Shown here piece by piece: positions 1-64,000 of a stretch of 64,000 bases of DNA; the first letter of the stretch is position 1, and every line of letters begins with the position of its first letter. Below the pieces are notes generated by a model, which ran no database searches, had not been told where the DNA came from, and saw nothing but the letters and a program-made list of their open reading frames with translations. The position numbers and the translations under genes were made by a program. Origin of the DNA: Rhododendron vialii (lineage: Eukaryota; Streptophyta; Magnoliopsida; Ericales; Ericaceae); the NCBI RefSeq assembly GCF_030253575.1, contig NC_080561.1, positions 7,639,001 to 7,703,000 of the forward strand, in the 5' to 3' direction.

Positions 1-629
1 ACAAAAATAGTCTAAAGAAATTAGGATGATAAAAAATAATAGTAGGAAGTAGGAACAAATTGAGATGATTGCATTAGACTTGGAAACAAAGAATCACAGC
101 AAAATTATGCAAAGTTTTAAAGGACATGGCTACAGCAAAATCACACATTGTTCGACTCTTATGTGAGAATGCACAAATTTGAACTTTGCAAAGCTACCAT
201 GCAATATTTACTTCATTGGAACTGTCACCTTTTCAATATGCAAAGAATGGTAAAGAGAAAAGGATATGACTACAAAATAGGTCCATCGAACCCTGGCTAG
301 CGCGATAGACAGCACATACTTCTTCCGCCTAAAAAGATGGGCCTTCATTTCTCTTTAAGTTCCCTTGTTGAAAAGTTTAATGGGTTTTCTCAATTTTTTC
401 TCTAACCATGAAGTAACAGTGGCAAGTAGGAGTTAAATATTGCATTAAACATTAATAAGAACCAGAGCAATGACTCTTAGATATCTTCACGATTGTTATT
501 TACCACACCAAAAATAAATTTGAGGTCACTGTTCAAGCGTCAAATAATAGAGAGGCGAGCCTACAGCAAATAAATACTTGCAGACAAGAAATGGATGGAT
601 AAGGAAAATCCAAGACGAAACATACTAAC

Positions 630-3600
630 CAAATGAAGAAGCTCATCCGCTAAATAATCCATGACTAGAGTGCTGCGCTCAATCGATCTTTTGACAAGAA
701 TATACGCCTGAACCTCATCTAGACACTGAAATAACAGAAAAGTATCATCATTTTCTGAAAAGAGAGAATGAGTTGATTATGGATGTAAAAGATTATAACA
801 GTCTACTATCACACAATATGACAATACCATCCCACCTGCACAACACATCAAATACATGTAGCCTATTGCTTTAGCACCCTTCATTCTCACTACACTTGCA
901 TAAACATTCCGACAAAAATTCAAACTGAACCACATGAGAAAACCAAAAGAACCGTAAAAGCTTACCAAAATTGAACTAATTTTCAGCGCCACATCTTTCA
1001 ATTCAGGCTCTACAGTCAACTTATGCGACCCCGCATTAACTTGGCGCGAATTCAAAGCCTCCCTTGATTTCTCATTTGGCGGCTTGAAGCAAGAAACAGT
1101 GTCCAGGAACCACGCGTGATTATCCTTCAGCTTCTTTACCTAAATGTGCATATAAAATACAAACAATTCATATAGGCCCCCCGTTCAGTTGTAAGGAAAG
1201 TAGAGAAAAGAATGGGAATTTTTAACTTTCTTGCATTTTTAATTTGTTCAGTTAGTAGCCAACCGGTGGAATCAAAGGCATGAGGCAGGCATGTCTTTAC
1301 AAGGTGACCCGATGGTGTCGATTGGTGTTGGCACTAGTCCATTAGGCAAGTGGCAGCTGGGATGCACGTGAAGGCCCGATGATTATGGGACATGGATGCT
1401 AAACGGGAAGCTAGCTTGTGGGACAATGCAATCAGAAAACGGCTTAGTATTTGGAGATGGGTTGGATCACGAAATTGGCCAGGCAGCCTTGATTGGGATC
1501 AGGCAAAACGGTTATTGACGGTTACTGCATTCTGCACATGTTGCTGGCAGGCAAGGACATGTATTCCAAGCACAATCAGGAAGTTATTGGCAGTTATCTC
1601 CAAGCAGTTTCATTTTCCTGCGTGCTGACAGCTTGTGGTTGTGCCAGCACAACCCTAGGGCAGTTGAGGGTGTCAACTACAGATCATGGGGCCTCCCATG
1701 ATCCCACTTACTTAGTAGCCACGTTTTATTGATTGTAGCCTTATATAGGCACTGCATTTTCAAGTCTAAGGCAAAGGGATGTTCTGTCTAGTACTCTTAA
1801 GTATTTTCCTTGAATTGTTGGTGCAATAAAAGGTTGGGACGGGTTCCTGTAAACTGTGTGTGTGCTAGACTTCACTCAAACTCGTGTGTGTGTGTTTTAC
1901 TTCGTTGGCTGAGACCAAGTCTTGGTGGAAACTTGGTGCCATCACGGGCAGAATTTGTAGGCGAAATACAGCCCCATGACAGTTGGGGGCCCACGTCTCT
2001 AACTTTCCCCACCATGATTTAGCTTTTCCTCAAAACTTGTCGCTCAAAAAACACAAGATTTTGCCAGATCTTGTCTCTATCCAGGCCAACTTATGCGCAC
2101 TCGACTACTCCTCCCGGGGACCAATCCCACCATCCATCAATGGGGCCTAATTGAAGTTAGAGAAAATGCCCCGTATGGACTGACCCAAAGAAGTTGATAG
2201 CACCTCAGTGGTTTCGAACTTGAGATCTTCAGAGGGAAGAAACCCTAAGTTCTAGGCCGACCTTGATGACTAGGCCAACCCCTAGTTTCTGCATAATTAA
2301 ACTACTAGTTTTGAAACTTTCTCTAAAATTTCTTACATCTAATGAACAGATAAAGAAAATACTAGGGATTGGTAGAACCTAGGAAGTTTCAAAACTAAGA
2401 CCTTATGAGCGACCAAATCACTAAGGCTCTATTTGTTTAGGGTGAAAATGTTTTCCCCAAAAACGTTTTCCTAATATTTGGTGTTTGGTAGCACATAAAT
2501 TGGGGAAAACGTTTTGCAGGGAAAAGATTTTGCACACAAATTGGGCATGAATTGAAGCTCTCTCAAAAAAAAAAAATAATAATAATAAGACTCTCTACTT
2601 TCACTCCAGTTTTATAAAATGTTCTAAAAGTCGCTAGGTGCTAGTCGGGCGATTAGCCACCTTCGAGCGATTAATCGGATTAATCGGTGCATATTAATTA
2701 GTAATTGGCGATTAATCGTTACTCAGACCTAAACAGATAGGCCCCGCCAGCTATTAATCGGTGATTAATCGCCGATTAATTCCTTGTTTTAGAACATTGG
2801 TTTTATTCTTCCAAAACAATCACTGCCCAAGTTTCCAGCGAAACCATCTTTTATCAAAAGTTCAAGTAGGAGAATTTTTAAGGTTTTACCAAACATCCAA
2901 AAATAGAAGTTCTGAAATTGTTTTACATGTAAACAATTTTACATCCCTATCTATTTATACCAAAAGGGCATGGCAACTACCGTATGAAACTACCAGACAA
3001 ACAAGGAATGCACGCACTACTAAGATCGATCATGGTTTGGCTTTACTTTGTTTTCACAATCGAACGTCATTTGGTCGGTTGGTTCATACTGTTTGTTGAC
3101 CATAATTCATGAACCCTAAGAGGGAAAATCTCATTGTTGCCACCCTAAATAAAGAAAAAAAATAGAAAGGAAAATAAGAGAAAGTTACTAGAAGAGGATT
3201 GCTCAAAAAATTTGTCCAAACCCGAATAATAAATGAAAATAGAATATTGAATTCATTTCACTTCTGTCAAAAGGGAAATAAGAGAGTTTATCTTCCAGCA
3301 AATCACACGTAGAGATATTGATAAGACACATAAAGTTAACGGTATTTCATAACTAAGTGATTGAGCAGCAGCCCGTAGACCACCTAAAAAGGAATATTCA
3401 TTATTTGATCCATATCCTGACATAAGAAGTCCAATGGGAGCAATGCTTGAAACGACAATCCATAAAAAACACAGATACTGAGATCGGCTAGAATAAGACG
3501 ATAACTAAAAGGGAGCAATGCTTGAAACGGCAATCCATAAAAAACACAGATACTAAGATCAGCTAGAATAAGACAATAACTAAAAGGAATTACTGAATAC

Positions 3601-5352
3601 TACAACAACAACAATAACAGAACTCATGTAGTCCCCAATCATTGGGGGTACGAGCGGGGGAGGATTGGAGACAAACCTAAAAGGAATTACTGAATAACTT
3701 AATAAAATAGATATAACTACTATGGATGGCCCAATCATGAATAAACGAGTATCTCCTCTAGATGGAAGAAGATTCTCTTTGAAAAACAATTTTAACTCAT
3801 CAGTTTGAAGAATTCCCAAGTTTTCCAAGAGAAACTAATGAAATTGAAACCCGATTCTACACAAAATTCTATCAAGAATTTTGCAGATTTTTCGGATTGT
3901 TTAAAACTCTTTATTCTCTATTCGATAAATCATAAGCGCACAAAATGAGCAACAAAGCTGTAGTGAGGAACTCAATGTTCTTGATAGGGTACCAAAAAAA
4001 GAACTCCTTAAATCAGAAAACTATGAACAGAATGATGTTACTACAACGGGCGATAAGCCGAATTTGAGGACAGGTATATATAGTGGATCCCCTTTTTATT
4101 TTCTTTTTATCCCGAATCCTGTGTCTTTCTCGTAAGACTGAGAGCAATCAAAAAAAATCAAATCGCACCATCTCTATAATAGGTAAATGCCTCTTTTTCT
4201 CCTGAAGTTGTCGAAATTATTCATAATAAGATATTGGCTACAATTGAAAAGGCCTTAACAATAAAATTTCCATTCATTCGAGATCTAGGCATAAGTAGCA
4301 ATCCATTCTCTAATTCTTCTCATTACCTCTCGTGGGAAAATGATCCCACAAAGAAAAGAATTGTACCATACAAAATAACATAAAAAGAGATTCATTTCAA
4401 AAAAAAAAGGGCGGGCAGGGGGGGGGTGGTACATTGTCTTCACAAATATGAAGAAACCTTTTTTTTTAACAGTTTTTCACAAGAAAATTTTGTATCTTTA
4501 GCCCCCAAGCCTCGAAAGAAAGATCTTTCTTTGATGAAAACTTTCTTTCTAGTTCAAATTTATTGGTTATACCTATCCAATAATAATATAATTGGAATGA
4601 CTCACTATTCACTCCGTTTTTGGGCATCTTTTGATATTGATACATTTATTATAGAGAGGGGGCCTGTGCTTCACTATTCGCCCCTGCAGTTCGATCAAGA
4701 TCTCTTAATCACGTTTGAGGATCCCCAGTTCTAACTCAATAGTGGGGTTGGTATCCATATCTAGGAATAAGTACCACAAGGATTAGTTCTTTACTAGCCA
4801 GGGGCTTGGAGCGAAGGGTAAAGTCCAGAGGACCCGCCTTGTCGGATCAATCGGTAATAATCCGGCAAAAGGGGTATTATTCAGGGCGGGTTCAATGGAA
4901 CAGGGATGGAATAGCGGTTGGATGGTTAGAAACATGTAAACAATTTTACATGAAAATATTTTTGGTTGTAAAATGTTCTACATCGAAACAAACGGAACCT
5001 AAGTTCCAGGCCGACCTTGACCACCAGGCCACCCTTAGTTTCTGCATAATTAAACTACCAACTTTTTTTTAACTTTCTCTAAAAATTTTAATGAACACAT
5101 AAAGAAAATACTTTCCAATTTCTTCGAAAATAGTCTTCCTGCGCTAATTTCTCGACAAAGGAACGGGGCCGTATAGTGCATATGCATCTGGGAAAGTGAA
5201 TTGAGAGGAAGGGTTTGTACCAGATGAGGTGGGAGGTCGGACGAGGGAGAGGCGTTCTCGAGCTCGGTGAGTAGGAGAGAGAAAGAGTCCCACCAGAGTG
5301 AGGCGTCGACGGACTTGGTCTGATCGGTGGAAGTTGAAGTTGTTGTCGCCAT
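630..5352 (-). CDS. NUP188: Nuclear pore protein NUP188, N-terminal part (partial gene; exons 5352-5221, 1139-966, 725-630)
   Basis: Scaffold nucleoporin of the inner ring of the nuclear pore complex. Three coding exons are visible on the minus strand with GT-AG borders and continuous frame (132, 174 and 96 nt; 134 aa). Exon 1 starts at the ATG at 5352 and encodes a Ser/Thr-rich start followed by [12 protein letters not shown], which I recognise from plant NUP188. Exon 2 has [20 protein letters not shown] and [11 protein letters not shown]; exon 3 has [17 protein letters not shown]. The protein is usually close to 1,900-2,000 aa, so most of the gene lies left of base 1. No further exon was recognised in 1-629. 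Intron 1 is about 4.1 kb and full of insertions. A (CT)n tract lies about 60 nt upstream of the ATG on the coding strand. Family call is confident; the rest of the gene is unseen. Confidence 0.85.
1140..2080. other. NUP188 intron 1, proximal part; unclassified repeat-like sequence
   Basis: Intronic sequence between exon 2 and the SINE. It contains (GT)n-like runs near 1855-1890 and short open frames without recognisable protein similarity. The stretch around 1830-1980 resembles a decayed LTR-retroelement end, but no paired repeat or target duplication was found. No gene is called. Confidence 0.4.
2080..2300 (-). repeat. tRNA-derived SINE copy
   Basis: On the minus strand the copy begins with a pol III A-box-like GGCCTAGTCATCAAGG (near 2285-2268) and has a B-box-like AAGTTCGAAACC (near 2222). 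Its 3' part is rich in GGTCCCCGGGAGGAGTAGTCGAG-type sequence and ends in GCGCATAAGTTGGCC. A second, better delimited member of the family lies at 60911-61875 in the ERD2-like gene. Target duplication was not resolved here. Confidence 0.6.
2620..2796. mobile_element. Small MITE with TGTTCTAAAA termini
   Basis: Perfect 10-bp terminal inverted repeats (TGTTCTAAAA at 2620 and TTTTAGAACA ending 2796) enclose a body of repeated CGATTAATCGG-like words. There is no coding capacity. It lies inside the larger MITE at 2425-4999. Confidence 0.55.
3230..3830 (-). pseudogene. ndhA: Plastid ndhA fragment (exon 1 and start of its group II intron)
   Basis: On the minus strand, frames carry [52 protein letters not shown] and [13 protein letters not shown], all characteristic of the NADH-plastoquinone oxidoreductase subunit NdhA. 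After the last motif the sequence goes into GTGTG, the expected 5' end of the ndhA group II intron, and continues in intron-like sequence. The transfer was therefore of DNA, not spliced RNA. The copy is dead: it has a 75-bp tandem duplication (about 3437-3586), substitutions, and a SINE inserted at 3600-3676. Confidence 0.85.
3600..3676 (-). mobile_element. 5'-truncated Au-like SINE inserted in the ndhA relic
   Basis: The element is bounded by an exact 20-bp target duplication, CTAAAAGGAATTACTGAATA, at 3580-3599 and 3677-3696. On the minus strand it ends in a (GTT)n tail preceded by the stem CCCCCAATGATTGGGG, matching the 3' end of Au-type plant SINEs. A longer relative is at 62529-62801. It inserted after the plastid DNA arrived. 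Confidence 0.75.
4845..4925 (+). pseudogene. psbB: Plastid psbB (CP47) fragment
   Basis: The plus-strand frame gives [15 protein letters not shown] and, after a one-base shift, DGIAVGWL, matching a short internal segment of the photosystem II CP47 protein. Only about 26 codons remain and the frame is broken. Confidence 0.7.
4998..5112 (-). repeat. Second copy of a ~110-bp intron segment also at 2247-2360
   Basis: From CCTAAGTTCCAGGCCGACC through TTTCTGCATAATTAAACTAC to AAAGAAAATACT, the sequence repeats 2247-2360 in the same orientation with scattered differences. The two copies bracket the MITE and organellar insertions of NUP188 intron 1. Confidence 0.6.
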
Positions 5353-7136
5353 TGTATCGCCCGAACTCGGAACCCTAGAAAACTGTCGGAGGATTCAGAG
5401 AAGCATGTGTAGAGAGAGAGAGAGAGGGGGGGAAGTGGGAGCCCGCCCTTTTGTGCTTCGAAAGTGGAAAGATAGATACCCCGAATCCAATGCTCTTTCG
5501 GTCGAGCCAACGTTTGGGTTTATAACTTTATGTATAAACCCTAGTGTCCCAGTAATTGATACAAGAAGCCGGGCACATGCGCGATGCATTTGTAAGTGGG
5601 ATTTTTATAATATTTTTGTAAAATTATTTCATATTTATTGTTCGATTAAAATTTCACAAATGTTATAAAAATCATACACATGCATTGTGTGTGTCCGGAC
5701 ATCTGGTAAATAAAAAACAAAAGGCAATCCACAATTTCTCTGTACCAGTTTAATGGGAGGGGAAAAAAGAAGCATGTACAAGAGGCACAACAATTTATGG
5801 ACCTGAGTAAATTGGAACGTAAAATTATTCTTTTATCTTCGTTCAAAGCAACCAAAACAATTTATAGCAGAAAAAGTAAGAAGTATAAAGGAAAAGTAAG
5901 TGGGAGGTGGGCCATTGCCTCTACTACAGTGTAATTACGGAAAGTATCTCTTCAGTCTTCTCGCACCCGCACGCACTCCGTCTCTACAAAAGAAGTCGTA
6001 GAATCAAATATCTCTTAGGATTAATCAACAAGAGCTTTAGAGTTAAAATTTAATTATGACCATTTAAGATAAAATGATCAGAAAACTAAAATCTTTCAAT
6101 TGGTTCAAACGAATTGAAATTTGAAATAATAATTAAAGTAAAAAAAACTAAAACAGTAATTAAAGTCTTAATAAAAAGAATAGTGAAAGTAAAAAAAAAA
6201 AAGTAATTAAAGTCTTTTAAAAGTAAAACAAAAAAGAAACTAAAAAAAAAACCTAAAACGGAGGGGCAGGGCGGGAAAAGGGGGAGGGGGGGAAAGGTGG
6301 TGTGGCCCGGAGGAGGGGGGTTGTCAGGGGGTGCGAAAAGAGGGTCTCCGGAAAGTAAAGAAAAGTGGAAAAAGTAAATGAGCTTGTTGGGTTGGGATTT
6401 TGATTTTGGATTCTTTTCTTTGCATACGGTCTTCAATATACTATATTTTTTCAATTATTACTTTCGTTTTTCTCTTTATCTTTTTTCACTTATTGTCCAA
6501 AATCTAAAATCAAAATCCTAAAAAGAACAAGATTTAAGGCGGTTATTTTGTGCTTAAATGTCCAATCTGTACTCACAATTAACTATCTTGTTTTGTGTGT
6601 ATTTTCTCTTAAGAGAGTATTTATGGGTAAGGAAAATACATGACCGGGGAGACACCAAAATGGTGTTCTCCTTTTATATATTCCTAATTGATATGGGTAA
6701 ATTGAGAAAAATTAAAATAACTTTATTCACCGCTCCGCACAATCTCGGTCGTTTATTTCGGTAATTAATACTGAGATCTATTTTTCAATTTTGACAAGTA
6801 ACAATTAATTTTTACAGGTTAAAAATGGTTTTCAATCCAAACCATCCAAAACGCTTTTGGATGTGCGCAATTGAGCGCCATAAACTTTATTTACGAATTG
6901 CTCCATAAAAAAGTTTACATTTATTCACAAGTTCTTTACAGCATCAACCAATCGCGACCGTCCAAAAGTGTTCTAGACGGTCCGAATTTTAATACTTTTC
7001 TCTAAAAAAGTTTCGTTAAAATCTGGACCGTTCAAAATACTTTGGACGGATGAGATTCACCTCCGTAAACCCATTTTTACGGAAGCCTACATAAAGAAGA
7101 TATTTTTTAAGTAATGCTAGAAAACTTGTACTAGAG

Positions 7137-7293
7137 TCTTAGGCTTCATTCCAATAAGGGAAATTAAAAGCACTTATTTTTCAAATAAATATTTATTTTT
7201 TAAATTAAATGTGATGTACTGTGAGAGAATGATTTGTCTCGTAAAACGGAAAATAAGTACTTAAAAAATAAGAACCTTAGCAGAACGAGGCCG
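7137..7293. mobile_element. MITE, GTACTTATTTTT family copy 1
   Basis: Arms AAGCACTTATTTTTCAAATAA and AAATAAGTACTTAAAAAATAAG surround a conserved core GTACTGTGAGAGAATGATTTG. The same core and arms recur at about 7645-7765, 26796-26925 and 51740-54966. It is non-coding. Confidence 0.55.
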
Positions 7294-8105
7294 AGTTAAG
7301 TTCCGTTAAGATTTTTGGATTTTCTTGTTTTGTCCTTATTCAATTTTTTTCAACGCTCGCTAGTTTTGCTCCTAACTTTTGTGAATTATTTGAACTGAAA
7401 AAGTAAAAAATTGTGACTTTTACCCAAATATTTTTAGAACTATCCAAGATATAAAGGCTAAAAAAAAGCCTCTCTCTTTTTTCAAGTTTAAATAACTTTT
7501 TTTGATAATCCAAGTTTAAATAACTTACTGCTTGAGTGGTTCGACTTATTAGTTTATCACTCCCACTGATATGCGGGACAGGTTAAGATCAGCTTGGGGA
7601 GTTTTCTACCAGTAGCAGTACTATTTCTAATTGCTAAGACACAATAGTTAGGGTGTCTTCAGTTCCGTCAACTAAAATAAATAAATTTTTTAATTAAAAA
7701 GTAATGTATGGTGAGAAAATGATATGTCTCGCAAAGAAACTTTAGTGGAATAAGGCCTTAGTTAATTGATTTTGTTCTTCCCCGCAAAAGTATCGCAATG
7801 TTTTTTTTTTAAACGTGTTACATTGCTAAAATCAAAAGTGATCTTGATTGGTGCTTTGTTTTGAACAGAAAAGATTCTAAAAATCTGCCACATTAATACA
7901 TGTGTCCATATCATTTGGTCTTTTTCTCCCCATGTAGCTCAAGTTACTTTCTCAGGTTCGGGTGAATTTCTCACTTCTGTAATCCTCTCCTCAAACCCCA
8001 AAGAGAATATTTGTCCGTTGACTGCCATATGTTTGCAAGTCCGGATCCTCTACGAGAATTTTTCCTACAAAAATCCTACCCAAACGCATAACTACGTTGC
8101 TTTGG

Positions 8106-8227
8106 ATGTCATTAATTTCTCTGAACTTTTCGATTGAGGTAATTTTCACGACGGATACCAGATTTGATGTCATTAATTTCTCTGAACTTCTTGATTGAGG
8201 TAATTTTCACGACGGATACCAGATTTG
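8106..8227. repeat. 61-bp tandem duplication
   Basis: Two adjacent copies beginning ATGTCATTAATTTCTCTGAA (8106 and 8167) run through GGTAATTTTCACGACGG to CCAGATTTG with two or three differences. It lies about 300 bases beyond the stop codon of the PRP4-like gene. No function is evident. Confidence 0.75.
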
Positions 8228-8530
8228 AACGGCAAATTAAGATGAAGAAATAGCAGAAACACTTCAAATCTACGAAATACACATCCATTCGCGCTTGTTT
8301 CGAATATATTACAATTTGCGAACCACATCATCCATCATCTAAGACATGACTAACAAGATGGTGAAATATATCACAACAGTACACATACAACTCACTCGCC
8401 TATCTTTTTATCTTGCTTATTTCTCTTGCCTAGCTTCAAAACATACCAATATCAAACAAACAAATATTGGCCTAAAATCTTTTATTCAAATGACACCCAC
8501 TATAGTGATCTGGGAAAATGCAGAGTACTC

Positions 8531-10581
8531 TTAGGCATGAGACGGTGAAGGTGGAAGGGGGGATTGGTGCCCAACCGTGGGTTTGTTGAAAAACCTCCGT
8601 GGGTTCGTTGGAGTCGGCGGAAGTTGAGGGATTGGAGGAGCTTTCGGGATTTGAGGGAATGATTTGTGTGGTGATGCAAGAGGTGGAAGTGGCTTTTCAA
8701 TTACTGGTTTAGGCGGTAGAAGTGGCTTAGTGAATTTTGGTTTTTGTGTTGGTGGCGGTGGAAGTGGCTTGGTGTATACTGGAACTGCTGGAGGAGGAAG
8801 TGGCTTCTTATAAACTGGAGAGGGTGGTGGAAGAATTTGACCATAATCGGGACTTGGAGTAGCTGGTGAAATTGGCTCTATGTACACTGGGCTTGGTGTT
8901 GGAGCTGGGTTGTTGTATACTGGCACCGGTGGTGGAGAGGCCTTAGGTTTTGCTGAAGGAGGGTTGTTGTATACTGGTGCTGGTGATGGAGCTGGGTTGT
9001 TGTATAATGGTGGTGGTGGAAGTGGTTGCGGTTGTGGTGGAGGTGGTTGTGGTCGTGGTGGTGGAGGGTCCTCGGGTTCTGTAGGGGGTGGGTTATTGTA
9101 TACTGGTGCAGCTGATGGAGGTGGGTTGTTATATAATGGTGGTGGTGGAAGTGGCTGCTGTTGTGGTGGAGGTGGTTGTGGTCGTGGTTGTGGTGGTGGA
9201 GAGCCCTCTGGCTCCGTAGGGGGTGGGTTATTGTATACTGGTACAGCTGATGGAGGTGGGTTGTTATATAATGGTGGTTGTGGTCGTGGTGGTGGAGAGC
9301 CCTCGGGCTCTGTAGGGGGTGGGTTATTGTACACTGGTACAGCTGGTGGAGGCGGGTAACTGTACACCGGTGATGGTGGTGGAGAGGCCTCGGGTTGAGG
9401 TGGAGGTGGGTTGGTGTTTACTGGTCTTGATGGTGGAAGTGTCTGAGGTGGGAGTGGTGGAGGAAAATAAAAAGGGAACTTGTGTAATGGTGGGTGCTTG
9501 AAGTAAGGCCACAAGAAGGCTGAAGTGCAGGTGATGGGAGAAAATTTGAGATTTCCATTCAATCCAAAGACTTGTTTCCCATTTGCTTCTGATTTGAGAA
9601 CAACTTTCGAGTCTTTTTGATGGTTCTGAATCGGGCACGGTGCACCGGATGCGCTGTGAAGCTGTGCAAAACAATCCTCTTTCAGTTTTTCTCCTCCATC
9701 TTCTGTAATCTCATTATATCTGGGAAGATTTGCTCTGAATTTCCCTTCTTGATCCAGTTCACTTCCCCCTCTTGTTTTGAGCTTTCCATTTTCAGACTTG
9801 CACTCAATGGTCACATGAAGCCCTGCACATTGTAATCCAATGTTTAAGTAGCTGGAAAAATTAATCAGTGATCGGGATTTGAATATGGGTCCCGGATATA
9901 TAAAAACTTCTTGATATCAGGCGGAGCCCCCGTCCAGATTAATTACTGTTAAGTGCAATCTAATTTGTGCCGTCGGGAGTCCAGAAAAAACCCAGAATAA
10001 TAATCGAAACTATTCATTTTGTACACCCGTAAGTACATCATTTACGTAAGAAATTAACTTGATCAAGCATCAACACTTTCACGTCAAACAAAAAAAGTTG
10101 GCACAAAAGTCTGAATTGCATGAATATTGTGTGCATGCTTAAGTTGTAGTGTTTCTTTTTTGTACAGAGTACACATACTTACATGCATATATAGATATCA
10201 GGTTTTAAAAAACGGCTGTTGCGTATCCTATTAGCCGTTAGGTTGTGGGATGTCGGACATCCGATACTGGTATTTACTTGCGTACCAGCTGATACCGACT
10301 GATACGGTCTGATATCGGCCGATATGCAGCCATAGCACCAATACCGTTACGTTTCCAGATACCGCGATTTAAAACATCGATAATAGAGATGGATATATAC
10401 CCGTAAAGGCCAGGCTGGTCTTAATATTATGTTGCACACAATCTGCACATTCTGCACCTCCCACCACCACCACTGTGTTATTCTCACCACAGCAGCAGTT
10501 TGCAGCCAATACCAAGAAAATCCAGAAGCCAAACACAGCCACACGACAAGCAGGAAGCACCAACATCGAGACTCTTATCAA
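8531..10581 (-). CDS. PRP4: PRP4-like proline-rich wall protein with Ole e 1 domain (exons 10581-10401, 9822-8531)
   Basis: Secreted structural protein of the plant cell wall. Exon 1 (181 nt) and exon 2 (1,292 nt) join through a GT/AG intron to give 490 aa, restoring LAFTGLHVTIECK across the junction, as in Arabidopsis PRP2/PRP4. Residues about 8-30 form a hydrophobic signal peptide. Residues about 35-145 are the Pollen Ole e 1/extensin-like domain, with a Cys-x-x-Cys at the start, TIEC and CFAQLHSASGAPCP. From about residue 165 the chain is Pro-rich, with repeated PVYNNPPPTEPE-type units (DNA repeats at about 8880-9370) and later PVYKKPLPPP and TKPLLPPKP units. The canonical PVYKPP repeats of PRP4 are mostly replaced by VYNNPPP. 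The large Gly-rich frame on the other strand is its mirror image. Confidence 0.85.
8880..9370 (-). repeat. Degenerate tandem repeats coding VYNNPPP units
   Basis: At least four near copies of a block coding PVYNNPPPTEPEGSPPP plus PQPPPPQ linkers lie in exon 2 of the PRP4-like gene. Unit lengths differ, which suggests growth and loss by slippage or unequal exchange. Allele length is probably variable. Confidence 0.7.
10200..10378. mobile_element. MITE-like element in the PRP4-like intron
   Basis: Ends GTTTTAAAAAACGG and, reversed, ATGTTTTAAATCGCGG are imperfect inverted repeats. Between them are many copies of GATAC/GTATC words (CCGATACTGG, TGATACCGACTGATACGG). No target duplication was settled. 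It ends about 20 bases from the 5' splice site of the intron. Confidence 0.45.
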
Positions 10582-10691
10582 AAGGAAAACCCAGAAAAAA
10601 ACAAAAAAAAAACAGCTCTACAGTTGAGAAACCATAGCCTCTTTTGGCTAGCTATTTGATGCAATGGTTTTTAAGTTTCCAGCTCTGAGAA

Positions 10692-10713
10692 ATTTATATA
10701 TATACTACACGTG
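10692..10713 (-). promoter_or_regulatory. Candidate TATA box and G-box of the PRP4-like gene
   Basis: On the minus strand TATATATAAATT lies about 115 nt upstream of the ATG at 10581, and a palindromic CACGTG (10708-10713) lies just upstream of it. Spacing is plausible for a plant core promoter; the transcript start is not known. Confidence 0.5.
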
Positions 10714-10856
10714 AGGAAGTGATACAAGTTTCACCCTTACTGATGGGGACCCAATTGGCTGACACAAGTGTAGAGCTGAAAACGAGAGCACCAATATAAC
10801 TCACCGGCTTTTTCCGATGAAGCTACATTATTAACTACTATTGATTGTGCATTCAA

Positions 10857-11072
10857 GCCTGAGGGTTTGGCCAAGCAGGCACGAGAAAGCCTGTTAAGCA
10901 ACCGAAGGGCTTGTCCCTCTAGAGATTGCGAGTTCGAATTTTATGACGACAGCGAAAAGTTCTGAACCAATTGGGGCTACTGACCAGAGGCTTGCCCGGT
11001 CGTTAACTTCGGAGTCCGGAATCAATCGAGGTCTGCGCAAGCTGGCTTGGACATCCGGTTATCGGAAAAAAA
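10857..11072 (+). mobile_element. Full SINE with 17-bp target duplication
   Basis: The element is bounded by the exact repeat ATTGATTGTGCATTCAA at 10840-10856 and 11073-11089. It has an A-box-like TTTGGCCAAGCAGGCACG, a B-box-like GAGTTCGAATTTT, and a 3' end GCTTGGACATCCGGTTATC followed by a short A-tail. The same family, on the minus strand, occurs at about 38485-38655 and 57276-57430. Confidence 0.85.
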
Positions 11073-11668
11073 ATTGATTGTGCATTCAAATTGAGCTGGC
11101 CCACTCCATGTAAAAAAAGGATAAAAACTGAGCAGACCTACCAGCTCCCTCCTTCAATGTGTGTTGTCTTTTTGGTATATATAAGTAGCCGCGCTCACTT
11201 CAATGCTACTCTCTGGCATGAAGTAAAATGCTCAATTTTTTAGGTGAATGGACTGAATGGAGAACAATAATCCCCAAACTGTATATGTCCTTCGTATTGG
11301 AGAAAGGTTAGCTCAGAGGGTGCACATGCAAGTCGACTCCAGCTAATCAGCTGGAAGAAATTGTTTTTCGAGAAACCCTCTACGAAAGCGAAAAGCTTGT
11401 GAAAAATAAGATGTAAAAGTGGGTCTCAGTTTACGTCACGGTCACGCGACTTAAAGGTTGCGGTTTGTGGTGAGATGACGAAGAGTGCATTTTATTTCCG
11501 ACCTACCCACACAAAAAAAAGAGCGCATTTGCTTTTCCGAAATGAGCAAAACAGTTTTTCAGTTTGCCTTTTTTCAGTTTTGGAATGCCCCCAATAGAGT
11601 TAGGTTACCACTACTAGCTACAACTTTCTAAGTCATAAGATAAAGAGATACAATTCCTTTTCACAAGT

Positions 11669-11827
11669 TGTGAGACCCCATTAGGAGTGATCCCACATCG
11701 GTCGGATGTGGAAAAGCAAAGTAAAGTATAAAACAGTTCCGAGCAGCTATTATATAATTTGAAATTAAACTTTTGAGCCAAGTGGTTAGACTAAGGGTAA
11801 GCAGATCAACTGGCGCGGGTCATTATA
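11669..11827 (+). mobile_element. Short solo LTR, TRIM-like
   Basis: The 159-bp element begins TGTGAGACCCCATTAGG, has a TATAAAA motif, and ends GGCGCGGGTCATTATA. Flanks CAAGT and GAAGT are a five-base duplication with one mismatch. There is no internal domain. The start and ends resemble the LTR at 12166-12332. Confidence 0.5.
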
Positions 11828-12165
11828 GAAGTGTAACCCTATTCCCATTTCAAAAGCGACGTTTAGCAAAATTTATATTACTGTACTAGTTTTGTTGAGA
11901 CAGAACCAGAAGCCTCTTGATTTGAGATTCAAGTACTCAATCCGGGGCCAAAATCATTTAAGTGTGGATATACGGTAAGGCAGAAAGGAACATGGACAAC
12001 TGGAGATGTATCGGACCCCCACCATTAATCCGCTCCCAACGTGACAAATATGACAGAATAAAGACTACCCCGGTAATTGAATCTGGTTGGGCAATCTCCC
12101 CAACTTTATAGACTCGCGCTCCAAGGGCCCACATGGTCGTGTACATGGATGGCTCTGATACCACC

Positions 12166-12332
12166 TATAACGCCCCAAGCAAACCACTGGCCCAGTATCC
12201 TAATTTTGATCCAAAGGCCACACCACATGGCCCAAAAGCTTAAGCACAAGGTACTAGTAGTAGCCCACAAGGTTTGTTATATGCCCAAGATCATCCATGT
12301 AGACTTCCGAGGTTGTGGGACGGGGTGTTACA
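12166..12332 (-). mobile_element. Short LTR with adjoining primer-binding site (TRIM-like)
   Basis: On the minus strand the LTR starts TGTAACACCCCGTCCC at 12332 and ends GGGGCGTTATA at 12166. It is followed after two bases by TGGTATCAGAGCC (12163-12151), the site complementary to initiator Met-tRNA used by many plant LTR elements. The short LTR (167 bp) fits a terminal-repeat retrotransposon in miniature. The internal sequence runs leftward without a recognisable protein, and a second matching LTR was not found. Confidence 0.65.
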
Positions 12333-13556
12333 AAAAGATCATTCCGGTTATATTACTCCGAAAAAATTACAACTAAAACAACAAAACAAAAATACGACGA
12401 CAACAAAACAAAAATACGACGACAATGTCGGAATGGAGAGTCCATGGAATCAAAAGTGATAATCTTGTTCCCGCAGCAATAGGCCAGATCAGGATTGGAA
12501 TATAAGTGCTGAATCAGCTGCACACACTTTCACCGTCGCCGTCGGAGAGCTTGAAAAACCATCGCCGAGCGGATCAGAGTCACAAGCCAATACCCAAATA
12601 TTGTCTCCGTAGCCCAAAAATGGAGAGAGAAGGAGATCTTCCGCAACAATCTCTCATCCACGGCAGTAGGAGATGAACCAAGAGGGAAGGAGAGGAGAAA
12701 GAGAGGCCGGAGAGGAGGGGGGAGCGGGAGGAGGAAGGAATAGATTAGAGGAGGGAAAGAAAGGGAAGGGGGTGGGGCTCGAGACGGGGAGCCCCTCCAT
12801 GACAGTTTTTTGTTTGATAACTAAGGTGTTGAGATTAGTTTACCCACATCTCGACTAATCCTGATGTACAATCCCACATCTCACTAACAAGTGTTCCAAA
12901 TCAAAACCAGAACAAAACTCTATACAGATTGACTTCAAAAGAATTGAATCGAATCTCGCTGTTAAGGAGTATCATTACGGGGCAACTGATTCAGTAAACA
13001 GATTCAGTAAACAAACCCCCCCTTTTTCTCTTCCGAAAAAACAAGAAAATCTCAGTATATTACCACACACTTGAGTATAATACCATTGGTCGATGATATT
13101 TGATGAGTTCAAAGGCTGCCCTCAATAGGGATTGCCAGTATAAAACGGATCTAATTCTCAATCGATAGCAAGATTAGCGAAGCACATTCTGAAAGAGCGG
13201 CTTTCTCCACCTAACATATCCAACTCTACAGTTCATAGAGCCATCCATTAAAAACCAACCCCCAAATTGGAAGTGCAAAATAAGCATATACGAAAAACTT
13301 TAAGATCAACAAAACTGTATCTTTCCTACCTCAAATTGCGGTTAGTTTTTAGCTTTGAAAAAAAAGGCTCAGTTTTCTGTCTCTCCAAGAAAATGAAATG
13401 CCGTAAGTTTTTTCTTTTTTCGCAAGCTACAACAGAGGGCAAGATTTTCCTGGCCTAACTTCCAAACTACTTCACTTCTAGGGTTCTTCAAGATCTCCAC
13501 ATGCCTAATACGAATCCGAGAATCTAAGCATCCTCACAGTGCTTCATGCAGATCAG
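12333..13556. other. Spacer and 3' flank of the TRAP-alpha gene
   Basis: This is AT-rich sequence with a purine-rich stretch (12660-12780) whose short frame codes only Gly/Arg/Glu-rich low-complexity sequence. Nothing is called as a gene. The part nearest 13556 is expected to be the TRAP-alpha 3' UTR. Confidence 0.4.
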
Positions 13557-16500
13557 CTACTTCTTCTTTTTCGTTTTGCTGGACAATGACTGAGTATATG
13601 CAGTTCCCTGAGAGGAGACAGACAGATATTAATCATCAAAATTCTTTCTAAAACTCCTAGTTACAATCAAATTCAATTTGAGATTAGGTTAAAGTTAATA
13701 ATGCAAAAAGGACCAAGTTCAGAAAAGAAAAAGCAAACCTGCAGCCATTCATCCATCGAAGCATCAGTTGTCTTAGTTCCAACCTCAACCTTTGTCGCCC
13801 TCTTTGTTTTCTGAGTATATTGAAATATGCGGGACAAAAAACTGTTCAAGAGTATGTTTTGAGGAGGAAACAGCAGGTAATATAAGGTAATAGATATTTC
13901 ATGGAGATGTAGCACAAGGCAAATCATACCGAAAAAATTAAAGAAAAAACTTGGAACTATCGAATCATGAACAAACAAACAGAGAGACCAGAGGAGCTTC
14001 ATTATTTTGTTGAATAACTTTTACAATGGTATAGAAAGACATAAAGTCATGAACAGAAAAGGAGGAGGGGGGCAACAAAGGTGCTATCTCCATCTGAACC
14101 CCGCAAAAGTAAGTGTGAGTCAAAGGTCATATGCATGCAATAATTCGACATCAACCAGATTCCCACAAAATAGAACCACAGAGCAAGCCTTTCACAAATG
14201 CTGGTTACAAGGGCAATTTCAGAATCCAAAAGAACCAACCCTTCAAGACCAATAAAAAGTTAAAGATAGTAGTCATTTACTAGATTATTTCCGTCTTAAA
14301 CCCACATTCTTAAAAAGGGCAATTAAAAATATTCAAGAAATATCTACAGTGAAGGAAGATGAAAATCGACCGCATGATTACCTTAGAGAAGTGCTCTATC
14401 TGAGTACGAATCCATAATCCAAGAAGTACAAGCAGCGCTATTGCAAGGCAAAAGAGGAAAACAGTCTCAACACTGAGAGGGCCGCCAGCTTCAGTTACTT
14501 CAATGGTACTATTGTAGAATGTACTCTGGTATCGATTCTGATCTATCTCATAGACAATGGTGCCCACAAGATCAAATGTTCCAGCCTGAAACAAAAAGAA
14601 TTACTAAGACTGCTCAATCTTCATCAAAAGGCCAGTCGGAATTCAAAATCAGAACCACAATTTCAAATTTTTAAGGATAGCAGTAAGGCACTCATGAATG
14701 TCGCGTGCAGTGTATATATATACCTGCAAAAATTTGCTAACGGCAAATACATATGGAAAAGCAGCCTGTGCTGAGGGAGGAACTGAAGCATTGTTAAAAA
14801 CCTAGAGAAGGAAAATACACGAGTGAGCAACTAATTGACAGAGCTAAATTACAAATACTAATGCTCAAAGTAACAACGATGGAAAAGATGATGAAATAGT
14901 GAATAGAAAAGGTTAAAACCAGTCTGCCTCTAGGGCTCCCGTAGAAATGCGATTAGCATTAGACTTGTAGTAACAAAGAAGGTGAAGAGCCAAAATATTG
15001 AGAAATGTTACCACTCTAGAGCTCCTGTTACGATTACTATTCAAGAGAATGTGCTGGCAGAGTCCAAAATGTGCCAGGCTCAAACACATCCACAAGCTGA
15101 GAACTGTCACCACTCTAGAGCTCCTGTTACGATTATTATTCAAGAGAATGTGCTGGCAGAGTCCAAAATGTGTCTGTCTCAAACACATCCACAAGCTGTG
15201 TACTATTCTGGAATTATAATTATAATTTATACATAAGTGACACGCTGCGGACAAGCCGAATTGTTACATCTTAGAATGATTAAGAATGCCATAATTTCAT
15301 TTCACACAAGACGAGGACAGTCCTTTTGTAGACCAATGAAGATTTCTGTAATTTTCTTTCGCAGGAGTAGAGGCCTTGTGTAGGGAAATTTTTGTCTTCG
15401 TATTGGAAGGGACAGCAAGGAGAAAAAAAAAGGGGAACTAAACAATGGCTATCGCATAACCCAAGTTCTCCACAACAGATAGTGATTTAGGAACAAGAGT
15501 AAAAGAAATAAGAAAGAATGTGACTTCATCACCTTCCTTGTTTTCTTATTTGTATCCTTCCTCTATTGATGTTGGCTGACACATAAGTAGGCCTTACTCC
15601 AATTGATCCTTGGAGTCATGTAGGTCATAGACCAATGCCAAGACTTAAGTCAATGCAGAGTTCCCCACTGCCCCTTCATGGGATGTGCACCTTGTCCAGC
15701 TTAGGGTGAAACCACTAGCTCATATACCGATACATTTAAACCCAATTTATCCTTCATACTTCACAGAACATACTATCTCCACTATGAGATGTTTACACAA
15801 GTAGGACACCTTACTAAAGATGTGCCTAGCTCAATAGTGCCACCAATTCTTTAACCCACTGCCTTACCTGCTCTAATGCATATCAACAAGTACTTTGTGG
15901 AAAATCGTTAGTTATAAGTTTAGTAAAGAAACATAGTAAGTTTTCTCCACCTATTCTAAGTCAACCTTGCTGCCATATATCTCTTATCAAAAGTATACGA
16001 CATTGTTTATTGAGCTTTGTCTCCATTGTCCAGCTCCATCATACATGGCTTACCACCTTTCCCCAAATCTCCTTTACCACCGCGAAGAAAAATGTTCTCT
16101 AAACGTTGTAGTTTATGCAACCAAACAAACAATGTAAACCAGATGCATCTCACGATTCTTGAGACAAAAAGTTGCTGTACAAAAAATAAAATAGGGAGGC
16201 CTTTACCAATTTGAAAAAACCATCACCAAGTAGATAGAAGGTAAAGAAAGAAAAGTATGGTGAACTGCAATAGAAAAGTATGGTGAACTGCAATACATAT
16301 TTTGAAGGAGTTGAAGTTAGTTAAGAGATAAAACCATGCAGGAGTAGTCAATAAGCAAATTGATTACCTGTGTGGAAAGATTTTGGATCAACATACGAGG
16401 CTCATAAGCAAGATGAAGACTGGCCGTTATTGCAATGACATTCACACTTGATTCCCCTGTTGTGGTCATCCAGAAGTACCAATTCAGGTAGCTCACAAAC

Positions 16501-18450
16501 AATTGATACAACTCACCAGGAAAAAAAAAAAAAAGACAAGGAAGAACAATGGCAAATAGTAGCATGTAAATTTTCAAGGAGCACAAAATTACAAAGTGAC
16601 TAAAGAAACTGCCAGAATTTCACAAGAGCATCGCTAAAATCAAGGTATCGTATGTCTTGCTTTCCAGGTTTCCACTAAACAACTAAAACAGTACTAGCAA
16701 TAGAACAACTGAATAGCAAAATATTACCCTCATTTTTCATTCCAATTAAGAGTTCACATTCTTCCCCTGCAGTCACCGCTACACAAAGAACAAAACTAAG
16801 TCAAAACCCAACCACCAACGCAAAATGTCATCCATTACTATAATAGAGGTAAAACCAAAATGCATTTAATTACATATATGAGATTCTCACATCGTGAAGG
16901 ATTTTTTGGGAAAACGCACACTGTTTCCACATCTGGAGCTGGACTAAAACTTCCATCCCCGAAATTTTGGACTTCCTCGCCAACAATCCCAAGATCAGAG
17001 CCTTCTTCCATAGCTTCTTCAGCAGCTTCTACGTCCAAGTCTGATTGACATCTAGCAACTGTCAAGCAACATGCAAATCTATTAATAAAGTTCCACATCA
17101 CCACCATATTCCACAAAATCTGATAAATATCCAGTACGCAACAACTAGCAAGTGAAGAACGAGCCAGATACAACACTCCTATTGAGTAAAAATATACCAA
17201 AAACCTATATTTCCAGACAACAAATCACGGAACATCTATTCTTGAAGTTGTGGCACAAAAGTGATTTCCAACATTGTCCTAATAAAAAACAAAGACTTTA
17301 TAACTGCTTGTATTAATGAATTAACCGTTAGGGTGAAGTAGTAAAATCACTTGAACTCAACAACCCACTCCCACACCCCACAAACTAACACATGCACACA
17401 CAGATTGTCTGGTATCCAGAAAATGTAGAACTGTCCCTAATTGAATTGAAACCCGATAACTACCAAGTAAACAAACAGGTGTTCAACGAAAATACACAGC
17501 AAGCGCAAAACAAGGTCACAAATGCAATAAACAACTAGAAACAGTGGAGCCAAACGATCACCTATTAATCAATCAAAATAGAAAGTCGACTTGATTCAAA
17601 CAAAGCAAACATCAATTCCCAAAACACTATCCTATATTAAAAACCAGGGGCGGTCCCAAGGGGGGACCCCGGCCCCTACACAACTCCAAATACGCTTGTG
17701 TATTATACTAATTTTTAGGTTAATTAGAAAATATTCTGTGGGATTGGACCCTGCAAGTTCATTGAGTGAAAAAAAAAATTTTTAAATTCCCATATGTGGG
17801 GGGTAAAAATTTCCAAAGTTTCAAGTTATCAATCAATTTTTAAGTTGCATCTATAAAATTAAAAGGTGGCTGCGCACATGCACGCAATTTCATCTCTTCT
17901 TTGACCTTGCGAGTAGCAATACATACTTGATAAAATATATTTTTTACTATCAATATAAAAATACATGTGATTCGGGCCCCTGCTAGACACAAATCTGCGT
18001 CCGCCACAGTTGAAAACAATCACTACCAGTCTAAACATATTGAACTAAGAATATCCACCACCACCACCGTCTCCAATCTAGAATTGAATCTGTTATAGCA
18101 AACATGCAAGGATCCAAATTCATGCGAACCACATATGTGAACAGATAGGAAAGGATCCACGGTGGTATAAATGAATCAGGTAAGCATCAGTATAAACGAA
18201 CAGCACGAAATCGATTGCAATTAGACATCGTTTTGGAACGTTCGCAGCTGATCATAACAAAGGCCGTGCGCGAAAACGAAAACAAGCTGCGATGCATCCA
18301 CACGAATATATCGGTATACTATATATGAATTAGGGCAGATGAACAACACTGAAATGGATCTACTTGTATAGATCTGGTTAGATGCGCACCTTGGAGGAAG
18401 GGAGAGGAGAGGAGGAGAAAGGCTAGGATGTAGAAAGCCCTAATCCTCAT
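13557..18450 (-). CDS. Translocon-associated protein subunit alpha (TRAP-alpha/SSR1)
   Basis: Membrane subunit of the ER translocon-associated complex that assists co-translational import. Eight exons: 18450-18390, 17058-16891, 16778-16728, 16456-16368, 14801-14724, 14585-14382, 13810-13739, 13607-13557. They join in frame with GT-AG borders to 257 aa, the family's usual size. Residues 1-24 are a signal peptide. An acidic lumenal stretch (about 25-60) precedes VETVCVFPKN. The conserved lumenal core has AGEECELLIGMKNEG, LHLAYEPRMLIQNLS and AGTFDLVG. N-glycosylation sequons occur at NLS, NAS and NST. A single membrane helix lies at about 190-208, with a Lys-rich cytosolic tail ending KTKKKK. 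A (CT)n tract lies in the 5' UTR just upstream of the ATG. Confidence 0.92.
15010..15200. repeat. 99-bp tandem duplication in TRAP-alpha intron 4
   Basis: Two adjacent copies starting ACCACTCTAGAGCTCCTG (15010 and 15109), each containing TCAAGAGAATGTGCTGGCAG and AAACACATCCACAAGCTG, differ at a few bases. They create open frames that are not genes. Confidence 0.85.
17645..18009. mobile_element. hAT-like MITE in TRAP-alpha intron 1
   Basis: Termini CAGGGGCGG and CCGCCACAG are near-perfect inverted repeats. The flanks TTAAAAAC (17637-17644) and TTGAAAAC (18010-18017) form an 8-bp target duplication with one mismatch, the size expected of hAT transposases. The 365-bp body is non-coding. Confidence 0.75.
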
Positions 18451-18474
18451 TTTCCCAGTGAGAGAGACGCAGCG

Positions 18475-18514
<40 letters not shown>

Positions 18515-18993
18515 GTTTGCTGTGTGCTTTGCTTTGTCCTGTTCGGGGTTTAGGTGGATTTGTTAGAGAAGTAAATCAACGCGTGGACCGAAATCACGAA
18601 ACCAAACAGGGTTGATCTCTGGGAAGTGCGAATGGCGATGAATGAAACGATACGGCAGCGTTTCACGTTGTGGGGAAACGATACGGCAGCGACTCGCGTC
18701 GCCGAAAATTCTACAACCACAAACTTTCACAAATATAAAGGGACCCGCATACACTACACAGCAATGCTACTCTTACCGCATAATCCGAAGTGGGTACTAC
18801 ACGCGTGCGGTATAAGTGTGTGGCAAAAGTAAATTTTTCTACACATTCATTATGTATGAAACCCATAAATAAATGTGTGAGTGTGAATGTTTATTTGTTT
18901 AATGAGTTTGTGGTTGCATGACTTTTTGTTAGATTAGAACTTTCTGGAGTATTTAATTCTTACACAACCTTGTTATGATTGAAATCAGTCCTG

Positions 18994-19370
18994 CTACACA
19001 CACAGCAATTTGTGCACAGATTGTGCACAGATTTCGTTGTAGGATCCACCACGGATCCATACAAATCCTTCGAGCCGTTCATTAAATGTAAAATATTTTT
19101 TCAAGGGTCCCCGTAAAAAAATAAGCTCAATCCAATACCTATAGGTGCTCCATCCAACCATCTAACTTTTCATTCAGATTTTCGGATAATGAAAAGTTGT
19201 ATGATTGGATCGAGCACTTATAGGTATCGGATTGAGATTATTTTTTATAGGGACCCTTGAAAAAATGTTTTACATTTAATAAACGGCTCGGATGATTTGT
19301 GTGGAATCCGTGATGAGCCCCACAATGAAATCTGTGCACAATCTGTGCACAGATTTGTATGTGTGTGTAG
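18994..19370. mobile_element. Long-hairpin MITE with CTACACACACA termini
   Basis: Nearly the whole 377-bp element folds on itself. The left arm has CTACACACACA, TGTGCACAGATT and AATAAGCTCAATCC, and the right arm repeats them inverted. The loop lies near 19165-19185. No target duplication is obvious. The inner motif (AAACTCAATCCGATACC-like) is shared with the hairpin at 56338-56687. Confidence 0.75.
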
Positions 19371-19401
19371 ACTTTCTGGATTGAAATAACACAACATTAC
19401 A

Positions 19402-20520
19402 CTATCGGTGAAACAGACCTATTCCTGTTTTGAGCAATGAAGAACCACTCTGTAGCAGGATTAGTAATGTCTTGGGTGTCGAACAACTTAGAATTAGGAG
19501 GGTTACCGGGAGAAGAATTGAAGTGAGATCTATTCTGATTGATCCAAAATGCACCAACAAGCGAAAGGGAAAAAGCAATTTGCCAAGGATTTCCCGAATG
19601 ATGGTTGCAATGGAGATCACTAGTTTTGGAAGAATATAACCCCGGAGGAGTAGGGAATCCAAGTGAGGACCAAATGTCCTTGGCTCTCTTGCAGTCACGA
19701 ATGACATGGATTGTATATTCAATAAGGCCTGGACAATGTGGACAGAAATGGACTGCGTGGACGAGGTAATGTCAAGAGTACGCAAATTATCCGAGGCGAG
19801 GAGGCGGTCTTGGGCAGGCAGATGTAAAAAATAAAGGATGACATGAGGGTTAGATGGGGTTTTCCAAACTACCAGAGCCAACGCAAGTCAGCAAAAGGTG
19901 GGTTGCTCGCCATATCAATGCATAACTAATAGGGATCACAACTCCCGAACAAAGCATTGGAGGAGTTCCAACAAGTGACGACGTCGGAGTTTCGTTGTAC
20001 TACAATTGAACCGTATGGCTTGTTATCAAGGAGAAAACGTGGGGAGGCAAGACCAAATAGATACAATCAAGAGACCATGTCCCCGGCCCCATTCCAGACA
20101 TCACCAACTTTCAAACCAAAATCGCTCGGGGTAATAAGCCCCTCAAATTGATCTTAACGTAAGGGACCAGAGCCCAGCGAGGTTCTACCACCTTTGATGA
20201 CTACTCGTGAACCCTTATTGAACAACTCCTTGCCTTCTTGAATGCTTCTCCACCGAGGAGAAGGTTTGGGTGAACGGGTGTTGATATCAACGTACTTATC
20301 CTGAAGAACTCTGGCCCAAGGAGAGTCCGGCTCATTATGAAAACAATAGTTTAGCAAGCACAACTTCATTGGCATGCGACGAACACCTAATGCCTAGGCC
20401 TCCCAAAGCCTTAAGTTTGACAACTTTAGCCTAACTTATTGCGTGTAATTTTCTTCGCTTAGCCGTGGAATCCCATAAAAAAAATCACCGTTGAGTCTGT
20501 TTATCTAATTAACCTGTTAG
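19402..20520 (-). pseudogene. LINE (non-LTR retrotransposon) C-terminal relic
   Basis: Minus-strand frames carry PDSPWARVLQDKYV and WRSIQEGKELFNKGSR, typical of the region after the reverse transcriptase in plant LINEs. Farther on comes a zf-RVT-like part (FLHLPAQDRLLASDNLRT). Upstream, in a shifted frame, FLWDSTAKRRKLHAI and LRLWEA resemble the usual FLWGSS..W..V..PK..GGLG motif. Several frameshifts make it non-functional; no 3' tail or target duplication was identified. Confidence 0.65.
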
Positions 20521-21038
20521 TTTGTCGTAGATAAGCATTTATTCCAACTGCCAATTTGGACTGCACCTAATCTAGGAGCCCACAGAATTGGGATCCCGGG
20601 GCTTGTAGTGAGCGAACTCTATACGAGGTGTAGTATATTGAGTAATCTCACCCGTCCGAAAGCATTTTCAATGATCCAGATTTAAAAGAAAAAAAACAGC
20701 AAAGAGTTCTCTTCCATGAAAGATTTTATTTAAATCCAAACTATTGAATACTGAGATAAACGGCTGTGATTACTCCTTGGTCCTTACACACTGTAGCGAG
20801 TTTGCTCACTCTCGAGACAGAGGAGTGAGAGCACCGCGTTTCAGTGGATTTTTCCTTGTAAAGTCGTAGTACTTCGTATTTAATACTACTACTTCTCCAT
20901 AAACATTGGGGAAAATTGGCTGGAAAAATACTCCGGTACATATACATATACATCGCGATAAGCTTTTTGTGCTGTAGGTTCATACGCGAACGGCGAAACA
21001 GCCGCGAGAAACGAGAACACAAAACACTACTACTATCC

Positions 21039-24000
21039 ATGGATCAACTAAACGACGATGTTTTTCGTCAATCCATACAAACCGTAAATCCAACCCCGGC
21101 AGAGTTTCGCCAGCCGCCCACGTTTTCCAGGTTAAACCCCATTTCTGTGTGTATTTCTTCGGCTCAATCTTGTTTTCGTTTATCGTCTCTGTAAATCGAG
21201 AATTTTCTTAGCTAGCGTTGCGTGCTTAATCCTCACTTACAAACACGTTGTTGAATGGAATGATTGGTGTGCTGGTAATTGGATAATTATGAGTCTTGAA
21301 TTAGTGTTAACTGCGGAAAGGGTTTTTGTTTTAATTAAGAGTCTTGAATTAGGTGTTGAAAGTAGTTTTAATCTTAGACGCTGTGCTAATTCAAATGGGA
21401 TATCCAATTGCTGTCTAAGAGCATCCACGCCGGTGTTTGCCATTTTATCCCTGTTGTTCTCATTTTTGACCAATGAACAGTGTCATTTTGCTGAAAAAAT
21501 GGCAAGGGTGCTACACCAACGTTTGCCATTTTGTCATTCTCATTTTTCTCCCTCTCTCAATCAAAAATGGCAACTTTGCCATATATTTTCTCAAATTTGG
21601 CAAATAAAATGGCATTTCCTGTATTTGAGGAACTTTTGAGTTTGTGGGTGTGGGGTGGTAGTTGCCATTTTTGAGAAATGGCAACAAATTTTCTCAAAAA
21701 AAGACACTGGTTGCTCTAACGATTAGAAATAGAGTGTCAGGAAAGTATGCAGTACAGGAGCCTTAGATAGATGAAGGCTTGTAGATGTAAACTTGTAGTG
21801 GTGAGGTTTTTTCCTTTCGTAAATTAGTGTGGTGGAAATATTTTTGAATCATCGTCGTTAGGGGCTAAACAGATCAAGTTGAATGGTGTACAGATGGATT
21901 GAGGGTATCTTTTTTTTTTTGGAAAGTGGATTGAGGGTATCTGACAAGGCTTGTGCTGTTATACGAGCCTTATGAGGCATAAAAAAGGGGAAGATAAAGA
22001 AAACAAGGGAATGGAAGTGGAGGTTATTGAATCATGGTGCCATATTGTTATGTCATAAACTTTACCGTGTATCTAAGCAGTCCCCTCCACCATGCACCTC
22101 CATTAGATATTTTGGTTAATCAAGGTCACAATTGAAAGTTTTCATATTTTTTTGGTTTGATGGTCAGGGGTGTCTGGGCTAGCTTACGTGCGCTTCAACT
22201 AATGTTACTATTCCCTTCCCCAATCTTGTAGAAGGCAGGCCATCCACGCTGGGAGGGAATTCACAAGAAATTATTTTCTTGCGGCATGACCCCAAGAATC
22301 AAACCCTGGTCAATTGTGTGGGGGAGCAATCTTACCAATCAAGTGGACTAACCCTTGGGACTGAAAAGTTTTCATTGACAACTGCATTAGATACACAACA
22401 TTTCCTTCACAGAAGCATATGCATAAAGTTTCTTCTTTTGCAATAGTTGACTTGGAGAGATAGACCACAATGTGTCTTAAGTACATGATCAGCTGGCGAC
22501 AGTATTGCAGCATACCATTCCCAGATATGAACCTTGCTAGTCTGAACTCTGAAATATGTCATGTACATTACTATTTTGTCAGATGCTTTCTGCCAGTCTG
22601 CCACTTGCAAATTATTCATTTACTCTTCCATCAATTTTTAACTTCCAACTTCTTTCCTTTTTCTATTGTTTGTTTATGATAACTTAAGGCCAGAAGCAGA
22701 ACCACAGGAGAGTGTTGCTGCAAGGAAATTTCAGAAGGCTGACCGTGAAAAATTGAGGAGGGATCGTCTAAATGAGCAATTTTTGGAGCTGGGGAAAGTG
22801 CTAGGTAAAATTAAACTTCCTCCATAATCCTTATTACAACATACTGCAAAGTTGGATTTTGGAACTATGGTGTACAAGTTTTGTTTATCCGAACAACTTG
22901 CACATGTGTTATTTTTTCTTTGGGCCTTGAGTTTAATTTTAACTCCTACAAAAAGTTTTGACCCTTTTCCATAGGGAATATTATCTGAACTGACATTCTA
23001 CTTTTTTAAAGATTAAGTGGGGACCCCTTGGCTGGGAAGTATATTGCTTTGTATTTAGATGATATCTGAACAAGTGACATGACTAGCTGATCACTCAACT
23101 CTAAGTGTTGAATTTGTGACTTAATGCTTGCAGCATTAGGCTTGGCGAGAAACCTGAGAAGTGTCTTATGACTCTTATTGACAAATTACAATGGCTCAAT
23201 TTTCACTCTCTCTTTGGAGTGAGCACCTTGCTGTGAAATTATTTGAATTGGAGGGGTAATACAGTGTGACCAGATGCAGTAAATTTGAATTGCAAAGGGT
23301 ATTCCAGATGTTCAGTGTATGATCCACATACATTGTCTTGGCTTAAAGTACGTTGATGTAGGCTGGGTTAGGTCAGTGTCAGACCATTGGAGTGGGAAAA
23401 AGTTGTAGCAGGTGGAAAATTAGAAGTCACTTATCCCAGCTAGTTGGGCTAGGCCTTGTGTTTGGAAGGAAGAGGTTGTAGAGCAAAATTGGGCGGACAC
23501 AAGAAGGGCTATTGTAGAGGCTGTAGGGATGTGAATATCATGGGGCTTTTGTGTCGCAAATGATTGCTTTGTCTGAAGATACACTGACTAAGTGGAGAAA
23601 GCTGAAAGGTTTAGTTCTCTTTTGGGTCTTCAGTGAGAGGTGAGAACATTTGATGGATGACCATTGGCTAGTAACTAAGGTGATTTTGGCGCAATGAATA
23701 GATGATATCGGGGAAATCGGAAGAGAAGGATGTCTCTACCAAAGAAAACTTTAGACGTATCTTGGGAAGTGGAAGAATCCAAATATAAAAAGTATTCATC
23801 ATTCTCTTGTGGTTGATGGTGGAGATAAGTTGGCGACAAAGCACTTGTTGGGGAAACCACCAAAGCTGATGCAAAATTCAGTGCAACCCCTTAACTTCTG
23901 TGACTTATGTTGGTTATAACAGAGGGTAATATTAGTTTGCACTTGTAATAAAGGAAGAAAGAGGTTAGAACTTAGAAGAACAAGGAAATCTTAGGGAGTT

Positions 24001-25944
24001 GGGACATCATATTTTCTGCGAAAATATGGCCCCACCTCTGAGGAAGTTTCAATAATGCCATAAGAGGAGCTTCTGTTGGGGCATCATTGGGGACGGAGCC
24101 CGAAGTAGCTATCCCTTTGCTGGGTCTGGGTCTGAGACTCTGGAATCTGGATGTTATTGGTATTGAAGATTAGATGATCTGAGCCTCCTGCCTGATGCTG
24201 TCCTCTTTTTAGATGATTTTGGAGGGAAGATCATCAATGTCAGTGCATTCGTAATCAGGAAGTGTGTGGTATGTTCAATTCTGGTGACTAGCATGCTACC
24301 AGGCCACCGGCTGTTGGCTGGATGGACATTTCCTTGACCTTGAAGAGGAAGGTGTGAGGTCGAAGTGTTTGGTGGGATGCAAGTGTGCATTTTTGTCGAT
24401 GAAAAAAATCTCAGTTATCACCAGATACCTTTTGCTGACATATGATGTCAGGACTTTGACTATATTCCTTAGCATCTTATTTGGAGTTTTAGCTGAACCT
24501 GTGAGATGGATAGAGAATAAAAGTTATTATTATGTTTGCATATTTGAGCTACAAACTTCAACGTGCTCTAATAGACTCATCCATTTTGCCTTGTGCAGAT
24601 CCTGATAGGCCAAAAAATGACAAAGCATCCATTCTCTCCGATACTGTCCAAATCGTGAAGGATTTGACTGCTCAAGTCAACAGACTAAAAGCCGAGTATA
24701 CTACACTTAATGAAGAGTCTCGTGAGGTGATATTTTTTGTTTTTTGCAACAATGTACCAATGCTGTGTTGCACATTCAATTGAACATTCTGTTTTATTAG
24801 TCCCTTTTATTTTAATGCAGTTGACTCAGGAGAAGAATGATCTGAGAGAAGAAAAGGCATCTCTTAAATCGGACATTGAGAACCTTAATGCTCAGTATCA
24901 GCAAAGACTCAGGGCTACATTTCCGTGGGCTACTATTGATCATTCAGTTGTTATGCACCCTCCTTCATATCCCTTGCCTGTCCCACTGCCAATGCCAATA
25001 CCTCCTGGGGCAATCTCCATGCATCCATCTTTGCAGCCATACCCCTTCTTTGGGAATCAAAATCACGGTGTTATTCCTAACCCATGTTCGACTTTTGTTC
25101 CGTATGTAACTCCTAATCCTGTCATTGAACAACCACCCACCCAGTACGTGTCTCCAGCCATGCATCCAAGTAATAGATTTAATATTCCAAGCAAACAAGA
25201 TTCAAGAAACAATCCATCTGATTGTCAAGGGGAAAGCAAGTTCGAGAAAAGTGAGGCCTCTGATGATGTTACGACTGATTTGGAGCTCAAGACACCTGGA
25301 TCCACACCAGATGAGGTCAGTTATGGCCTGCTTGTTTAATTCGTAGGACAATCCTGTGGATATAATTACCATAAAATCGCATGGTTGATGGTAAAATTTG
25401 AATGGTTAACCTCATACAAAGACTACTCTTAGCAGAAAGGCATTTGTTAATGTGATGGACTGAGCTTGCTTCTCTGCGGTTTGGAATCTAACTGTGGGAT
25501 GCAGTTTCATTTCTGGACCCACCACGGGTCAATGTTCTTTTTGAATGGGGTAAATAATAGTAATTAACCTTTTCCAATGGGTCAGTCGACAGTGCAACTT
25601 CCTCAATGTGGTTGCCCCTGACCTCACAACTATTCTTGGGCACCATGTTAGCCCTTAAAATCAACTATGCTGCATGTACCTAGGGTGAAGGAAAAAAACA
25701 AGTAGAATTAAAAGAAAAGAGGACGGAAATGACAAGGAAGTTTAGTATGTTCAATAGATTTGCTTTATGTGACCCTGTAACTGATTTGCAGGATTCTTCA
25801 TCTGGGCAAAGAAAATCCAAGAAATTGCTGACGACGGAAAACAGCCTCACAGATGTAAGCTCGCCTAGTGGGTGTTCATCGTCTCAGAGCGCACAGGATA
25901 GCTCATCGAATAGTGTAGCTGGTGGGGGAAAGGACAAAGACTGA
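21039..25944 (+). CDS. bHLH121: bHLH transcription factor, bHLH121/URI-like (subgroup IVb)
   Basis: Nuclear regulator; in Arabidopsis bHLH121 (URI) heads the iron-deficiency response together with subgroup IVc partners. Exons 21039-21130, 22689-22804, 24599-24726, 24821-25315 and 25792-25944 join in frame to 327 aa. The bHLH domain spans about residues 43-95: basic region ARKFQKADREKLRRDRLNEQF, loop DPDRPKNDKASILSD, helix 2 TVQIVKDLTAQVNRLK. It continues as a leucine-zipper-like coiled coil (LTQEKNDLREEKASLKSD) to about residue 140. A Pro/Met/His-rich middle, LELKTPGSTPDE and a Ser-rich tail ending SVAGGGKDKD match bHLH121. The first exon (30 aa) is an extension relative to the short Arabidopsis N-terminus as I recall it. 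Introns 1 (1.56 kb) and 2 (1.79 kb) contain a SINE and unclassified repeats. Confidence 0.9.
22165..22345 (-). repeat. SINE-like sequence in bHLH121 intron 1
   Basis: On the minus strand, an A-box-like AGTCCACTTGATTGG, a B-box-like GGGTTTGATTC and a 3' segment GCGCACGTAAGCTAGCC resemble the SINEs elsewhere in the window. Ends are not sharply defined. Confidence 0.45.
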
Positions 25945-26006
25945 AGAAGGGCAAAATGAGAAAATCCTGGTGGTTAGTCATGTCCTATTGGGGTCAAAGT
26001 TGTGGA

Positions 26007-26400
26007 GAAAACCAGAGATCACTTGGTTGCTCCGATCAGGAGATCACTTGGTTGCTCCGATCAGGTGCTCGTTTACTTGCATGTTTTGCTTTAACAAAAA
26101 CATTAAAGAAACTCGATACTCAATTGAAAGAGCTTGAAATGACAAGACAAGGGGTGCAAATGGGGTGGATGATGACCACAGAAAATTGAGAGTTATTGGT
26201 CCGTGACTTATAGTCCAATAATTCTCACTTTCCTGTGGTTATCACCCACTCTCAATTGAGTTTCGAGGGGTGAGAATTATTGCACCCATTGTCTTGTCGT
26301 TTCAAGCTCCTTCAATTGAGTTTCGAGTTCCTTAATGGTGCTATTGAAGCAAAACATGTACCTGAGCTGTCGCCCGATCGGAGCAACCACGTTATCTCCG
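26007..26400. repeat. Inverted duplication of an NLR coiled-coil fragment just after bHLH121
   Basis: Two arms, about 26007-26190 and 26221-26400, are inverted copies of each other. The apex is TTATTGG/CCAATAA around a loop of about 15 nt. Read on the minus strand, the right arm encodes an uninterrupted piece resembling the N-terminal coiled coil of CC-NBS-LRR resistance proteins (VVAPIGRQLRYMFCFNSTIK, then KELETQLKELE and TRQWVQ), ended by a stop. The left arm carries the same sequence with a frameshift, a 25-bp local duplication (26016-26065) and several substitutions. The right arm has an extra block of about 31 bases near 26248-26278. The structure starts about 65 bases after the bHLH121 stop codon. 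Confidence 0.8.
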
Positions 26401-26795
26401 ATTTTCTCATCAAGTTCCCTCTCTTTCTGCTTCTTTATTAGTCATTTCCTTTTGCCAGCATCCCTCTATGGTGTCAATGTGGCAGAATAATTGTGCTGTT
26501 TGTGTCGATGGAATTTGGTATTTGCCTGATACCGAGCGCTTAGGGTCTACCCTTCTTCATCATCTGCATTTACAGGGGAGAAATGCTTGGAGTCGTGCTA
26601 AATTTTACTGTGGTTTCGCATAGGAGTAGTTGCATGTAAATTGTAAAGACTATCTAATCTGGGATGATGTAAAACTTCACCTTCACTTCTTGGACTTTTT
26701 TTTTTAATATTTTGTGAAAGCTAGTAATAGTTCGCCATACCTGCATTCCTATACAAAACCACATGCACCAATGATCCGCTATATAAACAAATCAG

Positions 26796-26925
26796 GGCGT
26801 GTTCCATTAACTAAAACAAGTACTTATTTTTTGATTAAAGGTGTTGTATTGTGAGATAATGATATATCTCGTAAAATGAAAAATAAGTACTTAAAAAATA
26901 AGAACATTAGCGGAACGGGTAGAAC
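26796..26925. mobile_element. MITE, GTACTTATTTTT family copy
   Basis: Inverted arms AAGTACTTATTTTTTGATT and AAATAAGTACTTAAAAAATAA surround the core GTATTGTGAGATAATGATAT. Outer ends are GTTCCATTAAC and GCGGAAC. It is non-coding and lies between bHLH121 and TPI. Confidence 0.55.
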
Positions 26926-27354
26926 ACTCGGCTTAATGATCATGCATATGTGCTTTGATGCAGTGAGATTATAAATTGAGCAGGGTGCTAGGATATTGTT
27001 AAATAGGATGAGATAAATATGATTCGTGATGATAACTCTAGACCAGCAAAGCTTTACATTCTTTGAACTCGACTCATTTATTAAACGAGCTGAAAACTCT
27101 AACTCTTTGAATTTGATTCGATTACTAAATGAACTCAAAACTCGAGTTTGAACTCGAACTCAATTAATAAACAAGCAGAGTCGAGCCCGAGTCATAAACT
27201 GCTATATTTTGCTGCACGTGAATCTCGCTTTACTAAAAAATATTACGGGGCGTACAATTCACGCTCTTCAGGAATTTAATGTCCTCATCGTTTGGCAGTT
27301 GGCACCAGAAACAGATTACCTTAAGACGCAACGCCACATGTTGAGCTAAAACTT

Positions 27355-27360
<6 letters not shown>

Positions 27361-27385
<25 letters not shown>

Positions 27386-27386
27386 C
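27361..27386 (+). promoter_or_regulatory. (GA)n tract in the TPI leader
   Basis: A perfect GA dinucleotide run lies about 50 nt upstream of the TPI start codon. Such tracts bind BPC/GAGA-type factors in plants; here only its position is seen. Confidence 0.4.
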
Positions 27387-27437
27387 AGTTGCCAGTACTC
27401 TCACTCAGTAGTTCCCACTGAAGCTTCACTAGCTACA

Positions 27438-33852
<6,415 letters not shown>

Positions 33853-35103
33853 TCACGCCACCAAAGCAAATAAGGGGCTTAGAAAATCACCGATTGATTG
33901 ATCACTTGACGAAGCATACAAGGTTGTTCAGTTTGGTGGGATTTTGATTGCTTTACAATTTTGCTTACAGAAGGGGAAAAAATACTCTGGGATTCGTATT
34001 GATATCGATTAGACTAATTCTGAAGTTAATATACGGTATTTTATACACCCCATATTTGAGGACTTTTTTTATTATTATAATTGTGCTATTTTAGCATACA
34101 ATTTCCCACTTATCTTGTATTTGATGAAGGAGGAAATACTTTTGGTTCAGACTATGCTATGCTATGCTTTTGATCAGAAACGAAAAACTATGCTATGCCA
34201 TGCGTAGCGGTCTGATGGGATTTTTATGTGTTTGGGTTCTATCTTGACCTTGTTGATCCTTCTGGTGAGGAAGTACTTGGTAGTTCTCAGATTGAGTTTA
34301 CTCATTTGTCCTTCAATGTGGATTGATTAATGCGTTTCAATCGGTCATGTGTTGTTTTCATAAACCACAATGAGACTCTGGTTCATGTTGATTCCTATGT
34401 AGCACCCAGGTAACCATATCCACGGTGAAGTGTTAAAAAATAGGTTTTCCCAGCAAGAACAATCGGGCAAATCGCACTTTTGTTGTGTTTCTGATCTTGT
34501 GCCCAGAGGCAGTAGCGTAGCAAGGTTATCACGTTTTCCACAGGTATATATTACGGACTTCCAATGGCGCATAGATGTTTTTTTTTCGAACGGCTAGATT
34601 GGTAGGAGTCAAAATATGGTAGGGTTACTGAAAAACAAGGATATCTCACTGAAGTCCGTTTTGTGAAAAAAAAAAAAAATTCTAGAACTAATCGAAAGGA
34701 AAAGTAGGATCGCGAGGTGAAAAAGTTTCATGTGTAATGTAAATGGTTATAGGTAGTGGTGTGCATGGGTCGGGCGAGTCGGGTTTGGCCCCGAACTCGA
34801 CCCGACATGTCGGGTAACATCATTTTTTGCCCAAAATCCGATTCTAACAGAACAAGTAGTAAGAACCGTCCGCGAGCCCGAATTTTTATGTCGGGTCGGG
34901 TCGGGTTCGACCAAAACCGAATTAATCTATATGAATTGGTCGGCTTTGGTCGTGTCGGGTAAGAAACATAGCACCCCGAACCGAAGCCTAATTTTTAACA
35001 GAAAACGAACTTGTTACAGTGGTCAACGCTGCATCGTGGGAGGAGGAGCCCGTTACATGAAATACCCTTCGGTTCTAGTTTGCCTTCTTGTTAATTCCGT
35101 GTC

Positions 35104-35159
<56 letters not shown>

Positions 35160-35615
35160 GGGCTTCCATCTCCACCCGACTAACTCGATCATCATCCAAC
35201 CATGAACAACCATATCCTTAACACATTAGCACGATACTGGTACAAGTCACTCATAAAAAAGGAAAAATAGACTACTCGCTATTATGTTTAATTCACCAAA
35301 ATATACCTAACCGGCCAGTCATCCCGTACTGCTGATCATGCTGCTTCAAGCTAGGGAGCTGACAAGGAAAGGAATGGAATGGAATGGAACGGCCTTGGAC
35401 CAGCTGTTATATAGCATCACATTCTGGTGTGTGAGATCTTGAATTGAGCTAATGGAGTTGCATCGATACTTCGATAGTAATTCAATTAATTAACCAACTA
35501 ACATTCCATCTCATAAAATAAAATAAAAAAACATCGACTGTAGACCGGTATTGCACCAAACACAAGCAACCTCCATCGGGATCAAGGCCGGCGTGTACCC
35601 ACGGCGGCCTTCCCC
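33853..35615. other. TPI 3' flank and spacer
   Basis: The TPI 3' UTR side is followed by AT-rich DNA. At 34755-34975 there is a run of GGGTCGGG / CCCGACCC words that codes apparent Arg/Gly repeats but is low complexity. At 35105-35157 a (TA)n tract runs into a (GA)n tract. No gene is seen. Confidence 0.45.
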
Positions 35616-35888
35616 CTAGCAATAGCAGTAGTAGGTCCGGCAGTAACACTTGCGGCGGAACCGCGGCCGCTGCAGACTGGACAAACAACTCACAAGCAGC
35701 AGCAAGGCTATCGGAGCGGCGGAGAAAAGTAACCAACCCAGGCTCACTACCGGGGCTTCAACGACCAGTAACTCGAAGGAGGACAGAAACCTTTTGATGG
35801 CAAGGAAGATGGCAACGAGTGCTAGGATCAGCAGGACTGGGAATGGCTGAGGAATTGGATCAGGTCTGCATCTTCTCTGGTATTTCAT
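35616..35888 (-). CDS. Small candidate membrane protein (90 aa), unrecognised
   Basis: A minus-strand frame starting at the ATG at 35888 (an upstream in-frame ATG at 35933 would add 15 residues) encodes a basic, Pro-containing N-terminus (MKYQRRCRPDPIPQPFP). Two hydrophobic segments follow, about residues 18-31 (VLLILALVAIFLAI) and 45-70 (SLGWLLFSAAPIALLLLVSCL), then a basic Cys/Tyr-rich end (RKCYCRTYYCYC). The positive-inside layout and GC content higher than the flanks favour a real gene. I do not recognise the family. It may be a short two-pass membrane protein or chance. Confidence 0.4.
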   Translation of the reverse strand: MKYQRRCRPDPIPQPFPVLLILALVAIFLAIKRFLSSFELLVVEAPVVSLGWLLFSAAPIALLLLVSCLSSLQRPRFRRKCYCRTYYCYC

Positions 35889-36290
35889 CGGAAAGGGACC
35901 TCTGTGGATGGAAATTGGGAAGGCAAAGTTCAATTCCTTGGAGGTTGTTTGGGAAATGGAATTCCCATTCCAATTTTTTGTAGCTAATAAAAAGGAGGTA
36001 GTCTGAATTGACTGGTCACCTAATCTCGAAAACGACCATGTTCACTGCTTGACAAGGTGGAACTTAGTTAGTATGATAAAATGCATTTCGTGATCATATT
36101 AACCGTTGTCCGATCATTTGATTTTTTACCTGGTCAATATTCGCAACGAGCTTCAAAAAGTGATGGCGTTCGAATGATGAAAATGGACCCGAAAAGAACC
36201 ACAAGACAAAATGGAAAAAACTGGAACGTCCAGTCCATAAAATGGACCCCTTGTGCCACAAAAATCTTTGGACCACATAGTGTTACACTT

Positions 36291-37417
36291 TTGAGTTATG
36301 CCACAAGAAAAACTAATGGCGCCGACACACCTAACCTAACTTTAAGAGCAAGTGCATTCCTTGTCATAATGGTTAGGCTAACTTTTGTGTTCACGCTAAT
36401 AATTAATTATTAATTTATACAGAACAATTTTTTGATTTTGTTCTTATTCAATTTTTTTCCGCATTTTTTTAAATTTTATGTCAAACTTTTATATGATATT
36501 GGTTCGTCTCGACAAGAAAAATCAGAATAAATACAAAATTATGACTTTTACACAAGTATTTTGAAAAATATCTAAAGAAAAGCTCAAAAAGTTAGATTTT
36601 TTGACTTTTTCTTGAATATTTTCCAAAATACTTGTGTAAAAGTCATAATTTTTTACTTTTCGGGTTCCTCTTATCAAGACGAACCAGTATCATATAAAAG
36701 TTTGACATAAAACTAAAAAATGCAAAAAAAAATTGAATAAAGACAACAAAAAATTGTTCTGCATAGTTAATTATTAGCGTGAACTCCCAAAAAAAATTAA
36801 AATCAACAAGTACTTCATTGGGCCATCTAGAACTCATAATTACAAGTTCGATTTCTAAAACTAGTTTGGGAAAATGACGGTCCATGACGTATTTTGATAA
36901 TTAATACTCGTCAATGACATTTTTAGCATTAACAAATGTTGAGTTATGCCACAAGAAAAACTAATGGCACCGACACACCTAACCTAACTTTAAGAGCAAG
37001 TGCACACCATGTCAGAATGATTAGGCTAACTTTTGTGTTCACGCTAATATTTAATTTATGGAGTACAATTTTTTGATTTTGTCTTTATTCAAATTTTTTT
37101 CGCGTTTTTTTAATTTTATGCCAACCTTTTATATGATATTGGTTTGTCTCGACGAGAGAAATCAGAATAAGTAAAAAATTATGACTTTTATATAAGTATT
37201 TTGAAAAATATCCAAAGAAAAGCTCAAAAAGTCAAATTTTTTGACGAAAGAGAGAACCAGTATCATAAAAAATTGTTCTGGATAAGTTAATCATTAGCGT
37301 GAACACCCAAAAAAAGGAAAAAAAAAATTAAGTAGAAACGTCACCAAGTACTTCATTGGGCCATCTAGAACTCATAATTACAAGTTCGATTTCTAAAACT
37401 AGTTTTTGAAAATTAAG
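36291..37417. repeat. ~650-bp tandem duplication carrying a hairpin MITE
   Basis: Copy 1 (36291-36877) and copy 2 (36941-37417) both begin GAGTTATGCCACAAGAAAAA and both end with TCATTGGGCCATCTAGAACT and AGTTCGATTTCTAAAACTAG. Copy 1 contains a complete hairpin element (about 36389-36784), with arms starting GTTCACGCTAATAATTAATTA and the inverse. Copy 2 has lost most of the second arm. The structure indicates duplication first and deletion later. Confidence 0.75.
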
Positions 37418-38484
37418 AAAACCAATTTTTAAAAATAGAAAAGGAAAAAGTTAATAAGCGGAGTTGTTTTAAGAATTAAAAGCGGGGGAAAAAACAGCAT
37501 TAAAATCATTTTTTTCTTTTTGTACTCCGGAGAGGAAATAGAACCTCCTCCCAGAAGCAGAAGCAGAAGCAGAATTAGAATTTACAACAAAGCAATAGGG
37601 CTAAACCCTACCATTTCATTACAAGACTGAAGACTTCGACATTTTTATCACGATAGCTTTTATCTCTCCAATACCTTGATTTCACGGTGGCTTAAATTCT
37701 AAGAGTTCGCCTGGTCGTCTTGGCCCTGAGACTTAGGAGTTTGTTCTCATTTGAGGTTCCAAATTTGATTCTCTTGGCCAACAATTCTTGTGGTCACTTT
37801 ACAGTTTACCCCCACATGTAAGCGTGTGAGAAGCTTTGGGAAGGGCTGTGGGGAGTAGTGTGAGGTGCCGACAAGCTGGCTCTATACATTCTACATTACG
37901 AAAAAAGAAGAAGAAGAGAAGAAGATAAAGGTGAAGGATCACATCACAATTTATGTTAGAATTTGAAAAAAAGAAGAAGTTTTATAATGAATTACATCGT
38001 GCGATGTAGACATTTCGTTTTGATGATATACATGATAATGTAATATGAGAATTGATTTTCACTCTCCTTTTATCCAAATGCACTCTCTTTTTTTTTTTTT
38101 TGCAATGATGTGAAATTGCATGATTACCCTTTTTATTTTGGAAGGAAAAAATGTATGAAGGGTAGTTTTGTAATTTTACATGAATGAAGACAAAAAATAA
38201 AGTGTACATAGACAAAAGAGAGTGTGAAAATCAATTTCCATACTAAAACATTGAAGACCAGAATAAAATTAACCTTTTCACTAGTACAATTACAGAAATA
38301 TTTAGAAAATGGTTCTTAAGTTTGCATCGGGGTTACCCGGCCCAATACGCCTTCGTCCTTTTGAAAGAACTGGGTGGCCCGACTTGTAGGCTTGGTAAAA
38401 GCCTTGGTTCGAACTAGACCCATACCAACAGCAATCGGCCCATTTGGCCATTCGACCGTTTTCTTTTCTTTTATTTATAACCAG

Positions 38485-38655
38485 ATGTCTAGGCTAGCTT
38501 GCACATTTCGGCTAATTTCAGAGCCTTGAACCGGACAAACCTTTCAGTAGTTGCAATGTTTCGAATGTTCAGCTTCCGTAGAATTCGAACATGCGACCTT
38601 GAAAGACAAGCACTTGTTTGTTTTTTCATGCCTACTTGGCCAAATTTCTTGGGGT
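38485..38655 (-). repeat. SINE copy, same family as 10857-11072
   Basis: On the minus strand it shows A-box-like TTTGGCCAAGTAGGCATG, B-box-like TGTTCGAATTC and 3' end GCCTAGACATCTGGTTAT with an A-rich tail. Confidence 0.6.
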
Positions 38656-38711
38656 AAACAACAATCGGCCATTAGGTTGTGTTGTTAAATGTTTGTAGGA
38701 GTTGAGTTTTG

Positions 38712-38900
38712 TTCACCTTCCACTTAAAAGGGTGAACGTTACCCTCATTCCTATCAGTTGAAATGGTGTAGATCTCACCACAAAGTGATGTCATGTTTAC
38801 CAAAAAGTATATTGTACGAGTGAAACCTACACCATTTCAATCAATAAGAGGGAAAGGTAATGTTCACCATCTTTTAAAAAGGGTGAATAAAATTACACTA
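38712..38900. mobile_element. MITE with inverted repeat arms
   Basis: Left arm words TTTTGTTCACC, AAAGGGTGAACGTTACCCTC and TTGAAATGGTGTAG recur inverted on the right as CTACACCATTTCAA, GAGGGAAAGGTAATGTTCACC and AAAGGGTGAATAAAATT. It is non-coding, about 190 bp. Confidence 0.6.
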
Positions 38901-39729
38901 TGTTTGTAGAGTTAAGCATTAGATTGAACCGTTCTACGATTGGCCCCATTTCTGCTATATATATATATATATATTACCTACAACTTCTAGCCATTAGCTG
39001 TTTTGATTCCACCCTAACTTTTGTGTTCCCTCCAACAAATTGTGACAAGTTTTGACATTTTCGGTAAGCTAGAAGTTGTGGACAACTTTTTGTAGCTAGT
39101 GTATTCAAAAGTTATAGAAAATGTGTTGAGTGTTTTGAATTAGTGAAAGAAAATTTGTTGAATGTTTGAGTTTAGTAGAAACAACTTAACTTTTGACAAA
39201 AAGTTGTAGAAAAATAGAAGTTTTGCGCAAATAACGTCTCTAGTTTAGTGGAAATAAGTAGTAGAGAAAAAGGTAAATTTTTTCTCCCTCTTGGTGCTAC
39301 AACTTTTAGTCTAGTTGAAAGAACTTGACTATTTAATAAGTGCTAAAATGTTTTCACAACTTTTAGTTTAGTGGAAACTACCACAAAGAGGGAGAAAAAA
39401 TTACATTCAAACATATATCACGTGAATTAATATAATGATTCATTACAATAGTCAAATGCACCTGAATAACAACCAGTTCTCAATAACATTCAGGGGGTTA
39501 AAAACATTCATTTCTTATTTTCACCAAGATTTGATCCATTGACCCTATTAATTGACAAATGTATAAGACTATCTAACATCCAACTAAACTAGTCCTAGTT
39601 TTTTTTTTTTAAATCGATAAAAGTAACATTTTATTAAGGAAGAAAGAGGAAGGGGATTCCAACCAAAAGGTTAGAAAGTACAACAAGTTGGGACAAAGCC
39701 CAAACACTCTTAAGGGACAAAGCCCTAAA

Positions 39730-41929
39730 TGTAACGTCCCGATTTTTCAAGAAATTTCGGAAGCATTAACCTTAAAATACATTAAATTTTACAAACTATT
39801 AAGCCCCTATTTATCCTTATACAAAAATTACAATCTCAAAATAATACAAAAATCTATGTACATTTATTTAACAAAAGCAATTCCAGAGCGACTATAGTTT
39901 TGACACGAATTCCAAGCAACGGTGGCCCAGACTCTGTTCCAGGGGGTCCCACCGGTATCAACTGCTCCACTGTGAAATCCTGCACACTCTGGCAAATTGA
40001 ACGCCGAAGCAAACGATTTGCCAGGATACAAATGTATCCTGAGTAATAATTCACCAAGTAGAAATTTTAAAACTCAATACCACAATATACAGATCAATAA
40101 TATAACAATTCATAATACATAGAAGGTATAAAATAATAACACATCGTCTTTTTCTTTACTATCCATCATCTTACATGTAATCTAAGGATCATCTCCATGA
40201 GATCCTTTCCTCCCACATCCACTAACTACAACCGTCTCATGGGTCCACCCTTCCTCTTGCTTATCCTGCACCAGGGTCCTATGTGAGCGCACCTAAGTTA
40301 TGTACCGAGCATGTTCTCACTTGAGACCATAACAGGAGGATCGAGTCATCCCATGACATATCGTACATTAGGGTCGGACATCCATTACCCAACGCTAACT
40401 ATAATCGTCTCATGGGACCCATTCTCTTCTCCAAAGAGAAACTTTCCATGACGTATCATACATTAATGTCTCATTAACTATAACCGTTTCATGGGACCCA
40501 TTCTCTTCCTTGAAGAGAAACTTTCCATGACGTATCATACGTTAGTGTCTCACTAACTATAACCGTCTCATGGGACCCATTCTCTTTCTCGAAGAGAAAC
40601 TTCTCATGACGTATCATACGTTAGTGTCACAACACTGGGCCCCGCAGGTAACCCATTTCAACACAGGGCCCCATAGGTTACTCTTGCCATCGCCATGGCT
40701 CAATTCACAATCCACACAGTACTCACACTTTTAACACTTTACCATTTTCCATTTACTTATCATCGTCTACATGATTCACTACTCGTAACCACCCCGGGAA
40801 CCTATTTGTCCAATCTACAGCCACAACAAAATATCGCACGGTTCAACATTTCAACTAACAGTACTAACAACACATAACCATGCGATAAAATTAATTCTGT
40901 CATAGAATTAATCATGCGAGTAACAAAATAATATTCAGTCAAACAATTAATTACTACACTTAAAATTAAGTCTATTTCTCTCGTTTAGAAATTTTATAAA
41001 ATATTTCTACTATTTAAACATTTTCTTCAACTTTCATATTATTATTTTACAAACTAATTTTTATTGGAAAATACTTATTGCTAAATTTAGTATTTACTAA
41101 CTATATTAAATATTAATATGAGATTTTTATAACAACAAAATTATGCGATGCTATTTTAGTCAATATTTATTAGAGTTAAAGATTAACTAATATATAATCT
41201 AAAATATTTCTTGTTTACAATCTAAATAAATTTTTACTAGTAAAATATTCTTGTTAATATTTCATAAACATTATCTACCCCAATAATTTATTAAACACGT
41301 AAACGTCCACTCAAATACAAATCAACAATGCATCATTAATAATAATTTCGCAATCAAACACTTGTTAAACAATCATAAATTTTCACAGGGTATAATACTA
41401 ATCATTCTAGCACAATCAGACTGAATTTTAATATAAACAGGACTAAAAATAAATTAACAATTTAATAGCAGGTCATCATCTTCAATAAATTTTAAATCTA
41501 AGTCCTAACTCTATTAAAATGCAAATTAAGGGTTTCGGGTTTCTAGAAAACTACCTCAAACGCGATTCTAAGTCCGAATAAGTGTTATACGGTGTCCGTA
41601 GATCGCTGTGGTGGTTTTAAAATCTCGAGGCAGCGTCCGGCGGCACTCTGACAGGGCCCACAGCAGCGGTGTACCCACGAAACTCACGGTGTGCACACAC
41701 CTACGGCCACAACTCTCTCTCTCTGTCTCTCTATTCTAGACTCAACAATAGAATTAAGAGTGAAATAATATACTGGTGTTCAATTTTTGAATTTATGTGG
41801 GTATGTATAATGAGAGAGAATAAGGTAGTAAGAAGATGAGAGGATAAGTGTAGAAGTGGTGGAATGAGGAAGAAGAGTGAAGGAGATGGATACTGATAAT
41901 GATAAAAGGACAGGGGACAAGTGCCACAT

Positions 41930-41960
<31 letters not shown>

Positions 41961-42293
41961 ATTTTCAATTCTAATGTGTGTGGACGCATGTATGTACAGG
42001 GTGAGAATGTATCTGGACGCGTGTATGTATATGATGAGAGATAGAGAATTGGAGAGTTAGTTTGAATAAAGTTCCAGTTAGGGTTTAGATAGAAAAGATA
42101 AAAGATGAATATGAATCCTTGATTCCCTGTATATCTAAAGTTTAAATACATATCTTATACAATAGTGCAAATAATATCAATTGTACACATAATAATATAT
42201 TTTAATTATTCAATCTAATTAATTATTGAATTAGAAATTTAACAATATAAATTTGCATTAAAAAAATTTGGGTTGAAAATTCGGGTCGTTACA
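39730..42293 (-). mobile_element. Solo LTR (2,564 bp) of a Ty3/gypsy-type element
   Basis: TG..CA termini (TGTAACGTCCCGATTTTTC left, AAATTCGGGTCGTTACA right) are bounded by an exact 5-bp duplication CTAAA at 39725-39729 and 42294-42298. No internal domain or second LTR is present. Read on the minus strand it starts TGTAACGACCCGAATTTTC, a start common to long gypsy LTRs. It carries a tandem 79-bp repeat (about 40395-40630) and a G homopolymer at about 41933-41960. ORFs inside it are not genes. Confidence 0.85.
40395..40630. repeat. 79-bp tandem repeat, three units, in the solo LTR
   Basis: Units start CTAACTATAATCGTCTCATG (40395), TTAACTATAACCGTTTCATG (40474) and CTAACTATAACCGTCTCATG (40553). 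Each includes GGACCCATTCTCTTC, AGAGAAACTT and CATGACGTATCATAC. A looser fourth copy lies to the left near 40220. Confidence 0.8.
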
Positions 42294-42298
42294 CTAAA

Positions 42299-45200
42299 TA
42301 CCTGTGGGCTTAAAAGACCAGATTTTACAATAAGTATTAAAAAGAAACCCAACCCACCTTGGTGGTTAGGGTGGTTAGGCCCTAGTTGATGAAGGAATAA
42401 ACTTGTTAGTTTCTCATACCATTCTTATAATAGTTGAGAGTAAATTTTATCCTCCATAGGTGTAGATCATGGAATTTCCATCATTGCATGTGGGCCTTAC
42501 AAGACTTTTTTTTGTTACAATCTGAACCGTTTATTTTGTAGGGTACGTAGGTCGTAGGGTAGTATATCCATGAAAAAAATTAGTTTGATTGGATGTCAAT
42601 AAGATATCAAAACTTGAATTTTGGTTTACAATGGATGGATATAGATTTTGAAGTTAAATTATCCATGACTGTCCATTTTTTGAACAGAAATTCGATTTTT
42701 AATGTATCTTTTGGTGTCCGATCAAACTCCTTTTTTTTTTTGGGTGAATATATATATTTTTTTGCATGAATATATTATTTTGCAAGTCCTACAAGATGAA
42801 TGGTTCAGATTATAACAAAAAATGCTTGGTGGGGCCCATAACGGGCAGTGGTGGAAAACCAAAGGTTTCCACCACATGTGGGAAGAATTTTATCGATGCA
42901 CTTGGAAAATTGGAGATCAAAAGTAACGCGTGTAGAGAACCAATACTAGTGGTTTTGACCTGAGGCTTAGGGTTTGCTTTCTTCTAAAATTTCAGGTTGA
43001 ATTCTCTCTTCATCCTGTGTAAGCGTGTGAAACGACTGTGAAAAAAAATTGTAGAGATAAGTTTGATGTGCGTATAAGATAAACCAAGACACTATGCATT
43101 ATCCAAAAAATAGTAATGTACTCAGGGCCCATTTGTAAAAATATAATAGACGTAAGTCCCGTTTCGCTAAGGTTCTCATTTTTTAAATATTTATTTATTT
43201 TAGCGGAATGGACCCGAAATAGATAATCTCTTGAGCCTAAGAGTGGCAACATTTAATTATATATATTTCACTTTTGGTAATAAACATATAATATCTATTC
43301 GGCTTGTGAAGCATCTTCGAAGCATAGAATTTCGAATAAAAAAAAAAAATGTCCTAGTTGGCTGATTATTTTTGTGATGGCAAAAGCAAACGCCGCTGGG
43401 GAAAGAGAGACGAAGATCCACCCCTACTTCTAGACAAAAGACTAAATTAAACTAGGGCTACGCAAAAATGAGTAAACCAAAATAATTCAAGCCGTTCAAA
43501 TTATTTAAAGGGCTCCGATAAACATGAGCTCAATCGAATAAAAGTAGAGATCAGAGTCAATAATTCGATTTTTGTTCTTGAATTCACTGGGAATGAAAAT
43601 TGAATGAAGAGATCAAATTTTTGCTAATATTTGATTGAGCTAATTTTTTTTGTAGACCCTTAAAATTTACTTTTAACAAATCGAATTAGCTCAAATAATT
43701 CGTGTGAGATCCCGTGACGGGTCTTACATAATCTGATATGCTTTTGGCATAAAAGAAGACGTACTCGGGTTGAAAAACATTAGTAATGTGGAAAAAACAA
43801 AAATTCTACGAGAACGGACGAGATGTACGTGCATCATAGATCGACGCAAGACCCATTTCTAGGCCCCATGTAAATAAACCGAACTGTTCATTTCTCTCAA
43901 AATATTAATGATCGTACAAAAATTCAGCCTAATCGAGTAATTACAAGAGCTTGATCCAAAGTACCAATGATCATGTTTTCTGAATGAAAAATAAGTACAT
44001 TGGATCAAACACATTCAAATATTTGATTGAGCTGATTTTTTTACAGGATCACTTGAACAGTTCGAGGAATTACTCGAACGGTTCGAGTTATCGGTGCACG
44101 TCTCGTCGGTTCCCAAAAGACGCAATCCCTGCCAAATACAGTACACTAGAACACATGCACCACAGCAGTTTTGGTCCTTTTTGGGGACAGTCATCGCTGT
44201 CGTGGGATCCATTTGGCAAACGCGAACTCCCAAGGTTCCCATTTTCCAAAACTAATCACACCTCACCTTTTCACCTAAACCACCCCGCACCTAACTCTCA
44301 CTCTCCACGTGGGAGCCAAACGGATTTTTTAGTCTATCTGGCATCTCTTGGGTCTTTTCACGTGGAAGGCTAAACTCGAATCACGTCGTGAGCGTTTAAG
44401 ATTCAGAATTATAAATAATTTTTAAAAAAATTAACCCACCAATTCCCCTGCTGATGCATATGCAATATTAAAAAAAAAAAAAAAAACTCTCACTCCCACT
44501 TTTTTCACGTTCTTAAGTAAGAAAAAAAAGGGACAAAAAAGTCACTTGCACTTTTGAGTAATTATTCAATGCTGCAGGAATACAAAGTTTCAACTTTACA
44601 CTTGTTTTTATTTTATTTTACATAGTAACTTTTAGTAAAGGATAAATTCCAAGAAACTCCCCTTTAACTATGAATGATTTCCACTTATCCTCCATATGTT
44701 TGAAACTCAACTCCCATGCTGGAAAGCATTCATAGGATTTCGGAAGGAATTTGTCATGCGAGCAAAACATGGCATGAAAAGTACTAAGATTTTATGATGA
44801 AATTATCATTTCCTCTTTATTTGAGGGTGATTTTTCAAGATTGGAAGAGACTGAAGAGGGACCAAAAGAACTAGATTGTTAAGGCCAATTATGGGAGAAT
44901 CGAGCCAGGATAAGAGATGATTGAGGTTGGAATAGCTTTAGTTAGAGTGCGGTGACTGAATTGGGTTTTCAATGTACTGATTTTTTTGACGTTATAGGTG
45001 GGAGTTAAGGTGAAAAGAACAAGGTGGGCGGATGACCAACGAGGGAGAAGGTAAATTGTGATATTCTATTTTGGACGTTATAGGATCCATATAGTTTAAG
45101 GGGTTAAGTGTGTAGTTTTAAACTCTTAGGAGGTTAAGTGAAAATAAGTCATAATTGAGGGGGATTTGTTGTTTACCCTTGAACAAAAATTAGATAGTGG

Positions 45201-45460
45201 AAAAAATTTTATGGGGAGCATGTTAACCCACTTTTATGGGGTTATTTTAATACAACATGGGTGATTAACTATGTATATTCCATCATTTATTTTTCAAAAT
45301 ACCACAATGATATTTCACGGCCCCATCTAAGTCACATCAAGAACATGTTTGAGCGAAAATACGAACGCGAGGATTAAAACGTCCGTATATACAATCAGGA
45401 CATCAATGATTCAGAGCGCGAATGTAAAACAAAAATCGCGAATAGAAATGCGGAGTCCTA
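42299..45460. other. AT-rich spacer, no gene seen
   Basis: Contains MITE-like pieces: ATTCCGCTAAAATAAATAAATA arms near 43150-43215, and GAGCTCAATCGAATAAAAG/ATTTGATTGAGCTAATTTT hairpin words at about 43480-43720 and 43985-44040. It also holds short open frames lacking recognisable similarity. Homopolymer A and T runs are frequent. Confidence 0.4.
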
Positions 45461-45689
45461 CCGAGAAATCATGCACGTGAATTTTCTGATCTGTCAAGAT
45501 TCAGTTGGCCGAAAATGAACGCACACGACGGTCCATGCAGAAATAGGCACTGAGGATTCTTTCTTCTCTTTGACGAGGCAAAACCCAACACAGCCACAGA
45601 GGATTGCAGCTCCTCACAAACACCCCGAAGTAGAACTCTCAAACAGAACCCATCAAAACGTAGATCCAAACTCAAACTCAAACATCTCA

Positions 45690-45965
45690 TCATCATCTCT
45701 CTCTCTCTCCTGCTTTGGGGCGCATATACGTACACACATTTATATGTACGTAATGTATGTACGTAGAGGCATAGACGGTTAGGAGACACCTTCTCGTCGA
45801 ATTCTCTGATGTGATCCACCTTCTGGTCTCACTCTCTCTCTCCACCGATCATTGCCCGGCCCCACCTGGGAAAAAACCGTCCCCTTCGCCTGTTTTCGAT
45901 AACGAGTTGAGAATTCGAATTGGGTCTCCATTCAATCCCATAAAAGGCTGGTGCGAGTAAGTGAA
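45690..45965 (+). promoter_or_regulatory. Probable 5' UTR exon region of the invertase gene
   Basis: Two CT-rich tracts (45694-45710 and 45829-45843) precede GGTGCGAGTAAGTGAAG near 45950, which resembles a 5' splice site. Plant alkaline/neutral invertase genes commonly have a leader intron, and the ATG lies 1.1 kb downstream. This is inferred, not proven by a protein match. Confidence 0.35.
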
Positions 45966-47020
45966 GCTCTCAATTACTAGCAACTGCATTCTTTTTCATT
46001 GATTCTGATGCATGCATGTCTTGATTCTTCTTCAGCTTAATTGATCTTTTGTGGCTCCTTGTTTAGTCGAATGGGTTATTGAAATAATGGGGGAATTTTA
46101 TTTATTTTTATGGGTTTAATAATGTCATTTTGTTTTCTTCGTATCGTTCTGTTTCTTACTCAGAAACCAAAAACAGAGGATTGGATAGTGATTTCCATTC
46201 TTTCATTGATTCTGACTCATGCATGTTTTGATTCCAACATTACTCAACCAGGGGAGAAAATGGGTTTAATCGCATTTTGTTTTCTTTATCTTCCATCTGT
46301 TTTTCATAAACTGAACAGAGTATTCAGAAAGTTTACGCCCACCGCTCGACACTCCCCCCATCGCTCTAAATCTCACCATCTGAAACACTTTTGGAACGGT
46401 CTGGATCCTTGGAAGAGTTCTTTAAAATCCGAATGTTCGGTGAATATTGAGCGGTGGGGTAGTCTTGCTGGTATTCATTCAGAATATTACCTTTAGCTTT
46501 TAATTTTAGAATTTTTTCGCACCAATTTAATTTTAGAACTTTTTCGGTTTGGATTTTGAGGGAGGTTTTAAAGTATAATGAGTTGAGAGAGATAGATAGA
46601 AAAAATTTATTGGGGACCGTGCGCAAGGGTTTTGAGTCCCTTAAACGAACAAGCCTTACTGCAAAAAAATCTGAAAATTGTAGCCTACTGTAAGTATTTT
46701 ATTAGTATTATTTTATCTGGAAAACGAGACGGCTTTAGTAGTGGACTATCATTGTGGAACGGAGGAACGAAGGGATCGATGTATCTTTTTTTCCTTGTGC
46801 AAGTATTTCCATATCTCTTATGCCTTGCGGCTGAATGTGTTTAATTTCGTTCTCCCTCTAAAGTAAACTAGTCACAGAAATGTTGTTGAATGTGTTTTTC
46901 GATTTGCATAAGGATTAAATCCTTTCTATGACTGACAATCTCTTCTTAATTAATAACAGATTCTTGATTTCTATCAATCCCAAGTAATTTAGTAGCTCCT
47001 AGCAACGATTCAACTAAAGA

Positions 47021-50000
47021 ATGTTTAGCCTCTCGGCGGATGTGTCTCAAAATGGTAGTGTTAGAAGTATGGACACTCTATGTAGCGTGGCTGAGATGGA
47101 AGAATGTGATTTGTCAAGGTTATTAGATAAGCCAAGACCGTTGAATATGGAGAGGCAGAGATCATTTGGTGAATTATCTATTGGGTTGTCTCCTCATCAC
47201 TCCATAAGAAATGTCGAAAATAACTCTTTCCGATTCATGGACCATAGCGATGTTGTATTTTCACCGGGGAGACGGTCTGGATTTAATACACCAAGGTCAC
47301 AAAACGGTTTCGAGACTCATCCGATGGTTGCTGAAGCTTGGGAAACTCTGAGGCGTGCATTGGTTTACTTCCGCGGTCAACCGGTGGGGACAATCGCAGC
47401 GTTAGATAATTCTGACGAAAAACTTAACTACGACCAGGTAAATCCCCCATTTCCTGCTCTAATGTGTTTGAAGTATCAATAGCGTTATAACCTGTGCGGT
47501 CGATCTTTTTGTTCTGTTTTACTATGTACTACAAGCAGCATGTCTTGATTTCTTGAATAGGCAAGTAATGGTGAGGAGGGTATTCTTATTGCTTTACTTG
47601 ATTGTTGTTTCTCTGGATCTTTTATTGCTAATGGCTAGGATATAGACAGAGTCACAAGGACAATTCGTGTGTGAGTTTTTGATGTGCTAAGATCAAGTAC
47701 ACTTAATTACTGCATAAACTGTAGCCTCATTTACGGTGTAGTAGTGATATCACAATTTGTGTTTAGCATGGGATCGTTTATTTTGTGTTCACAGAGTGCC
47801 TTCTGTGTCATTTGGTTTCTGATGAAATGTAAGATGGAAAACCAGATAAATAAAATACGGAATGCCCACATTTGATTGAGCTTCCAGAATAATAGAATTC
47901 ATAGCTATGGTACTTGAATCTCTTTTATCAGTGTTCCGAAAACCAAAATGCAGGGTTTTAGGGGCAGTAAGTGATACATTCATCTTGAATTACTTGTTGG
48001 TTAGGTGTTTGTAAGAGACTTTGTTCCAAGTGCCTTGGCTTTTTTGATGAACGGGGAACCAGAAATAGTCAAGAACTTTCTTTTGAAGACCCTTCGCCTT
48101 CAATCTTGGGAGAAAAAGATCGACCGGTTCCAACTAGGAGAAGGAGTGATGCCAGCTAGTTTTAAAGTACTCCATGATCCTGTCAGGAATACTGAAACAT
48201 TAATGGCAGATTTTGGTGAGAGTGCAATTGGGAGAGTGGCACCTGTTGATTCTGGATTTTGGTGGATCATATTGCTTCGCGCCTACACAAAGTCTACTGG
48301 GGACTCCTCCTTGGCTGAAAGGCCTGAATGCCAAAAGGGTATGCGCCTAATATTGAGCTTATGTCTTTCGGAGGGATTTGACACATTCCCCACTCTTCTT
48401 TGTGCTGATGGGTGCTCTATGATTGATCGTAGAATGGTACGCTTTCATCAGTTACTTCTTTATGAAATTACGCTTGAATCGCATTCCTGTCATGGGATAT
48501 TTATTGTATATATCTTTGTTTTCAGGGTGTTTATGGTTACCCGATTGAGATACAAGCTCTTTTCTTCATGGCTTTGAGATGTGCTTTGCTTTTACTCAAG
48601 CAAGATGCTGAGGGGAAGGAGCTTCTGGAACGAGTAGCTAAGCGTCTTCACGCCTTGAGCTATCACATGAGAAGTTACTTTTGGATAGATTTGAAGCAAG
48701 TTAACGATATATATCGATACAAGACAGAGGAGTATTCTCACACTGCAGTCAATAAGTTTAACGTAATTCCTGATTCACTCCCTGAATGGATCTTTGATTT
48801 TATGCCAAAGCACGGAGGCTACTTTATTGGAAATGTTGGTCCTTCGAATATGGATTTCCGCTGGTTTTGCTTGGGAAATTGCATTGCCATCTTATCGTCC
48901 TTGGCAACTCCTGAACAGTCTACTGCGATTATGGATCTAATAGAATCACGCTGGGAAGAATTGATCGGAGAAATGCCAGTTAAGGTTTGTTATCCAGCCC
49001 TAGAAAGCCATGAATGGAAGATTATAACCGGATGTGACCCAAAAAATACCAGATGGAGTTACCATAACGGAGGATCTTGGCCAGGTATGCTTCTTCATTG
49101 TTGTAGATCCTCTGGTTGCAAAGATTGTAATTGTACTTGTTTGCCAATTTTTGGTATGGTCGTCCTATATGTCTCTTCTCAACATGCAAATTAGGTGTCT
49201 CGGACACACGACACTTGAACAAGGCTATGATGTCATTATCTGAGATGTTTAATAGGACATTCACCTATCTGAGATGTTTAATTGGACATTCACCTATCTG
49301 AGATGTTTAATTGGACATTCACCTAGTAAGCGTACTTTGTAATCAATTGAAATATGCACAGTACTCCTATGTTATACATGAACAAATATTGTGGCGTGTC
49401 CCCATGTCCATGATGTGGAAATAAATGAACTTCACACTAGACACATACCCGCACCGTACATCTAGTTAGGATGGACTGTTTAGATTGGTCTTTTAGCATG
49501 GTGGTCGATTTTGCAGCTTTAAGGATGACGCAAGTTTGATCACATATTGGAAGCTTAATTTTCTGTGTCGCCTTCTATTAGTAAGAGATTATTATTTCTC
49601 CAGCTATAGAAGCTCTTCCGATGTTCCAATATTCCGAATATGGCGTCTCTCTATAGTCTATATGCTCCAAGTTACTGATGTTGTTTAATCCGTGGTTGTG
49701 ATGTGGAATTGAGTATTTCCGAAGGATCCAGGATTCTGACTACACTTAAAATGTGCTTATTTGTTTTGTCATAGTATAAAACTTTTCTGAAGTTCAATCA
49801 TCGCAAATTGTTATGGATGCAGTGCTTTTGTGGCTCCTCACAGCCGCATGTATCAAGACAGGACGGCCCCAAATCGCAAGACGGGCCATTGAACTTGCCG
49901 AGACCAGATTGTTGAAAGACAGCTGGCCCGAGTATTACGATGGGAAGCTTGGTCGATACATTGGGAAACAGGCTCGGAAATTCCAAACCTGGTCCATCGC

Positions 50001-50118
50001 GGGTTATCTGGTGGCGAAAATGATGTTAGAGGACCCTTCCCACTTGGGCATGGTAGCTCTCGAGGAAGACAAACAGATGAAACCCGTCATGAAAAGATCT
50101 TCTTCGTGGACTTGCTAG
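47021..50118 (+). CDS. CINV: Alkaline/neutral invertase (GH100), cytosolic type
   Basis: Hydrolyses sucrose to glucose and fructose, probably in the cytosol. Exons 47021-47437, 48005-48436, 48526-49084 and 49823-50118 join in frame to 567 aa, the usual length. No transit peptide is evident. The N-terminus has [16 protein letters not shown], close to the A/N-InvB group as I recall it. Family motifs run in order: [144 protein letters not shown] and [20 protein letters not shown]. The tail MKRSSSWTC keeps the basic-Ser motif that in Arabidopsis CINV1 binds 14-3-3 proteins when phosphorylated. The last intron (738 bp) has a 29-bp repeat. Confidence 0.95.
49240..49326. repeat. 29-bp tandem repeat, three units
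   Basis: Unit CTGAGATGTTTAATTGGACA plus TTCACCTAT repeats three times nearly perfectly in the last intron of the invertase gene. Confidence 0.9.
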
Positions 50119-51400
50119 GTTTTTGGTACTCTTAATCTTGTCGTTATTAGGTTTTTGCATTTGAAGAGAAGCAAGGAACTGGAACCTTTCGCAGTGGGGT
50201 AAGAAATTGAAGTCCCTCATGAAAAGCACCGAAGGTGAAGCTTTCTGTCTTTGAATCCTTTTCAGTTTCAGTTGAGATACTCCTCTGGCAAATAAGTTTG
50301 TCTTTGGCATGTAGCTTGTATTGTGCCCTTCATAACGGAATTATCATGTTAATTATTTTCCTTCATATTTGTCCTCTTCATCGGGGTTTCGTGGAGATTT
50401 TTTTTTATTTTTCTGGGATATTTAGCGTCGAATTGAGTTCACATCAGGGGTTTTCCCTCGAAACGACAGGAAGTTCTGTTTCTTAATATACCGAAACGAA
50501 ACATCAATGCTATATACGAAAACCAATGTTTTCCCGGACATGTGGAAACGAATCGAAACATGTAGAAATTCTCAGAACATACAGAAACCTTGAGTTGTTC
50601 TGGCAGCAGTGATTAAGTTTCCTCATTCTGGCAGCAAACGGTCAGATCTACCGCTTGGCCCTGCAAACACCCGCTTTGCAAGGCTGTTTGGCAGCATCCC
50701 ACATTCTGGGTACGGTTTCGAATGTTTCCTTTTCCTAGCTAATCGGAACAACACACATGCATAAAAATTCGATCCTTGAATCAGGATACAAAGCAAGGCA
50801 TGGTACAAACCTCATTTTTGGGTGTACCATTCCTAGTACATAGATTGAATCACAAAAATTAATAAATGGATCCAGCATGACTTGGACATTGATTTTACGA
50901 AGCTCAACTGCCATAGTGATTTTACTAGGGTAATTTGTAACTTTTTTTTTACTCGGTGAAAGTCAGCATTGTTAGTTGTAGTTAGTGAGGTTTGAATTTC
51001 AGTCAAATGCATGAGAGTACATGGTGCTTACCACTTTGCTACCACTCCACTTTCGAGTAATTTGTAACTTGGACCGCAAACATTCAGGATCACCATCATA
51101 TTAGTTCATAACTTGAAGCAGTGTTGCATGTTGGAATCCCAAGGAGGCCAAACGTTCTAAATCTTGGGGCCACTTGAGGATTTTTCTGGTTATTAACTTC
51201 AGGATTTCGGAATTAGTTAGGATGCACTCAAATTGGCCGCAACATCCGATTATAAAAATGAATTTGAACTGCATTTTCCAAAATACACTGACTTAACATA
51301 AACTGGAACTGCCAGCATCATCATAGAACAATAGCCAATGCCTTGGCAAAAGATGGTGGGAAAAATGGATTGGTCATAAGATGTCATCAGCATTCAAACT
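50119..51400. other. Invertase 3' flank and spacer
   Basis: The 3' UTR side of the invertase gene is followed by spacer with CGAAAC/GAAACATGTAGAAA words near 50480-50580. No gene or well-defined element is recognised. Confidence 0.4.
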
Positions 51401-51403
51401 TAT

Positions 51404-51671
51404 TCTTCCTCCGTCCCTTTTTAAGTGTCTATGTTTGACTTTCACGCAGTTATAGGAGTCAACATAATTGTACTTACAAAATATTACTTTCCATACTTAC
51501 CTTTTATGCAAATATCATCATTACATTTTTACTCATCAACTTTTTAAAAGGGAATCTACTTTTAGGGGCAAAATAGAAAATGTACTAACTTTACCTACTA
51601 ACTTTACAACAAGACACTTATTAGGGACAACCCAAAATGAAATATATGACACTTAAAAAAGGACGGAGGGA
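51404..51671. mobile_element. MITE with CTCCGTCC termini (Stowaway-like ends)
   Basis: Left end CTTCCTCCGTCCCTTTTTAA and right end GGACGGAGGGAG are inverted repeats of the kind found in plant Tc1/mariner MITEs. The expected TA duplication is not clear at both sides. It is non-coding. Confidence 0.55.
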
Positions 51672-51763
51672 GTGCTACTAAGAAATGACATTGGCCAAAG
51701 AAAGGGAAAATGGCGAAGAAAAACATTGGAACAGGCAACCCTGTTCCACTAAGAAAATAAGTA

Positions 51764-51979
51764 CTCCCTCTGTTCCATAATATTTGTCCGGTCAGCAAAA
51801 CGAGGATGTGAAAATAATACAATATTTGTAAGAAAAACTCCAATTTTTTCCCAACAATTCACTAGATATCGATGAGTTTTTTAAATTTATGAAAAAATAT
51901 TGAATTTTTTCTTCAAAGAAATGCATTATTTTTTAGCCTCGTTTTTGCGGACCGGACAAACATTGTGAGACAGAGGGAG
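51764..51979. mobile_element. Stowaway-type MITE with TA duplication
   Basis: Termini CTCCCTCTGTTCCATAATAT and, reversed, CTCCCTCTGTCTCACAATGT are inverted repeats. TA flanks both sides (51762-51763 and 51980-51981), the target site of Tc1/mariner elements. The 216-bp body has no coding frame. Confidence 0.85.
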
Positions 51980-52053
51980 TACTTATTTTATGAATTAAAG
52001 ATGATGTATTGTGAAAGAATGACTTGTTTCATGAAACGGTAAATAAGTATATA

Positions 52054-54937
52054 TGTCACGACCCAGCCCGACGAGACATGGGTCAATGACCGACCAATGA
52101 GATTAAGTCACCCTAGGTCTAAAGTTGTGAACAGTTAAGAGAAGATTTATTTAAAACCCCTTCATACTAGTTGCCAAAGGACTTAAGATTTGCGATTTAA
52201 AATGTGGCATTTTTTTTTTTTTTGAAGTTACTAACTTTCATATCGCAAACTATCCAGAGTTCTAGCGTGCGGATGCAAAAAGTCATACGAGTACATAGAT
52301 TACACAGCTTAAGTCGTCATAGACCGGGACAAACCGGCTAACAAAAACTATCCTATATAACAGATCTTAATGACAACGGCACATATGAGCATATATACAA
52401 CAAAAGAACTTCAACTTTAGGCGAAGATTAGTCCATCTACTGCTGTTGACCTGAAAAGAGTTATTTTGAAAATTCATAAGCTAAAGCTCGTGTGAAACAT
52501 GACACATCGAATTCAAAGTTTAACTTGAAAAACTTCTTGAGAAACAACAAGTTCTTTCTTCCATCCTTGTTATGTCATGGATTGATCAAACCAAATTAAA
52601 TCGGTAAAATGAAATTTTATCATTTCTAGCTTTAAGTAGAAAACCTTCAAGATATTCAAGACATCAGATTATCCTCTCTGTTCGTCGATTTCATGCATCT
52701 TCCATGAACAAGTTTCAATCAGAAATCTAGAGGAGCTACCTCTACATGAAAGGGAATGACGTCAAACCATCAGGATATCTGATCAATATCCTCCAACCTT
52801 ATTACTCCAATTCCACTTTGTCTTTTTACCGTCCTCAAGTAGGGACACATGTTCAGATGCATCGACAAGAAAATTATATATTCCTTTTCATCATTATGTC
52901 ATAAGAAATTCCTTTTTCATTATAACATGCAAAGGCGATTTAGGCATTAAAACAAAGTATGACAAAGATAGTGCATGTTTCACCTCTCGTCCTGCCGATG
53001 CAGCTAAGGCTAGACGTATCCTACTGGTTCACCCTCGCACACCCGAACCTAAACATAAAGTAAGACCAAAGTCAAACATCGACCAACTAAGATGTTAAAA
53101 GCCAAAAGAGAGAGAAATTAGTCAATAGAATAAGTATAGAAACATAATTACCTCTCAAAGAGTAAAATAGTCTATTAACCTTTAATATAGGAGACTCAAA
53201 CTATTTTAATCAACTTAAAATTTAAATTAATGAAAATCTGATCCAAAAGTAAAAATTCAAAGAAAATTAACATAAAAGATTAACTTCACCGGTTAGTACA
53301 AGAAAGTGGTAGTTTAGGCACAAAATGGCCTTAAGGGCAGAATAGTAATTTAAACTCTTTTTTTTTTTTTTTTGTAAATACTTTGGTACATGTCACACTA
53401 TGTCAAATCTTGTGCATGCATGATTTTTGGATAATAGAAAACTTATTCAGTCGATAGGAGGTGTCGGGGTTCGTTCTTGGTATCAAACGTCCATTTATCA
53501 CCAAACGATGCACCCGACTTAAGTAATCAACTTAAAAATTCAAAATACAACTCAATATAAAGAAAAGAATAAGACATGCAAAGTCACAAGAAATTTATAT
53601 ACATATAATAAAATGCTAGACTAGTTTTAAACCGACAGCATAACGGCTTAACCAAAAGTAATATCATAATTTATTTGAGACTAAAAACTAAAATTTAGGT
53701 TCTGATCTTAAAAGTAAATGTTCAATTAATTCATAAAAATTCGGAGAAAAATTAGTTCATAATGCAAAATTTCACAAAAATGACTACAAACTACTCAAAA
53801 TAGGAGAAATTGCCACCTTTTAACAAAAAGAGCATAACTCACTCATTTTTAATTCAATCAAAGTAATACTAGATCCCAAAGTTAACTAATCCATAGATGC
53901 AAGTCTAGAAAAAATAATATAGTGACTCTCTTTACAAAACAAAAGCATAAATCTCAAAACAAAAGGGAAATTTCCAGATTCGTCCTACACTGGACAGCTT
54001 GCAGAAAAAAATTCATAACTAATTCATTTTAAATCCGTTTCAGTTGATTCCAGTGGCTAAATCTTCCCAACAAAAAGATCTACAACTTACTTGAAGGAAC
54101 CCAGTAACAATTCGTAGCTTAAAAGAGTCAAAAATGGCAGAAACTGAAGCTCAGAAAATCTGTCCTAGAATCAGGACATGTCTTAGCATCCCTTTTGGCT
54201 TGCATGCAAACCAAATCAGCTAAGATTCAACAAAATAAGATAAAAACAGAAGAGAAACTGTACCTAAGCTCTCTCTCTCTCACTCTCGGATCTCTCTCTC
54301 TCTCTCTATATATGTGTTTTGTTTTGGTTTGAAAATGAACAACACAAGTCAAGCAAGTCAAGCCTATTTATAGGCAAGGGAGAAGTTGGTGGACTGAGAC
54401 AAGTGTCCTTGATTTGGACATTTGTTGACTCATCCATGCCACCGGTCCATGCAAAAGATGAAGAAAAAACTCGGTGTGTAGGCGCGCGCGCCTACGAAAA
54501 CTGTCCGGAATTCGATCTCAGAAAAATACCAAATTCGTACCATAGACTAATTAGAAAATTTTAAGAATCGTCCTACTCTCGAAATTCTAAGGAAAAATCC
54601 AAAACTTCGAAATTTTAATCCAGCAGGCCTCTCGACTTTGAAACGTGCCTGCGGCCTAATTCGTAGTCGATACGCAATATCAGCCAGAATCGGGCGACGT
54701 TCTACCTCCGATACTGAATCCCTGAACTAGTTCAATTTAAATCGTTTGAAAATCACCTCTAGGCTATCCGCAAGGTTGCCTGGAAGGTACCGTCGAATCG
54801 TCAAGACAAGTCATTTCTATGACCCTTAAGTCAACGAGTGACCGAAATCTTCTTAAAAAGACTAATAAAATGACTAACTTATTCATTATACCATAATACC
54901 TAATCATAATCGTGTTATCTAGGTGAGAGTCCTTACA
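52054..54937 (-). mobile_element. Solo LTR (2,884 bp), gypsy-type
   Basis: TG..CA ends (TGTCACGACCCAGCCCG left, GAGAGTCCTTACA right) with an exact 5-bp duplication ATATA at 52049-52053 and 54938-54942. On the minus strand a TATA box CTATAAATAGGC (about 54361-54372) marks the likely promoter. A CT/GA tract lies at 54270-54310, and the LTR ends GGCTGGGTCGTGACA. No second LTR or coding domain is present. Confidence 0.85.
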
Positions 54938-55234
54938 ATATAAAGAATAAGAACCTTAGCGAAACGGACCTTAGAGAATAGACATTATTCCTTATCAGAA
55001 GAAATCTTGGTTTGGCTTCTTTGAAAAAGGTCAGTTTGCAAGTTGAGTATGGTGCAGTTAGTGCCTCTCTTATACTCTCATGCACATAAGCAGAGTTCGA
55101 TTCCCGTAAGAAGTCCACTAGAGTAGTATAATTAACGAAGGAAAAAAAAGAAGAAAAAGGTCAGTTTTTTGAGCCAGAAAAACCATTGCTCCTTTTATAA
55201 ATAAATATTGCCAGTGCCCTTTTTATGAAGGATT

Positions 55235-55550
55235 CCTTACTTAGCTTAAGTGCGGACCTCATAAATTTCGATTGAAATTTGATTATTCGAACCGTTAAAT
55301 GTAATCAGAATACGATTTTAAGGGTTCCCACGAAAAATTAGCAAAAAATATGACCGGAAAGTACGTCATCCGAATAGTATTGAACGGTTCAATAAAAACT
55401 GCTCAAAACATGCACTTTTCGGTCATATATTTTGCTGATTTCTCGCGAAGATTCTTAAAATCACATCATACACACATTGAACGGATCGGATCAATAAAAT
55501 TCGATCGAAAAAAGGAGGTCTATACTTGCGGACCACATTTAAGGTTCTCA
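55235..55550. mobile_element. MITE-like hairpin
   Basis: Left words AGTGCGGACCTC and AAATATGACCGGAAAG and right words CTTTTCGGTCATATATTT and GGAGGTCTATACTTGCGGACC (reverse complementary in part) define inverted arms. A frame through it (55350-55673) is not a recognised protein. Confidence 0.45.
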
Positions 55551-56337
55551 CATGAAGTGAATTGTAAATATTGCACCTTGAATGAAATTACACGGCACCC
55601 TTTCACAATAACATTGCACCCAAATGAAAAAGAAGTGTTCAGAAATTTGACATCAAAAAACGACGTGGTTTAATGTGAGGGATATATTTGTTTGCCTAGT
55701 CAAGACTCAGAACGTAAGTCACGTAAGGGTTGTTCTTCTAAATAAGTCAATTGGCTTATTTTTTTATTTTTATTCAAATTTTTTTTAAATAAAAATAAAA
55801 AAATTGATTTATTGACTTATTTTTGTCTTTATTCAAAAAAAAATTAAATTTCGATGATAATTTTTTACTACTTTTAGATTCCTCTCGTCATGACGAATTA
55901 ATAATCTTAAAAAAATTGACAAAAAATTAATAAATACGAAAAAAATTTAAGTAATGACAAAAATAAACCAAGCAACTTATAGATCCACGGTTTAGTTGAC
56001 TTTTTGAACGGGAAGTCGAAAAAGGCAAACTTTTTGCAAACGGATCCGCAGCACGTAAACATCCTCACCAAATCAAAAGAAGCTGTTATCCTCTTTCCCG
56101 AAAAGCCCCGTGCCTGTGTGCCGAGGAATTTATCGATTGTTGAATTTTGTTTTGTTTCAACGATTGAATTTTTTTTGGCACAGTAGTTTTATGAAAATTT
56201 GGAAGAAATATTGTACGGTATCATGCTGTGCGCATTTAAATCGTCCTTTCAACAATCTTACAGTTCAAATCTCATCTTTGCCGCACAGCACCATCACCAT
56301 CACCGGATTCGTTTTTGGGGAGAGGGAATACAGAAAT

Positions 56338-56687
56338 GATACTGGTACAGATTTATGTGCGTACAAATGTCTTTTTAGACATGTTTTGGGTCACTCATTT
56401 TGTTTAAAATATTTTGTTTATGGTCCTTGCAAAAAATAAACTCAATCCGATACCGGTAAGGGTATTTACAAAATATTCAACTTTGTTACAGAATTCATGC
56501 ATAAATTCTAAAGCAAAGTTGGATGTTTTGTAAATATCCTTACCGGTACCGAATTGAGTTTATTTTTTGCAAGGATTGTAAACAAAATATTCTAAACAAA
56601 ATGAGCGATTTCGATCATTTTTTTGAGACTCAAAAGTGACCCAAAAAGCCATTTGTACTCGCTGGTAAAATCTCTGCCAGTAGCACC
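56338..56687. mobile_element. Long-hairpin MITE in the ERD2-like promoter
   Basis: Arms pair over most of their length: GATACTGGTACAGATTT with its right-hand partner, AAATATTTTGTTTA with TAAACAAAATATT, AATAAACTCAATCCG with its inverse, and TTTACAAAATATTCAACTTTG with its inverse. It ends about 230 bases before the ERD2-like ATG. The AAACTCAATCCGATACC motif links it to the element at 18994-19370. Confidence 0.7.
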
Positions 56688-56883
56688 ACTCGAGGGAATA
56701 GAACCCCAAGTCAAATCAAAACTGCTTTTTCCACCGGCTCTGAATATGAAAACACCAATTACCAATCCCACCACCTACCCAACCCAACAGTTATCTTCCC
56801 AATTCTTAAATCGCCTCTTCATTTCCCCCCCCGCCCCTCACTTTCTCGGCTTCTCACCGCCGTAGGCCACCCACTACACCTAG

Positions 56884-56884
<1 letters not shown>

Positions 56885-56917
<33 letters not shown>
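56885..56917 (+). promoter_or_regulatory. (GA)n tract abutting the ERD2-like start codon
   Basis: About 16 GA units end directly at the ATG at 56918, so they are almost certainly leader sequence. The tract may be a BPC/GAGA-factor site or influence translation initiation; this is inference. Confidence 0.5.
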
Positions 56918-56921
<4 letters not shown>

Positions 56922-59900
56922 GGTTAGGAAAGAGGCCGATCCAAGCGGCGTCGTTATGGGTGAGGAGACAGCCGCCCAAGGTGAAGGCGTTCCTTGCGGT
57001 GGTGACGGGGATGGCGGCGCTGGTGTTGCTGCGTGTCATCGTACACGATCACGACAACCTCTTCGTCGCCGGCGAAGCCGTTCACTCCATTGGCATCTGC
57101 GTCCTCATCTACAAACTCACCAAGGAAAAAACTTGCGCAGGTTTATTAACATACAACCATCGTCCCAACTAGAAAAAAACCCTCACACTAACACGCACAC
57201 ACATATATGGATTGATAGATATACTCCTACAGTCCTATGCGTTCGTTTTTATTATTTTTATTTTTTATAAATGGATGTCTTGGGCGCAGCTTGTGCGCAC
57301 CTTGACCACTTTCGGGTACTGAAGTTAAGACCGGACAAACCTCTAGTGGCCCCTAAGGTTCAGAATGTCTGGTCTTCATGGGATTCGAATTTGCGATCTG
57401 TTGAGGGTGAATGCGTGATGAATCGTTGAAAAATATGAGAAGCCGGGTACACACAATGCATGTGTATTTCACGAAAGAGGGAGGTGAATAAAGTGGTAAA
57501 CATGAAACTTCAATTCACAAACACAAAGAAAAATGGGAGTGGCATTTTTTTTTCATTCTTCCAGTGGTGGCAATTCCCTTTAACGTTATTGACGCCGCAT
57601 CTTTTACTCCATAGACACAAGTGTGGTGGACTCCACAACATTATGCGGGCCACAAGTGTGGTAGGCTCCACACAAATAAATATGTGGGGGTGCACCACAC
57701 TTTTGTCTATGAAGTAAAAAGATGCAACAGTGTCACTAGATTTTCCCTAAAAGAATAGTATGGGAAGGCTGGAATGTCAGCCTCAAAACTACGTTACCAC
57801 AAAAAGGGTGTTCCCTTTACAATACTAGTAGTTCATATATACAGTAGATATGCATAGATAGATAGATTAGTTTCTTCCGTGTGTTTGGTTTTGATTAGTC
57901 GTTGGACGAGAAAGGCGATAAAGTTTGGAACTTTACAACCAATTGGAGTAATTTAACGTATCACAAAGGATACTTCCTTTTCTTTTGCATTTTGAACAAC
58001 CATTTTTCTTTCCAATTTGTATAGCTTCTTCGTCCTTTTTAGAGTATTGCAGTTGGGTTTTGTATTGCATTACCGCATAAGAGTTTTTTCTTTTTTTTGT
58101 TTGTCCGAATTTACTCTCTGTTTTAGAACGCGAGTTTTTTCGGGATTCTGCTCGTAACATTCCTTTTCTTCATTTTTCTACTAGTAAAAAGGAGGTCAAA
58201 GGTTTATATTCTGCTTCTTTCTTTCTTTTATTTTTTTGTCAAGGGTGTTTGCAAGTTGGGGAGATTGGTGATATAGTTTCTGAAATTTTATACTGGGGGA
58301 AAAGAGGGGTTTTTTTTTCTTTTCTATGGAGCATACTCTTATCTCACGAACTGTTGGGTCGAGACTCCGACCCCGATTCACACCTCCAAGCACAAGCACG
58401 AAAATAAACCAAGCACAAACGAGAGATATCCGAGGAAAAACTCCACTATGTATAAATTACATATACAAGTATGAAAAAACCTCACCGGGATAGCCACAAT
58501 CCGGCTTCCCCACTCCTCTCTGTCTCCCTCACTCCGGTGGCCCTCCGACAGTCTCTCCGGGCATCTCCGAGGAGCCCCGCTCCCCCGAAGGGGAGCCTCT
58601 CCCTGCCTCTCACTGTCTCCAGCACACACACACACACAGTGCACACCTGCACTTTTACACCACAAGGGGGAGTGATCCCCTGTGGTCACACCCACCCACT
58701 AAGGGTGTACCCCAACACGAACTGGGGACACAAGAGTTTTTATTAATGGAAGTTTATTCTTCTTCCAGTTAGTTTCCATTAATCTCAATGTGCGCTCCAT
58801 AGATGGTTTTTGGGCTATAATTGTGTAATGTAGGTTGAGCACATCTCTCTGTTAACTTGGCAATGCTTGTGAAACTATTTTACCTCCCGAACATAGCTCG
58901 CCTAAAGCTTTTCAGTTTTTGTCCGATCGAATAATTAATTTTTTGATGCTTGTTTTATAGAATCCATAGCTCCTCTTATTCCTGGAGTATTGGCTATCTA
59001 GTATTCACAAGACGCTGCTCAATTAGTGGATTTCTTATCTCTGGGATCATATAGATCGTGGTAACTTGCTCTAAATGGTATATATCGTGCATGTCGTTAG
59101 ATATCTAGTCATTTTGTTGGGATGGTGCATGCTAGAATATGGGACACGGGATTTCTTAAAAAATGGGGCCATCACATGGGCAAAAATTAAATAAATGAAT
59201 AAATAATATATATTTTATACCATTGGAAATATAGTTAGATGTATAAGCATGAAGCTTCATTATATATGTAAAAACTTATCATATATACGTCATACTACAC
59301 TTTTAACTCAAAATATTTGAAGTAATACACATTTACCCCCCAAAAATTTAAAAATTGCATATTTAACCCCTACCATGTCCCCACACGTGTCCCTGCCGCG
59401 TTCCTCGCTTGTCCCCACCGCGTTCCTCCTGTGTCGCCCCCAAATATTAATTAAACTTATTGGGCACGGCGTGTCCCATAGATATTTTGCCTTGTCCCCC
59501 GCTTGTGTGCTTCATAGTTTACGATTATGATATTTTCTTGTCCATGCCCTATCTGTAAGACATTCGGGGTACAAATTTACAATCTCGTGAGGACGTGTGG
59601 TTTCTCCTTTGGTTTGTATGGATTTAAAGTCTTGAATTCTCCAGCTTTATTTTACAAGTTAATTCACAATGACTTGTGTCGTTGCTTTCATCCTCAACTA
59701 GATGTGTCTGGAAGCATGTAAAAGTACCTTCCTACGCTGTTCACAAAAAAAAAAAAAAAATGCTGTTAAAAATGTACCTTCCTACAAGGATTTATGGTTC
59801 CATTTGTTCGCAACTTAGGGGTTGTCGAAAAATTCACCATGAAGAGTTCTAGGAAAAATGGACCACCAAAGAAGCCCACTCACTTATAAGAAGTCCCTGT

Positions 59901-62900
59901 TATTTTCAGGTCATCATTTGTGAGAATTATGTTGCATGGTTGTCAAGTCTACTGCTATTGCTTCGTACTTGTTATCGGGGTCTTCCGCTTTCTAAAGTGA
60001 GCATGCATACTTTTGTACTTGCTTTTGTCAAACACATTTTACTGAAAATCATTGCATACTCTATGGAATTTAATCTCTATTTATTTAGTTTCCTTGTATA
60101 TATTAAGTTACATCTTTTTACACATACAAACATGTTTACATGTTTATAGTTGTTGTTTTGGTCCTCACACTTCCAAGTTATCTACAACCACTGTGATTAG
60201 TTCAAATACCATCAGTTGTCTGGTCGTGGTCTGGAGGCTATTGTTTGACTTTAATCTGTCATTCGGCTTAAAAGTCCTGAAGCTGATTTTCTGAGTTTTC
60301 TCACCCATCCCATTCTCCTACATTTGAGTATAAGTTAAGGACAAAAGTTGTACTTCGTAAGAGATCAAGTTTTTTTCTAACGAACTCTTGAAGCACTGGT
60401 GAGTAGTGGCTTGAGGCAGTCTTTATGTAAAGCTGCAATTCTATAGCATGTTTTGGAGTTTCAGCTTATGCTACGCATCATTTATATCTTCTGAGGGAAC
60501 TTTTCCATGTATGCTTTCAGTGTACTTTTTTTATTGTTGCGCTGACTCTAGTTAATTTACACTTCTGAATATTTTGCAGGACTCTCACTTAAATCACAGG
60601 AACTAACAGCGCTGTTTTTAGCTGTTAGGCTGTACTGCAGTTTTGTCATGGAATATGATATACATACCTTGCTTGATTTATCCACATTGGCTACAACTCT
60701 ATGGGTTATTTATATGATGCGTTTTAATCTTAAGTCAAGTTATATGGAGGACAAAGACAACTTTGCAATGTATTATGTGGTGAGTACAAGTTTTCGCCTG
60801 TGACATGATGACTACAATTGTTTGTCCTTTTGTTGTCATTCATCCATCACAATATGCTTAAGACAATATTTTTTTAAATTGATTTCCTAGCATCAGAAAG
60901 AATGGTCATTTTTTTATGGTAACTCAGGTGTCCAACTAACGTGCACCTCGACTAATCTTGGGGGCCCAATCCCACCGCCCCCACTTGCGGGGAGCCCAAT
61001 CAAAGCCGTAGCAATTGCTTCCTAAGAAGCACGGACATGTTTATCGGCCTCATCACGGACACGACACTCTTCGGACACGTATTCAACATGCCTAAATACT
61101 TGTCCAATGCATTTATTATATTTCTTTTACTTAGACTCATTGTGGATAGTCTAGGACATGTTGGCAACACTCTTGGAACATGCCAAGGGCTAATTAAAAT
61201 GTCTCCGACGTTTATATGAAATCATAACATACTCTATAATATAATAATACATACATTCACATTTGACGTGTTTTCGGAGAAATAACGTGTCCGTGTGTCG
61301 GTGTTTTGTCGTGTCGTGTCATGTCCCGTATCCAGGTTCGTGCTTCTTAGATTGCTTTGTATGGACTAGGCCCAGAGGAGTTGATAGCACCTGGGAGGTT
61401 TTGAACTTAAGACCTATGTTACATGGACTCGGGTGCGAGTATCGGGTGCGGGTGCAAGTCCACGCGTTGAACCTTCCTAAACTTAAATCTTAGGATATGT
61501 GGATATGTGTCCCCAACTTGGGTACGGGTACGGGGACATGTCCTGAACTCTTGTTTGTAATTATATATTGCATAATTTTCTCAGAATATGTAGTGGTGCT
61601 AATTATTTAAACAAGAAAATTATATTTTTGCTATTTCCCTATTTCATGTCTATGTGAAATACTCGAAATATCGCTTTTCTAGCTAATTTGATATTCCTTT
61701 GCTGTAAGTATCTTAACAATTAGAGGATCTGAGTGTCCAAAAGGATACAAGTGTCGGACACATCGACACGGGTACTTGAGTCAAAATGAAGGATCCATGT
61801 AACATAGCTTAAGACCTTAGGAAGGAGCAAAGTCCTAAGTCCTAGGCCTTAACCACTAGGCCAACCCCTTGGGTTCAGAAAGCATGGTCATTGTGTGTCA
61901 GTTAGGATAAAGAAGCAGGGCGGGCTAAAGACAATTTGGGGCCTAAAGTAGCAATCAAAACTAAGCCTTTTCACATATTACTATTTATTTAAAGTAATTT
62001 AATTTAATTATATTTTTCTAGCTTTTTTGGAAGCAAAATTAGTAATTAGATCTTTGTAGTCAAGTTTTTCAACAAAAACTTATTCTATTGATTATATGGC
62101 TAATCCATTTAATCTTTCTTGTCACAATAAATTAGGATAACCCTTAGAGATGATACACCCTGTCTTTTTCTCTGTCAGTTTTTGTTCCTTATTTTGGGGC
62201 CTGCTTTATTGAGTGTAGAATTATTTCTAATACTATAAATTATTGTTTCCACATATACACATACTACTATGTAATACCCATAGAAAATTTGGGGCCTTCT
62301 CAAATATGGGGCCTAAAGCGCATGCTTCACTGCCCTAATGGACAAGCCGGGCTTGTATAGAAGCTTCTCTTTGTTTCTTCCATAGTACAACGAAATTAGT
62401 TAGTAGGCAGCATTGCTTGGTGCAATGGTAAAAGCTCATGCTGCCATGCATGAGAATGGCTTTGTGTTTAGGTAAATGTCCTTTCAGGAGCAGCACTATT
62501 TGTAAAAGCCCTTGTTTTTGGGATAGTACAACAGCAACAACAAAACCCATATAGTCTCCAATCATTGGGGGTATGGGCGGGGGAGGATTGGAGATAGACC
62601 TAACCTTTGGCAATATGCACAAAGTGCCTGCTCTCAAAATACCACTGAAACAGTGACCCCCCTATACCTGTTTTGTTGCGGAACCATGCCCCTAAATTAA
62701 AGCCGAATGGCATCAGAGAGGGCAGGCTTAAAGACCCAATTCAATTTATGTGCACTTTACCATGCTTTCTTCATTATAGTCCAGAGCATCGGTATGCACA
62801 TTTGTTTTTGGGATAGTATGGCTAAAATTTTAAAGCAGCTCATAGTTTAATGCCCATAGGCCCATATTCAGCTCATATGAATGGCTTCTTATTATCAAAC

Positions 62901-63925
62901 ATTTCTTTCTAGATCATATATTTTCCTCGCCTTTTCTTTTATGGGCCATCTTTTTCTTAGATTTGCTTGCAGTTTGATCAAGGGTTTCGTCTTCGGTTGA
63001 TCTGTACATTCTCTACGAATGATTCTCTTTTACTAAGAGAACCAGTCGCCTTCTTTCTCATTTTGCTGTAGGTGGTGCCATGTGCGGTATTGGCTTTGTT
63101 AGTCCAGCCGTCAACTTTGCATACTTTTATCAACAGATTCTTTTGGGCTTTCTGTGTATACCTGGAAGCTGTTTCTGTATTACCCCAACTTCGTGTCATG
63201 CAAAACTCAAAGGTAAAATTGGTGACATAATAGATTTTTGTTATTCACTCATGTATTAGTGCTTGGCTACATCACTCTTCTTCTCTTTGAACTCTCAGAT
63301 TGTTGAACCATTCACGGCTCATTACGTATTCGCATTAGGTGTTGCCAGGTTCCTGAGCTGTGCTCACTGGGTTCTACAGGTTTGAAATGTGGACTTTGAA
63401 TATCTCTATTCTTTTAAAAGTGGGGAATGATTAAATTCTTCTATTTGCCTTGTCAAATCTGACGTTTGTGAGAATACCAACAGATACAGAAAATCTTGTG
63501 TGGAATTTAGATAGTTATTTGCTATCAAAAAGACCGCCAATAGAGTTAAGCGCCTTTTGTTGATATCATATTTGTTCTCTTAGCGTAGATCAAAGGATAA
63601 GGAGTTTTAGTGCTCAGGTTATGGATTCCAAATTTATGATCAGTTGCTATCAGGTTGCCAACTCTTGTCTTTTTAGATTTATATTTACTTTGGACATTAG
63701 CTTTGTGTTCTAGCGGATCTATGATTTTCCAGTAATCTTCGTTTTCTATTTCCTTTTCCCTTCCAGTAATTTTTGTTTTATATTTCCTTTTTTCCCACAG
63801 GTTTTGGACAGCGGTGGCCGTTTGCTGACAGCTCTAGGTTACGGGTTATGGCCTTCGATGGTTCTTATCTCGGAAATCGTTCAGACTTTCATACTAGCAG
63901 ACTTCTGCTACTACTATGTTAAAAG
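56918..63925 (+). CDS. ERD2-like ER lumen protein-retaining receptor family protein (3' end missing)
   Basis: Multi-pass membrane protein related to the K/HDEL receptor that returns escaped ER proteins from the Golgi. Exons 56918-57140, 60580-60779, 63072-63212, 63299-63379 and 63801-63925 join in frame to 256 codons. The last exon (about 16 residues expected) lies beyond the window. The chain starts with about 45 residues that canonical ERD2 lacks (KRPIQAASLWVRRQPPKVKA and a helix), like the longer plant ERD2-like group (At4g38790 type). Recognisable pieces are LTKEKTCAGLSLKSQELTAL, YYVVVPCAVLALL, FWAFCVYLEAVSVLPQLRVM, IVEPFTAHYVFALGVARFLS and LADFCYYYVK. Introns 1 (3.4 kb) and 2 (2.3 kb) hold SINEs and MITEs. 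Whether ligand-binding residues are conserved was not established. Confidence 0.9.
57276..57430 (-). repeat. SINE copy in ERD2-like intron 1
   Basis: On the minus strand: B-box-like CAAATTCGAATCCC, GGTTTGTCCGGTCTTAACTT, and 3' end CACAAGCTGCGCCCAAGACA followed by an A-rich tail. Same family as 10857-11072. Confidence 0.6.
58390..60540. other. Middle of ERD2-like intron 1
   Basis: A GC-richer block (58480-58740) with CTCTCC and CACACA runs resembles no gene I know. At 59140-59480 a segment rich in GGACACG and CGTGTCCC words at its ends looks like a MITE. The rest is T-rich intron. No exon is recognised. Confidence 0.35.
61022..61350. mobile_element. MITE with CTAAGAAGCACG termini inside the SINE
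   Basis: Termini CTAAGAAGCACGG and CGTGCTTCTTAG are inverted repeats. The 8-bp flanks ATTGCTTC and ATTGCTTT match in seven positions. The size of the duplication suggests hAT mobilisation. Confidence 0.7.
61414..61807. mobile_element. MITE with CTATGTTACATGGA termini inside the SINE
   Basis: Perfect 14-bp terminal repeats (CTATGTTACATGGA and TCCATGTAACATAG) are flanked by the exact 8-bp duplication CTTAAGAC at 61406-61413 and 61808-61815. The body contains CGGGTGCGGGTGC and TGTCGGACAC words and no coding frame. Confidence 0.85.
62529..62801 (-). mobile_element. Au-like SINE in ERD2-like intron 2
   Basis: The exact 17-bp duplication TTGTTTTTGGGATAGTA lies at 62512-62528 and 62802-62818. The minus strand ends with the stem CCCCCAATGATTGGAGAC and TTTTGTTGTTGCTGTTG, typical of Au SINE 3' ends. 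It is longer than the 77-bp relic in the NUP188 intron. Confidence 0.75.
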
Positions 63926-64000
63926 GTCATTATTTTTAGTTTTCTTAGTGACGCTATATACTCGTGTTAAAGGGACACCCAATCCTCTCTGGGATAGATA

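Follow-up and report, generated by a model that had tools for sequence, protein, structure and literature searches.

An inverted pair of NLR fragments behind a bHLH gene of Rhododendron vialii: an apparently old hairpin and a possible source of small RNAs

Immediately downstream of the coding region of a bHLH gene in Rhododendron vialii lies a long hairpin whose two arms, by homology to genes of the same genome, are both fragments of the coiled-coil-encoding start of an NLR exon, set in opposite orientations. The hairpin most likely lies in the 3' untranslated region (3' UTR) of the bHLH gene. We consider it best explained, with a probability of about 0.5, as an inverted NLR fragment that was inserted, perhaps during break repair, is now decaying, and would be diced if the bHLH mRNA carries it. 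The sequence is explicable without any maintained function. The window analysed is the whole stretch of 64,000 nucleotides of contig 5 between 7,639,001 and 7,703,000, and the genome searched comprises 532,647,506 bases in 13 contigs. The features of the locus are collected in Table 1.

Table 1. Features of the hairpin locus and its surroundings. Positions are those of the window; C2 and C3 denote contigs 2 and 3, with positions or megabases of those contigs.
Feature	Position	Strand	Remarks
Last coding exon and stop codon (25942-25944) of the bHLH gene	25792..25944	+	Splice AG/GT by eye, open frames
Direct repeat, left copy, 17 nt	25974..25990	+	15/17 identical to right copy
Left arm	25991..26199	+	NLR sense; NLR homology can be demonstrated from about 26027-26039 onward
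Perfect 25-bp tandem duplication in left arm	26015..26065	+	
Apex loop region, between TTATTGG and CCAATAA	26200..26214	+	
Right arm	26215..26437	+	Antisense to NLR; demonstrable NLR homology to 26405
Net 24-nt insertion in right arm (bulge)	26256..26279	-	In-frame stop 26277-26279; exact ends alignment-dependent
Candidate 21-mer	26311..26331	+	Penalty 0.5 (C3 4.46 Mb) and 1.0 (C2 13.58 Mb); in best-paired helix
Candidate 21-mer	26339..26359	+	Perfectly complementary to C2:14264543-14264563; one mismatch to three other NLRs
Flank, presumed remaining bHLH 3' UTR and 3' end	26401..26760	+	Matches only its own place in the genome
Direct repeat, right copy, 17 nt	26438..26454	+	

A repeat search of the window returns three inverted-repeat pairs at this place (25997-26043/26370-26416, 81%; 26039-26110/26328-26399, 75%; 26106-26159/26280-26333, 91%). 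RNA folding of 25990-26420 gives -218.4 kcal/mol, against -113.7 +/- 6.0 for shuffled sequences (z -17.4), and none of the 100 shuffles matches this value. Both results bear out the inverted arms reported in a preliminary description of this DNA, with true ends that are slightly wider (25,991-26,437); over this longer interval the RNA is predicted to form one long hairpin (-219.6 kcal/mol, z -18.1). Its closed apex, formed by TTATTGG (26193-26199) and CCAATAA (26215-26221), had been placed correctly. The bulge described is also present, as an insertion in the right arm, but it measures a net 24 nt in the alignment rather than about 31 bases. The arms had been expected to fold despite their mismatches, and a long duplex of some 170 base pairs is indeed predicted, within a paired stretch that runs from about 25996 to 26436. 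When the last exon and the presumed 3' UTR are folded together (25790-26700), 123 of the 176 hairpin pairs are unchanged, and the minus strand of the hairpin folds about as strongly as the plus strand (-216.6). There are four indels or duplications in total: the right-arm insertion, which coincides in part with an inverted apex copy (16 nt, 94%), the tandem duplication of the left arm, and one 1-nt insertion and one 1-nt deletion, also in the left arm.

When the window is divided into 148 non-overlapping tiles of 431 nt (median -98.7), just one folds more strongly than the hairpin (start 18,965; -248.9), and the second-strongest (25,861; -149.1) overlaps the hairpin itself. The strongest fold belongs to a near-palindromic 370-nt element at 18996-19366, which is present in high copy (39 other scored places, out of 3020 first-look candidates, are 90-93% identical) and adjoins a retroelement-like open frame recognized by eye on the minus strand (19402-19887). 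The window also contains a 109-nt inverted repeat without a loop, 87% complementary, at 56391-56608, and a cluster of nested inverted repeats of up to 86 nt at 36408-37306.

Each arm aligns with the beginning of the first large exon of CC-NB-LRR genes, the left arm in sense and the right arm in antisense orientation on the plus strand. Within this genome the arms are most closely related to NLR genes on contigs 2, 3 and 8, all of which have long open frames. These include a gene at 14.264 Mb of contig 2, which has a 1021-codon open frame, a Pfam NB-ARC match (E 1.4e-44) and an RPS2-type LRR, and its neighbor at 14.297 Mb, as well as genes at 13.58 Mb of contig 2, at 2.83, 2.85, 4.46 and 5.52 Mb of contig 3, and at 25.58 Mb of contig 8. 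A genome search with the hairpin gives at least 15 matches, every one of which is at the hairpin itself or at an NLR, and no second copy of the hairpin is found among these listed matches. Because the right-arm peptide alone (54 aa) has no Pfam family match, the naming of the arms as NLR sequence rests on the matches to genes of the same genome; the corresponding region of a full NLR likewise has no Pfam match of note. The earlier assignment of the arms to an NLR coiled coil is upheld by these DNA and protein matches, one of them to a gene with NB-ARC, and the relatives found dispose of the suggestion that the arms might match no NLR in the genome. NLR homology is not demonstrable in the outermost flanks (25945-26012 and 26400-26480; lowest P 0.06). 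The arms do not amount to a functional NLR gene with an open NB-ARC frame: each is a piece of only about 160-200 nt, frameshifts and stops interrupt them, and the right-arm frame has no Pfam match.

Other remains of the same NLR clade occur on contig 2. A second, weaker inverted relic at C2:12882544-12883483 consists of decayed NLR fragments of the NB-ARC region (self-match of 112 nt, 77%, about 740 nt apart), and a lone NLR fragment of about 300 nt at C2:6877573-6877871 is 93% like the 13.58-Mb NLR. Additionally, about 1.5 kb of other sequence interrupts the first exon of the 14.297-Mb NLR (C2:14296834-14298369).

The insert starts 46 nt past the stop codon of a same-strand bHLH gene, with which it is probably transcribed. 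The upstream exons of this gene, joined by eye, match the iron-related Pfam domain bHLH_IRO3 (E 2.1e-19) and HLH (E 3.2e-9), and we take the gene to be bHLH121-like, bHLH121 being the name used in the preliminary description. A 17-nt direct repeat flanks the insert (resampling P 0.0005). As the scar of an insertion at a staggered break this repeat is suggestive only, because it was noticed and chosen before testing and because, of 640 control pairs of zones from the window, 10 reach its score. Contig 10 carries a relative of the bHLH gene (61% identity over 162 aa), and alignment reveals nothing comparable within about 1.2 kb downstream of that relative's stop codon. Its best local alignment with 25781-26760 is short and at chance level, and it was dropped as an empty-site comparison because its UTR is too diverged.

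The divergence of the arms was assessed over 162 columns in which neither arm is missing and no more than one row has a gap, so that indels are not counted, with 13 rows used of 37 genome matches. The arms are identical to each other at 130 of these sites, while the 14.264-Mb NLR is identical to the left arm at 125 and to the right arm at 132. Judged by these sites, the arms are about as distant from each other as from living NLRs. The preliminary description had called the hairpin young. A young duplication is rejected, as the arms are just 80% alike (Jukes-Cantor distance 0.23), and the hairpin is apparently old; an age of 14-29 My follows from assumed rates of 8e-9 to 4e-9, and is valid only if a single duplication gave rise to both arms. 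An assembly artefact is unlikely, as the arms differ at 32 of the 162 sites. In the best tree the right arm joins the contig-2 NLRs (61% bootstrap) and the left arm falls outside, and a topology with sister arms is not rejected (AU P 0.22). Fourteen states shared by the arms differ from two contig-2 genes; the arms are left without a private shared change, because all 14 recur in other NLRs of the set.

That pairing, or a mature-like segment, might have been kept by selection finds no firm sign in the arms. The 29 arm differences of the pairwise alignment, read as pairs in the plus-strand transcript, comprise 7 G-U, 9 A-C and 13 other cases and give no sign of strand-specific selection. Mismatches between left and right do not cluster significantly so as to leave a conserved, mature-like segment (P 0.17-0.79). 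The spread of arm differences over codon positions (10/9/13) is uninformative, as NLR pairs show the same pattern. The sole contrary hint is a weak skew, in which sites that do not vary among eight NLRs carry mismatches less often (6/58) than variable sites (26/104; Fisher P 0.025). A like skew toward variable sites is seen in two of three control NLR pairs and is absent in the third. The skew could reflect constraint on the arms, or it could be that the arms derive from two NLR paralogues that had diverged as genes, and it is readable either way.

The expectation that NLR transcripts would be predicted targets held. Target penalties computed for 8 of the clade's NLRs show good pairing between their transcripts and 21-mers of the right arm; the 21-mers starting at 26339-26341 have a penalty of 0 against the 14.264-Mb NLR. 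Across the genome, 40 places match the 26339-26359 site with at most three mismatches, compared with 7 for a reversed control. Five of the 40 are at 0-1 mismatch, namely the hairpin itself and four NLR exons, one has two mismatches (contig 12), and 34 have three. The longest perfect run between arm and NLR is 23 nt (P 0.18), which is not beyond what common descent leads one to expect. Complementarity does not favor the bHLH strand, since a minus-strand reading of the left arm also gives pairing with NLRs (penalty 0.5 against both 14-Mb NLRs of contig 2).

With respect to class, the locus has the extended duplex and the arm homology to would-be target genes that characterize inverted-repeat hp-siRNA loci. 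For MIRNA genes, annotation criteria limit the foldback to about 300 nt and ask for a miRNA/miRNA* duplex with few mismatches and small bulges. The paired stretch here exceeds 400 nt and is too long by this measure; a suitable duplex is available, with 200 of 310 one-sided candidate 21-mers having at most 4 unpaired positions and at most 2 nt of length difference in the minimum free energy fold. Membership of a known miRNA family finds no backing in Rfam, where no family is hit at its gathering score and the best of four sub-threshold hits, MIR8562, reaches 39.5 bits against a cut-off of 211. Elsewhere in the window, the same database identifies an H/ACA snoRNA, snoR100 (RF01219, 87.7 bits), on the minus strand at 62669-62776.

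In the reading that we prefer, a fragment of a CC-NB-LRR gene, from the start of the coiled-coil exon, would have been placed twice, in inverted order, into the presumed 3' UTR of the bHLH gene. The probable route is a staggered break whose repair drew on copied filler DNA, and the 17-nt flanking repeat would then represent the filled-in break; such a route for gene fragments in plant genomes is described in PMC3445842. After insertion, the arms would have diverged about as much as their NLR relatives. A bHLH mRNA that reads through the insert would contain the predicted duplex, which Dicer-like enzymes would be expected to cut into siRNAs of 21-24 nt, no single product prevailing. The siRNAs of the right (3') arm would be antisense to the members of a small NLR clade, whose expression they could weakly lower. 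We put the chance that the hairpin RNA is diced at about one in two, and that of a measurable effect on NLRs at about one in six.

It may instead be that the locus is inert debris, two inverted NLR pseudogene fragments that never yield small RNAs. We regard this as somewhat unlikely. The negative tests for selection on pairing are what such debris would give, and the weaker inverted relic and the lone fragment on contig 2 indicate that debris of this clade is not rare. However, a coding exon on the same strand lies just ahead of the hairpin, which makes its transcription likely, and plants normally dice long RNA duplexes.

The position in the presumed 3' UTR also allows an action in cis, in which the duplex would make the bHLH mRNA itself less stable or reduce its export or translation. 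By analogy this has a precedent in rice, where an sMITE in the Ghd2 3' UTR represses translation in an OsDCL3a-dependent manner (PMC5338036). The UTR of the Rhododendron gene may, however, end before the hairpin or be spliced, and we hold a cis effect to be unlikely, but to be taken seriously as a rival.

It is more doubtful still that the hairpin is a selected NLR-regulating small-RNA gene, a proto-MIRNA or hp-siRNA locus whose 3'-arm RNAs act against a coiled-coil-coding site of four or more NLRs. The perfect 21-nt complementarity to one NLR, with a single mismatch to three others, is consistent with such a gene, as is the shortage of arm mismatches at NLR-invariant sites (again P 0.025). 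NLR-targeting miRNAs are furthermore thought to begin as inverted NLR pieces, and the coiled-coil region is named as the target of miR5376 and miR5041 (PMC10575705 and its Table 1). Against this, the pairing differences are spread as by chance, there is no G-U excess, long perfect runs are not unusual, and both the length of the foldback and the Rfam result point away from a MIRNA gene. The weaker inverted relic on contig 2 also makes inverted NLR debris less special, so that a functional reading weighs less.

A hairpin transposon, either a MITE or a Pack-MULE, with captured NLR sequence would account for the inverted arms and the flanking direct repeat, but it is very improbable given that no second copy is found among the at least 15 genome matches listed, where transposons of this kind have many copies and the repeat hairpin at 18996-19366 recurs widely, that no terminal inverted repeats are seen by eye at the 25991 and 26437 ends, and that 17 nt is, to our knowledge, not a usual target-site length for such elements.

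A much bolder extension, to which we give hardly any credence, is that the mRNA of an iron-response regulator carries an NLR-silencing hairpin, with iron status thereby determining how much small RNA is directed against a CC-NLR clade. If true, this would be a built-in link between nutrition and immunity. The interest of the locus under the preferred reading, as decaying break-repair filler that may be diced, is of another kind. An NLR fragment that has become a hairpin in a probably transcribed UTR, with no second copy found, is a clean case of the starting material proposed for NLR-targeting miRNAs, and it makes this step testable with ordinary small-RNA libraries and in other sequenced rhododendrons. 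A search of titles and the beginnings of abstracts found no prior account of the locus; a small-RNA study in Rhododendron, with a flower data set from R. pulchrum, reports 84 novel miRNAs (PMC10589353).

Several known systems resemble the hairpin in part. Like the break-repair insertions described in PMC3445842, it is a gene fragment at a non-collinear place with direct repeats that resemble target-site duplications; unlike them, the fragment is doubled in inverted order, and no carrier transposon is seen. The rice Ghd2 MITE is similarly a hairpin-type inverted repeat in the 3' UTR (presumed here) of a regulator gene, and its 24-nt siRNAs depend on OsDCL3a; it is a transposon, whereas the Rhododendron hairpin is an NLR fragment with no second copy found (PMC5338036). 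Candidate action on NLR transcripts is shared with miR482/2118, miR6019, miR9863, miR5376 and miR5041, and an origin in inverted repeats of NLR pieces is considered probable for NLR-targeting miRNAs; the coiled-coil site differs from the motifs named in the other rows of the same table, which are the P-loop, TIR, kinase-2, RNBS-D, ARC, NB and LRR (PMC10575705, Table 1 and adjoining text). The duplex and its fragmentary arms also invite comparison with a more general scheme. In a model reportedly put forward by Allen et al. in 2004, inverted duplications of target genes constitute young MIRNA or hp-siRNA loci. Like the loci of that model, the hairpin is an inverted coding piece of its would-be targets, with homology along both arms and complementarity to a gene family; unlike them, its arms are only 80% alike, its duplex exceeds typical miRNA foldbacks, and it occupies the presumed 3' UTR of an unrelated gene. 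The kind is already known, and the hairpin is a further candidate for it at an unusual address.
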